Assembly (NCBI RefSeq): GCF_001705235.1
Contig: NZ_MCGV01000002.1
Location: 124,001 to 188,000, forward strand
Length of the DNA: 64,000 nt
Direction of reading: 5' to 3'
From: Clostridium pasteurianum
GTDB taxonomy: Bacteria > Bacillota > Clostridia > Clostridiales > Clostridiaceae
Made by a program: the position numbers and the translations under genes. Under the pieces are notes generated by a model. The model did not search any database, was not told the origin of the DNA, and saw only the letters and a list, made by a program, of their open reading frames with translations. This document shows, one piece after another, positions 1 through 64,000 of this stretch (its first letter is position 1; each line of letters starts with the position of its first letter).

Positions 1-220
1 TCGTCTTATAATTGAATATGGATTAGATCAAAATCGAATAAGTTGTATTAAAACAAATTTGTGTAATAGTAATTTCGGCAAGCAGTATAAGAAATGTAGA
101 CTTATAAACTGTTATAGGACTTGTAATGAATATTCTCTAAGATTAACCGTTACCCCTATGTTTGTAACTCTTGCAACACAATAACTACGTGTAAGAGTGA
201 AAAGATATATTTAAAGCTAA

Positions 221-352
221 AGTTGCAGTAAAGCAGCTGTAAAAGAAGCTATAGATAAATTATATGGTATATTAGGACATGAGGTAGTTAATTATGCAAA
301 AATCAAGCAAACGGAAGTTGGTTTTTCATTTAACCAATTCCTCAATGTATGA
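221..352 (+). pseudogene. possible gene remnant at left part of window
   Basis: A 43-codon open stretch without a start codon ends in TGA at 350-352 and encodes a protein-like segment (contains DKLYGILGHEVVNYAKIKQ). A stop precedes it at 218-220 in frame. It has no ribosome site. I do not recognise the family. It looks like the C-terminal end of a decayed gene. The rest of 1-360 shows no gene that I can support. Confidence 0.25.
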
Positions 353-362
353 TAACTTTCCT

Positions 363-600
363 AAAATTCCGTAGGCACGGAGGAATTTCTTCCTTGTCCT
401 TTCCTTAAATGGCAGCAACAGTGATTTGGAACGATTTAAAATAATTCTAATAAATCTTGGTAAAAAAATCTTAAAATACTTAGAGTTTTCAATTTGTCTG
501 AGCATCTTCTCAGCGAGTTATTGAAAACTCTTAGGATTTTAAGATTTTTTTACCTTAGATTTATAGAATTATTTTAATGTTCCAAATCACTGTTACTGCC
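363..600. repeat. long hairpin element, copy A, with flanking tail
   Basis: Arms 411-492 and 521-600 are near-perfect inverted repeats (about 80 bp each); outer ends are GGCAGCAACAGTGATTTGG and its complement GTTACTGCC side. The loop (about 494-519) reads TTGTCTGAGC..TTCTCAGCGAGTT and recurs in copies B, D and G. A tail, 363-395, carries AAAATTCCGTAGG followed by a CGGAGGAATT hairpin and recurs next to copies C and F. The element ends 3 bases before the stop codon of the minus-strand gene at 604, so it would be transcribed as a 3' hairpin of that gene. Confidence 0.85.
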
Positions 601-603
601 ATC

Positions 604-1536
604 CTATATTTTATGAATAACTTTCTTTTTCTTTATATTCATTAACAATCGAGGCTTGTTTGATATGATCCCATCAACATCCAAGCCTAGCATGTTATTA
701 ACGCCTGCTTTTCCATCAACAGTCCAAGCATATACTTTTCTATTTACAGCATGAATATCATTAACCAAATTCTTATTTAGTACATCATCTTCTATACTGT
801 AGAAATCCACATTCATCGAACATAAACCACTTGTACGTCCACAAACAATAATGCCTGTTTGTATATTAGGATTTAGCCTTTTAACCTGTAATAGAATTCC
901 ATAGCTTACAGAATGAATTTTGCACTGATTGACATAGTTGTTATCCTCAATAATTTTAACTACTTTATTAGTAAGATCTTCTGTATTCCCATATGGTTTT
1001 ATTTCTATTATTAAATTGAGCCTATTATTACATTTTTTTATTACTCTATCCAGTGTAGGAATCCTCACTACATCATTCCTGTGTAACGGCGGTGCTATAT
1101 TTAATCTTTCAATTTGTTTATATGTGAGATGGTTAACGTCCGCACTTAAACCAGTAAGCCTTTTAAGGTTCTCGTCATGCATCAATACTACTTTTCCGTC
1201 TCTTGTCTCCTGGACATCAATTTCTGCATAATCCACTTTAGCTTTCATTGAATCTTCAAGAGCTCCTAGTGAATTTTCTTGTCCACCAAATCCCTGTCCC
1301 CTATGGGCAATTACCTTTGCTCTTCTAATTTCAGGTAATGTATTATATAAATAAATCTTTTCAGCTCTAATCTGTCTTAATCTATTTTTTCTTTTAATTT
1401 GCTCTGAAATACCCTTCTTTAAAACAATTTTAATAGGCCTACTATGGGGAATTCTATCATACTTACTGACTCTAGTTAGAAGAATTGGTATTCCAATCAT
1501 AAAAATAAGACAAACTATACATAATTTTCTTTTCAT
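604..1536 (-). CDS. membrane-anchored glycerophosphodiester phosphodiesterase
   Basis: GDPD-family enzyme (310 aa) that would hydrolyse glycerophosphodiesters to glycerol-3-phosphate and an alcohol, outside the membrane. One N-terminal membrane segment (residues 5-22) is followed by a basic linker and the catalytic TIM barrel: HRG at 78-80, EN at 87-88, ExD at 105-107 and HD at 120-121 are the expected active-site and metal positions; the C-terminal WTVDG and DGIISNKP motifs are also typical. I chose ATG at 1536 because AGGGGG lies just upstream; the GTG at 1557 precedes that site. It follows the glycosyltransferase at 1559-2335 by 22 bases, so the two form an operon concerned with the cell envelope. 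Confidence 0.88.
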   Translation of the reverse strand: MKRKLCIVCLIFMIGIPILLTRVSKYDRIPHSRPIKIVLKKGISEQIKRKNRLRQIRAEKIYLYNTLPEIRRAKVIAHRGQGFGGQENSLGALEDSMKAKVDYAEIDVQETRDGKVVLMHDENLKRLTGLSADVNHLTYKQIERLNIAPPLHRNDVVRIPTLDRVIKKCNNRLNLIIEIKPYGNTEDLTNKVVKIIEDNNYVNQCKIHSVSYGILLQVKRLNPNIQTGIIVCGRTSGLCSMNVDFYSIEDDVLNKNLVNDIHAVNRKVYAWTVDGKAGVNNMLGLDVDGIISNKPRLLMNIKKKKVIHKI

Positions 1537-1558
1537 TTTATTATTCCCCCTATTCACA

Positions 1559-2335
1559 TCATTTCTTATAAGTTAAAACTATCTTATAATTTACAGCATC
1601 CTGATACTGCTTTTCAGTTATATAATCATATTCTCTCATTTTTTTTAATATTAAATTCCTTCTCATTATTGTATTATTTAAATGCTTTATAGGATTATAA
1701 TACTCCGGACTATTAGGTATAGCAACTAATAAGCATATTTGAGAAATATTTAAATTTTTGCAATCCGTACTAAAATACTTCTCTGAAGCTGCTTCGATAC
1801 CATATGCACCATTACTAAAATTAATATTGTTTATGTAGAACTCCAATATTTGATCTTTCGTAAACTTTTTTTCAAGATTAATTGCAATAAACATCTCTTC
1901 TATTTTTCTTTTGTAGTCTTTATCAAAATTCAAAAACACATTTCGTGCCAATTGCTGAGTAATAGTACTACCCCCTTGGGTTATCTTACCGCCATTTGCA
2001 AAGTATGAATATACAGCTCTAAGAACAGCTTGTATGCTTACGCCTCCATGTTTATAAAAACTTTTATCTTCAATAGAAACAAATGCATTCTTTACATTAT
2101 CCGGAATCTCTTGAGATTGCAAGTATAATGATCTACCATTGTTCAAAGAATATGCATTATCTTTAAAGGTCTTATCCGAACAATTATTTACTTTCACACT
2201 AGCATTATGATACAAAGTCTTAACTGTTGAAGAATATTTAAAATAGACAATTGCGCTAAAAATTAAAATTAGTGCTAAAATCCATAACAGTAAACGTTTT
2301 ATTATCCCGATTTTCTTAGCTTTTTTCCTAACCAT
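1559..2335 (-). CDS. monofunctional peptidoglycan glycosyltransferase (GT51)
   Basis: GT51 enzyme (258 aa) that polymerises lipid II into glycan strands at the outer face of the membrane. One membrane anchor (residues 12-32), then the transglycosylase fold: catalytic Glu89 in EDKSFYKHGG (89-98), GGSTITQQLARN (121-132), and the NLEKKFTKDQILEFYIN segment. It ends after the glycosyltransferase domain, so there is no transpeptidase domain and this is not a class A PBP. AGAAAGGA precedes ATG at 2335. It is the first gene of a two-gene operon with the glycerophosphodiesterase. Confidence 0.92.
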   Translation of the reverse strand: MVRKKAKKIGIIKRLLLWILALILIFSAIVYFKYSSTVKTLYHNASVKVNNCSDKTFKDNAYSLNNGRSLYLQSQEIPDNVKNAFVSIEDKSFYKHGGVSIQAVLRAVYSYFANGGKITQGGSTITQQLARNVFLNFDKDYKRKIEEMFIAINLEKKFTKDQILEFYINNINFSNGAYGIEAASEKYFSTDCKNLNISQICLLVAIPNSPEYYNPIKHLNNTIMRRNLILKKMREYDYITEKQYQDAVNYKIVLTYKK

Positions 2336-2488
2336 TTTTGAAATCCTTTCTGCATTTATTCTTCTGTTTTTTTCTTACTCTTATTATAACAGGAAATAGT
2401 AATATTAAATATACCACGAATGTACCTAAAATTCTGCAGAAATAGAGCAATTTTTTCCATTATAAATTATAACTAATTTTGTTTTATA

Positions 2489-2517
2489 TTTACATAAAAT
2501 ATATTTAATGCTATAAT
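2489..2517 (+). promoter_or_regulatory. sigma-A-type promoter of the RRNPP regulator
   Basis: TTTACA at 2489-2494 and TATAAT at 2512-2517 are separated by 17 bases, about 50 bases upstream of the regulator start. No clear operator palindrome is visible. Confidence 0.6.
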
Positions 2518-2565
2518 TATATAATAGTAACAAACAATTTTTACACTAGAGGGGCAGTGATATTT

Positions 2566-3894
2566 ATGGGGGCTGATGGAATAATATCTGTAGCTGATAA
2601 ACTTAAAAATTTAAGACAAAAGTACAACGTAAAGCAGGAAGAAGTATCTGGCAATGATGTGACTAGAAATTTAATAAGCCAAATAGAACATGGAAAAGCC
2701 AATCTCACTAAAAGTGTAGCTGAAACTGTAATAAAAAACTTAAAAAATATTTGTACTAAAAGACATATTAGGATTGATGAAACTGTAGAATATTTAATGG
2801 AAGATGAAAAATCACAGGCTGATAAAATGCTAGATAAGTATATAGCTGAACTTAAGGATTTAAGTTTTTATAAAGACGATAGCTTTACTTATAAGCTAAA
2901 CCAAGTTGAAAATTTCATGGCTAATTGGGATTTATTAGATAAGAAAATTGCTATTTTTGAACTTGCTGGTGACTATTTTTTCAGAAATAATGATTTGTAC
3001 AAAAGCTCACTGTATTATGAAAAGGCCAAAGCATTAATAAATAGTAACGTTCATAATGAAAAGCTAGTATCTATCTTCAGGAAACTATCAATGGTCTATT
3101 ATTACATGAATAAATATGAGGAAGATATAAAATGTTGTGATTTTGCCTTAAAACGATTTCCTAACATGAGCAAGGAATACTATTCTATATTTATTTTTAA
3201 TAGTTCTTTGTGCTATATAGAAATAAAAGAGTACAGAATAGCACTTTTGCAATTAAAAAAGATTGAAAGTATAGTTAAGGAAATAAATATGGATAAATAT
3301 TATGAACTTTTAGAGCAAGAAGGTGTTTGTTTCCAATATCTTAAAGAATATGATAAAAGTTTAAGCATATTCAACCAAGTAATTAACTCTTTAAGCAAAG
3401 ATAATCATGAATCATACATAATAGCATTATTTAATTTAGTAGATACCTACATTAAACTCGATAATGTTGATATGGCCAGAAAATATTTAAAGGACATTTC
3501 AGAAAATATTGATGGAATATCTCAATCCTCAAAACGTGTATCACAAATATATTGTGAAACAGCAAAATTATGTAAAAAGTTAAATGATCTAAAGCTCGCA
3601 AAAGCATATTTTTTAAAATCTTTAGATTATGCTAAATTATACAATCAATATAGTATAGCGAATAATACACTTTCTGATTTATTTGATATATATGTTATTG
3701 ATGAAGATGATAAAAGAATTAACGAAATTAAAGACATATTTTTATCAGTTATAGGTAAAGGTGAAAAAATAAATTTGCAATTCATAAACAAGCTAATAGA
3801 CTACTACTTAGATAAAAAAGACTATGAATCATTAAGAGAAATTCATAACTACATGAAATCATATGTGAGAGAACGTGGTTGTTGTGTTTCATAA
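2566..3894 (+). CDS. RRNPP-type HTH/TPR regulator (putative quorum-sensing receptor)
   Basis: 442-residue protein with an N-terminal XRE-like helix-turn-helix (about residues 7-60, containing QEEVSG and LISQIEHGKANLT) followed by about 350 residues of tandem TPR-like helical repeats, the architecture of Rap/PlcR/PrgX-type peptide receptors. Such proteins bind a short re-imported peptide, which changes their DNA binding. ATG at 2566 is preferred: GAGGGG at 2549-2554 is 11 bases upstream, whereas the GTG at 2557 is only 2 bases from it. The small exported-peptide ORF 80 bases downstream (3977-4099) on the same strand is the expected partner. Function is inferred from architecture and neighbourhood. 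Confidence 0.85.
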   Translation: MGADGIISVADKLKNLRQKYNVKQEEVSGNDVTRNLISQIEHGKANLTKSVAETVIKNLKNICTKRHIRIDETVEYLMEDEKSQADKMLDKYIAELKDLSFYKDDSFTYKLNQVENFMANWDLLDKKIAIFELAGDYFFRNNDLYKSSLYYEKAKALINSNVHNEKLVSIFRKLSMVYYYMNKYEEDIKCCDFALKRFPNMSKEYYSIFIFNSSLCYIEIKEYRIALLQLKKIESIVKEINMDKYYELLEQEGVCFQYLKEYDKSLSIFNQVINSLSKDNHESYIIALFNLVDTYIKLDNVDMARKYLKDISENIDGISQSSKRVSQIYCETAKLCKKLNDLKLAKAYFLKSLDYAKLYNQYSIANNTLSDLFDIYVIDEDDKRINEIKDIFLSVIGKGEKINLQFINKLIDYYLDKKDYESLREIHNYMKSYVRERGCCVS

Positions 3895-3976
3895 AAAATA
3901 CAAATTTAATATAAGACTATAAAACCATAAAAAATTTATAAATACATTAAATTATATATGAAAGGATATGATTATT

Positions 3977-4099
3977 GTGTTTTTTAAAAATCATAAATTA
4001 AGTATGAAAACTTTACTTTTATTTATTTTTATTGCAGGACTATATATGTCATTTGCAGGCTTTAGCACTATATCAGCTCTTCCAATTAGTGCTTGGTAA
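3977..4099 (+). CDS. putative RRNPP signalling pro-peptide
   Basis: 40-codon ORF with GTG start at 3977, AAAGGA 11 bases upstream (the overlapping ATG at 3968 is too close to it, and ATG 4004 is an internal alternative). It encodes a basic N-terminus (FFKNHKLSMK), a hydrophobic secretion core (TLLLFIFIAGLYMSFAGF) and a short polar tail ending in ALPISAW. This matches pro-peptides exported by Sec, trimmed and sensed by the adjacent RRNPP receptor. The active peptide would come from the C-terminal residues (STISALPISAW or part of it). It is too short for routine gene callers. A terminator follows at 4129-4170, so receptor and peptide form one unit. Confidence 0.75.
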   Translation: MFFKNHKLSMKTLLLFIFIAGLYMSFAGFSTISALPISAW

Positions 4100-4128
4100 C
4101 TATGATAACGTTATCTATATATTGTAAC

Positions 4129-4170
4129 AAAAGGAGCTATTTGTTAATCATTGGCGCAATGGCTCCTTTT
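4129..4170 (+). terminator. rho-independent terminator after the peptide gene
   Basis: AAAAGGAGC at 4129-4137 pairs with GCTCCTTTT at 4162-4170, with a 24-base loop and T-rich end. It closes the regulator/peptide unit. Confidence 0.75.
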
Positions 4171-4273
4171 AACTATTAATTCTACCCTCCATTTAGTACC
4201 TTTTCTACTGTCCCCATCTGAATTTCATTTATCTTTCACTTTTAGTTATATTATAGTACTAAAATATAGCATT

Positions 4274-4323
4274 AGGGTTAGCCCTTATATTAATATATAA
4301 TATTAATAATTAATACTAACCCT
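4274..4323. repeat. AGGGTTA palindrome, copy 1
   Basis: AGGGTTA at 4274-4280 and TAACCCT at 4317-4323 flank an AT-only centre (TATTAATATATAATATTAAT type). It is one of about ten similar structures in this window. The rest of 4171-4484 is AT-rich with no gene visible. Confidence 0.55.
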
Positions 4324-4484
4324 GTTTAATACATTACATGCTTATAAATATCTTTCCATATTAAATTAATCAAATAGTACTTTCATTACTTGAATAACAT
4401 ATTAATTTAATTTAAAATTAATTTGGCAACTCAAATATAAAATCTTAAATTAATAAAAACATATAATGAAAGAGAGTGAGTATA

Positions 4485-5087
4485 ATGAGTTATAGTGCAT
4501 GGTCAGAAATAAAAACAAGAAATGGATTTGCAGCAGATGAAATAATATCATCTTTACAAAAATCCATTAGAAGATCAAAGGTTGAAGAAGCCTGTGAATT
4601 TGCATATGAACTGTATATAAGTTCTCCTCAATTACTTGATAAACTATGGAGACGTTTACTTACAATATCAGTTGAAGATATAGGATTTGGCAACTTAAAT
4701 GCTTCAATTTATGTTAATGCAATGAACGAAATGAGAAAAAACTTCCCATATGATGATGGTGACCAACCTATATATTTCATTCATGCTATTCGTATATTAT
4801 GTGAAAGCACTAAGGATAGGTCAAGTGATTATTTAAAAAATATAATAATCAAAGGATTTGCTATGGGTAAAAAACCTGTTATACCTGATGTTGCTTTAGA
4901 TAAGCACACAAAACGTGGAAAAGAAATGGGCCGCGGCTCAAAACACTTCTTCGAAGAAGCAACTAAAGTAATTCCTCAGCTAGAAGTAGATAACGATTAC
5001 AGGGAAAGGTATGGCAAAATTTTAGAAACTTATAATCCTGAAAACAATGTAGATACAGCTTTTACTTACTCAAAAGATCAATTTTAG
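4485..5087 (+). CDS. stand-alone MgsA/RarA C-terminal-like protein
   Basis: 200-residue protein resembling the C-terminal helical (clamp-loader-like) part of MgsA/RarA replication-associated AAA+ ATPases: RSKVEEACEFAYEL, LWRRLLTISVEDIG and the conserved DxHTxRGKxMGRG segment are visible. The ATPase half (Walker A and B) is absent, and nothing upstream encodes it, so this is a free-standing domain, not a truncation. AGAGAGTGAG precedes ATG 4485. The RarA family acts at stalled forks; the role of the isolated domain is unknown to me. Confidence 0.7.
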   Translation: MSYSAWSEIKTRNGFAADEIISSLQKSIRRSKVEEACEFAYELYISSPQLLDKLWRRLLTISVEDIGFGNLNASIYVNAMNEMRKNFPYDDGDQPIYFIHAIRILCESTKDRSSDYLKNIIIKGFAMGKKPVIPDVALDKHTKRGKEMGRGSKHFFEEATKVIPQLEVDNDYRERYGKILETYNPENNVDTAFTYSKDQF

Positions 5088-5097
5088 TTAGATTCTG

Positions 5098-5126
5098 TTG
5101 ACAATTTAAATAATTGATTTTATACT
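5098..5126 (+). promoter_or_regulatory. consensus sigma-A promoter of the EamA gene
   Basis: TTGACA at 5098-5103 and TATACT at 5121-5126 with exactly 17 bases between. Transcription would start near 5133, leaving a leader of about 120 bases that contains the strong hairpin at 5191-5227. Confidence 0.7.
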
Positions 5127-5190
5127 TTAATAGTCAATTAAATACCAAAACCTTTTAGGATGTGGATTTTTTTAGATGAATTCTATTTTC

Positions 5191-5227
5191 GCCACACAAT
5201 TGTTTATAAACAATTGTGTGGCTTTTT
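5191..5227 (+). terminator. perfect leader hairpin / possible attenuator
   Basis: GCCACACAATTGTTTA (5191-5206) is followed at once by its exact complement (5207-5222) and TTTTTA. It lies between the promoter at 5098 and the start at 5253, so it is inside the leader of the transporter gene, not after an upstream gene's transcript only. It could terminate the preceding transcript or attenuate this one. I cannot assign a riboswitch class. Confidence 0.6.
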
Positions 5228-5252
5228 ATGTTTAAAGAAAGGGGTAATACTT

Positions 5253-6164
5253 TTGAAAAATTGGTATTATGCATTATTAGTTTTTTTAGGCGGCTGCTGC
5301 TATGGAATATTATCAACCTTTGTTAAGCTCGCCTATTCAGCAGGTTTCTCATCACCAGAAGTAACAAGTGCAGAGTATTTTTTTGGGACACTACTTATTT
5401 ATGGTGTTGTTATATTCACAAAAAAAGAGAAATTAACCATAAAACAAATTTTAAAGCTACTATTAGCCGGGGTTCCATTCGGCTTAACAGGTTTATTTTA
5501 TTATCAATCATTAAAGACACTTAATGCTTCAATGGCAATAATTTTTTTATTTCAATTTGTATGGATTGGAACACTTTTCGATTGGATATTCAATAAGAAA
5601 AAACCTACAAAGAAAAAGCTTATTTCAATATTCATTTTAGTAGTAGGTTCAATTTTGGCTGCAAATGTGCTTACACATCAAGGAGCTGCTATTTCTGTAA
5701 AGGGAATAATCTTTGGACTGCTTGCTTCTTTATCATATTCAACTTCTATGTTCTTTAGTAGTTCAGTTGAAAATGATATTCCACCGGTATTAAAAAGTGC
5801 TCTTTTATCTACTGGCTCTTTAATAGTTGTTTGTGCACTGTTTCCACCAACGTTTTTATTTCACTTTTCAGTATTAAAAGGATTAACTCCTTATGGATTA
5901 ATTCTCGGTTTATTTGGAGTAGCTCTTCCTCCACTTTTATTTTCAATTGGACTACCTCACATTGGACCAAGCCTTGGCAGCATACTGTCTGCTTCTGAGC
6001 TTCCTGTGGCGGTTACCATGTCTGTACTGGTTTTGTCAGAGCATATAAGTATACCTCAATTAATTGGAATAATACTTATATTAGTGGGAATTATAAGCTG
6101 CAATATAAGGTCTAGAAAAAACAATGCAGATTCCACGGACACACCAAAAAGTGCTGCCGTATAA
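5253..6164 (+). CDS. EamA/DMT-family transporter
   Basis: Ten-segment drug/metabolite transporter (303 aa) made of two EamA halves; the second half ends in PVAVTMSVLVLSEHISIPQL and a final GIILILVGIISCN segment, as is typical. Substrate unknown (family members export amino acids and other metabolites). I chose TTG at 5253 because AAAGAAAGGGG lies just upstream and the membrane domain begins directly after; longer in-frame openings to 5160 run through the leader hairpin. Converges with ytaF at 6237. Confidence 0.85.
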   Translation: MKNWYYALLVFLGGCCYGILSTFVKLAYSAGFSSPEVTSAEYFFGTLLIYGVVIFTKKEKLTIKQILKLLLAGVPFGLTGLFYYQSLKTLNASMAIIFLFQFVWIGTLFDWIFNKKKPTKKKLISIFILVVGSILAANVLTHQGAAISVKGIIFGLLASLSYSTSMFFSSSVENDIPPVLKSALLSTGSLIVVCALFPPTFLFHFSVLKGLTPYGLILGLFGVALPPLLFSIGLPHIGPSLGSILSASELPVAVTMSVLVLSEHISIPQLIGIILILVGIISCNIRSRKNNADSTDTPKSAAV

Positions 6165-6236
6165 AGAATATTGAATTTCAAATTTCACTAGACCTATATT
6201 TACTGCACACAAGATTCAATTGGCTAATTTAAAAGC

Positions 6237-6851
6237 TTAATTTAAAAATTCAATAACACCAAGAAGTATTAAGAGTATTCCTGAAAATAATGGTGAATAC
6301 TTGCCAAAGAATTGACCAAGTACGTGATTTCCTACACTTTCACCAAATTTAATTGTAAGGATACTCAGTATAAATGTAGCTGCAACTGTAACTGTTATAT
6401 TAACTCCAGTTATACTTGCAGCTACTCCAGTACCTATATTGTTAAAGGTTAACCCGAAGGCTGCTAGAAGTGCCTCTTTAAGGCTAATATCTCCCGATCT
6501 ATCTAAATCCGATTTCTCGGCATATTCAATCATCTCAGAAGTATTTTTTAGAGCAATTTCCTTTGAATTCTTATCATTTATGAGCTTTCTTATACTTTGA
6601 ATTACAAAATACACACCTAAAATAGTAATAGCTCCAGCACCCAATACATTAGCTATAAAATGTGGCAAAAAGTGCGATATATATTTTCCTATTGACATGG
6701 ACAAAAATGTTCCCACAGATGTAACAACGGCTATAATAAGATTTGCTGCCATATTTATTTTTATTTTTTTAATGCCATATGCAATTCCTATAACTACATT
6801 ATCTAAATTAGAAGCTAAACTAAATAATATTGCAGATATAACTAGTCCCAT
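6237..6851 (-). CDS. ytaF: sporulation membrane protein YtaF (MntP-like)
   Basis: 204-residue polytopic protein related to MntP-type metal efflux proteins and to YtaF of sporulating Firmicutes. About six membrane segments in two similar halves: SLASNLDNVVIGIAYG (residues 12-27) and the matching GLTFNNIGTGVAASI in the second half, both with the conserved D/N residues. The cytoplasmic linker (YAEKSDLDRSGDISLKEA) is polar and resembles an EF-hand-like loop. YtaF is named as a sporulation protein; a cation-transport role is inferred. Confidence 0.85.
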   Translation of the reverse strand: MGLVISAILFSLASNLDNVVIGIAYGIKKIKINMAANLIIAVVTSVGTFLSMSIGKYISHFLPHFIANVLGAGAITILGVYFVIQSIRKLINDKNSKEIALKNTSEMIEYAEKSDLDRSGDISLKEALLAAFGLTFNNIGTGVAASITGVNITVTVAATFILSILTIKFGESVGNHVLGQFFGKYSPLFSGILLILLGVIEFLN

Positions 6852-7172
6852 ATATATTCTCCATTTTTATTAGTCTCAATTTAATATATGGGTTATAAAA
6901 TCATACTTTGATTAAATTCTTTTAGGTTTTTCACACATTTTAGTTTTTATAGGTTTTAAATCAGTAAAAGTATTGTATATCAGGTATCCATGATATTTTT
7001 ATCATATTGAAAAGCAGCAACTTTTACTATTGAATTGCCACATTTATTCGTAAAGTGGAAAAAAAATAGCGATTTATGGCGTTGAATGTAGAACTCTTTG
7101 TATGATAATATTAATGACGTAATAGGGATAGATGCATAATAAACAGTTTATTAGAGCAAGGATGGGTAGAAT
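6852..7172. other. 320-base PTS promoter region
   Basis: Divergent intergenic region between ytaF and the PTS regulator. AT-rich; I see no clear -35/-10 pair, no -24/-12 sigma-54 promoter, and no gene. A ribosome site (AAGGATGGG) precedes ATG 7173. Confidence 0.5.
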
Positions 7173-9122
7173 ATGAAGGATGACAATTTAAATTATATTT
7201 TAGAGATTCTTACACAAGAATCAGACTACACTACTGTTCATTATATAGCAAAAAAATTAAATGTATCTAAAAAAACCGTTTACAATTATATTAATTCTGA
7301 TGAAATGAAAACGCTTTTAAAAAAATGTTCCATTGAAAAAAAACAAAATAAAGGAATTAAGATAATTGGCTCAGAAGAAGATATTTTAGAAGTTAAAAGA
7401 GTTTTAGAATTATCAAATCCAAATAAAAATGTATTTAATGATGATTGTACATCTTGTATATTGAGAATCCTTTTTACTAGTAAAGATCCATACATTACAA
7501 AAACATTCTCTAAAGAACTTCATAAAAGTCAGACAAGCATAATTAATGAACTTGATAAAATTTCCGCATATTTAGAAAAAATGAATATACATTTAATCAA
7601 AAAAAAGAATTTTGGAATTACCATATGTGGTGACGAAAGGACTATAAGAGAAGCGTTTAAGGAATTATGCATCAATACTATTTTTTCAGACAAGGATACT
7701 AAAAAGACAAAAAATATCTATGATACTAGGCTAACAGAAGAAATGTATACAAAAATTCAAACTATCTTTAATGAGCTGAATATAAAAAGTATTATAAGAT
7801 GTATAAATTTATCAGAAAATGTGCTAAACAACAAGTTTACAGAAAATGATTTTTACACTTTACTTATTAAATTAAGCATACTGGTATCAAGGATAAAAAT
7901 CGGTAAAAAAATTATAAATAATAATGCTTACTTAAAAAACATCAATGAATTTCTAGCAGCACAAATTATATCAATTAATTTAGAGCAAAACTTTAAAATT
8001 AAAATTAGTACAGATGAAATATATGAAATTACAACATATATCCTATCATCTAGAAATCAAAAGGATAACATAAATTATGAGGACATAAAATCAAAAAATA
8101 CGGTAATGGTTAAGAAATTCATAGTAAGTATCAGCAATTATTTAGGAATTAATTTTATTGATGATAATGAATTATTTAAAAATTTATTACTTCACTTAAA
8201 ACCAGCCATTAGAAGGATAAAATTTGGACTTAAATCTGACAATCCACTACTCGATAGAATTAAGTATGAATACACAGGAGTTTATAGTGTTGTTTTGACA
8301 TCCATAGATGAACTTGAAAAAGAATGCGGTATATACTTTGATGCCAATGAAATAGGTTATATATGCTTGCATGTAGTAGCTGCCGCTAATAGAATACATC
8401 AAGGAAGATACTTAAAAACTTGCTTAATATGCGATGGAGGAATAACTATATCAAAATACCTTGAAAGCGTTATCAAAAAAGAAATTAAAGAAATTAATAT
8501 TATTAAAACATTAACAAGTGATTCAATAAATAAAGAAACTTTCAGTGATTTTGATTTAATTTTAGATTCAACCAATGCATTAACAATAGACAGCAAAAAC
8601 TCAATAAAAATAAATGAATTTATAGAGATTAATGAAATCAATAAAATTAAAGATTGGATACTAAATAAACAACTAAACTTATCTAATTCCCATATGGGAA
8701 TAGATTTTTTAAAAAAGAATGTCTTTATATTTAAAGAAAATATGAAAACACGAAAAGAAGTTTTAGATAAATTTGGAAAGTATCTTGAAAGTATCAAGTA
8801 TGTAAAAAATGGCTATACTAAAAGTTTATTTGACCGTGAGGAAAAAACACCAACTTCGGTTGGAAGATTAATTGCAGTACCCCATGGATCAAAGGATTTA
8901 GTTAATATACAATCATTAATCATAATAAAACTATTAAAACCAATTCCTTGGGGAGATCAAGAAGTTGACATGGTTATGTTACTATCATTAAATTTCGATA
9001 ATAATGACCAGACTAAATACTTTTTCAAAAAACTGTATGAAATTATTTCTGATGAAAATTTGTTAAGTAAGCTTAAAAAAGTAGAAAATTTAAATGAATT
9101 AGAAATTTTATTTAGAGAGTGA
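7173..9122 (+). CDS. PRD-domain transcriptional activator of a PTS operon (BglG/MtlR/LicR type)
   Basis: 649-residue multi-domain regulator. N-terminal HTH (about 18-40, HYIAKKLNVSKKTVYNYIN) and a second DNA-binding segment, two PTS-regulation domains (about 190-400, the second with GYICLHVVAAANR), an EIIB-like region (CLICDGGITISKYL) and a C-terminal EIIA-like domain (RLIAVPHGSKD). PTS phosphorylation of the PRD and IIA/IIB-like domains tells it whether sugar is being taken up. It lies 9 bases before the IIA gene, so it is the first gene of the operon it presumably controls. Confidence 0.9.
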   Translation: MKDDNLNYILEILTQESDYTTVHYIAKKLNVSKKTVYNYINSDEMKTLLKKCSIEKKQNKGIKIIGSEEDILEVKRVLELSNPNKNVFNDDCTSCILRILFTSKDPYITKTFSKELHKSQTSIINELDKISAYLEKMNIHLIKKKNFGITICGDERTIREAFKELCINTIFSDKDTKKTKNIYDTRLTEEMYTKIQTIFNELNIKSIIRCINLSENVLNNKFTENDFYTLLIKLSILVSRIKIGKKIINNNAYLKNINEFLAAQIISINLEQNFKIKISTDEIYEITTYILSSRNQKDNINYEDIKSKNTVMVKKFIVSISNYLGINFIDDNELFKNLLLHLKPAIRRIKFGLKSDNPLLDRIKYEYTGVYSVVLTSIDELEKECGIYFDANEIGYICLHVVAAANRIHQGRYLKTCLICDGGITISKYLESVIKKEIKEINIIKTLTSDSINKETFSDFDLILDSTNALTIDSKNSIKINEFIEINEINKIKDWILNKQLNLSNSHMGIDFLKKNVFIFKENMKTRKEVLDKFGKYLESIKYVKNGYTKSLFDREEKTPTSVGRLIAVPHGSKDLVNIQSLIIIKLLKPIPWGDQEVDMVMLLSLNFDNNDQTKYFFKKLYEIISDENLLSKLKKVENLNELEILFRE

Positions 9123-9131
9123 GGCAATAAC

Positions 9132-9581
9132 ATGAACATAAAAGAAATCATAAAAAAGGAAAATATTTTACTCCACATAGATGCAAATTCAAAAATAGAA
9201 GCTTTTAATCTATTAGCTGAATCATTAGAAAAAACAGGAGTTGTTACAAATAAAGATTTATATGTACAGGATGTTTTAGAAAGAGAAAAAGAGTTTAGTA
9301 CAGGAATAGGATTTGGATTTGCCATTCCTCATGCAAAATCAAAATATGTAACTAAAGCTTCTGTGGCTGTTGGAAGACTAAAAAAATCCATTAAATACGA
9401 TTCAATAGACGATGAGCCAATAAACTTTATGTTTATGATTGCGGTTCCAATACAAAATAATGATGAGCATTTAAAAATACTTAGTACACTTTCAAGAAAA
9501 TTTATTGATGAAGATTTTAGGAACGCTTTAGAAAAAGCAACTACTAAAGATGAGATTATGTCAACATTAGAATTAATCTAA
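9132..9581 (+). CDS. PTS fructose-family EIIA component
   Basis: 149-residue EIIA domain protein. His67 in FGFAIPHAKSKY is the expected phosphorylation site; the later DEPINFMFMIAVP and NDEHLKILSTLSRKF segments are typical of the fructose/mannitol IIA family. It passes phosphate from HPr to the IIB domain of the next gene, 35 bases downstream. Confidence 0.92.
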   Translation: MNIKEIIKKENILLHIDANSKIEAFNLLAESLEKTGVVTNKDLYVQDVLEREKEFSTGIGFGFAIPHAKSKYVTKASVAVGRLKKSIKYDSIDDEPINFMFMIAVPIQNNDEHLKILSTLSRKFIDEDFRNALEKATTKDEIMSTLELI

Positions 9582-9616
9582 TTAAATATATTTTAATTTT
9601 ATAAGGGGGAATTATA

Positions 9617-11002
9617 ATGAAAAAAATAGTAGCTATATCAGCATGTCCTACGGGTGTTGCTCATACTTATATGGCCGCAGCAGCACTGGAAAAAAGTGCA
9701 AAGGAATTGGGTATTCAAATAAAAGTAGAAACCCAAGGTGCTTCCGAGCCTGAAAACGTTTTAACTCAAAAAGATATATCAGAAGCAGATTTAGTTTTAA
9801 TTGCGGCTGCTAAAAAAGTAGACTTAAGCAGGTTTGAAGGTAAAAAACTAGTAGAAGTTTCAATTAATAAAGTAGTTAGAGATGCCAAGGCAGTTCTTGA
9901 AGAAGTAATTAATAAGGAGGACGTATCAATTTTTGAACTGGCAGCCGAACATAAGAAGAAGAAAAAAGCTCAGCAGGTTGGAGTATACAAACATTTAATG
10001 ACAGGTGTTTACACAATGCTTCCATTTGTTATAGCAGGAGGTATTTTAATAGCTTTAAGCTTCGCCTTTGGTATACACGCAAGTGATCCAAAAGATCCAA
10101 GTTATAATATAATAGCTGGAGCTTTAAATAAAATTGGAGGCGATGTTGCTTTTGGATTAATGGTACCTGTTTTAGCTGCTGGAATTGCATATTCTATAGC
10201 TGGCAAGGAAGGTATTGTATCCGGTATGGTTGCCGGTATGCTTGCTAAACTTCTTGGAGCAGGTTTTCTTGGAGGATTAGTTGGAGGACTATTTGCAGGA
10301 TACTTAACAGCTTTTCTCATTAAAAATGTTAAACTTCCTAAAGCAGTAGCATCTCTGAAAACTCTTATAATAATTCCTTTATTAAGTGTTTTTATTACAG
10401 GCTTTGTAATGATATTTGTTGTAGGTACTCCAGTAAAATACTGCTTAGATTCACTAACTTATTTCTTAAAGGGACTTGGCACAACCAATGGAGCATTATT
10501 TGGAGCTGTATGTGGTCTTATGATGGCAGCAGATATGGGAGGTCCTTTAAACAAAGCAATTTCAACCTTCTGCATTGGATTAATGTCAACAGGAATATAT
10601 GCGCCGATTGCTGCTTGTATGGTGGCAGGAATGACTCCTCCACTTGGACTTGCATTAGCAACGATATTATTTAAAGATAAATTTACTGATGAAGAAAAAG
10701 AAGCCGGTAAATCATGCTGGATACTTGGATTATCATATATAACAGAAGGTGCAATACCTTTTGCAGTAGCAGATCCACTTCGCGTTATTCCATCCTTAAT
10801 GCTTGGCTCAGGTGTTGCAGGTGCAATTTCATTAGGCTTTAATTGTACTTCACTTGCACCTCATGGTGGAATTTGGATAGCCCCTATTCCTAATGTAATA
10901 GGAAACCTCCCAATGTATATAGTTGCTCTAGTTTCAGGTACACTTGTAACATGTTTTTGTGTTGGTCTATTAAAAAAGAAAAAAATTACTGTGGAGGAAT
11001 AA
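9617..11002 (+). CDS. PTS fructose-family EIIBC permease
   Basis: 461-residue fusion. N-terminal IIB domain (1-100) with the phosphorylated Cys10 in AISACPTGVAHTYMAA, a short charged linker (residues 115-123), then a polytopic IIC domain with GIAYSIAGKEG, AADMGGPLNKA and TPPLGLALATILFKDKFT, all characteristic of fructose-type IIC. It imports and phosphorylates a ketose or related sugar. AAGGGGGAAT precedes ATG 9617. The sugar cannot be told from sequence; the aldolase downstream implies a ketose phosphate product. Confidence 0.92.
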   Translation: MKKIVAISACPTGVAHTYMAAAALEKSAKELGIQIKVETQGASEPENVLTQKDISEADLVLIAAAKKVDLSRFEGKKLVEVSINKVVRDAKAVLEEVINKEDVSIFELAAEHKKKKKAQQVGVYKHLMTGVYTMLPFVIAGGILIALSFAFGIHASDPKDPSYNIIAGALNKIGGDVAFGLMVPVLAAGIAYSIAGKEGIVSGMVAGMLAKLLGAGFLGGLVGGLFAGYLTAFLIKNVKLPKAVASLKTLIIIPLLSVFITGFVMIFVVGTPVKYCLDSLTYFLKGLGTTNGALFGAVCGLMMAADMGGPLNKAISTFCIGLMSTGIYAPIAACMVAGMTPPLGLALATILFKDKFTDEEKEAGKSCWILGLSYITEGAIPFAVADPLRVIPSLMLGSGVAGAISLGFNCTSLAPHGGIWIAPIPNVIGNLPMYIVALVSGTLVTCFCVGLLKKKKITVEE

Positions 11003-11005
11003 GAC

Positions 11006-11872
11006 ATGCTTATAAATATGAAAGAGCTTTTAAATGTTGCAAGAGAAAACGGATTTGCAGTTCCTGCCTTTAACATAGGAAGTCTTGAGATTTTAAAATC
11101 TGTAATAGAAAGTGCTGAAAGCTTAAATGCTCCAGTAATTCTTGAAATTCATCCATCTGAATTACAGTACTTAACAGATGCTTTTATAGAAACTGTAAAA
11201 AGAGCAGCTTATGAAACAAAGGTACCTACAGTAATTCATTTAGATCATGGTGGTTCTAAAAAAGATATTATAAGAGCAATTAACTGTGGCTTTACATCAG
11301 TAATGATCGATGGATCTACATTATCTTATGAAGACAATGTAAATATAACTAAAGAAGTAAGTGAAATTGCTCATTGTGTAAACGTATCTGTAGAAGGTGA
11401 AATAGGTACAATCGGAACTACAGGCTTGTCCTTCGAAGGTGGTGCAAGTGAAGTAATTTATACAGATCCAAAAAAAGCTAAGGACTTTATAGAAAAAACT
11501 AACGTAGATACATTAGCAGTAGCTGTTGGAACTGCTCACGGCTTATATCCAAAAGGCTTTAAACCAAATCTAAAATTAAACATAATAAAGGAAATTAAAG
11601 CTATCACAAATATTCCTCTAGTTCTGCACGGAGGTTCTGGAAATCCAGATGAGGAGGTAGCAGCTGCTGCAAAGCTCGGTATATGTAAAGTTAACATATC
11701 AAGTGATGTAAAAAGCGCCTTCTTCAATGAACTAAAAATGTATATGTCAGAAAATCCAAATGCCTATGAGCCAAATGAAATATTTCCTAGCTGCATTTTA
11801 AAAGCCAGCGAAGTAATAAAACATAAGTTAAAATTATTAAATACAATAGATAAAGCAGCTCTGTATAAATAG
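11006..11872 (+). CDS. class II ketose-bisphosphate aldolase (FbaA/GatY/KbaY type)
   Basis: 288-residue zinc aldolase: Asp80 and zinc ligand His81 in HLDHGG, GEIGTIG loop (131-137), zinc ligands His178 (GTAHG) and His208 (LHGGSG), and KVNISSD phosphate site. It cleaves a ketose 1,6-bisphosphate into two trioses. Three bases separate it from the IIBC gene, so it processes the sugar imported by this PTS. No dedicated 1-phosphofructokinase is in the operon, so either the PTS product is a tagatose/sorbose-type phosphate phosphorylated elsewhere, or a chromosomal kinase supplies the bisphosphate. Confidence 0.9.
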   Translation: MLINMKELLNVARENGFAVPAFNIGSLEILKSVIESAESLNAPVILEIHPSELQYLTDAFIETVKRAAYETKVPTVIHLDHGGSKKDIIRAINCGFTSVMIDGSTLSYEDNVNITKEVSEIAHCVNVSVEGEIGTIGTTGLSFEGGASEVIYTDPKKAKDFIEKTNVDTLAVAVGTAHGLYPKGFKPNLKLNIIKEIKAITNIPLVLHGGSGNPDEEVAAAAKLGICKVNISSDVKSAFFNELKMYMSENPNAYEPNEIFPSCILKASEVIKHKLKLLNTIDKAALYK

Positions 11873-11897
11873 TAAAAAACTATACTATCTCATATAA

Positions 11898-11947
11898 ATA
11901 CAGTAAAAGTTCTAAGCTATTGTTAAACTTTTACTGTATCTTTTTTC
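11898..11947 (+). terminator. terminator of the PTS/aldolase operon
   Basis: ATACAGTAAAAGTT (11898-11911) pairs with AACTTTTACTGTAT (11926-11939) and is followed by CTTTTTT. It is symmetrical enough to serve the minus-strand gene ending at 11964 too. Confidence 0.8.
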
Positions 11948-11963
11948 TATTTATGATAAATAA

Positions 11964-12662
11964 TTACTTATTAAATCCTTTTAATTTTTCATCCATTTCA
12001 GCCTGAGTAAACTTTAAATTAGCAAGCCCTTTATCATCGGCTTTAATTCTTTCTATGGTTCCATCCTTATTTATTAAGAACTTACCTTCATAAGAGCAAA
12101 GTGGACTATATACCTCCTTATTTTGGGGGCTTTCAAAAGTTGCAAACAACATAACATTTTGATTAGGGCTCATAACATCTGCACCATTAATTAAACTCTT
12201 AACCGGAGTTATATCATTATTTTTAAACTTGGCATTACCAGTACCATTTCTTAATCTATCAATTATTTTCTTTTGAGTGGTTACTCCCCCTATTTCAGTA
12301 AAAGTTAAAACATCTCCCACATGAATATTTTTGTTATATGCTCTAGTTACTTTTACCTTAGATTCAGTACTAGGTATTTCCAGCCCACCTTTATGATTTT
12401 CATCAAAATAACTTACGCTTAAAACAGTTCCTTGAATTATTACATCAGAATCTTTTATCATATCATCAACATTATTATAGCCTGTCTCAAAATCCACAAT
12501 AGCGTTAACAGTTTTCATGGACTTATGCTGAATTTTTTTCTTTTTAACTTTAACACTTTTCACTTTAACTTTTTTTATCTGAGGGTTTATATCTTCATAA
12601 GGCAAATTTATTAAGAAAAATGCCAAAATTACCACGGGCACTATAATTGCTGCTTTTTTCAT
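11964..12662 (-). CDS. unrecognised membrane-anchored extracellular protein
   Basis: 232-residue protein with a short basic start, one hydrophobic segment (about 4-17) and a lysine-rich linker (KKVKVKSVKVKKKK), then a globular domain that begins FETGYNNVDDMIKDSDVIIQGTV and alternates polar and hydrophobic residues as a beta-barrel would (OB-fold-like pattern). I do not recognise a catalytic motif. AAAGGAGAG precedes ATG 12662; the in-frame start at 12683 overlaps that site. It stands alone between two sugar modules. Confidence 0.6.
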   Translation of the reverse strand: MKKAAIIVPVVILAFFLINLPYEDINPQIKKVKVKSVKVKKKKIQHKSMKTVNAIVDFETGYNNVDDMIKDSDVIIQGTVLSVSYFDENHKGGLEIPSTESKVKVTRAYNKNIHVGDVLTFTEIGGVTTQKKIIDRLRNGTGNAKFKNNDITPVKSLINGADVMSPNQNVMLFATFESPQNKEVYSPLCSYEGKFLINKDGTIERIKADDKGLANLKFTQAEMDEKLKGFNK

Positions 12663-12864
12663 AAAATACTCTCCTTTTGCCATTTGGCTATATGTCTATG
12701 GGTTTATTATTATATAATACATAATTTATAACATTTTTTCAATGTTGTTAATTATTGTTATAAGCTGTCTAAAAGTAGATTTTTAAAAAAAATAATATAT
12801 TTGCAATAACCCATAACTGTAATGTTATCTGCAAAATTATACTTATTATGCCTGCTCATACCCA

Positions 12865-12893
12865 TTGACAAATTCAATTTAGTATTATATATT
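12865..12893 (+). promoter_or_regulatory. promoter of the LacI-type regulator
   Basis: TTGACA at 12865-12870 and TATATT at 12888-12893 with a 17-base spacer, immediately upstream of the operator at 12902. Confidence 0.6.
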
Positions 12894-12901
12894 AAAAATA
12901 A

Positions 12902-12916
12902 GAAAAACGTTTTCTC
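12902..12916. promoter_or_regulatory. LacI-family operator 1 (autoregulatory)
   Basis: GAAAAACGTTTTCTC has a perfect AAAACGTTTT core (12904-12913). It sits at the expected transcription start, between the promoter and the GGGAGG ribosome site. The same core recurs at 13999 and 14231. Confidence 0.7.
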
Positions 12917-12927
12917 TGGGAGGATGT

Positions 12928-13983
12928 ATGGATAAAAGAGTAACTCTAAAAGATATATCTAAAAAGTTAAATATTTCATTAAGTACAGTTCACAAAGCAA
13001 TCTATGGTAAAAAGGGTGTAAGTGAAGCTACTCGTAAAAAAGTACTTGAGGCAGCAAATGAAATGGATTTCAGAATCAATATTATTGCATCTACTTTAAA
13101 GAGAAAGGCAATAAAAATAGCCGTTGTACTGCCTGAAGCATCAGGTGAGGAACGCTACTTTTATAAGGATATATGGAATGGAATAGATGGAGCAAAAGAA
13201 TCACTAAAGGATTTTAATGTAGAAATAGTAAAAGTACCTTTTAAGGGAACAGATTATAAGCTGCAAAAACAAATTCTTGAAGATGTGTACTCTAAGTATT
13301 CAACTTCAATTAGCGGACTGATTACTGTACCCTGGAACTTATCAAAATTAGATCCTATAATTGATAAATTTGCTGATTCAAGCATTCCTGTTGTCACAAT
13401 AAATGCTGATGCTCCACAAAGTAAAAGAATTGCATGTATAGCTCCCCCATCTAAAAAAATTGGTATGATTGCAGGAGAACTTATGAGTAAAATGATAAGT
13501 TCATCAGGTAAAGTTATTGTTATAAGTGGTAATAAAGAAACAACTATTCACACAAAAATTGTTGAAGGTTTTATAAAAACAATGTCCAGCGAATTACCAT
13601 CAATAGATATAATACAAATTATTGATAGTAATCCCGACAATACCTATGTAACTCTAAAGGATTTTTTCACAAAATTTCATGATATAAAAGGAATATATTC
13701 TAATAACTCTAGAAGTACACTGCTTATAGGAAAAATTATAACTGAAATGAATCTAAAAAATAAGTTTAAAGCTATAGGTACTGACCTCTTTGATGAATCA
13801 ATAAAATTTTTAAAAGAGGATGTAATTCAAGCAATAATATATCAAAATCCATATATGCAGGCTTATGAGGGAGTAAACTTTCTTTTTAATTATATAATCC
13901 AGAAGGAAGTAACTATTCCATATGAATTTAATCAGGTAGCAATTGTTCTAAAAAATAATATTGGTTTTTATACAAACAACTAA
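12928..13983 (+). CDS. LacI/GalR-family sugar repressor
   Basis: 351-residue repressor. HTH at about 5-27 (VTLKDISKKLNISLSTVHKAI) with a hinge helix (VSEATRKKVLEAANEMDF), then a periplasmic-binding-protein-like effector domain (62-345; KIAVVLPEASGEERYFY, KVIVISGN, AIGTDLFD). The N- and C-lobes look closest to sugar-binding type 1 folds. Three AAACGTTT operators lie at its own promoter and before the MFS gene, so it probably represses both and is released by the transported sugar or its phosphate. Confidence 0.88.
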   Translation: MDKRVTLKDISKKLNISLSTVHKAIYGKKGVSEATRKKVLEAANEMDFRINIIASTLKRKAIKIAVVLPEASGEERYFYKDIWNGIDGAKESLKDFNVEIVKVPFKGTDYKLQKQILEDVYSKYSTSISGLITVPWNLSKLDPIIDKFADSSIPVVTINADAPQSKRIACIAPPSKKIGMIAGELMSKMISSSGKVIVISGNKETTIHTKIVEGFIKTMSSELPSIDIIQIIDSNPDNTYVTLKDFFTKFHDIKGIYSNNSRSTLLIGKIITEMNLKNKFKAIGTDLFDESIKFLKEDVIQAIIYQNPYMQAYEGVNFLFNYIIQKEVTIPYEFNQVAIVLKNNIGFYTNN

Positions 13984-13998
13984 TTTTTTTAGGTTTAG

Positions 13999-14012
13999 GG
14001 AAAACGTTTCTC
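13999..14012. promoter_or_regulatory. LacI-family operator 2
   Basis: GGAAAACGTTTCTC, core AAACGTTT at 14002-14009, just after the regulator stop codon and upstream of the MFS gene. Confidence 0.6.
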
Positions 14013-14230
14013 ATTTTAGTTATTAAATTATATTAAAAATTATAAGAGTAAACTTATATTTATAGTTTATTCTAAAATTACAGGTATAAATATTTTTAAT
14101 AAAATTAGCCTTATGCTTTGATTTTAAAGTGTTTTACCTTATATATCAAAGTATCTTTACTTATATACTAATTATGTTAAAATAGTTTCAATTTTCCCAA
14201 GTAAACGATTAAAGCTTCTTACTTTTGTAG

Positions 14231-14243
14231 AAAAACGTTTTTT
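14231..14243. promoter_or_regulatory. LacI-family operator 3
   Basis: AAAAACGTTTTTT, about 55 bases before ATG 14296 and 230 bases from operator 2, a spacing that would allow looping. The 312-base gap 13984-14295 otherwise holds AT-rich promoter DNA only. Confidence 0.6.
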
Positions 14244-14295
14244 AAAATTTTGCATTATTTAAAAAAACTATATAAAATGAAAGGGATGTATTAAT

Positions 14296-15681
14296 ATGAC
14301 TAATAAAAAAAGCAGCTCTGAATTATCTTATATAATACTAATAACCGTAATTGCAGCACTAGGAGGAACTCTATTTGGATACGATCAAGGAGTTATTTCA
14401 GGAGCATTAAACTTTTTTAGTGTGCATTTTCATTTAAATCAAACAACCGTTGGTTTTGTTTCTGGTGTTCTAGCCCTAGGTGCAATGGGCGGATGTCTTT
14501 TAGCTGGGTTTTTAACTGATCATCTTGGTAGAAAAAAAGTTATGCTTTTAGCTGGATGTCTATTTACATTGTCAAGTTTAGTCTTAGCAATTTCTCAATC
14601 AGTTGAAATTTTAATTTTAGGTCGTATTCTTTCTGGAATAGCCATTGGAATGGCATCAACTGTTGTTCCTTTGTATATTTCAGAAGTAGCACCTGCTAAA
14701 ATCCGTGGAACACTTGTTAGTGCAAACCAGCTTGCTTTTGCTATTGGAATGACTACAGTATTTATAGTTAATGCAATTATCGCTAATACTCATGCTCTTG
14801 CGTGGAATGTTGCACTTGGATGGCGTTTTATGTTTGGATCAGGAATGGTTCCTGCAATAATTTTCTTTGTTTTATCTTTTGTTATTCCTGAAAGTCCAAG
14901 ATTCTTAATTAAAGTTGGTAAAGCCAAAGAGGCTGAAGCTGTTTTAATTAGACTTAACGGTGAAGAAACTGCAAAGAAAGAAGCTTTACAAATTGAAGAC
15001 AGCATTAAATCAGAAAAGAAAGGTTTAATCTCAGAATTATTTGCCCCTGGTGTAAGATTTGCTTTTCTAATAGCAATACTAGCAGCTGTCTTCCAACAAT
15101 TAACTGGAACAATTGCAGTTGGTTACTACGCTCCTGCTATATTTAAAATGACAGGTGTAGGTACTAATGCATCATTAATTGAAACTATTGGAATAGGTGT
15201 AATTAAGATAATTTTTGTTGCTATTTTTATGTTATACATTGATAAACTTGGAAGAAAAAAATTATTGAGAAATGGTGCTTTAGCTATGGTTGTTGCACTA
15301 CTTTTACTAAGCATTCTATTCAGCATTGGAAAATTCAACATGGTTATAGATGTATTAATTTTAATAGGCGTTTTGGCTCATACTGCTGCTTATGAATTAT
15401 CTTGGGGCGGCGGAGCATGGGTAATTGTTTCCGAAGTATTCCCAACAAGTATACGTGGAAGAGCCTTATCTTTTTCATCAATGGCTATGTTCTTAACATC
15501 TTACTTTGTTACACAATTTTTCCCAATAATGCTTTCTAAACTTGGTGCTCCTGTAACCTTTGGTGTGTTTGCTGTATTCTGCATTATTATGGCAATATTT
15601 GCTGCTAAAATGCTTCCTGAGACCACAGGAAAATCTTTAGAGGAGATAGAAGCGTACTTTAAAGAAAAAAGCACTCATTAG
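14296..15681 (+). CDS. sugar:proton symporter (MFS sugar-porter family)
   Basis: 461-residue, 12-segment transporter of the XylE/GalP/AraE type. Signature motifs: GYDQGVISGAL in segment 1, DHLGRKK after segment 2, ISGIAIG..PLYISEVAP, PESPRFL before the central loop, DKLGRKK in the second half, WGGGAWVIVSEVFP, and PETTGKSLEEIE at the C-terminus. AAAGGGATG precedes ATG 14296. Probably imports a hexose or pentose under control of the LacI-type repressor upstream; the SGNH hydrolase follows 22 bases later. Confidence 0.92.
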   Translation: MTNKKSSSELSYIILITVIAALGGTLFGYDQGVISGALNFFSVHFHLNQTTVGFVSGVLALGAMGGCLLAGFLTDHLGRKKVMLLAGCLFTLSSLVLAISQSVEILILGRILSGIAIGMASTVVPLYISEVAPAKIRGTLVSANQLAFAIGMTTVFIVNAIIANTHALAWNVALGWRFMFGSGMVPAIIFFVLSFVIPESPRFLIKVGKAKEAEAVLIRLNGEETAKKEALQIEDSIKSEKKGLISELFAPGVRFAFLIAILAAVFQQLTGTIAVGYYAPAIFKMTGVGTNASLIETIGIGVIKIIFVAIFMLYIDKLGRKKLLRNGALAMVVALLLLSILFSIGKFNMVIDVLILIGVLAHTAAYELSWGGGAWVIVSEVFPTSIRGRALSFSSMAMFLTSYFVTQFFPIMLSKLGAPVTFGVFAVFCIIMAIFAAKMLPETTGKSLEEIEAYFKEKSTH

Positions 15682-15703
15682 TCTCTAGAAAGGACCGATA
15701 AAA

Positions 15704-16378
15704 TTGATAAACTCAAATATATTTGAAAATGCCATAATAAACTGTTTTGGCGACTCTACTACCTGGGGAGATAATGGCCTTGGAACTGGTGGAAATCAAA
15801 TTTCATGGACTACTCAAATCCAGAAATTCTTAAAATTTAAAACTGTACGCAACTATGGACTAAATGGTTCAAGAATGGCCATTACTGCAGATAGAGATGA
15901 CAGCTTTATTGAACGTTATGAAAGAATGGACAATAATGCCGATATTATTACAGTTCTAGGTGGTGTTAATGATTTCCAGCACGATGTACCTTTAGGCAAC
16001 ATAACTTCTACTGATCCATATTGCTTTTATGGTGCCCTAAATACCATTATCACAGGTTTACTTGAAAAATATCCGGATAAAGTAATAATTTTCATGACAC
16101 CTATGAAAAATGATTTTGTACATCCTGTTAAAAAATATCCAAATTCATTTACTTTTAATAAAGCTCACTTAAAACAAATTGATTATGTAAATGCTATAAA
16201 GGATGTATGTGATTATTACAGTATTCCAGTACTTGATTTATATAGTGAAAGTGGTATTTCACCATTTAACGAAAACCAAGCAGCACTATATATGCCTGAT
16301 AAATTACACTATAGTGAAGCCGGTTACCTAAGACTTGCAAAAAAAATTGCTGGATACTTAAGTAATATACAGTTGTAA
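15704..16378 (+). CDS. SGNH/GDSL-family hydrolase
   Basis: 224-residue esterase-like protein. Ser18 in CFGDSTTWGDNG is the nucleophile, GGVND carries the oxyanion Asn, and the catalytic Asp-His pair is in MPDKLHYSEAGY near the C-terminus. No signal peptide, so it is cytoplasmic. TTG start at 15704 with GAAAGGA 9 bases upstream. Being co-operonic with a sugar symporter, it may remove acyl groups from imported acylated sugars; this is inference. Confidence 0.85.
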   Translation: MINSNIFENAIINCFGDSTTWGDNGLGTGGNQISWTTQIQKFLKFKTVRNYGLNGSRMAITADRDDSFIERYERMDNNADIITVLGGVNDFQHDVPLGNITSTDPYCFYGALNTIITGLLEKYPDKVIIFMTPMKNDFVHPVKKYPNSFTFNKAHLKQIDYVNAIKDVCDYYSIPVLDLYSESGISPFNENQAALYMPDKLHYSEAGYLRLAKKIAGYLSNIQL

Positions 16379-16444
16379 TAGAAAAGCATATAAGTGCATC
16401 GGTTCCCCCAAAAACTTAGATGCATTTTATATAAATATAGACCA

Positions 16445-16493
16445 TCTGCGGCATAAGACTTATAAATTTTTTATGCTGCAGCGGGTTTTTTTG
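16445..16493 (+). terminator. terminator after the SGNH hydrolase
   Basis: CTGCGGCATAA (16445-16455) pairs with TTATGCTGCAG (one mismatch, ends 16482), then CGGG and TTTTTTT. Confidence 0.7.
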
Positions 16494-16575
16494 TTGAAAA
16501 TCACAGGTAAACAATGGCTTAACATCATGTAATTTCAATTTATGAAAATTAATTAATAGTATAGGAGAGATTTGA

Positions 16576-18600
16576 ATGTCAATAAAGAAAAAATTATCAA
16601 TTACCATTTTAGGTTTAGTGGCTTTCGCAATTATTTTGGTAAGTTCAGTTATATGTATAAATGAAATTAACACAATAAACGAGCAAAGCAAGGGCGAAAT
16701 GGCATCAGTATCAAGACAATGTGTAGATAATATTTTATCTGTAGTCGATAAAGAAAAATCATTAACCTCCTTAATTGCATCAACAAATTCAGTAGCAGAT
16801 TTAATTGAAAAAAATCCAAATGGACAGATATCACCTCAAGTTGATGCAAATAATAAATGGTTACAGGGCTTCGTGAAAAATTCGGGTGACTTATTACATA
16901 CGTGCATTTTAGACGGAAATCTTAAAGACATATCCGATAGTGATACTTCATTTATTGGAAAAAACTGTGGAGATAATGCTTATATAAAAAAAGCTCTTTC
17001 TGGAAAAACTGTTGTAAGTGGAATAATAAATTCTAACAAATCAAAAAAACCAGTAGTGATATTTGCAAGTCCTATAATTAAAAACGGAAAAGTTATAGGT
17101 GTTGCTGCATCATCATTTGAGGGGGTTAGCTTCTCTAAATACTTAAAAGACGTTAAAACCAATAGTTCACCTTCAAGTTACGTATATATGGTAGATAGCA
17201 ATGAAAATATATTATACAATAAAAAAAGAGCTACAGATATTGGGAAAGTTATAGGCAAAGGAAAAATGAAAGATATAGTAGCTAAATTAGCTAATGGAGA
17301 AGCTCCTACAAAAGATTACTTGCAATATACAGACGCTTATGCCACTAAAGTTGTATATTATTATCAAATTCCTAATTTAAAATGGACTTTAGTTTTTGTA
17401 TCATTGAAATCAGAAATGTTATCCTCTGTCATGAGATCAATATACATGTCAGTAGTTCTTTCAATTTTACTTATGGCAGCAGCCTGTGTTATTGGAATGA
17501 TAATTTCAAAGAGAATTGCTAATCCAATAATAGATATATCAACCTTAGCTGATGATACATCAAAATTGAATTTAATAGAAAATAGGAAATATGCCAAGTA
17601 TGCTGACTCAAAAGATGAAATAGGTACTATTTACAATTCTGTGGCCCAAATTAGAATTACCTTCAGAAAACTTGTAAAGCAGCTCGTAGAAGTTTCAGCT
17701 AACATAAATAATAATGCTGACTCAGTAAAACAAATGACAAAAGAACTTAAATCCTATGCTGATGACACATCAAAAGAAACAGAAAGTTTATCCGCTGGCA
17801 TGGAAGAAAATTCAGCAACTGTAGAAGAAATATCAGCTTCTACTGGTGAAGTAAGTACATCTGTTTCGTCTATATCAGCAAAAGCAAGTGAAGGAACAAA
17901 TTTAACAACTAATATAACTAATATGTCAATAAAACTAAAGGATTCTTCTGTAAACTCAAAGAAATCAGCTGATGATATATATGTAAAAGTTAAATCCGAA
18001 CTCCAAAATGCCATTAAAAGTTCTGAGGCTGTAAAGGAAATAGATAGTTTGGCTAATTCAATTCTACAGATAACTGAACAAACCAATTTGCTTTCACTAA
18101 ATGCGGCAATAGAAGCTGCCAGAGCAGGTGAAGCTGGAAAGGGTTTTGCTGTTGTTGCCAATGAAGTCAAATCCTTAGCTGAACAGTCAAGTGACATGGC
18201 AAATAAAATCCAAAGAGTAGTCAAAGATGTAAAGTCATCTGTTAAATCTTTAAGCGGCGAATCAAATAAATTACTAAAATTTGTAGACGAAAATGTATAT
18301 GGTGATTATGATAATTTTATAAATTCTGCTGAAAAATACAGCCAGAATGCTGAAAAAACAAATAGCCTAATGAATGAATTCAGTGCAACCTCAAAAGAAT
18401 TAAATTCATCTATAGAAAGTATTTCTGAGGCCATATCACAAATTGCAGTAGTAGTAAATAACGGTGCAGGTGAAGTTGGAAATATAGCAGAAAAATCACT
18501 TAATATTGTAGAAAAGGTTAAACTTATTGAAAATAACGTAGAACAAAATAAACAAAATGCTGAAAAACTTCAAAGCGTAGTAAGCAAGTTTAAAATCTGA
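16576..18600 (+). CDS. methyl-accepting chemotaxis protein with extracellular Cache domain
   Basis: 674-residue membrane chemoreceptor. TM1 about 10-30, an extracellular dCache-type sensor (about 35-285; includes [15 protein letters not shown] and [15 protein letters not shown]), TM2 about 289-312, HAMP (about 313-370), and a long cytoplasmic coiled coil with the signalling tip [19 protein letters not shown] and [15 protein letters not shown]. Ligand unknown. AGGAGAG precedes ATG 16576. It follows the sugar operon but has its own terminator-separated transcript. Confidence 0.92.
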
Positions 18601-18613
18601 GATAAAGGCTTAT

Positions 18614-18729
18614 ATAAGACTTGCTCCAAATAATGAAAAGACTTAGAAATTTTAATTTGTCTGAGCTTCTTTTCAGCGAGTTATTAAAATTTCTTAGTAT
18701 TTTCATTATTTGGAGCTTAGTCTTATGAG
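18614..18729. repeat. long hairpin element, copy B
   Basis: AAGACT.GCTCCAAATAATG on the left pairs with its complement on the right through AGAAATTTTAAT; the loop TTTGTCTGAGCTTCTTTTC.AGCGAGTT is the family loop. It fills the 135-base space between two convergent genes (stops at 18600 and 18736) and could terminate both. Right-flanking bases to about 18760 match the outer arm of copy D. Confidence 0.85.
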
Positions 18730-18735
18730 ATTTAT

Positions 18736-19722
18736 TTAATGTTTTAAAATACTGTTACTTTGTTTTTCATCCTCAGCCAGTAATTTCTTTTCAATTATAT
18801 ACATAGGCCTTGCCTTAACCTCTTTATATATTTTCCCTATGTACTCACCAATAACACCCAGGCATAATAACTGTACACCTCCAAGCATCCATATGGAACA
18901 TACAATGCTCGTCCATCCAACGACCGTGTGACCAGTTAACTTCTCAATAATTGAATATATTAAAAATATCAAACTAAATGTAAATATTATTCCACCAAGA
19001 ACACCTATAAACCTAATTGGCTTTACACTAAAAGAAGTAATACCGTCTACTGCAAAACTAAGCATCTTTTTCAGTGGATACTTAGATTCACCTGCAAATC
19101 TTTCATTTCTTTCATACTCTACAATTGAAGATTTAAATCCAATTAAAGGTACAATTCCTCTTAAAAAAAGATTTACCTCTTTAAAATTTTCTAAAGCGTA
19201 TAAAGCTCTTTTGCTCATAAGCCTATAGTCTGCATGATTAAATACAATATCCACTCCTAAAGCTTTCATTAATTTATAAAAACCTTCTGCTGTAAATTTC
19301 TTAAAAAATGTATCCTTTTTTCTGCTGGATCTTACGCCATAAACAATATCGCTGCCTTTATAATATTCTGCAACAAATTTATCAATAACATTTATATCAT
19401 CCTGAAGATCTGCATCCATGGATATAATAATGTCAGCATGTTCTTTGGCTTCCATAAGTCCTGCTAGAAGTGCATTTTGATGTCCCCTATTCCTTGAGAG
19501 CTTAAGTCCAAGAAATAGATCGTCTTGTTCATGAAATTCTTCTATCATATTCCACGTATTGTCTTTAGAGCCATCATTTACGAACATTACTTTACTTTTA
19601 TCTGAAATCAAGCTATTTTCTATTATTGTCGTCATTTTCTCTTTTAATCGTTTCGCAGTTTCATTAAGTACGCTTTCTTCATTATAGCAAGGAATTACGA
19701 GATATAAAATACTACTATTCAA
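18736..19722 (-). CDS. CsbB/GtrB-like polyprenyl-phosphate glycosyltransferase (GT2)
   Basis: 328-residue GT2 enzyme: VIPCYNEES at the N-terminus, FVNDGSKDNTW, the catalytic MDADLQDD (DxD), and two C-terminal membrane segments (about 230-255 and 265-288). This is the DPM1/GtrB/CsbB architecture that charges undecaprenyl phosphate with a sugar at the inner face of the membrane. TTG at 19722 is chosen because AAGGGG precedes it; an in-frame TTG at 19740 overlaps that site. Two YfhO genes lie upstream in the same operon; in Bacillus the CsbB-YfhO pair glycosylates lipoteichoic acid, which is the likely role here. Confidence 0.88.
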   Translation of the reverse strand: MNSSILYLVIPCYNEESVLNETAKRLKEKMTTIIENSLISDKSKVMFVNDGSKDNTWNMIEEFHEQDDLFLGLKLSRNRGHQNALLAGLMEAKEHADIIISMDADLQDDINVIDKFVAEYYKGSDIVYGVRSSRKKDTFFKKFTAEGFYKLMKALGVDIVFNHADYRLMSKRALYALENFKEVNLFLRGIVPLIGFKSSIVEYERNERFAGESKYPLKKMLSFAVDGITSFSVKPIRFIGVLGGIIFTFSLIFLIYSIIEKLTGHTVVGWTSIVCSIWMLGGVQLLCLGVIGEYIGKIYKEVKARPMYIIEKKLLAEDEKQSNSILKH

Positions 19723-19761
19723 TTGAGTTTCCCCTTTCAACTTTTAAATACAATTATATTT

Positions 19762-22095
19762 TTAAAAACTTTTCACTGCCTTTTTGAAAGCATAATAAAA
19801 TTTTAAAATACATGCATAGATTAAAAGAATTATTATACTCAAAAATGTTATTCTTTTACCAATTTTAAGACCTTTATTTGTATACATAAAATGTATAGTG
19901 TTGTTTCCGGCTTCACCCTTAACCGCCATGAGGCCAGAGTCAACTTTTTCAACATTTACCCATTTACCATTTACTTGTGCTGACCAATCTTCATCATAAG
20001 GCACTGAAAAGAAAACTAAATTACTTTTTTTCAGCTTAATCTTAGATGTAAATCCATCGCCATCTCTTTTAAAATAATAGCTGCTTTCTTTTTTTCTATC
20101 TTCTACATCTTTTTTATACTGAGATTTAGATACATTATTAAGATCGCTATCTGATATTCTTGACATACTACTTCCATATTGATTTGCCTGAGAATCATTA
20201 AGTACCAAAGCTTTAAGTACTTCTAGATGCCTTATATTAGGATTTGTTTTGTTATAATCTTCTTGAGTAATATATTTATCAAAAGTATATCCAAACGGTA
20301 TAAAATCATTATTTTTATATATATAATAATATGGTGTCTCCTCATATAAGCTAACATCTGGCAGCTTCATTTTGCCAAAGTATCTGAGCATTTTTAATTT
20401 AGAATAGCCTTTAGTTACAGCCGTATACTTAACAGATAAAAATGGCCTCAAACCATAATATTTATATGGTGGTTGCGTCATAACAAGTCTAGGTACATTT
20501 ACTGAAGAATAGAAATCAAAAAGAGAACCACTTATAGTACTATTAAAAGACTGAATTGAAGGTACATTCCACATTAAATTTATATTTAAGTAACAAGCTA
20601 AATTATCTATTCTATAATCATAAGTCTTTGGTAGTTTTACTTTTTTACTAGATAACTCATAAATATTATTATAACGCTTTGGTGAAGGATACAATTTTTC
20701 ATTTCCGTGAATATTATACATACCAGTAATAGCTGCAAAAATGATAACCAATATAATTGACACTTTAGAAATATCCTTATGTGTACTTTTTAATTTTAGT
20801 AAAACAAAAGTTATTAAAAATCCCGTAATGGCAAGAGCTATATAAAACGCAAATTGCTTCCTATTGTATACAATTGTAATTTCCTTATAAAATCGTGCAT
20901 AAAACGTCATGCCCGTGAATATTAACCATAACATTATGGTAGACACAAGTCCCTTTTTATAATCCACATGTCTTTCATCTAAAGCCTTTACAGAAGCTAA
21001 TGCCATTAACATCACAAACATATAGAACCATCTGCTATAATACGTTGGATTAAACGCCGTAAAAGCTGTATTTAAAACAGGTACTAATGCAAAAATTGTA
21101 CAAACATATAAAGCTATAGAAAGCCAGCTCTTTTTATTATGCCATATATATGCAAATACCAGTATCAACCCAAAAACAGGTATAAAAGCTTCTGTAGAAT
21201 TAAAATTTGCTTGCATAAAAGTTGCCTTAGAAGATGCTATTTCAGCAGGCATTAATACAGCCTTTATTATATTCAAATAATCTATAACACCTGAATATAG
21301 TATAGCATGTATCCCCTTTAAAATACCATGAACTCTAGGATTTTTTAAGGTAAACATAATAGAAGGAATAAATAGAGTGCAGCTTATCCCTACACCTAGA
21401 ATACCTTCAAAAATAAGTAATAAAAACTTTTTTAAATTCATTCTACTTCTGAACTTAACCTCAAAAAGTCTACAAAAGAAATATATAATTAGAAAAACTA
21501 CTTCTCCTATAAAAAAGAAAAAATTTGTTAATGCACTTAAAGCTACTACTAAAGCAAAAATAACCTTTCTATCATTTATAACAAATTCTTCTAATGCTAT
21601 AAGTAACAGTGGAAATAAAGCCGTGACATCATTAAAATGGTTAAACATCATGTTTATTATTTGAAAGCCAGAGAAAGCGTAAAGAAGTCCCCCTAAAATT
21701 GCATAATTTTTATTTTTAACAAATCTTTTCATAAAAGCAAAAGCTGTTAAAACTGCAACTGCAAATTTTAAAATTAAAAGGGGTCCTATTAAATATGGAA
21801 AAGAATACGCAGGAAATAACATTGAAATCCAAAAAAACACACTTCCAAGAGTATAAAAGCTATATGAGCCTATAAAACTACTGCCTAAATCATTATTCCA
21901 GTTCCATCCTATATTTCCGCTCTTTATTGACAAATTTGATTGAATATTAAAAGGTATCTGCTGTAAATTAAAATCATCTACTATATGAAGTATCCCATGT
22001 CCACATATTATAAACGGAATTATAATTATTGAAGCAGTTAAGATTCCTAAAATAAATGCTTTCACGTAATAATTTTTTAAATTTAACTTAGTCAT
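19762..22095 (-). CDS. yfhO: YfhO-family membrane glycosyltransferase, second copy
   Basis: 777-residue GT-C-type protein with about 12 membrane segments, large external loops (residues about 470-730) and a C-terminal NTIHFMYTNKG..IGK segment before the last helix. YfhO proteins transfer a sugar from a lipid carrier to lipoteichoic acid outside the cell. Start ATG 22095 overlaps the stop of the first copy by one base (TAATG), so translation is coupled; GGAGGGC precedes it. It is highly similar to the upstream copy along its whole length. Confidence 0.87.
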   Translation of the reverse strand: MTKLNLKNYYVKAFILGILTASIIIIPFIICGHGILHIVDDFNLQQIPFNIQSNLSIKSGNIGWNWNNDLGSSFIGSYSFYTLGSVFFWISMLFPAYSFPYLIGPLLILKFAVAVLTAFAFMKRFVKNKNYAILGGLLYAFSGFQIINMMFNHFNDVTALFPLLLIALEEFVINDRKVIFALVVALSALTNFFFFIGEVVFLIIYFFCRLFEVKFRSRMNLKKFLLLIFEGILGVGISCTLFIPSIMFTLKNPRVHGILKGIHAILYSGVIDYLNIIKAVLMPAEIASSKATFMQANFNSTEAFIPVFGLILVFAYIWHNKKSWLSIALYVCTIFALVPVLNTAFTAFNPTYYSRWFYMFVMLMALASVKALDERHVDYKKGLVSTIMLWLIFTGMTFYARFYKEITIVYNRKQFAFYIALAITGFLITFVLLKLKSTHKDISKVSIILVIIFAAITGMYNIHGNEKLYPSPKRYNNIYELSSKKVKLPKTYDYRIDNLACYLNINLMWNVPSIQSFNSTISGSLFDFYSSVNVPRLVMTQPPYKYYGLRPFLSVKYTAVTKGYSKLKMLRYFGKMKLPDVSLYEETPYYYIYKNNDFIPFGYTFDKYITQEDYNKTNPNIRHLEVLKALVLNDSQANQYGSSMSRISDSDLNNVSKSQYKKDVEDRKKESSYYFKRDGDGFTSKIKLKKSNLVFFSVPYDEDWSAQVNGKWVNVEKVDSGLMAVKGEAGNNTIHFMYTNKGLKIGKRITFLSIIILLIYACILKFYYAFKKAVKSF

Positions 22096-24446
22096 TAATG
22101 CTTGCCCTCCAAAATAGTACTGGTCACTACCTTTTTTCGAGCATAATAAAATTTTAAAATACATGCATAAATTAAAAGAATTATTATACTAAAAAATGTT
22201 ATCTTTTTACCAATTTTAAAACCTTTATTTGTATACATAAAATGTATAGTGTTGTTTCCAGCTTCACCCTTAACGGCCATAAGTCCAGAATCAACTTTTT
22301 CGATATTTACCCATTTACCATTCACCTGTGCTGACCAATCTTCATCATAAGGCACTGAAAAGAAAACTAAATTACTCTTTTTAAGCTTAATCTTAGATGT
22401 AAATCCACCATTATCTCTTTTAAAATAGTAACTACTTTCTCTTTTTCTATCTGCTACATCCTTTTTATACTGATCTTTAGATGTATTATTAAGATCGCTA
22501 TCTGTTATTTTTGACATGTTACTTCCATATTCCTTTATCTGACTATCATTAAGTACTAACGCTTTAAGTACTTCTAGGTGCCTTGTATCAGGATTTGTTT
22601 TGTTATAATCTTCTTGAGTAACATATTTATCAAAAGTATATCCAAATGGTATGAAATCATTATTTTCATATATATAATAAGTTGGTGTCTCTTCATATAG
22701 AGTAACATCTGGAAGATTCATTTTTCCAAAATCATCAATTCTATTTAATTTAGGATAACCCTTAGTTACAGGTATATACTTCACAGATAAAAACGGTCTC
22801 AAGCCATAATATTCATATGGTGGTTGAGTTTGAATATATCTAGATACATTTACAGAAGAACAGAAGTCAAAAATACACCCATCTACTGTACTGTTAAAAG
22901 AATCAATTGCAGACACATTCCATATTAAATTTATATTTCTATAACAAGCTAAATCATCTATTCTATAATCATTTGATTTTGGCAACTTTACATTTTTCTT
23001 TGATAATTCATAAATATTATTATAAAGCCCCGGTGAAGGATATAACTTTTCATTTCCGTGAATGTTATACGTACCAGTAATGACAGCAAAAATCATAACC
23101 AACATAATTGATACTTTAGAAATATCTTTATGCCTACTTCTTAACTTCAATAAAACAAGCGTTATTAAAAATGCAAAAAAAGCAATTACTATGTAAAAAG
23201 CAAGTTGCTTCCTATCGTATACAATTCTAATTTTCTTATAAAATCTTGCATAAAATATCATGCCTATAAATATTAGCCACAATACTATTGTATACAAAAT
23301 CCCCTTTTTATAAACCACATTTCTTTTATCTAAAGCCTTTACAGAAGCTAATGCCATTAACAACACAAACATATAAAACCATCTACTATAATATAGTGGA
23401 TTAAACGCAGTAAAAGCTGTATTTAAAATAGGTACTAATGCAAAAATTGTACAAACATATAAAGCTATAGAAAGCCAGCTCTTTTTATTATTCCATATAT
23501 ATGTAAATACCAGTATCAAACCAAAAACAGGTATGAAAGCTTCTGTAGAATTAAAATTTGAACAACTAAATACAGATCTAGAAGATGCTATATCAGCCGG
23601 CATTAATACAGCCTTTATTATATTTAAATAATGGATTAAGTCTGGATATAATAAAGCATCTATTCCCTTTAAAATACCATGAACTCTAGGATTTTTTAAA
23701 GTAAAAATAATAGAAGGAATAAACAAAATGCAGCTCATTCCTACACCTATAATACCTTCAAAAATAATCAATAAAAACTTTTTTAAATTCATTTTGCTTC
23801 TGAACTTAACCTCAAAAAGTCTGCAAAAGAAATATATAATTAAAAAAACTACTTCTCCTATAAAAAAGAAAAAATTTGTTAATGCACTTAAAGCTACTAC
23901 GAAAGCAAAAACAACCTTTCTATCATTCATAACAAGTTCTTCTAATGCTATAAGCAGCAGTGGAAATAAAGCCGTAACATCATTAAAATGGTTAAACATC
24001 ATGTTTATTATTTGAAAACCAGAGAAGGCGTAAAGAAGTCCCCCTAAAATTGCATAATTTTTATTTCTAACAAATCTTTTCATAAAAGCAAAAGCTGTTA
24101 AAACTGTAACTGCAAATTTTAAAATTAAAAGGGGTCCTATTAAATATGGAAAAGAATACGCAGGAAATAACATTGAAATCCAAAAAAATACACTTCCAAG
24201 AGTATAGAAACTATATGAGCCTATAAAACTACTGCCTAAATCATTATTCCAGTTCCATCCGGTATTTCCACTCTTTATTGACAAATTTGATTGGATATTA
24301 AAAGGTATCTGCTGTAAATTGAAATCGTCTACTATATGTAATATTCCATGTCCATATATTATGAATGGAATTATAATTATCGAAGCAGTTAAGATTCCTA
24401 AAATAAATGCTTTCACATAATAATTTTTTAAATTTAACTTAGTCAT
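22095..24446 (-). CDS. yfhO: YfhO-family membrane glycosyltransferase, first copy
   Basis: 783-residue paralogue of the next gene, beginning identically (MTKLNLKNYYVKAFILG) and differing mainly in the external domain (residues 500-560, where the acceptor-facing loop would be) and in a short C-terminal extension (TSTILEGKH). Arrangement YfhO-YfhO-CsbB-like on the minus strand suggests one lipid-linked sugar donor and two transferases with different acceptors or positions. GGAGGACAAGC precedes the start. Confidence 0.87.
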   Translation of the reverse strand: MTKLNLKNYYVKAFILGILTASIIIIPFIIYGHGILHIVDDFNLQQIPFNIQSNLSIKSGNTGWNWNNDLGSSFIGSYSFYTLGSVFFWISMLFPAYSFPYLIGPLLILKFAVTVLTAFAFMKRFVRNKNYAILGGLLYAFSGFQIINMMFNHFNDVTALFPLLLIALEELVMNDRKVVFAFVVALSALTNFFFFIGEVVFLIIYFFCRLFEVKFRSKMNLKKFLLIIFEGIIGVGMSCILFIPSIIFTLKNPRVHGILKGIDALLYPDLIHYLNIIKAVLMPADIASSRSVFSCSNFNSTEAFIPVFGLILVFTYIWNNKKSWLSIALYVCTIFALVPILNTAFTAFNPLYYSRWFYMFVLLMALASVKALDKRNVVYKKGILYTIVLWLIFIGMIFYARFYKKIRIVYDRKQLAFYIVIAFFAFLITLVLLKLRSRHKDISKVSIMLVMIFAVITGTYNIHGNEKLYPSPGLYNNIYELSKKNVKLPKSNDYRIDDLACYRNINLIWNVSAIDSFNSTVDGCIFDFCSSVNVSRYIQTQPPYEYYGLRPFLSVKYIPVTKGYPKLNRIDDFGKMNLPDVTLYEETPTYYIYENNDFIPFGYTFDKYVTQEDYNKTNPDTRHLEVLKALVLNDSQIKEYGSNMSKITDSDLNNTSKDQYKKDVADRKRESSYYFKRDNGGFTSKIKLKKSNLVFFSVPYDEDWSAQVNGKWVNIEKVDSGLMAVKGEAGNNTIHFMYTNKGFKIGKKITFFSIIILLIYACILKFYYARKKVVTSTILEGKH

Positions 24447-24666
24447 TCATGCTTGTCCTCCAAAATAATAATAGTATATAGATTATTATTATATCCCATT
24501 CATTCTTCTATGTAAATTAAATAAATCTAACCTATAATATTTCTTTAAACCAATCAAATCCAAAATATTATACACTTATAATAATATAATTTCAAAATTC
24601 ATATCAAAAGTTAAAAAACTTACACAACTTTATTCTATATAATACTAAGTGTAAATAATAATACTT

Positions 24667-24703
24667 AGGGTTAGTACTAGCTATAATACTAAGTACTAAC
24701 CCT
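24667..24703. repeat. AGGGTTA palindrome, copy 2
   Basis: AGGGTTAGTACT (24667-24678) and AGTACTAACCCT (24692-24703) form a perfect 12-base inverted repeat. It lies in the 319-base gap between the alpha-amylase stop and the YfhO operon. No T-run follows on the minus strand, so it is not a standard terminator. Confidence 0.65.
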
Positions 24704-24765
24704 AATATATAATTAAGAGGTTTTAAAAAGCTTTATATAAAAGTAATGTTAATTTTAAATCTTTT

Positions 24766-26481
24766 CTATCTTACTTGCAGATTCCAGTTGCTACTATTAT
24801 TATTATCCCAAAGCTTTCCATTTGTAAGGCACATATTTAATTTATCCAATGCTTCAGATGTAACCACTATAGTTGCCTGCCATTTATTATATCCTATTGA
24901 TTTCATTGTAGTATTAGTAATGCCTTTCCAACCATCATATCCCCAATGTAAAGTAACATTAGATGAACCTTGAAGGTTTCTTCCTGAAGCATCATAAGTA
25001 ATTGTGGCAGTGCTACCTGCTACTGGAGCTGTGGGATTACAAGTTACTACACTAGTATTATTGTTATTAAGATTGATGCTAGATAATACAATAACTGAAT
25101 TTCCGGGTAAATTTCCTGTTATCATTCCATTCGAAACGTTAAATGAAGCATTTGCTGTTCCTTGATTTCCATAATTACCGTTCGCTAAATTCGTAGCAGA
25201 GTTAATATAAGTATCTCCCCCTATATTAACAATAACAGTACCCTTATTTCCACGGTCTATTAACATTACTTGATTATTGTTTGCTACTCTTAAATATTCA
25301 CTCTGTCCAGTCATTGCATTATGAAACTTATTTACTATTTTAATATCATCATTTTTCCATAAATTATCTCCCTCAGCTCCTATGAAAGCTCCAGGTCTAT
25401 CAAAGAACATTGGTACAGATTTTGCTCTTCCCGCTATTATACCCCAGCCGAGTTTTACCTGATCATCGGAAAGCTTACTTTCACCATGCTCATAATTATC
25501 ATGAGTTTCAACAAAATCTACTACTTTAGATGGATCGAGTCCTCCCATATCCATAGTACTTACTTCTCCCAAATTATGATCATCATGTATAGCCTTTCTA
25601 AGATTCCAGCCATAAGAACTGGCAGTAACATCCATGAAGCTTTCATAAGCATCAATATTGCAGTTTGTATCCTGAAGCACTTCTCCACAAATATATTCGT
25701 TTGACTTATTGTGCAAGCTTCCTAAAACATTGTCCCAGTAATTACCCGACCATGGCTTATTAGCATCTAATCCTTTGTTAGTTTCAATATGCTTAGCAGA
25801 ATCAAAACGAAAACCACTAGCACCAGCATCTACACATTGATTTAGAAATCTAATTGCCCTCCTTTGAACCTCAGGACTTTGAGTATTTAAATCTGGTTCA
25901 CCTGTTCCACATTGAGTCATTTTCCATCTGTCAGTATAATCGCTAGGACTGCTACATTGTCCATTATGATGATAAAGAGCTTGATCTTTAAAATCAGGAT
26001 CTATATAATCATAAAGCTGATCTGCCTGCCCATTGTTTGCCATATGGTTCATTACAACATCAACTATTATGGATATACCATATTGTTTTGCCTCACTGCA
26101 AAGTGATTTGAAATCATCATAAGTTCCAAGCTGGGCATTACCTATAGCTTGATTTGTAGGCTGATATAAAATCCACCAATTATTTGCATCCTTAGTTCCA
26201 TTTTTTGTACCCTGAACAGGCGACACTTGAACAGTTTTAAAACCTGCTGCTTTAATATTAGGTAATTCACTCTTTATAGTATCAAAAGACCAATCAAAAG
26301 CTTGAAGTATAGTACCATCCTTTGTATTACTAGGTAAATTATTAATAGTATCAGCATATACTACTGATTTGTTTTTTAATAACATACCCTCATAAGAAGT
26401 TGGCAAAACAAAACCATAAGCAGCTAAAGTAACTCCAATTAAACTAGCCAATAATTTTTTTGATAAGCTTTTCCTTTCCAT
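24766..26481 (-). CDS. secreted alpha-amylase (GH13) with C-terminal starch-binding domain
   Basis: 571-residue secreted enzyme that cleaves internal alpha-1,4 bonds of starch. Signal peptide about 1-44 (LASLIGVTLAAYGFVLP core). GH13 motifs: DVVMNH (141-146), GFRFDSAKH with nucleophile Asp227, acid/base Glu267 in ICGEVLQD, and Asp328 in FVETHDNYEH. A linker near 470-480 leads to a CBM25/26-like starch-binding domain (VTLHWGYDGWKGITN ... SSNWNLQVR). AGAGGAGGA precedes ATG 26481. A sigma-A promoter and a cre site lie upstream, so glucose repression by CcpA is expected. Confidence 0.95.
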   Translation of the reverse strand: MERKSLSKKLLASLIGVTLAAYGFVLPTSYEGMLLKNKSVVYADTINNLPSNTKDGTILQAFDWSFDTIKSELPNIKAAGFKTVQVSPVQGTKNGTKDANNWWILYQPTNQAIGNAQLGTYDDFKSLCSEAKQYGISIIVDVVMNHMANNGQADQLYDYIDPDFKDQALYHHNGQCSSPSDYTDRWKMTQCGTGEPDLNTQSPEVQRRAIRFLNQCVDAGASGFRFDSAKHIETNKGLDANKPWSGNYWDNVLGSLHNKSNEYICGEVLQDTNCNIDAYESFMDVTASSYGWNLRKAIHDDHNLGEVSTMDMGGLDPSKVVDFVETHDNYEHGESKLSDDQVKLGWGIIAGRAKSVPMFFDRPGAFIGAEGDNLWKNDDIKIVNKFHNAMTGQSEYLRVANNNQVMLIDRGNKGTVIVNIGGDTYINSATNLANGNYGNQGTANASFNVSNGMITGNLPGNSVIVLSSINLNNNNTSVVTCNPTAPVAGSTATITYDASGRNLQGSSNVTLHWGYDGWKGITNTTMKSIGYNKWQATIVVTSEALDKLNMCLTNGKLWDNNNSSNWNLQVR

Positions 26482-26560
26482 AAAAATCCTCCTCTAATAA
26501 TTAAACGTTCACTCTAAATTTAAATTTTATCTTTTGTATTGTATACTCACTATTTGTTTA

Positions 26561-26574
26561 TGCAATCGTTTGCA
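26561..26574. promoter_or_regulatory. cre site (CcpA operator) of the alpha-amylase
   Basis: TGCAATCGTTTGCA fits the CcpA cre pattern and is palindromic apart from one base. It lies about 20 bases downstream of the -10 box on the minus strand, a repressing position. Confidence 0.75.
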
Positions 26575-26592
26575 CGATTATGAATTAATTGT

Positions 26593-26619
26593 ATTATATC
26601 ATATAACAAGTAAAAGCAA
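26593..26619 (-). promoter_or_regulatory. alpha-amylase promoter
   Basis: On the minus strand TTGCTT (26619-26614) is followed after 15 bases by TATAAT (26598-26593). The spacer is short but the -10 is perfect. The leader to ATG 26481 is about 105 bases. Confidence 0.5.
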
Positions 26620-26874
26620 TATATGTTACTTCGTGTAATTTATGTATATTACCAGTATAATTTAAAATACTTATGTTCTAAAACATATCGTGAAAAATCC
26701 TTAGAAAATAGCATATATTTAAATCTTATTTACAATTTTAAACTTAAACTCCTATTTTTACATTTATAATACTATCCTTTTTTGTAAATTTATTATTAGT
26801 TTTTTCGAATATAATAGTACACTTTAAAATTATTTTGCATATTAAATTTATATAAAATATAAGGAGGTGTTTTT

Positions 26875-27036
26875 ATGAATGGAAGTGATATAATCACACT
26901 GATTGGTAATGTTGGTTTTCCAATAGCCGTATCTATATACCTTTTAGTTAGAATAGAAGGAAAAATGGAAGCTCTTACAAATTCCATCAATAATCTTACA
27001 AACACCATTGTAAATTCAAACACCAAAAATAAATAA
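26875..27036 (+). CDS. YvrJ-family small membrane protein
   Basis: 53-residue protein: MNGSDIITLIGNVGFPIAVS, one membrane segment (about 7-25), then a short amphipathic helix with LVRIEGKMEALTNSI. YvrJ proteins are found beside sigma-70-like factors in Firmicutes; function unknown. AAGGAGGTG lies 5 bases before ATG 26875. The sigma-factor gene starts 15 bases after its stop. Confidence 0.85.
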   Translation: MNGSDIITLIGNVGFPIAVSIYLLVRIEGKMEALTNSINNLTNTIVNSNTKNK

Positions 27037-27051
27037 CTGGGAGGTTCTTAA

Positions 27052-27621
27052 ATGTCTTATCATTACAATACAAATCTTAACTCTCTTGTACTTAAAGCTA
27101 AGTCTGGCAATAAAGAATCCCTTTGTGAAATTTTAAATAGCTTCAAACCTTTCATAAAAAATTTCTGCAAAAATATTTATATAAAAAACTTTGATCTGAT
27201 AGATTTATATGAGGAATGCTGTCTTTCAATAATCTTATCAGTAAAAAAATGTGATATCAAAAAATTTAATTTCACAGCCTACACCATATGTTCCATTAAA
27301 AACAACATATTTTATAAGATAAGAACCTATTCAAAATCAAATAAAGAAATGAGCCTCGACAATAAAGTTTCCTTTGATGAGGATTTCACATTCCTAGACA
27401 TTTTAAAGGATAATTCAAATTCCTTTAGTAGCCTTTCTCTTCATTTTGCAGTAAACTCTTTAACTGCTACTGAAAGAGATCTTATAAAAAACATTTTCTT
27501 TTTAGGCTATTCCTCCCTTGAATATTCCAAGCAATCTGAAATAAACTACAGAACTTGCCTTAGAAGGAGGAAAAAAGCTCTTAAAAAACTAAAAAATAAA
27601 CTCATAAATAAGGATGGGTGA
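27052..27621 (+). CDS. specialised sigma-70-family factor
   Basis: 189-residue sigma factor. Region 2 about 20-95 (DLYEECCLSIILSVKKCD, FNFTAYTICSIKNNIFYKIR) and a region-4-like HTH at 135-180 (LTATERDLIKNIFFLGYSSLEYSK..ISYRTCLRRRKKALKKL type). It resembles the small clostridial factors of the BotR/TcdR/UviA group and the factor beside YvrJ in many Clostridia. No anti-sigma gene is adjacent unless YvrJ acts as one. Likely targets are the choline-binding-repeat gene and the two DUF genes downstream, by neighbourhood only. Confidence 0.85.
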   Translation: MSYHYNTNLNSLVLKAKSGNKESLCEILNSFKPFIKNFCKNIYIKNFDLIDLYEECCLSIILSVKKCDIKKFNFTAYTICSIKNNIFYKIRTYSKSNKEMSLDNKVSFDEDFTFLDILKDNSNSFSSLSLHFAVNSLTATERDLIKNIFFLGYSSLEYSKQSEINYRTCLRRRKKALKKLKNKLINKDG

Positions 27622-27656
27622 TTTTTGTTCTAATATCACCTGTCCTTATTTTTTTC
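27610..27656 (+). terminator. terminator after the sigma factor
   Basis: AAGGATGGGTGAT (27610-27622) pairs with ATCACCTGTCCTT (27635-27647), then ATTTTTTTC. The left arm includes the stop codon. Confidence 0.85.
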
Positions 27657-27796
27657 TTAAATTATGACATGATTTTATTACAGTATATGTAATTAAATCA
27701 ACATTTCTACATTTATTTCACATTTTATTGATATTGTCTATTATTGGTGATAAAATTACAGTGTGCACACTAAAAAATGATATGAGGAGGATATTA

Positions 27797-29869
27797 ATGC
27801 GTAAAAAGGTATTTTTTTTAACTATTCTACTTTTTCTTTCACCTTGCTATTTAGGACAGCCTGTTCAGGCCAGCGAACAAAACGCTGCATATCCAAAAAC
27901 AGCAGCTGTTAATACAATTTCTAAAGGATGGGTAACTGAGGGGAATTGTACATATTACTATACAACAACTGGTGTAAAAGTTACCGGATGGCAGCGTATT
28001 GACGGTAATTCCTACTACTTTAATTCTTATGGTGCTTTACAAACTGGTTGGATTATAGTTAACAACAAAACTTATTATTTAAACAATGATGGTGTTATGC
28101 AAACTGGTTGGAAGTCTATAGGCGAAAATAAATATTATTTTAATGTAAATGGTGTTATGCAAATTGGATTAGCCGCTATTAATGGTAAATATTATTACTT
28201 TAATAATGTAGGTGTTATGCAAACTGGTTGGCAAACTATAGGAAACTTTAAATACTACTTTACCTCTCTAGGATATGCTAAAACTGGATTCTTTAAATAC
28301 AATGACAACTCTTATTATGCAATTGCATCCGGTCAAATAAAAACTGGTTTACAAAATATCAATGGTCAATATTTTTATTTTGACCCAAATGGCATTATGC
28401 AAACTGGATTTCAACGTATAGGAAATTTTAATTACTACTTTGCATTAAATGGAGCTGCAAAGATTGGTTTTTTTAGCATTGATAATAACACCTATTATTC
28501 TAACTCTTATGGTCAAATTTTAAAGGGCCTACAAAATATTTGCGGACATTATTACTATTTTGATGTTAACGGTGTTATGCAAACTGGTTGGCAGAAAATA
28601 AATAATTCTCTTTATTACTTTAACTCAGATGGAACTGCTGCAACTGGATGGACTACTATTTCTGGTAATACTTATTATTTTAGTACAAGCGGGATAATGG
28701 CAACTAATATCGCCTGCATAAATGGTAAATATTATGGTTTTAGTACTACTGGTATAATGCTAAAGGGAATGCAAAAGATAGGTCTTTACTCTTACTACTT
28801 TTCTTCAGATGGATCTGCTGCAATTGGTTTTTTTACTGAAGCAAATAAAACATACTACTCTAACATTTACGGTAGAATATTAAAAGGCCTGCAAAATATA
28901 GGTGGTCTATACTATTACTTTGATGCTGATGGTGTTATGCAAACCGGTTGGCAGAAAATAAACAATTCTACTTATTACTTTAACTCAAATGGAGCTGCTG
29001 CAATAGGGTGGACTACAATTTCTAATAATACCTACTTCTTTAAATCAAACGGTATAATGGCAACTAACGTTAATCTTATATATGGTAACTATTATGGCTT
29101 TAATACAAACGGCATAATGCTTACAGGCTGGCAAACAATAGGTGCTAATTCTTACTATTTTAATGATGATGGTTCTGCTCAAACTGGCTTTTTTGATTAT
29201 AATGATCAAACCTACTATTCATCTACAACTGGAGTAATGTTAAAAGGTTTCCAAACTATTTATGGTAATATTTATTATTTAGGAACCTCCGGAGTTATGT
29301 ATAAAGGATGGTTATCTCTTAACGGATGCGCATACTATGCAAATGATGATGGTGTGATTGCAAAAGGATGGAAAACCATAGGTGAAAATACTTACTACTT
29401 TAATGCTTCAGGTGCTGCACTTACTGGCTGGCAGGCACTTAACGGGAATACCTATTACTTCAACAGTGATCATATTATGCAAACAGGATGGCTTTCTGTT
29501 AATGGGTATACCTACTATCTTGGAGATAATGGAAAAAGATATACAAGCTGTTGGTATACAAATGATTCAAATAATTACTATTTTGATAATTTGGGTAGAA
29601 TGTCTACTGGAGTTGTTAAAATCAGCGGTAAGTATTATGGTTTCTCTAAAAATGGAGTTCAGTTATATGGCTGGAATACAATAAATAATTTAACCTATTA
29701 TTTTTCTCCAGATGGAAGCGCTTTAATTGGATGGCAAGTGGTAGATGGAAATCTATATTACTTTTACCCTACTGGTTATGCTGCTAAAAATATAATTTTA
29801 AGCAGAAAAGTTGGAAATTCAACTATTAAATATAAGCTTGATGCCAATGGGATTGCCACTCAAATTTAA
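27797..29869 (+). CDS. secreted choline-binding-type repeat protein
   Basis: 690-residue secreted protein made almost wholly of about 20-residue cell-wall-binding repeats (GW.K.NN.YYF.S.G.A.TGW pattern), roughly thirty copies. Signal peptide 1-24 (KKVFFLTILLFLSPCYLGQPVQA). No separate catalytic domain is visible, unlike toxins or autolysins with such tails, so it may be a wall-coat or adhesion protein. ATG 27797 has GAGGAGG 7 bases upstream; an in-frame opening from 27728 runs through the promoter. Lies between the sigma factor and DUF1659/DUF2922 genes. Confidence 0.85.
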   Translation: MRKKVFFLTILLFLSPCYLGQPVQASEQNAAYPKTAAVNTISKGWVTEGNCTYYYTTTGVKVTGWQRIDGNSYYFNSYGALQTGWIIVNNKTYYLNNDGVMQTGWKSIGENKYYFNVNGVMQIGLAAINGKYYYFNNVGVMQTGWQTIGNFKYYFTSLGYAKTGFFKYNDNSYYAIASGQIKTGLQNINGQYFYFDPNGIMQTGFQRIGNFNYYFALNGAAKIGFFSIDNNTYYSNSYGQILKGLQNICGHYYYFDVNGVMQTGWQKINNSLYYFNSDGTAATGWTTISGNTYYFSTSGIMATNIACINGKYYGFSTTGIMLKGMQKIGLYSYYFSSDGSAAIGFFTEANKTYYSNIYGRILKGLQNIGGLYYYFDADGVMQTGWQKINNSTYYFNSNGAAAIGWTTISNNTYFFKSNGIMATNVNLIYGNYYGFNTNGIMLTGWQTIGANSYYFNDDGSAQTGFFDYNDQTYYSSTTGVMLKGFQTIYGNIYYLGTSGVMYKGWLSLNGCAYYANDDGVIAKGWKTIGENTYYFNASGAALTGWQALNGNTYYFNSDHIMQTGWLSVNGYTYYLGDNGKRYTSCWYTNDSNNYYFDNLGRMSTGVVKISGKYYGFSKNGVQLYGWNTINNLTYYFSPDGSALIGWQVVDGNLYYFYPTGYAAKNIILSRKVGNSTIKYKLDANGIATQI

Positions 29870-29912
29870 TACTATTTATTAAACTCTAGATGAATCAAAA
29901 TATAAATATTCT

Positions 29913-29944
29913 AGCACCTTCCGGATAATGGAAGGTGCTTTTAC
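29913..29944 (+). terminator. terminator after the repeat protein
   Basis: AGCACCTTCC (29913-29922) pairs with GGAAGGTGCT (29930-29939), followed by TTTTAC. Confidence 0.85.
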
Positions 29945-30067
29945 TTTCTCAGTAATTTCTACACTATTAATTAGTTTAAAAATTTCACAAATCTTTAAAG
30001 CATTTGTACACTTTTCACCAGAACTGCATAATAGATATATGAAAACAAAATGAAAGGATGATGTTTT

Positions 30068-30286
30068 ATGGCTGCAACTTCAACTATTTACAAAAGACAA
30101 TTAACCCTAAATTACGATGGAGTAAATTCCAAAGGCAAACAGATAGTAAAAAGCATAAAATTTAAGAATGTAGATCCTGCTGCAAGTCTTGACAACATAT
30201 ATGCCATTGGAAGCGAAATCGCAAAGCTTCTATCTGTAACTGTCTCTGAAATCACAACTGTAGATAATTCTAAAATAACTGCTTAA
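30068..30286 (+). CDS. DUF1659-family protein
   Basis: 72-residue protein; the DUF1659 features are RQLTLNYDGVNSKGKQIVKS and a C-terminal ...IGSEIAKLLSVTVSEI helix. Function unknown. In Firmicutes it is regularly paired with DUF2922 and YvrJ, as here. GAAAGGATGATG precedes ATG 30068. Forms a two-gene operon with the next ORF (21-base gap). Confidence 0.85.
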   Translation: MAATSTIYKRQLTLNYDGVNSKGKQIVKSIKFKNVDPAASLDNIYAIGSEIAKLLSVTVSEITTVDNSKITA

Positions 30287-30307
30287 ACCTTAAAGGAGGG
30301 TTAAAAT

Positions 30308-30523
30308 ATGTCAAAAACACTTAAATTAAAATTTTCAAATGAATCTGGAAAAAGCTTAAGTATGAATGTCCCTTATATAGGTGACAAAGTTACCGCAGAT
30401 GAAGTTAAAACCTTAGGAACAGACATAATTTCAAAAGGGGTTTTTACAGTAAACGGAGAAGCCTTAAAAAAACTTTCTTCAGCTGCAATAGTAGATACTG
30501 AAAAAACTGATATGCTTCAGTAA
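30308..30523 (+). CDS. DUF2922-family protein
   Basis: 71-residue protein beginning SKTLKLKFSNESGKSLSMNVPY; predicted small beta/alpha fold. Function unknown. AAAGGAGGG precedes ATG 30308. It ends 2 bases before a strong bidirectional terminator. Confidence 0.85.
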   Translation: MSKTLKLKFSNESGKSLSMNVPYIGDKVTADEVKTLGTDIISKGVFTVNGEALKKLSSAAIVDTEKTDMLQ

Positions 30524-30524
30524 T

Positions 30525-30572
30525 AAAAAATGGGGTGCTGTACTAACTTTTTAGTTCAGCACCCCATTTTTT
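30525..30572. terminator. bidirectional terminator
   Basis: AAAAAATGGGGTGCTG (30525-30540) pairs perfectly with CAGCACCCCATTTTTT (30557-30572). It serves the DUF2922 gene and the converging esterase. Confidence 0.92.
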
Positions 30573-30580
30573 AATTTCTT

Positions 30581-31462
<882 letters not shown>

Positions 31463-31598
31463 TTATCAGTTCCTCATACTTTCTACTTTTTTTATTTTAT
31501 AAACACATACGAATTTATAATCTTAGTTTAAAATATTTATTTACTATTTTATAATAATATTATTATATTGACCATGGCTATAGTTATAATTTTAAAAT

Positions 31599-31612
31599 TG
31601 TAAGCGTTAAAG
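31599..31612. promoter_or_regulatory. cre-like site upstream of the esterase
   Basis: TGTAAGCGTTAAAG fits the CcpA cre pattern except at its end. It lies in the 566-base gap 31436-32001, which is otherwise very AT-rich and holds no gene I can support. Confidence 0.5.
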
Positions 31613-31939
31613 TGCAATGTGCATGTACTTAAATGATAATCTTAAATATTTATGCATATGCACAATAATAGATACTAATTAATGAAAAATGTTAATTTGT
31701 GATATTACATATATAAATACTAAAATTCATTGTAAATTGTAATTTTAAAATTCAATCCTTTAAATAGTATTATTTACAGGTAAAGAACATAGAAAATTTG
31801 TAACCACTTATATTATTTTAAAATAATATATATAAAGGGCAACTATAGTAGTAATATACTAAAACAACTTAATTTTTAATGTTGCTGTTCCATATTACGA
31901 CTTCAAAGAAAGAATTTTTTAAAATAACCAAGCTCTTCT

Positions 31940-31953
31940 TGCAATCGTTTACA
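31940..31953. promoter_or_regulatory. cre site upstream of the 91-residue protein gene
   Basis: TGCAATCGTTTACA, one base different from the alpha-amylase cre. It overlaps a possible -35 (TTTACA) 49 bases before ATG 32002. Confidence 0.6.
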
Positions 31954-32001
31954 TTATTTAAAAATATATAAAATTTTTTATCTAAATGGAGTGAATGAAA
32001 T

Positions 32002-32277
32002 ATGCTAATGATGCCTTGTAAAATAATTAAGTTTATACCTGAATTTAATACCGAACTGGGTTACATGGTTATTAATACTCTTACAAACAAATGCTTTGAT
32101 TTATATTTAAAAACTGATAATTCAACTAAAAGTTATAAGAAAATTGCAGCTACCCTTAGTTCGGCTACTGTAAATGATTTATTTGCCATATATTATGAAC
32201 AAAAGGAAAGGTTTCCTGGAAATCATGCACTGTCATCATTAAAAATAAATTATATTACTGGAGCTCATAAAATTTAA
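32002..32277 (+). CDS. unrecognised 91-residue protein (family X, intact copy)
   Basis: Small soluble protein starting MLMMPCKIIKFIPEFN, without signal peptide or known motif. GGAGTGA precedes ATG 32002. A frameshifted paralogue follows at 32548-32822 and shares the start (MLM..C.I), DLYL, ATVNDLFAIYYE/ANDVFQILYE and the ending LKINYI/LRINYI. Both precede the larger paralogous genes at 33016-35820 and share AGGGTTA palindromes and similar promoter DNA with them. Confidence 0.6.
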   Translation: MLMMPCKIIKFIPEFNTELGYMVINTLTNKCFDLYLKTDNSTKSYKKIAATLSSATVNDLFAIYYEQKERFPGNHALSSLKINYITGAHKI

Positions 32278-32312
32278 AACATCAATAAAATCTTTAAAAA
32301 TCATTATGTGCT

Positions 32313-32344
32313 TTTAGGGTTATGTATTAATATATGACCCTAAA
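32313..32344. repeat. AGGGTTA palindrome, copy 3
   Basis: TTTAGGGT...ACCCTAAA around TATTAATATAT; downstream follows the promoter-like stretch (about 32345-32425) that is repeated at 32890-32970 and 34257-34340. Confidence 0.6.
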
Positions 32345-32547
32345 CTATAATTACAATATTATATTTAATAAAAACAGTTTGTAACAAATTTTTACAATGG
32401 CAATACTATAATATAGAGACAAGCATTATTTTAAACAAAAGAATAATCGTTCTCTTTCCATATGAAGCTTTGTAAAAGTCTATATTTTATAATCCCATTA
32501 GGCTTTTAGATTAAAACTTTAATTTTTATAAATGGGAGAATGGATAT

Positions 32548-32822
32548 ATGCTAATGATTCGTTGTACAATAGTAAGAATTATAAACCATCCAGCTACTGG
32601 AGAACCAGGCTACGAAGTTATTCTTCTTGACGAAGCAAACCATATAACAAACTATCACCTGATTTATATTTAAGACAAGGTGTAGATAATAGTCTAATTA
32701 TAAACGTCCTTTTTAATGCTAGTGCAAATGACGTATTTCAGATACTCTATGAAAATGAAGCAATTCCTGGATATCCAGAATTAAGAATAAATTATATTAT
32801 TTCAGCTATTCGGCTGCCATAA
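32548..32822 (+). pseudogene. frameshifted paralogue of the 91-residue protein
   Basis: ATG 32548, with GGGAGAATGG upstream, opens a frame that stops after 41 codons (MLMIRCTIVRIINHPATG...). A change of frame near codon 36 (about 32655) restores similarity: SPDLYLRQGVDNSL, then SANDVFQILYENEAIPGY and LRINYIISAI to the stop at 32820-32822. The rebuilt product aligns over its whole length with the protein at 32002. Either a true frameshift mutation or a sequencing error. Confidence 0.7.
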
Positions 32823-32861
32823 TTTAGAATATCAACAAAACCTTTAAATATTATTGTATAA

Positions 32862-32893
32862 TTTAGGGCTATATATTAATATTTAACCCTGAA
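32862..32893. repeat. AGGGTTA palindrome, copy 4
   Basis: TTTAGGGCT...TTAACCCTGAA around ATATTAATAT, directly upstream of the repeated promoter-like stretch of the gene at 33016. Confidence 0.5.
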
Positions 32894-33015
32894 TTATAAT
32901 TACAATATCATATCTACTAAAAATAATTTGTAGCAAATTTTGACATTAATAATACTATAATATAGGGACAAGCTTTAAATCCCTTAACACAAAAGAATAA
33001 ATGGAGGAGATACAA

Positions 33016-33633
33016 ATGTCTATGGATCTTAATATACGAGTGATTAGTAATCTTAAAGACACACAATTTTTTATGTTATATCAGCAGGATATAAATTTAA
33101 ATGTTAAAAACTTTAAAGTTGGAGCCTGGGAAAAAGGTCATATTGCTCCTGGTGCACAATTCTCCACACTTCTTCCTTTAAGTATTCAAACTCAGGGAAG
33201 GGTAACCCAAAATGGCACTATTTATAAAACAAAATCAATAGAAACTGAATATAATCACAGCTATGAAATTTATATGAACCAAGAAGGCCTTGATATACAA
33301 GCCTCAACCTTAACAGCACCCACAGATAACACTATGAATGTTTATAATACAACTGACTCAATAGTAGATGGTGTTATTTTAAAAGATTCAAAACCTCTAT
33401 TTTCAGCTCCAGTAAGACCGGGTAATAAATTAAATTTTAATATAAAGCCTTCTATTTATGTTGCTATTTCTGATTATTTTATAGAGCAAGAATTCTTTGA
33501 TGCAGCTACTTTATCCCCTCTCACTAAAATAAATTATGAAGGTCAATCTTATTTAACTATAATATTAGGGGAAAATGTTGGCACTGGAAGGTTTACTGTG
33601 GATTATAACTTTGATGCCTTTGATTTAGATTAA
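33016..33633 (+). CDS. unrecognised beta-rich protein, paralogue 1 (family Y)
   Basis: 205-residue protein (MSMDLNIRVISNLKDTQFFML...) with no signal peptide, alternating hydrophobic pattern and many aromatic residues, suggesting a beta-sandwich. Motifs: FFMLYQQDINL, GAWEKGHIAPGAQF, NVYNTTDSIVDGVIL and the closing FTVDYNF. I do not recognise the family. ATG 33016 is chosen because GGAGGAG lies at 33003-33009; the in-frame ATG at 33001 precedes that site. Almost identical to the gene at 34380; more distant third copy at 35197. Confidence 0.7.
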   Translation: MSMDLNIRVISNLKDTQFFMLYQQDINLNVKNFKVGAWEKGHIAPGAQFSTLLPLSIQTQGRVTQNGTIYKTKSIETEYNHSYEIYMNQEGLDIQASTLTAPTDNTMNVYNTTDSIVDGVILKDSKPLFSAPVRPGNKLNFNIKPSIYVAISDYFIEQEFFDAATLSPLTKINYEGQSYLTIILGENVGTGRFTVDYNFDAFDLD

Positions 33634-33662
33634 TTTATAACATTTTAAACTGATTTATATTA

Positions 33663-33700
33663 GAAGAGTATAGTAATACTTTGTTATTATACTCTTCTTT
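33663..33700 (+). terminator. terminator after paralogue 1
   Basis: GAAGAGTATAGTAA pairs with TTATTATACTCTTC (short loop TACTTTG), then TTTC. The same structure follows paralogue 2. The small gene at 33722 begins just downstream, so it may be read through. Confidence 0.7.
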
Positions 33701-33721
33701 CAAGAAAGGAAGTAACCTTAA

Positions 33722-34009
33722 ATGGAAAAAAATCGTACTGCTACTACTACTACTACTGAAGATATTTACGAACTATCCGATCTTATACTTGGTGGCGATA
33801 TTAAAAATACAGACGGTGTTGCAATACAACAGCATTGGACTTATAAAGGTCAAGACTTTTTTTTAAATCTATCTAAGCCAAATAGTGAATCCATTTCAAA
33901 TGTTATTAAGAAAGCTAAGGCTACTAATACCCCTATCAGATTGACACTTTCTAATGCTAATATTATTGAGAGTGTTGAAGAAATTAGATATCCTAAATAC
34001 CAAAATTAA
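33722..34009 (+). CDS. unrecognised 95-residue protein
   Basis: MEKNRTATTTTTEDIYEL...; soluble, no motif that I know. The region IYELSDLILGGDIKNTDG and a C-terminal ...RLTLSNANIIESVEEIRYP suggest a small alpha/beta fold. AAAGGAAGT precedes ATG 33722. It follows paralogue 1 only; the matching place after paralogue 2 has lost it (similarity ends at the ribosome site). Confidence 0.55.
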   Translation: MEKNRTATTTTTEDIYELSDLILGGDIKNTDGVAIQQHWTYKGQDFFLNLSKPNSESISNVIKKAKATNTPIRLTLSNANIIESVEEIRYPKYQN

Positions 34010-34211
34010 ATGTATGTTAGCTATTCTTAAGAAAGTTGTATCGTGCCAACCCCTAGTAACTATCCTATTGACACTTTTTAAGTTTAATTTAAATGTTGGT
34101 ATTGAAGTTAGAATATAATTAAGTTATTTCTATACCATACCTGCAAACAATAATATCCTTAGCCTGACTTTATCATACACTGGAACTACTACAATAAAAA
34201 AATCAACATTT

Positions 34212-34256
34212 TTTAGGGTCATATACTATCATGTTATATTAATATATAACCCTAAG
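34212..34256. repeat. AGGGTTA palindrome, copy 5
   Basis: TTTAGGGT...ACCCTAAG around TTATATTAATATATA, then the repeated promoter-like stretch before paralogue 2. The rest of 34010-34379 shows no gene. Confidence 0.55.
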
Positions 34257-34379
34257 TTATAATTGCAATATTATATTCAATAAAAATAACCTGTAACAAA
34301 TTTTCGTATTAATAATACTGTATTATAAGGACAAGCTTTAAGTCCTTGGAACACAAAAGAATAAATGGGGGAAATACAA

Positions 34380-34997
34380 ATGTCTATGGATCTTAATATA
34401 CGTGTAATTAGTAATCTTAAAAACACAGAATATTTTATGTTATATCAGCAGGATATAAATTTAAATGTTAAAAACTTTAAAGTTGGAGCCTGGGAAAAAG
34501 GTCATATTGCTCCTGGTGCACAATTCTCCTCACTTCTTCCTTTAAGTATCCAAACCCAGGGAAGGGTAACCCAAAATGGCACTATTTATAAAACAAAATC
34601 AATAGAAACTGAATATAATCACAGCTATGAAATTTATATGAACCAAGAAGGTCTTGATATACAAGCCTCAACATTAACAGCACCCACAGATAACACTATG
34701 AATGTTTATAATACAACTGACTCAATAGTAGATGGTATTATTTTAAAAGATTCAAAACCTCTATTTTCAGCTCCCGTAAGACCGGGTAATAAATTAAATT
34801 TTAATATAAAGCCTTCTATTTATGTTGCTATTTCTGATTATTTTATACAGCAAGAATTCTTTGATGCAGCTACTTTATCCCCACTCACTAAAATAAATTA
34901 TGAAGGTCAATCTTATTTAACTATAATATTAGGGGAAAATGTTGGTACTGGAAGGTTTACTGTGGATTATAACTTTGATGCTTTTGATTTAGATTAA
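34380..34997 (+). CDS. unrecognised beta-rich protein, paralogue 2 (family Y)
   Basis: 205 residues, differing from the protein at 33016 at only a handful of positions (for example KNTEYFML for KDTQFFML, FIQQEFF for FIEQEFF). The duplication includes about 130 bases of upstream DNA and the terminator, so the whole transcription unit was copied. ATG 34380 follows GGGGGAA at 34367; the upstream in-frame ATG is part of that site. Function unknown. Confidence 0.7.
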   Translation: MSMDLNIRVISNLKNTEYFMLYQQDINLNVKNFKVGAWEKGHIAPGAQFSSLLPLSIQTQGRVTQNGTIYKTKSIETEYNHSYEIYMNQEGLDIQASTLTAPTDNTMNVYNTTDSIVDGIILKDSKPLFSAPVRPGNKLNFNIKPSIYVAISDYFIQQEFFDAATLSPLTKINYEGQSYLTIILGENVGTGRFTVDYNFDAFDLD

Positions 34998-35026
34998 TTT
35001 ACAACCTTTTAAACTGATTTATATTT

Positions 35027-35065
35027 AGAAGAGTATAGTAATTCTTTGTTATTATACTCTTCTTT
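35027..35065 (+). terminator. terminator after paralogue 2
   Basis: GAAGAGTATAGTAA and TTATTATACTCTTC with a short loop and TTTT; duplicate of the one at 33663. Confidence 0.7.
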
Positions 35066-35196
35066 TAAGAAAAGAAGTAACCTTATCTCAGTTATTTATT
35101 TATGCAACATTACAGTTCTAATATTAATATTTCGCATTAACCCGTAACCCTAATATATAATACTATACGTAATTTAAATAGTAGGAGGAATAAATA

Positions 35197-35820
35197 ATGT
35201 CCACAGATCTTAATATTCATATAATTAGCAATCTTAAAAGCACAAGCTTTTTTATACTATATCAACAAAATATAAATTTAACCACTAAAAATTTCAAGGC
35301 CGGAGTATGGAAAAAGGGCTACATTGCTTCTGGTGCAGAATTTTTTACAGCTTTACCCTTAAATTTTGAGATTCAGGCAAAAGTTAAGGGAACTAAGGAA
35401 ATATATAAAACAAAATTAATAGCTGCTTCTTATAATCACAGCTACGAAATTTATATGAATAATAGTGGTATTGATTTACATGAATCCAACTTAATAAAAC
35501 CGTCAAATAACACAGTTAATATTTACAATACAATAAACTCTATGGTATCAGTTATTGCTTTAAAAAACTCAAATCCCATTTTTTCAGCTTATATAAGACC
35601 TAGTAGCGAACTAAATTTCGCCATAATACCTTCACTTTATATTTCTATATGTGACTCTGATATAGATAAGGATTTCTTTAATCCTTCTTCCTTGTCACCT
35701 ATGACAAAAATAGATTATATGGGACAAAGCTACGTTAATATATTCTTAAATGAAAATACATCCACAGGAAAATTTCAAATATGCTATGATTTTAATTTGC
35801 CACAAAAAAGAATTTTTTGA
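35197..35820 (+). CDS. unrecognised beta-rich protein, paralogue 3 (family Y, diverged)
   Basis: 207 residues, clearly related to the proteins at 33016 and 34380 over the whole length (MSTDLNIHIISNLKSTSFFILYQQNINL; NHSYEIYMNNSGID; SLSPMTKIDYMGQSY), but with about half the positions changed and a different C-terminus (NLPQKRIF). GTAGGAGGAA precedes ATG 35197. An older duplicate than copies 1 and 2, which argues for continued expansion and selection of this family. Confidence 0.68.
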   Translation: MSTDLNIHIISNLKSTSFFILYQQNINLTTKNFKAGVWKKGYIASGAEFFTALPLNFEIQAKVKGTKEIYKTKLIAASYNHSYEIYMNNSGIDLHESNLIKPSNNTVNIYNTINSMVSVIALKNSNPIFSAYIRPSSELNFAIIPSLYISICDSDIDKDFFNPSSLSPMTKIDYMGQSYVNIFLNENTSTGKFQICYDFNLPQKRIF

Positions 35821-35927
35821 TGCCTATAATAAGCGCCTTATACTAGCAATATTGTAATCTTACTTTATGAATAATATAATATTTAGTCTCCACGTTATGT
35901 ATTTATATTAAATATTAATATTATGAT

Positions 35928-36000
35928 TTAGGGTTATATACTGTAATGCAAATCTAATACTTAGTTGTGATTTTCTAATTATAACTAATACTAACCCTAA
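35928..36000. repeat. AGGGTTA palindrome, copy 6
   Basis: TTTAGGGTTATA at the left and ACTAACCCTAA at 35990-36000, enclosing TAATACTTAG and ACTAATACTAA motifs. Confidence 0.5.
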
Positions 36001-36075
36001 AAAAGAAATTAAGAATGGCGGACACCTTTCCTACGTTTCGCTATGAAAAATTTTTAATTCTTAATTTCTTTTGTT
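36001..36075. repeat. MITE-like element (family 2), minimal copy
   Basis: AAAAGAAATTAAGAATGGCGG at the left and ATTCTTAATTTCTTTT at the right are inverted repeats; the centre retains only CCTACGTTTCGCTATGAAAAA. It looks like an internally deleted version of the longer copies at 36367, 36757 and 62131. Confidence 0.65.
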
Positions 36076-36094
36076 ATAGTCGTTAGGTAAAATT

Positions 36095-36350
36095 TACCAT
36101 CAAAAATTTCCATCCTATTAGCCTTTTAAACACATTTTAAGTTTAAATGTCATGTTATACTGGTCAAAAGGCAAAATCGTATATATGAAGCTTATATTGA
36201 GCTTAAAATTGATTCAGTGCGATCATAATAGTACAGCAATAAACTTAAAATAAAACTTACAGCTCCTTCCCCATATTAAATTATCCACTTTAAAACCACA
36301 TTAAATCGGCATTAACACTACAATTTTCGGTACTTGGATAATAGAAAAAA
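36095..36350. repeat. direct repeat unit 1 (about 260 bp)
   Basis: Runs from AATTTACCATCAAAAATTTCC to the TTGGATAATAGAAAAAA region and is repeated with many substitutions at about 36500-36755 (offset 405 bases; for example TATTAGCCTTTTAAA at 36116 and 36521). It is non-coding in all frames that I checked. A DnaA-box-like TTATCCACT occurs near 36287 but is not kept in unit 2. Confidence 0.7.
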
Positions 36351-36366
36351 GTAAAAAATCAAGAAT

Positions 36367-36468
36367 TAAGAATAATGGTGGAAATGAAGACATTTATAAT
36401 TTTAAAAAATTTTCGTAGTAGAACGGAGAAAAAATCTCATTCATTTTTAATTTCTTTTACCGTATCTT
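36367..36468. repeat. MITE-like element (family 2), partly deleted copy
   Basis: AGAATTAAGAATAATGGTGG at the left, AAAAATTTTCGTAGTAGAACG then TCATTTTTAATTTCTTTT at the right. It separates the two direct repeat units. Confidence 0.6.
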
Positions 36469-36499
36469 ACACTTTTTAATTATATTTATTAGTAAAAAC

Positions 36500-36755
36500 T
36501 TCCATTAAAAATTTCCACTCTATTAGCCTTTTAAATGCATTTTGAATTTAAATGTCGTGTTATACCAACAAAAAGGTAAAGTGATGTATATAAGGCTTAT
36601 ATTGAGCTTAAAATTGATTTAGTATGGTCATAATAGTACGCCAATAAACTTTAAATAAGCCTTAAATCTCCTTCCCCATATTAGATTTTTCACTTTAAAA
36701 ACACATTAAATCCGCATTAACGCTACAATTTACGGCACTTGAGTAGCAGAAAAAA
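36500..36755. repeat. direct repeat unit 2
   Basis: Second copy of the unit at 36095. The two units plus family 2 elements fill most of the 1,267-base gene-free space 35821-37087, downstream of repA. Confidence 0.7.
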
Positions 36756-36756
36756 A

Positions 36757-36915
36757 TTAAAAATGATGGTGGATTTTTCTCGGCTTTGCTCCGGAAAATC
36801 TTATAATAAAAAAAGACCATTTCCACTAGTAAAAATGGAGATGGTTAGTAGTTATAAATTTTAAATTTTTTTGTAGTAGATCTTAGAAAAATTTTTATTC
36901 ATCTTTAATTTTTTG
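36757..36915. repeat. MITE-like element (family 2), long copy
   Basis: AAAATTAAAAATGATGGTGG at the left, then GATTTTTCTCGGCTTTGCTCC, a CCATTTCCACTAGTAAAAATGG hairpin and a TTTTTGTAGTAGATC right half that pairs overall with the left half. Same plan as the copy at 62131. Confidence 0.65.
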
Positions 36916-36970
36916 TTACTAAAAGAATGTTATTATAAACTCATGTATGATAGCATTCTTTTAGTAACAA
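36913..36970. repeat. inverted iteron-like pair downstream of repA
   Basis: TTGTTACTAAAAGAATG (36913-36929) and CATTCTTTTAGTAACAA (36954-36970) are perfect complements. CATTCTTTTAGTAACAA differs by one base from the origin iteron CATTCATTTAGTAACAA. It may be a RepA-binding inverted repeat for control or a hairpin. Confidence 0.75.
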
Positions 36971-37066
36971 TTTTCGCAGAATAAATTTTTTAAAAATACA
37001 TCAAATCCCCGTATAATGGCACTTATATGACAATTTTATTTTATAAAAAACAAAATATCCTTTTAA

Positions 37067-37082
37067 CATTCATTTAGTAACA
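37067..37082. repeat. isolated iteron at the end of repA
   Basis: CATTCATTTAGTAACA, immediately beside the repA stop codon at 37088; same sequence as the origin iterons at 38223-38314. Confidence 0.8.
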
Positions 37083-37087
37083 TTTCA

Positions 37088-38113
37088 TTAATCATCATCT
37101 TCCCAGCCTAAAAGTCCCTTCTCAATTTTTGAAAAATCATATTTTCGCTGCTTGTAATCATTAAAAGTATCCACTGCCACATTTGCCTTAGGTTCTTTAA
37201 AGTCCTTAACAAGTGTTCTTATGTATCCAACTATGTTTTTCACATTTTTGCTAAGAGCATATTCATAGCACTGCTTTATTACTTTAAGATCTCCCTTACT
37301 CTCTTTCAAAATACCTTGAGCTTCTTTTTTTGTTATTTTGTGGTTCTTGAATATTTCTTGTACGTCCTTGATCTTATCATTTTCTTTATTTTTTTCAGTT
37401 TTACTTTCGGTTGTACTTGTACAAGCTACTTCCTTTTCACCCTTATTGGTATTGCTGTCCTTTATGTAAAATTTAATTCCTGTAACCTTTTTTCCTGTTT
37501 TTATTGGCGTAAAATCAAAAGATATGTCACTGCCATTTATTTCTTTCTGCGCTTGAAGTAAAACTTTATTTTTGAAAACAGCATAATTTTTATAACTTGG
37601 TGGGCAATTCAATTTATACTGTAAATCATCTATGTTATCAATCCTCCAGCCAGTATCAGAAAAAGATTTTAGCATATAATAAATTCTTTTAGAATATATA
37701 CTTCTAAAATTCAAAGTGTATTGAAGTTCGTAATAAATCCTTTTTTTCATTTCAAGAAGAGCTGTCTTTAAAGTTTCTCCTATTTCAAAATAAATAGATC
37801 CATCTTTGTCATTATAATTAAGCATACTAAACCAGGTAAAATAAAATTCCTTACCTGCATTTTTGTCTTTTATTATAAATTTATTGTGTTTTGTAAAAAG
37901 CTCTTTAGTTGCTTTTTTTATATCTCGATACACGTTAGTTGAGCCTGAAATAAATAAATTTTTATATTTATCAATGTCAATTTTATATACATGTTTTCCA
38001 TCATCACGTATAGTATTTAATATCATGTCTATGATATCATTCTCTTTTGAAGTTAAGTTATATCTTGCTTCAATAAGCTTTTCAGGGCGCATTGCTATTA
38101 ATTTTTTTTTCAT
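37088..38113 (-). CDS. repA: plasmid replication initiator (Rep_3 family)
   Basis: 341-residue initiator: two winged-helix domains of the Rep_3/RepB type, the first opening with RPEKLIEARYNLTSKENDIID and YKIDIDKYKNLF, the second including RSIYSKRIYYMLKSF and KLNCPPSYKNYAVFKNKVL. A charged C-terminal tail (about 225-341) with KITKKEAQGILKES and a short RKYDFSKIEKGLLGWEDDD end. It binds iterons and opens the origin; iterons lie directly upstream. ATG 38113 is chosen because AAAGGTGG precedes it (an in-frame start at 38134 lies upstream of the site). Perfect 16-base inverted repeats at its promoter suggest autoregulation. Confidence 0.9.
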   Translation of the reverse strand: MKKKLIAMRPEKLIEARYNLTSKENDIIDMILNTIRDDGKHVYKIDIDKYKNLFISGSTNVYRDIKKATKELFTKHNKFIIKDKNAGKEFYFTWFSMLNYNDKDGSIYFEIGETLKTALLEMKKRIYYELQYTLNFRSIYSKRIYYMLKSFSDTGWRIDNIDDLQYKLNCPPSYKNYAVFKNKVLLQAQKEINGSDISFDFTPIKTGKKVTGIKFYIKDSNTNKGEKEVACTSTTESKTEKNKENDKIKDVQEIFKNHKITKKEAQGILKESKGDLKVIKQCYEYALSKNVKNIVGYIRTLVKDFKEPKANVAVDTFNDYKQRKYDFSKIEKGLLGWEDDD

Positions 38114-38132
38114 AGAACTACCACCTTTTAGC

Positions 38133-38184
38133 AATATATAGAGTGAAACTAACTTATAGTCCAGCTAATTTCACTCTATATATT
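38133..38184. promoter_or_regulatory. inverted repeat at the repA promoter / leader
   Basis: AATATATAGAGTGAAA (38133-38148) and TTTCACTCTATATATT (38169-38184) are exact complements just upstream of the repA ribosome site. It could be a RepA operator or a leader hairpin. Confidence 0.7.
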
Positions 38185-38190
38185 ATAACT

Positions 38191-38321
38191 GTTACTATTA
38201 CTACATACAAGTAATAGTAACAATTCATTTAGTAACAGTTGCGCATTCATTTGGTAACAATAAAAAAGTTATTAACATTCATTTAGTAACAATTACGCAT
38301 TCATTTAGTAACAATTAAACC
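38191..38321. other. plasmid replication origin with iterons
   Basis: Direct iterons CATTCATTTAGTAACAA at 38276-38292 and 38298-38314 are exact; 38244-38260 has one change (TTGG), and 38223-38237 matches ATTCATTTAGTAACA. A GTTACTATTAC/GTAATAGTAAC inverted pair (38191-38221) begins the block and another isolated iteron is at 38466-38481. Spacing is about 21, 32 and 22 bases. With the Rep_3 gene just downstream this is a typical iteron origin; unwinding would occur in the AT-rich DNA to 38620. Confidence 0.85.
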
Positions 38322-38385
38322 TGTGAGCCCGTTGATATAACTAGCTTTATCGGAACCCTACTATCTTTACTAATTGTTGTATTAC

Positions 38386-38424
38386 TATATATTACAACAA
38401 CAGAGATGGTTGTTGTTTTTTTTT
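38386..38424 (+). terminator. terminator-like hairpin in the origin region
   Basis: ACAACAACAGAGATGGTTGTTG followed by nine T. It points along the plus strand, so it may stop transcripts running into the origin from the repA side. Confidence 0.55.
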
Positions 38425-38514
38425 AAAATTATTTTTTTGCTTTAAAATGCAAATCAATTTTTAAACATTCATTTAGTAATAGTTTATTACACTAAAAAAA
38501 TTAATAAAGAAAAA

Positions 38515-38620
38515 ATGTTGATTTTCTGCTGCTTTGATTTAGAAAACCTATATTTTATAAAAAAAACATTTCCACGCATGGAAATGAAAAAAATATAAAT
38601 TAATTTTTAATTTTTTTAAG
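38515..38620. repeat. family 2 element, partial copy
   Basis: GATTTTCTGCTGCTTTGATTT, ACATTTCCACGCATGGAAATG and AATTTTTAATTTTTTT follow the order of the long family 2 copies (36757, 62131) but the outer left end is missing. Confidence 0.5.
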
Positions 38621-38621
38621 C

Positions 38622-38903
38622 TTACTCAAAATCTATATTGTTTATGCAAAAATCACACATCTTGTTAATAAGCTCATTTCTACTGTAACCCGTTTTTTTA
38701 CATATTTGATCAAGCTCCTTAACTAAGTTTTCGTTCATGTATAAATTAAAAGTCTTTTTTACAGCCTTCTCATCCTTTTTTTTAGATATTTTAAATTTAC
38801 CGCTGCCAGTTATTTTTGGCTGTTCTTTAAGCTCTTCTTTTTTAGCTTCACTTATTTCGCTTTTAATATTGTTTTTTATGCTTTCTCTAAAATTACCTTT
38901 CAT
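38622..38903 (-). CDS. ribbon-helix-helix DNA-binding protein (ParB-like partner of ParA)
   Basis: 93-residue protein with a charged, lysine/glutamate-rich N-terminus (1-45) and a C-terminal RHH domain (KTFNLYMNENLVKELDQICK then TGYSRNELINKMCDF). Small RHH proteins beside ParA are centromere-binding and autoregulatory partners in type Ib partition systems. It lies 160 bases downstream of parA, with the likely binding sites in that gap and upstream of parA. Plasmid copy control is an alternative. Confidence 0.8.
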   Translation of the reverse strand: MKGNFRESIKNNIKSEISEAKKEELKEQPKITGSGKFKISKKKDEKAVKKTFNLYMNENLVKELDQICKKTGYSRNELINKMCDFCINNIDFE

Positions 38904-39063
38904 TTTTATATACCACCCTTACATTTAATATTAGAGTTATGTATTAGCATTAGCTATAGAATACTATATAATATATAGTTTTAGTATTAAAACTTGACAT
39001 TAAGTATTAATACTAAATACTAATATTATATATTCATATCACATACATAATTAAGAATTGAGG
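38904..39063. promoter_or_regulatory. candidate centromere / operator 1 (TAGTATTA repeats)
   Basis: 160 bases between parA and the RHH gene hold TTTTAGTATTAAAAC, TTAAGTATTAATACTAAATAC and ATACTAATATTATATA runs, i.e. several TAGTATTA/TAATACTA half-sites. A similar cluster lies at 39975-40030. Spacing and number are not regular enough to define a unit by eye. Confidence 0.45.
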
Positions 39064-39816
39064 TTATCTTATGCGACCTAATATTTCCTTATATAAATCA
39101 TTGTAAACCATACTTCGGTCTGTATCATATTCTTGTATAGTCCTATGAAGTGCAGCTGCTTCTTTATATTTAACACTACTATATATAATAGTATTAAATA
39201 GGTTGCCTTTTAATTCTTCTTGTACAACTTCATCAAATTGTTTATTGAATACAGTTCTTCTTTCAAATTTGTTTCTTAAAATACCAAGAAGAGTAAGGTT
39301 AGCATTGAGATCACTTTCGGACATTTCTTCGACTACTTTGTTTACCATATTTAATCCCTGGAGAGCACTTGTGGAATTATCTATTACTTCTATAAAATAG
39401 TTGCTCATAACTAAACTGTTTTGTACTGTAATTCCTAAGAAGGGCGAATTATCAATTATTATAAAATCAAAGTCATTATTAAATTTTAAAAACTTGTTTT
39501 TAAGTATGCTTTCACGATTCATTTTATTTGTAAGTTGACTTTCTAAAATAGCGCTATCTATAGTATTTGAAAGTACATATATATATGGATTATGAGCTTC
39601 TATGCAATCTTCAAAGCCAACTTTATTATTGGTATAAAGATCATAGAGATTAAATTCGCTTTTTATATTAAGTATTTGTGTTACATTACTTTGGCTATCA
39701 TTGTCTATTAAAAGAACTTTCTTTTTATTCTTTGCCATTTCACCGGCTAAATTAATTGCTGTGGTTGTTTTTCCAACTCCACCCTTAACATTAATTATAC
39801 TTATTATATCAGCCAT
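39064..39816 (-). CDS. parA: ParA-family partition ATPase
   Basis: 250-residue ParA/Soj ATPase. Deviant Walker A KGGVGKTT (11-18), switch region LLIDNDSQSN, Walker B-like FIIIDNSPFLG. No N-terminal HTH, so it is the short type Ib form, which leaves DNA binding and autoregulation to the RHH protein. TGGTGATATT precedes ATG 39816 with AAAGG nearby. It would position plasmid copies along the nucleoid. Confidence 0.92.
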   Translation of the reverse strand: MADIISIINVKGGVGKTTTAINLAGEMAKNKKKVLLIDNDSQSNVTQILNIKSEFNLYDLYTNNKVGFEDCIEAHNPYIYVLSNTIDSAILESQLTNKMNRESILKNKFLKFNNDFDFIIIDNSPFLGITVQNSLVMSNYFIEVIDNSTSALQGLNMVNKVVEEMSESDLNANLTLLGILRNKFERRTVFNKQFDEVVQEELKGNLFNTIIYSSVKYKEAAALHRTIQEYDTDRSMVYNDLYKEILGRIR

Positions 39817-39974
39817 AATATCACCAACCTTTTTTAATCAGTCTATTTTTTTAAAGGTAACAACTTTTACACTTATAAAAAAATAGCTTCCTTATTATAT
39901 AGGAAAATCCTACCTTACTATTTTAACATATTTTTTATGATATAAGTATTATATTTTAATATTTTATATTAATA

Positions 39975-40030
39975 TTTGTTTTAATACTAGTATTTGATAC
40001 TAATATTAAGTACTAGTATTAAATATTTAA
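39975..40030. promoter_or_regulatory. candidate centromere / operator 2 upstream of parA
   Basis: ATACTAGTAT (39984-39993), GATACTAATATTAAGT and ACTAGTATTAAATATT follow one another. Half-site TAGTATTA recurs in both orientations, as expected for an RHH binding array. Confidence 0.45.
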
Positions 40031-40037
40031 TTTAAAT

Positions 40038-40115
40038 TGTTCACAAAAGACTATTGCTTTGATTATAATAAAGGCAAAGCAAATTTCTCTTATATTCCCT
40101 ACGAAAAATAACATA
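40038..40115. repeat. hairpin-family tail without hairpin
   Basis: TTGTTCACAAAAGACTATTG, CAAAGCAAATTTCTC and CCCTACGAAAAATAAC match, in this order, the sequence to the right of copy D (43575-43650) and of the short copy at 55261-55357. Confidence 0.55.
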
Positions 40116-40245
40116 ATATAATGTAGAAGGATAATTGGATTTGTATATGATTTTATTAATAACTTATTAATGATGACTGATATATTAATTTATTTGAAAA
40201 TACAGGTGGTATAAGGATTAAGTTAAATCTATGTAATTTGTGCTT

Positions 40246-40403
40246 AAAATTCCGTAGGTACGGAGGAATTTTTTCCTTGTTCTACCTCAAAAGCGAATTA
40301 ACATTGATGAAGGACCAATTTAAAAAAGCTCTAATAAATCTTGATAAAAAAATCTTAGATTTATAGAGTTTTTTTTATGTTCCAAATCAATGTTAATTCT
40401 CTT
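40246..40403. repeat. long hairpin element, copy C (loop deleted)
   Basis: Tail AAAATTCCGTAGGTACGGAGG at 40246, then arms from 40293 (GCGAATTAACATTGATGA) to 40403 (TCAATGTTAATTC). The family loop is absent and the arms meet at TTGATAAAAAAATCTTAGA. It lies upstream of the ChW gene within the 708-base gap 39817-40524; the rest of that gap shows only AT-rich promoter DNA. Confidence 0.8.
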
Positions 40404-40524
40404 TGCATAGTCGCAAAATTATTATTATACTATATATAAGTAATTAAATATTTTTATAAAGGAGGTACATATAAAATTTTAATTTGTCACAAAAATAAAT
40501 AATGTCGCATGGAGGGCATAGGCT

Positions 40525-43401
40525 TTGAGGAAAAAAATTGGATTTTTAAATTTTTTAATTGTTCTGTTACTTGTGTTTTCAGGAAATAATATAATGGCGG
40601 ATACTACTAATGGAGTTGGAGTTTCCTATGAAGCCCATGTGCAAAATATAGGATGGCAGAATTGGGTAAATAATGGTGCAGAAGCAGGAACCGAAGGACA
40701 ATCACTTAGAATTGAGGCATTAAAGATAAAGCTTATAAATGCCCCAGAGGGAGCCCAAATTTCTTATGAAGCCCATGTGCAGAATGTAGGCTGGCAAAAC
40801 TGGATAAGTGATGGCGGGGAAGCAGGAACAGATGGTAAGTCATTTAGAGTTGAAGCATTAAAAATAAAACTTACAAATATGCCTGACTATACAGTACAGT
40901 ATCAAACTTATGTGCAGAACATAGGTTGGCAGAATTGGGTAAGTGATGGTGCAGAAGCAGGAACCGATGGTAAGTCACTTAGAATTGAGGCATTAAGGAT
41001 AAGAATTGTTAAGAAGATCCAGTCAATAACACTAAATAAAACTTCTGATACCATAAAGGCCGGAACTACAGATACTCTATCAGCAGTTACTGCTCCAACA
41101 GATGCAGTAAATCAAAATCTAAATTGGACATCCTCTAACACTTCAGTTGCGTCAGTTGATTCAGGTGGCAAGATTACAGGTATTACTGCCGGAAGTACGG
41201 TAATAGCGGCAGCCACAGATGATGGCAACGTAAAGGCTTCTTGCAGCGTTACTGTAACACCTGGAGATTTAGGAGTTTCATATGAAACTCATGTACAGAA
41301 TATAGGATGGCAGGATTGGGTAAGTAATGGCGTGGAAGCAGGAACGGACGGTAAATCACTTAGAATTGAAGCATTAAGAATAAAACTTTTAAATGCGCCA
41401 GAGGGAGCCGGAATTTCATATGAAGCACATGTACAGAATGTAGGCTGGCAAAGCTGGGTAAGTGATGGTGCAGAAGCAGGAACAGACGGAAAGTCATTTA
41501 GAGTTGAAGCATTAAAGATAAAGCTTGTAGGTATGCCGGATTATTCAGTACAGTATCAAGCACATGTACAGAATGTAGGCTGGCAGAACTGGGTAAGTGA
41601 TGGCGCAGAAGCAGGAACAGATGGTAAATCACTTAGAGTTGAAGCTATAAGAATAAGGATAGTTAAAAAAGTTCAGTCAATAGTACTAAACAAGACTTCT
41701 GATGATTTAAAGGTAGGAGATAGTGATACTTTAACGACATCAATTAGTCCATCAGATGCTTCAGATGCAAACTTAATTTGGGAATCTTCTAATCCTTCAA
41801 TTGCATCAGTTGATTCAAATGGTAAGGTTACAGGTGTCTCTGATGGAAATGCTGTAATAACAGCAGAAACGGAAGATGGAAGTGTAAAAGCTTCATGTAA
41901 TGTAAATGTACAAAAAGTGCAGGCTCAGTCAATAACATTAAATAAAACTTCTGATACTTTAAATTTTGGAGGCAGTGACACTTTAACAGTGAATTTTAAT
42001 CCAACAGATGCTACAAATAAAAATGTAACATGGACAACCTCTGATGATTCATCGGTAAAGGTAGATGCTAATGGAAAGATAACTGCAGTAGGATCTGGTA
42101 CAGCGGTAATAACGGTTACTACTCAGGATGGAAATAAAACAGCTTCCTGTGGTGTAAGTGTACTTAGCGCTACTGATACAAAGTATAATTCCGCATTAGA
42201 TAAGGCCAAAAGTGTTCTTTCATCTATAATAAAGCCTGGAATGTCTACTGTAGATAAGGAACTTGCTATTCATGATTATATAGTTGCCAATACGGATTAT
42301 GCTACTGAAGTATATAATAATAATACAAATGTATCAGATGATGTTTATACTGCTTACGGGGTTTTAATAGATAGAAAAGCAGTATGTGAAGGATATGCAA
42401 GAGCTTTTAAAATAATGTGCGATTTAGAAAGTATTCCATGTAGGTTCATAGCAGATTATAATCCTCTTGATCATGCATGGAATGAGGTTAAGCTTGATGA
42501 CGGAAACTATTATCAGGTAGATACTACCTGGGACGATCCTGTAAAATATGATTCAGTAAATAATTTGTATGTGCCAGGTGATTCAGTGGAACATACATAC
42601 TTTAATTTATCCGACAAGCAGATATTTTCAGATCATCCTATTAGCCAGAGTGAATGGGCTACTTATAATAATCCACAGGCTAACATTGACAGCAGTGAAT
42701 TTTATGCAGTTGCAGATGTTTCACATGACTCAAATGTAGTTTTTACAAATTATAATTCACACCTTTGCAGTGTTGATTCTAGTGATAATATAAAAACTAT
42801 ATCATATGATAATGCTCAAAATATAAATTATTACAATGGGTATATATATTATACTGTAGATTCTGTTGATAGCAGTAATAATGTTACTAAAAGTATAATG
42901 TATATGATAAGTCCTAATGGTGGAGGTAAAGTTAAATTAGCTGTAGGTAAAAACATAACTAAAATGTACCTTTATAATGGTGCAGTATATTACTTAGATG
43001 CTGGTGACTTTTCTATTCATAAGCTTGTTTTAGATGGAAGTTATAATAACAATACTATAATAGGTTATTCATGGAGCTCAAATTTTTATGTAAGTGGAAG
43101 TTCGCTTTATTACAGTTCAAATGATGATGAGTATATTCATAAGGTTGATCTTACAACCCTTCAGAATAACAGATTAATGAGTGTTACAGATTATAATTTA
43201 CAGGTTTATGGAAACTATATATTTTACAAGAATTCATCTTCCATTTATAGATCTGATTTGAATGGCGGCGGTGCTACATTGATTTTAAACGGTGTTTCAG
43301 ATTTTATTGATGCAGCTATAAATCATATTTATTATGAAGCTAATAATATATGGTACAAATCTAATCTTGATGGAAGTGGATTAAGTAGTATGAGCTTTTA
43401 A
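40525..43401 (+). CDS. secreted ChW / Ig-like / transglutaminase-like / beta-propeller protein
   Basis: 958-residue secreted protein. Signal peptide 1-26. Three ChW repeats (about 32-165; EAHVQNIGWQNWV... pattern), a BIG_2 Ig-like domain (170-245), three more ChW repeats (250-383), two BIG_2 domains (386-545), a transglutaminase-like domain (about 560-685) with the triad Cys in AVCEGYARAF, His in DHAWNEV and Asp in VDTTWDDP, and a C-terminal DUF5050-like propeller (720-958). TTG start with GGAGGG 8 bases upstream. ChW proteins are characteristic of C. acetobutylicum; role probably at the cell surface (adhesion or protein cross-linking/cleavage). Confidence 0.9.
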   Translation: MRKKIGFLNFLIVLLLVFSGNNIMADTTNGVGVSYEAHVQNIGWQNWVNNGAEAGTEGQSLRIEALKIKLINAPEGAQISYEAHVQNVGWQNWISDGGEAGTDGKSFRVEALKIKLTNMPDYTVQYQTYVQNIGWQNWVSDGAEAGTDGKSLRIEALRIRIVKKIQSITLNKTSDTIKAGTTDTLSAVTAPTDAVNQNLNWTSSNTSVASVDSGGKITGITAGSTVIAAATDDGNVKASCSVTVTPGDLGVSYETHVQNIGWQDWVSNGVEAGTDGKSLRIEALRIKLLNAPEGAGISYEAHVQNVGWQSWVSDGAEAGTDGKSFRVEALKIKLVGMPDYSVQYQAHVQNVGWQNWVSDGAEAGTDGKSLRVEAIRIRIVKKVQSIVLNKTSDDLKVGDSDTLTTSISPSDASDANLIWESSNPSIASVDSNGKVTGVSDGNAVITAETEDGSVKASCNVNVQKVQAQSITLNKTSDTLNFGGSDTLTVNFNPTDATNKNVTWTTSDDSSVKVDANGKITAVGSGTAVITVTTQDGNKTASCGVSVLSATDTKYNSALDKAKSVLSSIIKPGMSTVDKELAIHDYIVANTDYATEVYNNNTNVSDDVYTAYGVLIDRKAVCEGYARAFKIMCDLESIPCRFIADYNPLDHAWNEVKLDDGNYYQVDTTWDDPVKYDSVNNLYVPGDSVEHTYFNLSDKQIFSDHPISQSEWATYNNPQANIDSSEFYAVADVSHDSNVVFTNYNSHLCSVDSSDNIKTISYDNAQNINYYNGYIYYTVDSVDSSNNVTKSIMYMISPNGGGKVKLAVGKNITKMYLYNGAVYYLDAGDFSIHKLVLDGSYNNNTIIGYSWSSNFYVSGSSLYYSSNDDEYIHKVDLTTLQNNRLMSVTDYNLQVYGNYIFYKNSSSIYRSDLNGGGATLILNGVSDFIDAAINHIYYEANNIWYKSNLDGSGLSSMSF

Positions 43402-43408
43402 AGAAGTT

Positions 43409-43650
43409 GAGAAGTAATAGTATTTTGAAACATTAAATAAAACTCATAAGTCTAAGTTCCGAATTATAAAGATACTAAGAAATTTTAATAACTCGCTGAA
43501 AAAAGCTCAAACAAATTAAACTTTCTAAGTCTCTTTATAATTTGGAACAAAACTTATTGAGTTTTATTTAAATTGTTCTCAAAATACTATTACTTCTCTT
43601 AGAATAATAGCAAGGAATATTTTTCTCCGTTTCTCTACGAAAAATACTTA
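43409..43650. repeat. long hairpin element, copy D, with right-hand tail
   Basis: Outer arms GAGAAGTAATAGTATTTTG (43409-) and CAAAATACTATTACTTCTC (to 43598). The loop is inverted (AACTCGCTGAAAAAAGCTC), so this copy points opposite to A and B. Tail 43603-43650 holds TAGCAAGGAATATTTTTCTCC and CTCTACGAAAAATAC. It starts 7 bases after the stop codon of the ChW gene. Confidence 0.85.
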
Positions 43651-43721
43651 TTTATAAAAATTGTATACAATGATATTATTTAAATAAGTATATTTTATTT
43701 AAAAATGGGAGAGATGTTATT

Positions 43722-44072
43722 TTGAGTTTAATTATTTATATTTTGGCTAGTGTAGTTATTGTAATCTTTGATATTAAATTTTTGTTCATGGGTTTTTTAA
43801 GTAAATCTAGTTTGGGTAAAAGATTAATTATGTATAAACTAAATGCTATAAAGGAAAATTATAAAATATTAGATGAAGATAAATATGTAGCTGCTGTTGA
43901 GATGAGAAATAAAGTTCTGATATTTGCTTTTTCAATTATAGCGCCAATGGTAGTTTACTATTATAAAAGTAAATATATATGGTTTTTTATAGGTGTGTAT
44001 TTAGCAATAGATATAACTTTTGAAAATATGAGTAAAAAATTCTTGGAAAGTAAAAATCCCAAAAATAAATAG
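43722..44072 (+). CDS. unrecognised small membrane protein
   Basis: 116 residues with three predicted membrane segments: 3-26 (IIYILASVVIVIFDIKFLFMG), 67-82 and 85-100. The middle soluble stretch is charged (KLNAIKENYKILDEDKYV). No motif I recognise. GGGAGAG precedes the TTG start. Single gene between two repeats. Confidence 0.55.
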   Translation: MSLIIYILASVVIVIFDIKFLFMGFLSKSSLGKRLIMYKLNAIKENYKILDEDKYVAAVEMRNKVLIFAFSIIAPMVVYYYKSKYIWFFIGVYLAIDITFENMSKKFLESKNPKNK

Positions 44073-44121
44073 AACGTAGTTAAATCAACGGTTAATAATA
44101 ATATAGTATGTAATTTAATAT

Positions 44122-44206
44122 TAGGGTTATATATTAAATCTAAAGGCTAATACTATATATTAGTTGCACATATAAGGGCGTAGATATAATATTAATTGTA
44201 ACCCTT
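44122..44206. repeat. AGGGTTA palindrome, copy 7
   Basis: TTAGGGTTATATATTAAATC at the left and TAACCCTTTGATATAATAC at the right, with GCTAATACTATATATTAG between. Confidence 0.45.
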
Positions 44207-44281
44207 TGATATAATACTTTGTCGCATTTTTAGTGTACTCTATTTTTTTATTATAATAAAAGCATTTTAGGAGGTATTTTT

Positions 44282-45208
44282 ATGTCCAAACTTAAAATAG
44301 GTATTGTTGGTCTTGGAGGTATAGCAAATAAGGTGTATCTGCCTTTTTTATCGCGAGGAGAAGATTGGAATCTTGCTGGGGTTTTTAGTCCGACTGAAGC
44401 AAAAAGAAATAGAATATCGGAATACTATAGAGTTAAGGCATTTGGCTCGTTAAGTGATCTTATTGAAGCATCAGATGTGGTTTTTGTAAACAGTTCCACA
44501 GCTTCGCATTTTGAGGTTGTAAGTGAAGCATTAAAAAGAGGAAGGGATGTCTATGTAGATAAGCCCCTTGCAGAAACTCTTGAAAAAGCGGAAGAATTAG
44601 TTGAACTGAGCATAAAAGCGAACAGAAAACTTATGGTTGGATTTAATAGGCGTTTTGCACCTATGTACATAAAAGCCAGAAATAGTATGAAAAATACGGC
44701 TTTAATAAGGATAGAAAAACACAGAGCTAATGGAATAGGAAATGTAAAATTTAGTGATACTTTGCTTGATGATTATATACATGTTATTGATACAGCTATA
44801 TGGCTTAGTGCCCCTGAAGGGAAATTTAAAGGAACTATTAAAGTTAATAATGAAAATGAGCTTATTTTTACAGAACATAGTTATAAATCAAAAGATGATG
44901 CTTCTGTTTTTATGTGTATGCATAGAAAGTCAGGCTCTAATCTTGAAAGATTGGAAATCATAAATGAAGATTCTATAGTTAGAGTGGAAAATATTGATAC
45001 TATGGAGATAGAGAAAAATGGTGTTATTCAAAAGGGCATTATGCCTGCCTGGGATACCGTAATAAAAAGGAAAGGCTTTGAGGGAGCCATTATGAGTTTT
45101 ATAAATTCCGTATTAGGTGATACCAAACCTGAAGTTGATGGGGAAGAAGGATTAAAGGCACAAAGGTATTTATATGAAATTATAAGGAACAATAATATAG
45201 ATAGATAA
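44282..45208 (+). CDS. Gfo/Idh/MocA-family oxidoreductase
   Basis: 308-residue NAD(P)-dependent oxidoreductase. Rossmann motif GIVGLGGIANKVYLP (6-20), SSTASHFEVV, and the family DKPLAET motif whose Lys is catalytic; then GFNRRFAPMYIKAR and a C-terminal substrate domain. Family members oxidise or isomerise sugars and cyclitols. GGAGG precedes ATG 44282. Next to a GH1 glucosidase gene on the same strand, so a carbohydrate substrate is likely, but it cannot be named. Confidence 0.85.
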   Translation: MSKLKIGIVGLGGIANKVYLPFLSRGEDWNLAGVFSPTEAKRNRISEYYRVKAFGSLSDLIEASDVVFVNSSTASHFEVVSEALKRGRDVYVDKPLAETLEKAEELVELSIKANRKLMVGFNRRFAPMYIKARNSMKNTALIRIEKHRANGIGNVKFSDTLLDDYIHVIDTAIWLSAPEGKFKGTIKVNNENELIFTEHSYKSKDDASVFMCMHRKSGSNLERLEIINEDSIVRVENIDTMEIEKNGVIQKGIMPAWDTVIKRKGFEGAIMSFINSVLGDTKPEVDGEEGLKAQRYLYEIIRNNNIDR

Positions 45209-45355
45209 AATTAATTGTGATGTGTGGAATTTATTTGACAATACAAATAAATCCATAGTTAATAAATTCATGGTTGAAATGGTTTCCATAAGAGTGATAT
45301 CCTATTATTATATGATATAAATAATGTAGTAAATAATTTTGCGGAGGGATGTTAA

Positions 45356-46765
45356 ATGCGACACAGTAAGTTAAAGGATTTTCCAAAGAATTTTTTATGG
45401 AGTGCATCAACAAGCGCTTATCAGATTGAGGGAGCATGGAATGAAGCTGGAAAGGGACCTTCTGTTCAGGATACAAAAGAGGATCTTCCAGAAGGTACCA
45501 CTGATTTTAAAGTAGCTAGTGATCATTATCATCATGTTGAAGAAGATATAGGTCTTTTAGGTGAAATGGGACTTAAAGCATATAGATTTTCAATTGCTTG
45601 GACACGTATTATTCCTGATGGTGATGGAGAAGTAAATAAGGAAGGCGTGGAATTTTATCATAAATTAATTGATGCCTGCCTTAAAAATAACATAGAGCCA
45701 ATTGTAACCATGTATCACTTTGATCTTCCATGGGCACTAGAGAAAAAAGGTGGCTGGAAAAATAGGGCTACTATAGATGCTTTTCTTAAATTTAGCAAAG
45801 TAATTTTTAAGGAATACGGATCAAAGGTAAAGTACTGGCTCACAATCAATGAACAGAACATGATGATTCTTCATGGAGCTGTTATTGGAACTAAGAGTGG
45901 AAATGCTGGTAACGCTTTAAAGGAAATATATCAGGAGAATCACCATATGTTAATTGCACAGGCGAAGGCAATGAAATTGTGTCATGAGATGTGCCCTAAT
46001 AGTAAAATAGGACCTGCACCTAATATATGTTCAATTTATCCTGCTTCATCAAAACCAGAGGACTATATTGCAGCGCAGAATTTTTCGGCTATAAGAAACT
46101 GGATTTATCTTGATATGGCTGTGTTTGGAAGGTATAACCCAACAGCTTGGGCGTATCTTGAAGAAAGAAACGCTACTCCTGAAATATTGGAGGGTGATAT
46201 GGAGGCTCTTAAAGGTGCAAATCCTGATTTTATAGCTTTTAATTATTACAATACAGCTACAGTTGAAGCCAATAATGATGATAAAAATGTAAAAGCTTCT
46301 ACTGGAGATCAGCAGAGTGCAGTTAAAGATCCAGGAGTATTCCAGGGAGTTTCAAATCCAAATCTTAAGAAAACACAATTTGGTTGGGAAATAGATCCTG
46401 TTGGTTTCAGAGTAACTTTAAGAGAAGTCTATGACAGATATCACCTTCCAGTTATAATAACTGAAAATGGTCTTGGAGCTTACGATAAGTTAGAAGATGA
46501 TACTGTTCATGATGATTACAGAATTGAATATTATAAGGAACACTTACATCAAATAAAGGAAGCTCTAACTGATGGTGTTGAAGTTTTCGGATATTCACCA
46601 TGGAGTGCTATTGATCTTGTTTCAACTCATGAGGGAATAACAAAGAGATATGGTTTTGTGTATGTAAACCGTGATGAATTTGATTTAAAAGATTTAAAGA
46701 GATATAAAAAGGACAGCTTCTATTGGTATAAAAAGACCATTGAAAATAACGGGAAAGATCTTTAA
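45356..46765 (+). CDS. GH1 6-phospho-beta-glucosidase
   Basis: 469-residue GH1 enzyme. Acid/base Glu in LTINEQNMM (the usual NEP is NEQ here) and nucleophile Glu in IITENGLGAYD. The C-terminal SPWSAIDLVS..EGITKRYGF holds Ser, Lys and Tyr in the S..K.Y pattern that binds the 6-phosphate, where non-phosphorylated GH1 enzymes have a WxEW motif, so a PTS-imported disaccharide phosphate is the likely substrate. GGAGGG precedes ATG 45356. A strong terminator follows. Confidence 0.9.
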   Translation: MRHSKLKDFPKNFLWSASTSAYQIEGAWNEAGKGPSVQDTKEDLPEGTTDFKVASDHYHHVEEDIGLLGEMGLKAYRFSIAWTRIIPDGDGEVNKEGVEFYHKLIDACLKNNIEPIVTMYHFDLPWALEKKGGWKNRATIDAFLKFSKVIFKEYGSKVKYWLTINEQNMMILHGAVIGTKSGNAGNALKEIYQENHHMLIAQAKAMKLCHEMCPNSKIGPAPNICSIYPASSKPEDYIAAQNFSAIRNWIYLDMAVFGRYNPTAWAYLEERNATPEILEGDMEALKGANPDFIAFNYYNTATVEANNDDKNVKASTGDQQSAVKDPGVFQGVSNPNLKKTQFGWEIDPVGFRVTLREVYDRYHLPVIITENGLGAYDKLEDDTVHDDYRIEYYKEHLHQIKEALTDGVEVFGYSPWSAIDLVSTHEGITKRYGFVYVNRDEFDLKDLKRYKKDSFYWYKKTIENNGKDL

Positions 46766-46774
46766 TAAGCTGTG

Positions 46775-46820
46775 AAAATAAAAGGAAAGGGCTGATGACA
46801 ACCCTTTCCTTTTATTTTAA
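46775..46820 (+). terminator. terminator after the glucosidase
   Basis: AAAATAAAAGGAAAGGG pairs with CCCTTTCCTTTTATTTT around CTGATGACAA. Confidence 0.92.
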
Positions 46821-46837
46821 TATGTAGAGTTACACTA

Positions 46838-47180
46838 AAAATTAGTACTTAGTATTGATATTATATATAAACCCTGTAGTTTTAACTAAGTATCAATACT
46901 AAAACATAGAAAAGAAATTAAAAATTAAGAAAGAAAAATTAATAATTTTTAGTATGATAACCACATGAATTTAGATGGAAAGTAATACTATAGGGTTAAT
47001 ATATAGTAATAGTATTATATATTAGACTTATAATTTATATTAAGTATAAGTACTAGATTATATATTTAGTATTAGGGTTAAAATATAATATTAAGGGTTA
47101 CAATTAGACATAACCCCATATATTAACCATGTAGTTTAAACTAAATATAAATACTAGAATATATATTTAGTATTGGGGTT
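46838..47180. repeat. AGGGTTA/TAGTATTA repeat cluster
   Basis: Contains CTTAGTATTGATA ... TATCAATACTAA (46850-46910), then two similar blocks of about 40 bases (47041-47086 and 47138-47180; AGTACTAGATTATATATTTAG against AATACTAGAATATATATTTAG), and several GGGTTA/TAACCC ends. A short family 2 piece (GAAATTAAAAATTAAG) is at about 46913. Fills the 420-base gap with no gene. Confidence 0.6.
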
Positions 47181-47185
47181 AAATT

Positions 47186-47899
47186 TTAAAATTTAATTAG
47201 TTCTGCATTTTTATATGTCATTTCAATTTCCATATGATCACCTAAAGCATGAGGTACTTCTATGCTTATTCCAATAGAATCATTTGTTAAGTAGAAATAT
47301 GAGGATTTAAGATTTAAAGTATCAATACTAATGTTATTTAATATGTATTTTTGTGAAGCTAAAAGCTCTTTAGATTCAGAAGAACTATTTACGATTGTAC
47401 CTGAATTCTTTAAAGTATCTATAAAATTCTTATCTAAACGTACAATGCTTTTTAATGATAATTCTTTACAATTTGTTAAGTTTATATTTGATGTATAGAA
47501 TAAGTTAGTTGGGTAGGCTGTATCTGGCGAAGAAAATAAACCTGTATACTTAATGCTTAAAATCTTTTCTGTACTTAGAGATATGTTGTTTTCTACGGTT
47601 ATAGTATATTTTGTATTGCCTGAAAATCTGGACAATACTTCTAAGGCTCTATTTTTGATTAAATTATTTACACATTTCTGCAAAGCTGCACTGCTTAGAC
47701 CGCTAATTTGAGGATATTTTATAGTTATATTTTTACCATTATTGTTAACCTGATATTTTTTTTGCAGTATGTTATATTTTACTGAGTTATTTTGTTTTGC
47801 CCTTACTGATATGGCTTTAGTAATTTTGTTATTATAATATCCAGTTAATAAGATTGAAATTGCTAATAAAATTGAAACTCTAGTTAGTAGTTTTTTCAT
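47186..47899 (-). CDS. secreted protein with DUF4163/DUF3298-like domain
   Basis: 237-residue exported protein: signal/anchor segment 7-22 (VSILLAISILLTGYY, no lipobox Cys), then a domain resembling PdaC/RsiV ectodomains: ITIKYPQISGLSSAALQKCVNNLI, SIKYTGLFSSPDTAYPT, and a C-terminal SIGISIEVPHALGDHMEIEM. No deacetylase or anti-sigma part is attached. In RsiV this fold binds lysozyme; a comparable role here is speculative. ATG 47899 with AGAAAGG upstream. Confidence 0.65.
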   Translation of the reverse strand: MKKLLTRVSILLAISILLTGYYNNKITKAISVRAKQNNSVKYNILQKKYQVNNNGKNITIKYPQISGLSSAALQKCVNNLIKNRALEVLSRFSGNTKYTITVENNISLSTEKILSIKYTGLFSSPDTAYPTNLFYTSNINLTNCKELSLKSIVRLDKNFIDTLKNSGTIVNSSSESKELLASQKYILNNISIDTLNLKSSYFYLTNDSIGISIEVPHALGDHMEIEMTYKNAELIKF

Positions 47900-48018
47900 A
47901 TTAAAGTTGTTTCCTTTCTGTATTTTAAAATTAGTGTACCAACTAATTTTAAAATTAATGCATTTTATTAAAAACACTTTTAATTATTGTATTTAGGACT
48001 GTTTTGTATGTAACCCTT

Positions 48019-48130
48019 TCTTTTTAATCAGCATATAGTATTAATATTTAGTATCAGTATTATATATTAATATCACAGATTAAACTGTATATAAATATTG
48101 ACCCTATATATAATATTGGGGTCAAGTATT
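48019..48130. repeat. AGGGTTA/TAGTATTA repeat cluster 2
   Basis: TAGTATTAATATTTAGTATC, GACCCTATATATAATATTGGG and AGTATTAGTATTATATC in the 418-base gap 47900-48317, upstream of the RlpA-like gene. No gene visible. Confidence 0.45.
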
Positions 48131-48317
48131 AGTATTATATCATACTACTATAAATAAAACTAAGTGTTAAATCTTTGAATTATATTTTAAAAATATAGTT
48201 ATTAAAATATGCACAAAATGGTATGTATTTACATATATGAAATTAAATGTTATAATGTTATCAAATTAATTTATAAATTTTATAAGTTAATAATTTTTTT
48301 TGGTGAGAAGGGATTTT

Positions 48318-48941
48318 ATGAAAAAAATCAAATCTACTATTGCTTGTTTAGCTACTTTATTATGTGTAACTCAATCCACTGCAGTTTTTGCAAGTAGCAA
48401 TATTGTTACTGCAAAAAAAATACCGGCACATATGAATCCAGGAACAGTAATACAATATGATTCTAATAAGAACATGAAAGTTCTAAAAAAAGGTGTTACT
48501 AAAAATGATGTTAAAGCAGCAATAAAAGATAATAATGCTGTATCAAGTGAACTTCCTAATATTGAAGCTAATACTACTGTGACTTATGATGCTTTGGGTA
48601 CACCAATTGTTGTTGGCGGATCAAGTGAAAGCAAAGGAATTAAAAGTAATTTTAAAGATAGGTCATCCGGTAGTCAACAAGGATATGTATCATGGTATGA
48701 TATATGGTCAGGTGGTACAGCTTCTGGATCAGCAGCTTCTGATGGTGCTGCACATAAAACTCTTCCATTTTATACATCAGTAACTGTTTATAATGAAAAT
48801 AGGAGTTGGAGTTCAACTAGAGTTAGAATATTAGATAGAGGACCATATGTAAGAGGAAGAATTTTAGATATGTCACAGGAATCATTTTCAAAAGTTGCAA
48901 ACTTAGATGATGGCATATTCTATGGTGAAATTACCTGGTAA
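48318..48941 (+). CDS. secreted RlpA-like double-psi beta-barrel protein
   Basis: 207 residues. Signal peptide 1-26 (STIACLATLLCVTQSTAVFA), a spacer of about 85 residues, then a DPBB domain: GYVSWYDIWSGGTASGS, TLPFYTSVTVYN, RVRILDRGPYVRGRILDMS. The DRGP and LDMS motifs match RlpA/expansin-like proteins, which act on or bind peptidoglycan. AGAAGGG precedes ATG 48318. The next gene, a lipoprotein, starts 7 bases after the stop. Confidence 0.8.
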   Translation: MKKIKSTIACLATLLCVTQSTAVFASSNIVTAKKIPAHMNPGTVIQYDSNKNMKVLKKGVTKNDVKAAIKDNNAVSSELPNIEANTTVTYDALGTPIVVGGSSESKGIKSNFKDRSSGSQQGYVSWYDIWSGGTASGSAASDGAAHKTLPFYTSVTVYNENRSWSSTRVRILDRGPYVRGRILDMSQESFSKVANLDDGIFYGEITW

Positions 48942-48948
48942 AATAGAT

Positions 48949-50028
48949 ATGAAATTAAAAAAACTTACTATTACAATTACTCATAAAAGGCTTATTGTAG
49001 TAGTAAGTCTTTTATCATTTTTATTAAGTGGTTGCAGTAATTTAAATAAAACTTTTGAAAATAATACAATTAAAGTATCTCAAAATGGTCTTGTTATATC
49101 TACATTTTCTAATAAAAACAAAGCAAATATTTTATATTTAAATGTTAATAATGAAAATAAGGAGCATTTAATAAAGGATAAAAATATAGCAGTTACTGGA
49201 GATTTAAGTAATGATGGCTCTAAAATAGTTTATGCAGATGCATTGAATGATAATGATCCTTGGCAAATTTATTTACATGATCTTGTTAGCAATAAAACTT
49301 GTAAGCTTACTGATAATAAATTTGGAAAATCACAGCCTAAATTTGCAAATAATGATTGTGCATATTTTTTAACTTATTCCAAGGAAAAACAAGCTAAAAT
49401 AGAAAAAGTAAATATTAAAAAAAAATCACATGATATATTAGATACTAATGATAAAGATATGGAATTGGATGCTTTTAATATTGGGAATAATAAATTAATA
49501 ATGTCAACTGATTCTAGTTCATTAAGATTAAAAAAGTGGAATGAAAATAATGGAAAGGATCAGTCTATAACCCATAACATATTTGAAACAGATCTTAATG
49601 GAAAAAATTTAAGAAAAATTTATGAAATACAAGCGTCATTAGTGCAATCTATTTCATATGGTTATAATCAAAATGAAATAATAGTAAGTGGCTGTGATAT
49701 AAATGGTAATTCTGGATTTGGAATTTATGAAATATCATTAGATACAGGAAAATTAAATGTAATATTGACAGATGATATGTTAGAGCATATGAAAAGTTCA
49801 GTCGCCACGAAAATTGCACATCCATCTTTAGCTGTAATATCTAAAAATAAAAAACTTATATATTTTACTGGCGTACATAGAAACAGTAAATCAACCAATA
49901 TAGGTGGAATATCGTGTTATCCAACAGATGTATTTAGTTATAACATGAATTCAAAAAAAATAAAAGATGTTTTTAAGCCGACATTACCAAGTTTGGTTTT
50001 TGACTTAAACATTAAATATTTAAAATAA
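48949..50028 (+). CDS. lipoprotein with TolB-like beta-propeller repeats
   Basis: 359 residues. Lipobox FLLSGC with Cys29 as the lipid-bearing residue. The rest carries propeller (PD40-type) blades such as GDLSNDGSKIVYADAL, WQIYLHDLVSNKTCKLTDN and IYEISLDTGKLNVIL. Propellers of this type bind proteins or peptides; the partner is unknown. ATG 48949 begins 7 bases after the RlpA-like gene, in-frame upstream codons overlap it, and the ribosome site is weak, so translational coupling is likely. Confidence 0.75.
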   Translation: MKLKKLTITITHKRLIVVVSLLSFLLSGCSNLNKTFENNTIKVSQNGLVISTFSNKNKANILYLNVNNENKEHLIKDKNIAVTGDLSNDGSKIVYADALNDNDPWQIYLHDLVSNKTCKLTDNKFGKSQPKFANNDCAYFLTYSKEKQAKIEKVNIKKKSHDILDTNDKDMELDAFNIGNNKLIMSTDSSSLRLKKWNENNGKDQSITHNIFETDLNGKNLRKIYEIQASLVQSISYGYNQNEIIVSGCDINGNSGFGIYEISLDTGKLNVILTDDMLEHMKSSVATKIAHPSLAVISKNKKLIYFTGVHRNSKSTNIGGISCYPTDVFSYNMNSKKIKDVFKPTLPSLVFDLNIKYLK

Positions 50029-50039
50029 GAGTAATGAAA

Positions 50040-50083
50040 AGTAACCTGAACCACCATTAATTAGAGTGATCGTTCAGGTTATT
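50040..50083 (+). terminator. terminator after the lipoprotein
   Basis: AGTAACCTGAAC pairs with GTTCAGGTTATT around an 18-base loop, then TCT. Confidence 0.7.
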
Positions 50084-50182
50084 TCTACGCATTATTATCA
50101 ATTCTAGATTCCTGAAAGATTTCTGAATATATAATTTCCATCTGTACATACTAACGGTATCTAATTAAAGGGGGTACCTCCA

Positions 50183-51577
50183 TTGATATGGTTATCATTA
50201 ATACCTGCTATAATTACAATAGTTTTAACCTTTAAGACTAAAAAATTAATAGTGTCTCTATTTGCAGGAGTTTTAGCAGGAACCCTTATAAGTAAAGGAC
50301 TTATTGGTGGTATTACTGCTGTGGGTGAATACGCGATGAAGGCAGTGTCAGATAAAGAAAGTGCATATACTCTGTCATTCTTCATTGCTTTTGGGTCTCT
50401 TGCTGAGCTTATACAGATGGCAGGAGGAATTTCAGGTTTCAGTGAAAAAATAGGGAAATGGATAAAAAGCGAAAAGGGAGTTTTAGGATGGGCATGGCTT
50501 TTAAGTGCAATAACCTTCTTTCACAGTTCCTTCCATACTATTGCAGTGGGTACGGTTTTGACACCTGCACTAAAAAGAGTAAAGGGTTCTCAGGAAAAGC
50601 TGGCATTTATACTGTCAGTTACAAGCACCCAGCTTATCTTGCTCATACCTATTGCAACTTCATATCTAGGATATATGGTAACGCTTGTGGAAAATAATAT
50701 AAAAAACAAGGGCATGGCAGGTAAGGCATATAGAATTTTTCTTAAGAGTATATTTTTTAATTTCTTTCCGTGGGTTATGCTATTTATTGGTATTGGAATA
50801 ACTTTATTTGGATTGGGATTTGGAAAGTTTCAAATAGGAAAGGTTAAGGAAAATAAAGTTGAATTCACTAAGGCACATATTGAAAAAGAAGAATTAAATA
50901 ATAGAATCATTGATGAATACCCTAAAAATAGCAGGAATTTAATTGTGCCAGTTATAATACTGCTTACGAGCACTGTGTTTTTCTTCTGGTGGACAGGTAA
51001 AGATAGAACTTCAGGTTTTCTTGAGGCTCTGACCTATGCTAAATTCAATGTTTCAATATTTTCAGGTCTTATACTTACCATATTTTTAACCTCATTATAC
51101 TATATGCATCAAAGAATTAGCCTGGCGGAAATTCAGGCTCACATTATAAGTGGAGGAGAAAAGGTACTTTCACTTGTTATGGTGCTAGTGCTGAGCTGGG
51201 CATTAACTTCTGTCACTCAAGATTTAGGCCTTAATAAATTAATAAATGCAGTTCTTGTGAGAAATATTCCTAAATTTTTAATGCCAGGAGTTATGTTTTT
51301 AATAACTGGGATTGTAGCTTATTCCATAGGATCATCCTGGGCAACCTGGGCACTAATGATGCCTATAGCAATAAATTTTTCTTTGAAGTTGGGGATAAAT
51401 ATACCTATTATGGTGGGAACGGTTTGGTCTGGTGGTGCAGTTGCTGATGTGATCTCACCTCTTGCGGCGCAGATGGCTGATATATCATATGGTAGGCATT
51501 TAACTACTACTTTTCCGTATTTACTGGGTGGCGTTATTATAACTGCGGCAGCATATTTGGCAGCGGGACTTGTATAA
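50183..51577 (+). CDS. NhaC-like Na+/H+ antiporter family transporter
   Basis: 464-residue polytopic protein, about 11 membrane segments in two similar halves. GSLAELIQMAGGISGFSEKI, FFHSSFHTIAVGTVLTPAL and SSWATWALMMPIAINFS are typical of the NhaC/ion-transporter superfamily. Ion and exchange partner cannot be fixed from sequence. TTG start at 50183 with AAAGGGGG 8 bases upstream. Stands alone, followed by a short family 2 repeat. Confidence 0.82.
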   Translation: MIWLSLIPAIITIVLTFKTKKLIVSLFAGVLAGTLISKGLIGGITAVGEYAMKAVSDKESAYTLSFFIAFGSLAELIQMAGGISGFSEKIGKWIKSEKGVLGWAWLLSAITFFHSSFHTIAVGTVLTPALKRVKGSQEKLAFILSVTSTQLILLIPIATSYLGYMVTLVENNIKNKGMAGKAYRIFLKSIFFNFFPWVMLFIGIGITLFGLGFGKFQIGKVKENKVEFTKAHIEKEELNNRIIDEYPKNSRNLIVPVIILLTSTVFFFWWTGKDRTSGFLEALTYAKFNVSIFSGLILTIFLTSLYYMHQRISLAEIQAHIISGGEKVLSLVMVLVLSWALTSVTQDLGLNKLINAVLVRNIPKFLMPGVMFLITGIVAYSIGSSWATWALMMPIAINFSLKLGINIPIMVGTVWSGGAVADVISPLAAQMADISYGRHLTTTFPYLLGGVIITAAAYLAAGLV

Positions 51578-51578
51578 A

Positions 51579-51638
51579 AAGAAATTAAGAATGAATGATG
51601 ATTTTCCGCTATTCTTAATTTCTTAATTTTTTTAAGTT
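51579..51638. repeat. family 2 element, shortest copy
   Basis: AAAAGAAATTAAGAATGAATG at the left and ATTCTTAATTTCTTAATTTT at the right, only 20 bases apart. It sits between the stops of two convergent genes. Confidence 0.7.
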
Positions 51639-51649
51639 GTTTGGTTTAT

Positions 51650-51979
51650 TTAAAATTGAGATTTATCTCCATAATCTGAACGATATACGCCATTTAAACC
51701 AGCACATTTACCTATCCCAGCTAACTTTTTTATAATATTCTCTTCATTAGGTGAAAAATGTAATTTTCCTGTATAAGCTGTAAAATATATATAGTTAACC
51801 AATCTATTTATCAAAGGAACATTTTCTTCATCAGATAAATCTAGCTTTACATAAACTTTTAATAGTACTTCTTTAATATCATCAAAATTATTTTGTTTTG
51901 ATTGTGAAATACTATTATATAAAGAATGTACTAAGTCTTTAGAGTTATTAATTTCTGTATATGTTGCCCAATTTGCCAC
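51650..51979 (-). CDS. class IIa bacteriocin immunity protein (enterocin A immunity family)
   Basis: 109-residue helical protein. VLLKVYVKLDLSDEENVPLI, NRLVNYIYFTAYTGKLHFS and the C-terminal end LNGVYRSDYGDKSQF closely resemble immunity proteins of pediocin-like bacteriocins. These cytoplasmic four-helix bundles block the pore at the mannose-PTS receptor. No YGNGV-type bacteriocin gene, leader peptide or ABC exporter is nearby, so this is an orphan, either protecting against competitors or left after loss of the bacteriocin. AAAGGAGGTG precedes ATG 51979. Confidence 0.82.
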   Translation of the reverse strand: MANWATYTEINNSKDLVHSLYNSISQSKQNNFDDIKEVLLKVYVKLDLSDEENVPLINRLVNYIYFTAYTGKLHFSPNEENIIKKLAGIGKCAGLNGVYRSDYGDKSQF

Positions 51980-52062
51980 TGCAGCACCTCCTTTAAGACA
52001 AATTATATCTAAAGATCAATTTAACGTCAATGTACAATAAAAATACCATAATTACATCTATA

Positions 52063-52680
52063 CTAAGATGCTAAATAATTAATTACATTACTATTGGAGA
52101 TTTTAAGATAATTGGGTAGTTCATTCCTAATAGACCCGAGTGCTAAAAAATATTTTTCTTCAGGCAATCTAATTTTATTAATCTTTTTATTTTTGTATCC
52201 AAGCTTTATTATAAGCTTTGATATAAAATCATAATAGTTTATTACATCAATGGAACCTAAATGAAATATACCATTTAAATTATTAGTAACTATATAATTT
52301 ATTTGTTTTGCTAGCATAATATCTGTATTAGTGGTTCTAAACAAATTACAATATACCTCAATATCTTTTCCGCTTTCAAGCATATCCTTAAGGTTATTTA
52401 ATCTTTTAGAATTTTTACCCCAAATTGCAGGCAATCTAATAATACATAAATTATCATTTAATATTTTTCTTAAAGCATTTTCACAATTATATTTAAATTT
52501 ACCATAATCACTTTCTGGACAACAAACATCATTTTCATAATGTACTTTAGTTGGGTCTCCATCAAAAACGTTTGAGGTAGAACAAAAATATAGCTTTCCG
52601 TTTATTTCACTTAAATATTTTGCTATTTGTACATGATTTTTATATTGATCATTAAAATCACCTTGTATACATGAAATAAC
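52063..52680 (-). pseudogene. RmlD-like sugar-nucleotide reductase, N-terminus lost
   Basis: An uninterrupted minus-strand frame runs from the edge of hairpin E to the stop at 52063 and encodes about 205 residues of an extended SDR related to dTDP-4-dehydrorhamnose reductase: LYFCSTSNVFDGD, the Tyr-x3-Lys (YGKFKY region), CIIRLPAIWG and NGIFHLGS. The Rossmann GxxGxxG start (about 60-70 residues) is missing; the sequence before 52680 is the repeat. No good start codon exists at the break, only an internal TTG at 52434. The gene was evidently cut by the hairpin element. Confidence 0.8.
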
Positions 52681-52807
52681 AATGCTGAAGGAATGATTAA
52701 AAAAAAAACTCTAATAAATCTTGATAAAAAAATGCTAAAATTCTTAGAATTTTAGGACTTTTTTATCTTAGATTTATAGAGTTTTTTTATGTTCCTTCAG
52801 CATTGTT
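52678..52807. repeat. long hairpin element, copy E
   Basis: AACAATGCTGAAGGAA (52678-52693) and TTCCTTCAGCATTGTT (52792-52807) are exact complements; inside, ACTCTAATAAATCTTGATAAA pairs with TTTATCTTAGATTTATAGAG. The family loop is replaced by a short TTAGAA turn. It joins the truncated reductase to the 3' end of the chemoreceptor gene, whose stop codon (52806) lies in the right arm. Confidence 0.85.
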
Positions 52808-54098
52808 ATTTCATTTTTACTTTTAATTCATTTAAACAGTTTATAACGATTTTAGAATCTTTATCGATTTCCTCTAAAATGTTTTCGCAAGCTTTTATAT
52901 TTCCTGCATTATATTCAGTAACTGCTTGTTTTGCAAGGTTATGAATATTTGAGTGAGGTTCTTTAATGTTATCAATAATGCATTTTGTGTCTGGATTATT
53001 ATAATCCAAAGTATCTAGCCATTTTCCCAATCTGCAGCTGTGAGAGTCTCCAACATTAGAAGTTTCAAATTTTATATAACCTAAAATAAGATTATATACA
53101 CGCCATTTCCACATTAAGTGATCTGTAATACTTAATTCAATCATTGTATCGTTATCAACTTCTTCTGAGTTTGCAAGAGTTCTTAATCTAATTTCATCTA
53201 TTTTAAGTGATATATCAAAGAAAGATTTTCCTGTACGATTAGTTTCTTCTCTAATCCTTGTTGATTTTTCATTAATAAATTGCAGATTTGAAGACATTTC
53301 TTGTGTAGTAGCAGTCTGCTCTTCAATGTTGGCTGAAATTGAAGTAAAGCTATCACCAACGGTATTCATAGCAGATGTAATAGATTTTATTCCACTAGAT
53401 GCATTATTAATAGAATCTTTAGAAGTACTGAATTTATCGATAACAAGGTCAATTTCTGATGAAGTATTAAATATTTTTTCATTTAGACCACTTACAATAC
53501 TTTCTATAGAACTAACTTGCTCTTTAGTATTTTCAGCAAGTTTTTTTATTTCATTAGCTACAACTGCAAATCCTTTTCCGTGTTCACCAGCTCTTGCAGC
53601 CTCTATAGAAGCATTTAAAGATAGCATATTTGTTTTATTTGCCACAGATTTTATAACACCAATTAAGCTGTTAATTTTTTTCGTTTCTTCAGTTACATCT
53701 AACATAGTAGTTTTTATAACATTTATTTCGTTAATGTTATCTTCTAATTCATCAAATGTATTATTAATATTTTTTAAGCTATCATCTGTTTCTTTTATTG
53801 CTTCATTTGTTGTGGTACTAGATGTCTGCACAAAGTTAGATATATCTTCAGTTGAAGTAGCAAGTTCTTCACTACTGGATGCTACAGATTCAATCATGGA
53901 AGCTTGTTCGCTCGCATCATGAAGCATATCTTTAACATAATCAAGGTTTGTCATAAATTGCAGAAGATTGTTAACATCTAAAATTGTTTGCTGATTACAA
54001 GATTTGATTTTATTTAGCTTTTCAGATGCAACTTGTGCTTGACTGCTATTAGCTTTTATACCATTCTCATTACTCACTGATTCATTTTTTAAGGCCAT
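52806..54098 (-). CDS. soluble chemoreceptor with C-terminal zinc-binding (CZB) domain
   Basis: 430-residue cytoplasmic MCP without membrane segments. Signalling coiled coil with tip [20 protein letters not shown] and [14 protein letters not shown], then a CZB domain (about 320-430): His in [13 protein letters not shown], Cys in SCRLGKWLD and two His in EPHSNIHNL are the zinc ligands of this family. CZB receptors sense oxidants or zinc through the Cys/zinc site, fitting an anaerobe. Minus strand, divergent from mbhS. Confidence 0.92.
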
Positions 54099-54381
54099 AT
54101 ATTATTATTCCTCCCAAGACTTGTGTATTATGTAGATAACTAAAGGCTATTTGTAATAATAGGAATTATTTCTAACCATTAGTTTATTTATTAAATTAAT
54201 TATAATGTATATTTTATAACATTTCAAGGAATAAAATTACTTATTTCGACAAAAAATGATTTCTTAATACTAAAATCTTGCAAGCATAAAAAGGTTAGTC
54301 AAAATCACAGAAAGTGTTATCAGTATATTTTTTGATGGTTTAGAATAAGTTTTAATATACAGAAGGTTATGGAGATATGTT

Positions 54382-55257
54382 ATGAAAAGAAAAAGTAAAT
54401 GCCCTATGACTAAAGAGAAGGAACTAACGGCAAAGACACTTATAAAAGAAGCTTCAGATATGCTTAAAAATAGGCAGATAAAGAAGTTAAATGCTATATG
54501 GCTTGAAGTTACAGGCTGCTCTGGAAACATAATTTCATTTTTAAACAGTGAAAATCCTGGTTTGAATTATATTTTAACAGAGCTTATCAATTTAACTTAT
54601 AACAATACTTTGATGGCATCGGAAGGAGAAGCTGCCTTTAAAATTTTTTTAGATACTTTAAACACGGAATTTATACTTCTTGTAGATGGAGCTGTGTCCA
54701 CAAAAGAAAATGGCATGTATAATATAGTGGCAAATTATAATGGGAAGCTTGTAACAGCTCTTGAGGCAGTAAAAATGGCAGGAGAAAAAGCGAAATATGT
54801 TCTGGCAGTTGGAACTTGTGCATCTTTTGGAGGAATATCTGCTGCAAAGCCTAATCCGTCATTAAGTAAAAGTGTATCAGAGGTATTAAAGCGGGAGGTT
54901 ATAAATCTACCGGGGTGTCCATGCCATCCGGATTGGGTAGTTGGAACTCTTGCCCAGTTAACAGCTTTTGGGAAGATGCAGCTTGACAGTGAAAATAGAC
55001 CTGTTTTGTTTTACGGAACTACCATTCATGATAATTGTACAAGACGTGGTTTCTTTGACAGAAGAATTTTTGCAAAGAAGTTTGGGGAAGAAGGTTGCAT
55101 GTTCAAGCTTGGCTGCCGAGGACCTGTGACAAGAACAGATTGTCCAAGAAGAAAGTGGAATGGTTATGTAAATTGGCCTATTGGAGACAATACAAACTGT
55201 ATTGGGTGTGCAAATTCAAGATTTCCAGATGGCATGGAACCCTTTGTTAGATACTAA
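54382..55257 (+). CDS. mbhS: [NiFe] hydrogenase small subunit
   Basis: 291-residue electron-transfer subunit. No twin-arginine signal, so the enzyme is cytoplasmic or peripheral. FeS ligands: Cys46 in WLEVTGCSGNI (position 49, normally the second Cys of CxxC, is Asn), Cys146 in VGTCASFGG and Cys179 in LPGCPCHPDW for the proximal cluster; His216, Cys219, Cys239, Cys245 for the distal; Cys254, Cys273, Cys276 for the medial. It passes electrons between the large subunit and a partner. The start is ATG at 54382 (GGAGATATGTT upstream). 610 bases of repeats separate it from mbhL. Confidence 0.93.
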   Translation: MKRKSKCPMTKEKELTAKTLIKEASDMLKNRQIKKLNAIWLEVTGCSGNIISFLNSENPGLNYILTELINLTYNNTLMASEGEAAFKIFLDTLNTEFILLVDGAVSTKENGMYNIVANYNGKLVTALEAVKMAGEKAKYVLAVGTCASFGGISAAKPNPSLSKSVSEVLKREVINLPGCPCHPDWVVGTLAQLTAFGKMQLDSENRPVLFYGTTIHDNCTRRGFFDRRIFAKKFGEEGCMFKLGCRGPVTRTDCPRRKWNGYVNWPIGDNTNCIGCANSRFPDGMEPFVRY

Positions 55258-55260
55258 TTT

Positions 55261-55357
55261 GCGAAGCAATAGTATTTAAATCGTTCCCAAAATATTATTA
55301 CTTCGCTTAGAACAAAAGCAAGGTAAATTTTTCTCCGGTTCCCTGCGAAAAATAATA
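55261..55357. repeat. short hairpin-family copy with tail
   Basis: GCGAAGCAATAGTATTT and its near-complement AATATTATTACTTCGC (to 55306) lie only 13 bases apart, then the tail CAAGGTAAATTTTTCTCCGG and CCCTGCGAAAAATAAT. Starts 4 bases after the mbhS stop. Confidence 0.7.
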
Positions 55358-55417
55358 TATTAACCTATTTAAAGATCAAATAATATAGATATCAGAGTAA
55401 CTTGACTATTTATATCT

Positions 55418-55840
55418 AAAATTCCGTAGGTACGGAGGAATTTTTTACTTGTTTTACTCCAAAAGCGAATTAACATTGATGAAGTGACGATTTAAAAAAA
55501 CTCTAATGAATATTATCATATACGAGGTTTGGGCTCTGCCCATTATCCTTCTTAACCCAATACAGGCACTCTCTAGATTACACGAGGTTTGGACAATTTA
55601 AGAAATGCTTATATGGAGTTGTTGGTGATAATGTAAAAAGTGCCTATTTATAGTTAAGAAAGATAATTATCATTTTTGGGATTTGGGTGAAATCCCATTA
55701 CTCTTCTTTACAAGATATAATATATCTTTATATTTACAGTAATATATTAACTATTATCGGTAATACAATATGACCCAAACCCCAGTTATGATAAGATTTA
55801 TAGAATTTTTTTTAATGTTACAAATCAATGTTAATTCGTA
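55418..55840. repeat. long hairpin element, copy F, interrupted
   Basis: Tail AAAATTCCGTAGGTACGG at 55418; left arm 55464-55512 (GCGAATTAACATTGATGAAG..CTCTAATGAAT) and right arm 55795-55840 (GATTTATAGAA..AATCAATGTTAATTC). A foreign element (55513-55794) separates the arms. Confidence 0.75.
55513..55794. mobile_element. nested MITE-like element of about 282 bp
   Basis: Ends TTATCATATACGAGGTTTGGG (55513-55533) and CCCAAACCCCAGTTATGATA (to 55794) are inverted repeats matching at 17 of 21 positions. A second ACGAGGTTTGG lies at 55582. No ORF. It is inserted in copy F and so is younger. Confidence 0.6.
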
Positions 55841-55867
55841 ATATTAATTAATTTTTAGGAGGTTCCT

Positions 55868-57283
55868 ATGAAAAAAACTATTACAGTAGATCCTATAACG
55901 AGGATAAGTGGATTTCTAGAAACTAAGGTTCAAGTTACAGAAAATACAATTACAAATGCAGAAACCAGCGGTCTTCTCTTTAGAGGTTTTGAAAAAATGC
56001 TTAAAACCAGACAACCCTTAGATTCCGTATATTTTACTGAAAGAATTTGTGGGATATGTTCTACAGCTCATGCAACGGCATCTACTCTGGCACTAGAAGA
56101 TGCTTTGAAAATTAAAGTTTCTCAAAACGACTTATATATAAGAGATTTAATGCACGGCTTTGAATTTATGCAGAATCACCTAAGACAGTTCTACAATTTA
56201 ACACTACCAAGTTATGTTAAATTACCTAAAATAAGCCCACTTTATACGGATCAATACAGTGATTATAGACTTCCACAAAATTTAAATGAAAAATTAAGCG
56301 ATCATGTTTTAAAAAGCACAGAATACAGCAGATTGGCACATGAAGGACTAGCTGTTCTGGGCGGTAAAGCACCACACTCTCATGGTATTTTTGTTGGAGG
56401 AGTTACGGTTAACATAGATGCCTACAAACTAATAAAAGTTAAATCCATAATAGCAAAGTTAAAGAGTTTTATAGATAGTACCATGCAGGAGGATATGAAT
56501 GACATAGCTAAATATTATAGCGATTATTTTAAAATAGGTGGTTCATATAATAATTTTATGTCTTTTGGTATTTTTGATAATTATCTTGATCCTGAAATAA
56601 GCTACGTGAAACCGTCTGTTTCTATTGATGGCAAAAGGGAGAATTTTGATGCCAATAAAATAACGGAAAATATACTTCATAGCTGGTATGTAAGTGATAA
56701 GGAAAATGAAAAGCCAGCGGAGGAAAGCAGGGACGATATTGATTTGAATAAAAAAGATGCTTACAGCTTTATAAAATCTCCTAATTACAATGGTTATCAA
56801 ATGGAGGTTGGACCATTAGCTAGATTAATACTTGCAGGAGAGTACAAGGGTGGCAGTTCCTGCATGGATAGAAACGCTGCAAGGGTACTTGAGACTAAAA
56901 AGATAATAGGCATAATGGAAAAGCTTGCGGAGAGAATTAAACCTGAAGCTAATAATCAGAAGGTGTACACTATTCCAGATAATGCCTTTGGCGCCGGACT
57001 TACAGATACAACAAGAGGTGCTTTAGGACACTGGATTAAGATAGAAAACAGGATTATAAAATATTACAACATAATAACTCCAACAGTTTGGAATCTGGGA
57101 ACTAAGAGTGATAATGGAAATCCTGGTGTTGGAGAAAAAGCATTAATAGGAACTAAGCTAAAAGATGTAAAAGAACCAATAGAAATTGGAAGAATTATGC
57201 GTTCCTTTGATCCATGCGTATCATGTGCTACTCATCTTATAAGTGATAAGTACGAGCCTACTTGTGTGAAGGTTATAGTGTGA
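55868..57283 (+). CDS. mbhL: [NiFe] hydrogenase large subunit
   Basis: 471-residue catalytic subunit. Both Ni-Fe cysteine pairs are present: RICGICS (Cys61, Cys64) and DPCVSC (Cys450, Cys453), followed by CATH with His456, after which a 15-residue tail (LISDKYEPTCVKVIV) would be removed by the HyaD protease. It catalyses reversible H2 oxidation. TAGGAGG precedes ATG 55868. It overlaps hyaD by 4 bases. Confidence 0.95.
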   Translation: MKKTITVDPITRISGFLETKVQVTENTITNAETSGLLFRGFEKMLKTRQPLDSVYFTERICGICSTAHATASTLALEDALKIKVSQNDLYIRDLMHGFEFMQNHLRQFYNLTLPSYVKLPKISPLYTDQYSDYRLPQNLNEKLSDHVLKSTEYSRLAHEGLAVLGGKAPHSHGIFVGGVTVNIDAYKLIKVKSIIAKLKSFIDSTMQEDMNDIAKYYSDYFKIGGSYNNFMSFGIFDNYLDPEISYVKPSVSIDGKRENFDANKITENILHSWYVSDKENEKPAEESRDDIDLNKKDAYSFIKSPNYNGYQMEVGPLARLILAGEYKGGSSCMDRNAARVLETKKIIGIMEKLAERIKPEANNQKVYTIPDNAFGAGLTDTTRGALGHWIKIENRIIKYYNIITPTVWNLGTKSDNGNPGVGEKALIGTKLKDVKEPIEIGRIMRSFDPCVSCATHLISDKYEPTCVKVIV

Positions 57284-57720
57284 AGTTTAAGGTTATTGCA
57301 ATTGGCAGCACATTAATGGAGGATGATGGCGTAGGTATTGAGGTTTTAAAGGAAATTAGAGGGGAACTCTCAAAGCGCAATATAGAAACGGTAATTGGAG
57401 AAACGGATCTTGAGTACTGCATATCTAAAATTGAAGAAGGAGATTTTGTATTTTTTATAGATGCTGTTTATTACGGTAAAGAGCCGGGAGCTATAACGGT
57501 AACAGAATTGTCAGAGTATAGAACTAGAAAGTATTATATGCAGCATGACATAAATATAGTGGATTTATTGAGGGTGTATTTTAAAAATGTTAAGGGATAT
57601 GTTGTAGGAATTGAAATAGAGCATGTTAGCATTAAATGTGGCTTAAGTGACTATCTTAATAAAAGAATTCATACCATTTCACAGAAAGTTTTAAGAGAAA
57701 TATTGGCTAGAGTCTCTTAA
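57280..57720 (+). CDS. hyaD: hydrogenase maturation protease
   Basis: 146-residue endopeptidase that removes the C-terminal tail of the large subunit once nickel is in place. GSTLMEDDGVG (9-19), FIDAVYYG with Asp61 and MQHD with His89 give the three nickel-sensing positions (Asp16 replaces the common Glu16). GTG 57280 overlaps the mbhL stop codon (GTGA), with GAAGG upstream; the in-frame TTG 57262 lies inside mbhL and lacks its own site. Confidence 0.9.
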   Translation: MKFKVIAIGSTLMEDDGVGIEVLKEIRGELSKRNIETVIGETDLEYCISKIEEGDFVFFIDAVYYGKEPGAITVTELSEYRTRKYYMQHDINIVDLLRVYFKNVKGYVVGIEIEHVSIKCGLSDYLNKRIHTISQKVLREILARVS

Positions 57721-57736
57721 GTTTTGGAGGTGAAAA

Positions 57737-58138
57737 ATGTATTTTATAAATAAAGAACTTTATGAACTTCAAAGAAGAATTAATTATCATAAAAAATGCA
57801 TGGTAAGAACAGCTTGTCCATATGCTAAAAATTACTATAGAGCTTTAATACGGGAAGACATTAGAAAATCTCATAAGATCATGAATAACAGTTTCAGACA
57901 AACCCAAAAGGAATTTACCCTTGAAGAACTTGCAAATTACAACGGCGAAGGCGGGAAACCTGCTTATGTGGCTGTAAATGGAATTGTATATGATGTAAGC
58001 CTAAATCCTGCATGGGGCGGAGGTACACACTTTGGAATATATTCGGGAAAAGACTTAACGGCGGAATTCAACGGTTGCCATAAAAATTCTGAGGCTATAT
58101 TAAAAATCTTGCCTCAAGTAGGAATTATGAAAAAGTGA
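57737..58138 (+). CDS. cytochrome b5-like heme-binding protein
   Basis: 133 residues. A basic helical N-terminus with Cys21 and Cys27 (about 1-55), then a cytochrome b5-like domain (59-131): FTLEELANYNGEGGKPAYVA, NGIVYDVS, and possible axial ligands His98 (GGTHFG) and His115 (NGCHKNSE). No signal peptide or anchor. GGAGGTG precedes ATG 57737, 16 bases after hyaD, so it is in the hydrogenase operon and may be an electron partner, which the small subunit otherwise lacks here. Confidence 0.8.
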   Translation: MYFINKELYELQRRINYHKKCMVRTACPYAKNYYRALIREDIRKSHKIMNNSFRQTQKEFTLEELANYNGEGGKPAYVAVNGIVYDVSLNPAWGGGTHFGIYSGKDLTAEFNGCHKNSEAILKILPQVGIMKK

Positions 58139-58150
58139 GGAGGATTACTT

Positions 58151-58417
58151 ATGCACGATACAATATTGTTCAGTAAAATATCTGAGAGCCTTAAAGAAAG
58201 CTGCAAAAAAGAGAATATTTCAAAAATAAGTGAAGTTATAGTGGCTGTAAATGATAGAAGCCATGTTAATTCAAATAATTTAAGTGAATATCTTAAAAAT
58301 TACAATGAAGATTTAGTGGATGATAACATTAAGGTTACAGTTAAAATTGAAGATTTGCCGGAACAAATTGCCATTATAAGGAGGATAGAAGGCGAGGCTT
58401 CTGAAGGTCAATCTTAA
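58151..58417 (+). CDS. HypA-like protein without zinc finger
   Basis: 88 residues starting MHDTILFSKISESLKESCKK. The N-terminal Met-His-Asp/Glu and the pattern ISKISEVIVAVNDRSHV resemble the nickel-binding part of HypA, the [NiFe] hydrogenase nickel chaperone. The CxxC...CxxC zinc domain that ends HypA proteins is absent, although the helix-sheet order is otherwise kept. GAGGAGGA precedes ATG 58151, 13 bases after the cytochrome gene. Last gene of the hydrogenase operon. The family call rests on weak similarity and context. Confidence 0.5.
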   Translation: MHDTILFSKISESLKESCKKENISKISEVIVAVNDRSHVNSNNLSEYLKNYNEDLVDDNIKVTVKIEDLPEQIAIIRRIEGEASEGQS

Positions 58418-58430
58418 AATTTTTATAAAA

Positions 58431-58476
58431 CATTAACCCTAAGTATTAATACTGGTATTAATACTTAGGGTTAATG
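58431..58476. repeat. AGGGTTA palindrome, copy 8 (perfect)
   Basis: CATTAACCCTAAGTATTAAT (58431-) and its exact complement ending at 58476 form 22-base arms with a 2-base loop. Best-preserved member of this family. It follows the hydrogenase operon but has no T-run. Confidence 0.85.
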
Positions 58477-58507
58477 TTACGACTTAAATTAAAACCCTGA
58501 ATGTGGA

Positions 58508-58595
58508 AGATACTAATCTTAATTTTTTTGAGCTTTTTTTCAGCGAGTTATTAAAATTTCTTAGTATTTTTATTATTTTGTAGCCTATAATTGTT
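58508..58595. repeat. hairpin family, copy G (decayed left arm)
   Basis: AAGATACTAATCTTAAT, the family loop GAGCTTTTTTCAGCGAGTTA, then AAAATTTCTTAGTATTTTTA. Only the inner 25 bases still pair. Lies in the 326-base gap 58418-58743, which has no gene. Confidence 0.65.
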
Positions 58596-58743
58596 AGATA
58601 TTAAGAATTAATTAAAATTTTCATATTCAATAAGTTTAAAATAAAATTTAGTTTAATATGAAAAAACACAGAAAAAAGTGGAAGATACATATAAAAAGTA
58701 GTAATATATAATATATAAATTGCTAGAAAGAAGGCAAAAGTAA

Positions 58744-59022
58744 GTGGACGATATTGGTATGGACATGCTTAAAGCGGATCAATTAAAAAAAGTAGCAAGT
58801 TCTATGAATACATATAGTAATGATGTTGACAGAATTAAGAATATTCTAATTAGGAATATTAATTCAGTGTGTTTAGATGGCAGGGATAATAATAATAGTT
58901 CTATGATAAATAGTGTTATGAGGATTGCAAGAGAGACTTCTGAACTTTCTAGTATGCTAAAAATTGTAGAATTAGATATTAAAAATGTATCACATGAGCT
59001 CTTAAAGGTTACGCAGAAATAA
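58744..59022 (+). CDS. small helical protein, possibly a secretion-locus (LXG-type) partner
   Basis: 92 residues, almost entirely helical (MDDIGMDMLKADQLKKVASS, then ELSSMLKIVELDIKNVSHEL); no WxG motif. Size, helical hairpin form and position before a decayed larger ORF resemble the small WXG100-like partner genes of type VII/LXG effector loci. GTG 58744 has AAGAAGG 7 bases upstream. I do not recognise it securely. Confidence 0.45.
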   Translation: MDDIGMDMLKADQLKKVASSMNTYSNDVDRIKNILIRNINSVCLDGRDNNNSSMINSVMRIARETSELSSMLKIVELDIKNVSHELLKVTQK

Positions 59023-59061
59023 GGAGAAATATACAACATAGGCAGGAAATAAAATGCGTAA

Positions 59062-59547
59062 CTGAATGAGGAGATTTTAAGGTATAGTGGATTAGATAAA
59101 GATACGAAAGAAGCAGATGAAGTATTAAAAGAAGTAGATGAACTTACAGGCGATGACGATGATAACTGGGAAAACAAACCTGCTAAAAAGGATATTTTTG
59201 ATAACATAGCAGATTTTATAACAGGGGATCATAGTGAGAAAACACAACTGAAAGAAATTATTGACGCGCAATATATGGGAATGCAGTGGGATAGTTATAA
59301 TTGCGCACAGGATGTTTCGATCAATGCTGAAACAGGCTTTAGGGGTGTAGGAGCATTAGGTGCTATGGAGGAAGAACTTGAAAGTGCGGAGGAGACACCT
59401 ACTTTGAGCTCTAAAGTAGATAGGATAGGACCTAAGAGCATACTGCCGGAAATTGAGGTTAATGAGGAGACAGGTAAATTATTGAAAATAGAGTACACAA
59501 TGATAAGAGTCAATGTTTCTAGTAAAGAAGCATTAGCTCTTTTTTAA
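59062..59547 (+). pseudogene. 5'-truncated ORF, possible effector remnant
   Basis: An open frame of 161 codons without an initiator: LNEEILRYSGLDKDTKEADE, a DDDDNWENKPAKKDIFDNIA acidic linker, then a region from 59275 (MGMQWDSYNCAQDV...) with GFRGVGALGAMEEEL. In-frame stops lie at 59050-59052 and 59059-59061. The first ATG (59275) has no good ribosome site. It resembles the C-terminal part of a larger protein whose start was lost. Family not recognised. Confidence 0.5.
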
Positions 59548-59548
59548 A

Positions 59549-59881
59549 TTATTTACTAAGCCACATATTTGAGATATTTAAAGTATTCATTTCTCCCCAA
59601 ATTCCCTTAGAGTGTGAGAAATGACTTATCTTCTGGAGAATCTCAGCTTCTTCAGAATTTAATTTTATTTTGTCTACAAGGCACATTGTGCAAATGTTTC
59701 GAAATACTGATCGCGCCTCCAGCTCAGGTGTTTGTTTTCCTTTTGCAACTCGTTCAATTGCAATATTTAAAATGTCTAGGACTTGGGAGTACCTATTATC
59801 CACAGAATTCTTTTCTAAAAGCAAGTTTTTAAGAGTATTAAATAGGCCAATTGCTGTTTGTTCATCTTTTTTATTTTTCAT
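59549..59881 (-). CDS. small helical protein, possibly immunity-type
   Basis: 110 residues, all helical (AIGLFNTLKNLLLEKNSVDN; LDILNIAIERVAKGKQTPEL; FRNICTMCLVDKIKLNSEEA). Size, composition and helix order are like small bacteriocin immunity proteins such as the one at 51650, but the shared end motif is missing. AGGGGGAAAT precedes ATG 59881. It converges with the broken ORF, ending 2 bases away, so it may be the immunity gene of that lost effector. Confidence 0.45.
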   Translation of the reverse strand: MKNKKDEQTAIGLFNTLKNLLLEKNSVDNRYSQVLDILNIAIERVAKGKQTPELEARSVFRNICTMCLVDKIKLNSEEAEILQKISHFSHSKGIWGEMNTLNISNMWLSK

Positions 59882-59994
59882 TTACCATTTCCCCCTTATC
59901 TTCTATTATTATGAATTATATCCCAATATTGATTAAAGTTCAACGTAAATTGGGGCTTTGTTTTGCGAAAAAAAGTTAATTTTAATTTCCACAT

Positions 59995-60033
59995 AAAAAC
60001 GCCAGGCGATAGGTTGATCTAATATTACCTGGC
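59995..60033 (-). terminator. terminator of the ygiQ gene
   Basis: On the minus strand GCCAGG (60033-60028) pairs with CCTGGC (60006-60001), followed by GTTTTT. Confidence 0.65.
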
Positions 60034-60057
60034 TAATTCCATATTATTATATATTCC

Positions 60058-62043
60058 TTAATGAACTCTTCTTTTTTTATTTCCATTCTTACGTGAAGGC
60101 TTATTATTTCTTGAATTACTTAACTTACCATTTGATTGATATTTAGACTTTCTATTTGAAGTTGCATTATCATTTTTACCCTCATGCTCACTTACTTTTT
60201 TAGCAGTATTTTTATTATGCTTTCCTTGATAGCCTAGCTTTTTTGGAGCAAATCCTATTAAACAGCCCTTGTCATTACCAATTAAGTCTTCTCTATGAGC
60301 TTTTATTAAAGCCTTTTTAACCTTTTGATAATTTTTAGGTACAGCAAACTGTATTAAGGCTCTTTGCATTGCTTTTTCTTCCTGCGTTTTTGGAACATAA
60401 ACTTTTTCGCCAGTTATAGGATTAAAACCAGTGTAATACATAGTAGTTGACAAACTTCCAGGGGTTGGGTAGAAATCCTGTACCTGCTCTGGTGTATATC
60501 CCATTTCTTTTATGTATAATGCAAGCTCTATGGCAGCATTTAAATCAGAGCCAGGGTGAGAAGACATTAAATAAGGAACTAAAAATTGTTTTTTATCTAA
60601 CTTTTTATTTATTTGAAAATATTTATTTACAAATCTATCGTAAATTTCTCTTGTAGGCTTACCCATTTGGTTTAATACTCTTGGAACAACGTGCTCTGGA
60701 GCAACCTTTAACTGGCCGCTAATATGATGTTCACATAATTCTTTAAAGAATGCATCATTTTTATCATGTATTAAGTAGTCATATCTAATACCTGAACGAA
60801 TAAATACTTTCTTTACACCGGGAAGTTTTCTAACCTTTTTTAATAGTGAAAGATATTCAGTGTGATCTATTATTAAGTTTTTACAAGGTTCAGGAAACAT
60901 ACACTGTCTATTTTTGCAGGTTCCGTACTTTATTTGCTTTTTGCAGGCTCTATGCCTGAAGTTTGCAGTAGGACCTCCAACATCGTGAATATATCCCTTA
61001 AAATCAGGTAAAGTAGTTAAAAGCTTTGCTTCATCGATTATTGATTCCTGGCTTCTATTTTGAATAACTCTTCCTTGATGGAAAGTTAATGCGCAAAAGG
61101 AACATGAACCGAAGCAGCCCCTATGGCTCGTTATTGAAAATCTAACTTCTTTTATTGCAGGTATTCCGCCTTTAGCTTCATATATTGGATGGTAGGTTCT
61201 AGTATATGGAAGGTTATAGGTTATATCCATTTCTTCCTGTGTCAAATTTTCTTGAGGTGGATTTTGAACCAAATATCTATCACCGTGCTTTTGAATTATG
61301 GTTCTTCCATTTATAGAATCCTGCTCATAATATTCTAATTTGTAAGCTTCTCCATAGGCATTTTTATCAGTTGATACATCTTCAAAGGATGGAACTGTGA
61401 CAGCATCTTTAATGTTAGATATATCATGTGTTAAGTAACAGGTTCCACGAACAGTAGTAATATTTTTTATATTATCGCCATATTTTAATAAGTCTGCAAT
61501 TTGTACAACGGTTTTTTCACCCATGCCGTACATTAGTAAATCAGCTTTTGAATCCACAAGAATGCTGCGGCGCACTTTATTATCCCAATAATCATAGTGG
61601 GCAAAACGCCTAAGACTTGCTTCTATTCCTCCAATTGCAATGGCTGTATCCTTATAGGCTTCACGTATTCTATTGCAGTAAACAATAACAGCTCTGTCTG
61701 GTCTATGACCTGCTTCGCCGCCGGGAGAGTATAAATCTTCATGCCTTGTTTTCTTTGCAGCGGTATAGTGATTAACCATAGAATCTATATTTCCTGAGTT
61801 AACTAAAAATCCATATTTAGGTTTGCCAAGTCTTTTAAAGTCATCACAGCTGTGCCAGTCGGGCTGAGCTATGATTCCAACAGTAAAGCCTTGTGATTCA
61901 AGTGTTCTACCTATAATAGCAGTTCCAAAGGAAGGATGATCTACATATGCATCACCTGAAACAATAATAAAATCTAGCTCATCAATATTTCTTTTTTTTA
62001 AGTCTTCTTTATTAATAGGTAAAAATTCCTTGCAAAGTTTCAT
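60058..62043 (-). CDS. ygiQ: YgiQ-family radical SAM protein
   Basis: 661-residue member of the UPF0313/YgiQ family. The N-terminal region ([20 protein letters not shown]) precedes a radical-SAM barrel with [19 protein letters not shown], whose three Cys in CxxxCxxC bind the 4Fe-4S cluster; PTANFRH and KVAPEHV are also conserved. A lysine/asparagine-rich tail (about 600-661) is species-specific. Function unknown. No gene partner on this strand nearby. Confidence 0.93.
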
Positions 62044-62130
62044 ATATTAACCCCAATTCTTTAATATGCTTTAAATTCTTCTATTACTAAAGTATCTTAA
62101 CACAACAATAATTAGTTTACAAATACATTA

Positions 62131-62320
62131 AAAGAAATTAAGAATTAAGAAAGAAGAATTAAGAATGAAGGAGGATTTTCCTCCGCTCTGCTCTAGAAAA
62201 TCTACTAACTTATAAAGGAACATTTGCCTTCGGTAAATGGGTGCAGTTATAAGTTTAAAAGTTTTTCGGAGTGAAACGGAGAAAAGTTACAATCATTCTT
62301 AATTTTTCATTTCTTTTTTT
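62131..62320. repeat. MITE-like element (family 2), full-length copy
   Basis: AAAGAAATTAAGAATTAAG at the left and ATTCTTAATTTTTCATTTC at the right; inside are GGAGGATTTTCCTCCGC, CATTTGCCTTCGGTAAATG and GTTTTTCGGAGTGAAACGG, in the same order as at 36757. The right end supplies the last residues and stop codon (62299) of the ABC permease gene. Confidence 0.75.
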
Positions 62321-63054
62321 AATTTATAAAGCGCCAGTGTGAAACTTAAGCAGCAAAGGCATGTAAATAAGCCAAGCACAGATAATATGCTTTTCCAATT
62401 TATAGATGTACCTAAAATTAAACTTCTAAGGCAATTTATAATATGAGTAAAGGGATTGAGCAGTACTGCAACTTTTAGACCTCCTGAGATGCTATTTATG
62501 GGGAATAGTGCTGTACTGGCAAAGAAAACAGATAGTACAATGAGATTCATAAGTGTTTCATAAATAATTTCATTTGGCAAGCTTAAACTGATTGCATAGC
62601 ATAATCCAGACATAAAGAATGCGGTAATAAAAATTAGGGGAATCATTAGAAGCAGTCCAATAAATCCAGATGCAATGTGTACTGACATTAGTAAGGATAA
62701 TACGAGCATTATGGCGGCTTCAATAAATGAAACTAAAACTGCTTCAAGCATTTGCCCTAAGACAATAGAGCTTCGTTTTACAGGTGCTATCAGTATTCTA
62801 TAAAAGCTGCCTTTAGATTTCATAATAAAATTGATATAACCACTGCTGCAGCATGAGCCTAGTGTAACAAGCACCATGATTCCAGGTAAAATAAATGAAG
62901 TATAGTTTTCTTTTGATATATTCTGCATGGACTCATTTGCAATCGAACTGTATAGTATCAGCCAAATAAGGGGCTGTATTATGGTAAGTAAAATGGAAAT
63001 AGGATTTTGGAAGCGCCATTTTATATTGCGCCATAAAATATTCATTGTGTCCAT
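62299..63054 (-). CDS. ABC-2-type exporter permease
   Basis: 251 residues with six membrane segments, DrrB-like: NILWRNIKWRFQNPISILLT at the start, MVLVTLGSCCSSGYINFIM, FINSISGGLKVAVLLNPF-type C-terminal region (LLNPFTHIINCLRSLILG). ATG 63054 is used because AAAGAAGG lies just upstream; an in-frame ATG at 63075 overlaps the ATPase gene. Pairs with the ATPase 4 bases upstream; substrate (drug, lipid or peptide) unknown. Confidence 0.88.
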   Translation of the reverse strand: MDTMNILWRNIKWRFQNPISILLTIIQPLIWLILYSSIANESMQNISKENYTSFILPGIMVLVTLGSCCSSGYINFIMKSKGSFYRILIAPVKRSSIVLGQMLEAVLVSFIEAAIMLVLSLLMSVHIASGFIGLLLMIPLIFITAFFMSGLCYAISLSLPNEIIYETLMNLIVLSVFFASTALFPINSISGGLKVAVLLNPFTHIINCLRSLILGTSINWKSILSVLGLFTCLCCLSFTLALYKLKKEMKN

Positions 63055-63058
63055 AGTG

Positions 63059-63988
63059 TTACCTTCTTTCTGCATTAGTTAACTTTAGGAATACATCTTC
63101 AAGACTTGGATGTACAATTTCAAGAGCTTCAAAGGGAATGTTTTTTTCTAAAAGCCACTTATTGATATCTTTAAAAGTTTCTTCATTATCTTCATTATCT
63201 ATAAAAATTGAATTTTCCCTGATATTTATGGATGAATATTTTAGCATTTTTGCATAGCTTTTTGCCATTTCCTTATTAGAGAAACCAATTCGAAACATAT
63301 TTTGCTTGATGTACTGCTTTAAATTCTCAGGAGTACCATGTATTAATTCATGTCCTTCTTTCATAATACAAATTGTATCGCTTAGCTTATCAGCTTCCTC
63401 AAGATAATGGGTGGTTAGGAAAATAGTTGTTTTAAAATCATCTCTAATTTTTTGTATAATTCTCCACATGGCTTTTCGGGATATAATATCCATACCTACT
63501 GTTGGTTCATCTAAAAATAGTATTTTAGGCATGGATACCATATTCATTGCAATGTCTAGTCTCCGTTTTATGCCGCCAGAATAAGAAGCCACAGGATATT
63601 TTAAATATTGAGATAGTCCGAAGTTTTCAATTAGGGAATCTGTTCTCTTTTTTGCTTCTGCATTATTAACCTTATAAAGCCTGCTTTGAAACATCATATT
63701 TTCCATAAGGGATAGATGATCATCAATAGAAACATTCTGTGCGGCACAGGCAATTTGTTTTCGAATCCAGGAAGGATATTTACATAAGTCCTTTCCCAGC
63801 ATAGTTACCTTACCGGAGGTTGGCTTGCAAAAAGTTGTAAGAATATTAATAAGTGAGGATTTACCTGCACCGTTAGGACCAAGTAAAGAAAATATTTCAC
63901 CGCAGTTTACTGTTAAGCTTAGATTATCCAAGGCCTTAACGCCGTTTTTATATTGCTTAAAGAGATTATTAATTTCAATTGCCAGCAT
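63059..63988 (-). CDS. ABC-exporter ATPase (DrrA type)
   Basis: 309 residues. Walker A LLGPNGAGKSSLIN, signature YSGGIKRRLDIAM, Walker B ILFLDEPTVGMD, switch TTHYLEEAD. The C-terminal 90 residues (about 220-309) are the DrrA-type extension. AGGAGGACTAAA precedes ATG 63988. Forms a two-gene operon with the permease. The gene is complete inside the window. Confidence 0.92.
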   Translation of the reverse strand: MLAIEINNLFKQYKNGVKALDNLSLTVNCGEIFSLLGPNGAGKSSLINILTTFCKPTSGKVTMLGKDLCKYPSWIRKQIACAAQNVSIDDHLSLMENMMFQSRLYKVNNAEAKKRTDSLIENFGLSQYLKYPVASYSGGIKRRLDIAMNMVSMPKILFLDEPTVGMDIISRKAMWRIIQKIRDDFKTTIFLTTHYLEEADKLSDTICIMKEGHELIHGTPENLKQYIKQNMFRIGFSNKEMAKSYAKMLKYSSINIRENSIFIDNEDNEETFKDINKWLLEKNIPFEALEIVHPSLEDVFLKLTNAERR

Positions 63989-64000
63989 TTTAGTCCTCCT

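Follow-up and report, generated by a model that had tools for sequence, protein, structure and literature searches.

In clostridia that make solvents, Qss systems affect both solvent production and sporulation, and a compact plasmid-borne unit of Clostridium pasteurianum raises the question of whether it is such a system and, if so, what it would control. The genome (4.68 Mb) consists of two contigs, the second of which (191 kb) includes the stretch of 64,000 nucleotides analysed here, referred to below as the window. At positions 2489-4170 of the window lie a promoter, a receptor gene, a 40-codon open reading frame (ORF) ending in ALPISAW and a terminator. An initial annotation made from the sequence had seen in them a self-contained plasmid system, composed of an RRNPP receptor and an exported signalling peptide, with possible control over the nearby sugar, amylase or hydrogenase genes. 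The four parts that it had recognised (promoter, HTH/TPR receptor, small ORF and terminator) are all present and are listed with the other features of the unit in Table 1. A blastn comparison against a plasmid collection gave no matches. The gene beside the unit (4485-5087) is similar to MgsA/RarA AAA+ ATPases in their C-terminal domain only, with a match just under threshold.

Table 1. Features of the unit, with positions in the window.
Feature	Position	Strand	Basis and remarks
Sigma-A-type promoter of receptor gene	2489-2517	+	TTTACA-17-TATAAT, consensus scan; conserved placement ahead of paralogous receptors
Inverted repeat GTAACAAACAATTTTTAC (GTAA-N10-TTAC), candidate Qsr operator	2527-2544	+	Directly after the -10 box, at the transcription start; putative binding site
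Receptor, Qsr-type RRNPP regulator, 442 aa	2566 (ATG)-3894	+	N-terminal XRE HTH and TPR superhelix; Pfam, phmmer, AlphaFold2 and fold matches
Ribosome-binding site AAAGG	3961-3965	+	11 nt before the GTG of the peptide ORF; same spacing at sister loci
Pro-peptide gene, Qsp type	3977-4099	+	Basic N-terminus FFKNHKLSMK, hydrophobic core, polar C-terminus
Predicted mature signal ALPISAW (x-x-P-x-x-x-W)	4076-4096	+	PxxxW in 19/19 Qsp; aligned with active QspB7 AEPTWGW (PMC7376267)
Near-palindrome TGATAACGTTATC	4103-4115	+	Conserved, just past the pro-peptide stop codon
Intrinsic terminator hairpin	4129-4170	+	RNA fold -19.3 kcal/mol, z -5.8

The promoter agrees with the consensus at 11 of 12 positions, is TG-extended and is followed by a second TATAAT at 2520-2525. 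Comparable matches are equally common in shuffled sequence (25 found against 29.3 expected), and this one counts only because it is top-scoring and stands directly before the gene. With its 442 residues and tetratricopeptide repeats the receptor falls within the range of RRNPP proteins (about 250-500 amino acids); the repeats matched PF13424 (TPR_12) with an E-value of 2.6e-10, and the HTH matches, to PF12844 and PF01381, were weak and sub-threshold. RapI was the only related PDB sequence found by phmmer (E 0.004). An AlphaFold2 model built from 11 paralogues is a TPR superhelix (pLDDT 89), and NprR (Z 22.0) and RapI (Z 21.8) ranked high in a fold search with it, in structural alignments of 11-18% sequence identity. 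Because the scores of unrelated TPR proteins (LGN) equal that of NprR, the fold alone is no proof of RRNPP membership, which rests on sequence, gene order and the peptide.

The peptide ORF begins 82 nt past the receptor stop codon, a placement characteristic of the small pro-peptide genes of RRNPP systems. Translation likely starts at the GTG at 3977, which is preferred since it aligns with the ATG of the sister peptides and follows the AAAGG at 11 nt; an alternative ATG at 3968 is only 2 nt behind AAAGG. The succession of a basic and a hydrophobic part at the N-terminus, a possible Sec-type export signal, was read directly from the sequence, and the stretch FFKNHKLSMK recurs identically in the sister peptide of locus L002. 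At the other end ALPISAW carries the L, P and W conserved at the C-terminus of Qss pro-peptides; the exact ends of the mature signal are putative. The terminator hairpin was not picked up by a simple terminator scan.

The plasmid pair is one of many. Thirteen further receptors are encoded in the same genome, at 34-60% identity, which makes 14 with that of the window. Once the loci had been correctly oriented, a small ORF with a K-rich or basic start, a hydrophobic core and a terminal PxxxW was counted 3' of 11 of the 14; an intact one is missing at L004, where it has decayed, and at L011 and L014, which have none. In C. acetobutylicum ATCC 824 all eight Qsp peptides were recovered, QspB with its AEPTWGW among them, and PxxxW stands at or near the C-terminus of each of the 19 peptides compared (11 own and 8 from C. 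acetobutylicum). Sister peptides of ALPISAW include YFPMSGW, YSPMLGW and YCPFFTW. Between sister peptides dN/dS is about 0.32-0.38. Given the conservation of the pair in paralogues and in C. acetobutylicum, the universal PxxxW and these dN/dS values, it is very probable that the peptide ORF is a genuine Qsp-type gene under selection. The check proposed with the initial annotation, whether related receptors are followed by a conserved small ORF, did not refute it (10 of the 13 further receptors of the genome are, as are all eight of C. acetobutylicum). Its core claim, that the receptor has an exported signalling pro-peptide as its partner, is supported by the recurrence of the pair in paralogues and in other species and by the precedent of QssB (PMC7376267).

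Some of the related loci have departed from this pattern. At L003/L004 (C1:2287965-2290971) two receptors lie in tandem, and the peptide gene of the second is broken by an early stop; L004 may be an orphan listener to the peptide of L003. L084 (C1:4226500-4230500) is a decayed qss remnant, with a frame still ending in FSPEFPW, then TGATAGCGTTACC, and with small ORFs of unknown type further along. In C. hydrogenum and a third relative most of the receptors also have a small secreted-type ORF behind them, though the C-termini differ (L057-L075, L087 and L088): some carry repeated GIGGGFL and others end in IPFIF or SFFNLK, a hint that other peptide codes exist.

Kotte et al. (2020) described the systems QssA-QssH (QsrA-H/QspA-H) of C. 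acetobutylicum ATCC 824, in which L, P and W are conserved in Qsp (PMC7376267). In our tree the window receptor groups with L002-L005 in a clade of five members from its own genome (100/100), devoid of C. acetobutylicum sequences, and this clade belongs to a 19-row clade (100/100) with six of the C. acetobutylicum Qsr; QsrB falls outside the latter and QsrF is not in the tree. The best identity of the window receptor to any C. acetobutylicum Qsr is about 50%. It has no one-to-one orthologue among QssA-H and is not that of the plasmid-borne QssG or QssH; orthology with the plasmid genes CA_P0040 or CA_P0149 was rejected on both tree and gene order, CA_P0149 pairing with L009. With its receptor grouping with QsrA-H, and given the PxxxW shared by all 19 peptides and by the active QspB heptapeptide AEPTWGW, the unit is, judged by sequence, a member of the described Qss branch of RRNPP, in a species-specific clade.

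The unit resembles QssA-H in its qsr-qsp gene order, in an HTH and TPR receptor of equal length and in a pro-peptide of about 40 codons with basic, hydrophobic and polar parts and a terminal L/P/W pattern; two of those eight systems are likewise plasmid-borne, on pSOL1, and the lack of a one-to-one orthologue sets the window receptor apart. By their published description, QSS1-5 (QssR/QssP) of C. saccharoperbutylacetonicum are also RRNPP-type operons of a receptor and a small pro-peptide (Feng et al. 2020, PMC7206700). In the Bacillus cereus group, NprR-NprX and PlcR-PapR likewise combine an HTH and TPR regulator with a C-terminal peptide that is exported and taken up again, re-import being presumed in our case, but have low sequence identity and another peptide motif. 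The AimR-AimP arbitrium pairs of Bacillus phages combine a receptor, a peptide and a DNA element downstream of the peptide gene. Unlike them, the window unit is not part of a phage and no aimX-like gene was seen; in place of two 6-mers with a 25-bp spacer driving aimX, its downstream element is a compact near-palindrome followed by the terminator, and the spacer of its 5' repeat is 10 bp, against 25 bp in the arbitrium operator (PMC6458997).

This 5' repeat, GTAA-N10-TTAC, is perfect in 10 of the 14 receptor leaders of the genome and in two of seven from C. acetobutylicum (CA_C1214 and CA_P0040), the eighth (CA_C3694) having been left out as a gene split in the search. It is imperfect or missing in the remaining four own leaders and in five of the seven from C. 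acetobutylicum, that of QssB included. The spacing is 10 bp in every case, with varying spacer letters. In 200 shuffled sets, covering every four-base arm and spacers of 3-20, no arm/spacer combination was present in more than 5 of 14 leaders, against the 10 observed. Genome-wide the repeat has 68 sites, and 10 of these precede qsr genes; when a -10 box is required four bases ahead of it (TANNATN4GTAAN10TTAC) it is reduced to 10 places, of which six are qsr promoters, and in C. acetobutylicum to seven, of which one is. The other four of the ten match the level of a reversed-pattern control (0 and 3), and neither a further target nor a wider Qsr regulon is claimed. Receptors with the recognition helix TRNLISQIE have the repeat in 12 of 20 leaders, those with other helices (nearly all TRNLISEIE) in 0 of 17; this correlation is support rather than proof because both helix groups follow the tree, and kinship of the paralogues can account for part of the conservation. 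No operator for any Qsr protein was reported in the literature searched. GTAA-N10-TTAC is put forward as a candidate shared Qsr operator, whose position at the transcription start suggests autorepression.

The second DNA element lies towards the 3' end of the unit. TGATAACGTT has 13 copies in the genome, six of which lie on the same strand 1-5 nt past a qsp stop codon (the window, L002, L003, L005, L008 and L012); variants with one or two changed bases follow L007, L009, L013 and the remnant L084, and one of the eight C. acetobutylicum Qss (L062) has an exact copy. The terminator regions of L007, L008, L010, L012 and L013 are much alike despite diverged receptors, which suggests recent duplication or gene conversion; as they look partly like its product, these 3' flanks were not counted as independent evidence. 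Inspection by eye for a sense or antisense promoter at the element gave no version consistent across loci, and an RNA hairpin of TGGTAAC with GTTACC was dropped because it occurs in some loci only. Its placement just 3' of the peptide gene at several qss loci recalls the AimR operator, which is situated downstream of aimP (PMC6458997). That it is likewise a Qsr site nevertheless seems rather unlikely, since it differs from the 5' repeat in sequence and spacing and is separated from the terminator in the window by neither a gene nor a clear promoter. A role as a CcpA (cre) site or as part of the mRNA 3' end, by which carbon status and not quorum would enter, is entertained here with considerable doubt. 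The window copy and L062 match the C. acetobutylicum cre consensus WTGWAAACGWTWWCAW (PMC3507653) at 14 of 16 positions, but in the other copies the fit falls to 11-13 of 16, which some unrelated flanks reach as well; position 5 is off consensus in the TGATAACGTT-type copies, and a cre between stop codon and terminator would have no obvious role.

The pairing of receptor and peptide can also be questioned. A working receptor might answer the PxxxW peptides of its sisters rather than its own, the plasmid unit then being a network node or a decoy. PxxxW is indeed common to all 19 peptides, the receptor frames of L004, tandem to L003 with its peptide lost, and L011, with none, are both still open, and Kotte et al. 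suggested from the mild phenotype of a qspB mutant that QsrB perhaps answers more than one peptide (PMC7376267). We consider this rather improbable, as the pairs differ in the residues that precede P and in those that separate it from W, as specific signals would, and working receptors normally keep their own peptide gene adjacent. Far less credible still is that the small ORF, short and hydrophobic as it is, encodes a membrane-active peptide (toxin or holin-like) repressed by the HTH/TPR protein. The HTH does match a HipB-like antitoxin model of NCBIfam, weakly and far below cut-off, but such a match is generic; moreover, it is the polar C-terminal PxxxW and not the hydrophobic stretch that is conserved, and synthetic QspB C-terminal peptides are active when added from outside (PMC7376267).

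We favour, with a probability of about 0.83, a Qss-type RRNPP quorum-sensing unit in which receptor and pro-peptide are probably co-transcribed and which may regulate itself through GTAA-N10-TTAC. The parts and their conservation, read from the DNA, are the basis of this proposal, in which both genes would probably be transcribed together from the promoter at 2489. By analogy with the QssB system and the wider family, the pro-peptide would leave the cell by means of its signal-peptide-like N-terminus and be processed to a C-terminal fragment of about 6-8 residues around ALPISAW. At high cell density an oligopeptide permease would import this fragment, and its binding in the TPR groove would alter DNA binding by the receptor. 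In C. acetobutylicum the QspB heptapeptide AEPTWGW restores butanol formation in a qsrB-overexpressing strain, and the action of added peptides is indirect evidence for the re-import and binding of QspB (PMC7376267). The operator, autorepression and cross-wiring are proposed in this analysis only. The most likely direct target would be the unit's own promoter, where an HTH dimer on the repeat would repress transcription until peptide binding relieves or alters the repression. As the same repeat stands before most sister receptors and the recognition helices are near-identical, the sister units would probably be cross-wired at the DNA level, each keeping its own peptide.

The other suggestions of the initial annotation fared less well. 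Since the genome has 14 such receptor genes, the unit is not the stand-alone plasmid system it was taken for, and control of the nearby sugar, amylase and hydrogenase genes is not supported. The only other GTAA-N10-TTAC copy in the window (26635-26652), upstream of the amylase gene, is at chance level (1.8 expected), and the amylase was rejected as a Qsr target; the hydrogenase cluster (50-58 kb) is some 47 kb away; and none of the eight qsr mutants of C. acetobutylicum was altered in starch degradation (PMC7376267). The hydrogenase cluster is common to the window plasmid and pSOL1 independently of the receptor, which is located elsewhere. The amylase gene (24766-26481, minus strand) has a cre-like TGCAAACGATTGCA at 26561-26574, between its -10 box and its start, which suggests catabolite repression. 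The most defensible targets of the receptor are its own promoter and those of its sister receptors.

The unit is a well-formed and probably functional member of a family already described, and what is new here are two testable DNA elements, the 5' inverted repeat and the 3' near-palindrome. Tentatively, and at somewhat less than even odds, the Qss units may form one cross-wired network via GTAA-N10-TTAC, in which the expression of each pair is set by the others, with the plasmid copy feeding a chromosomal decision. If so, the plasmid-borne pair would add its own peptide input to that decision. The shared candidate operator makes direct binding tests feasible, and raises the question of why a single bacterium maintains a dozen peptide channels in parallel when they possibly read and write the same DNA switch.
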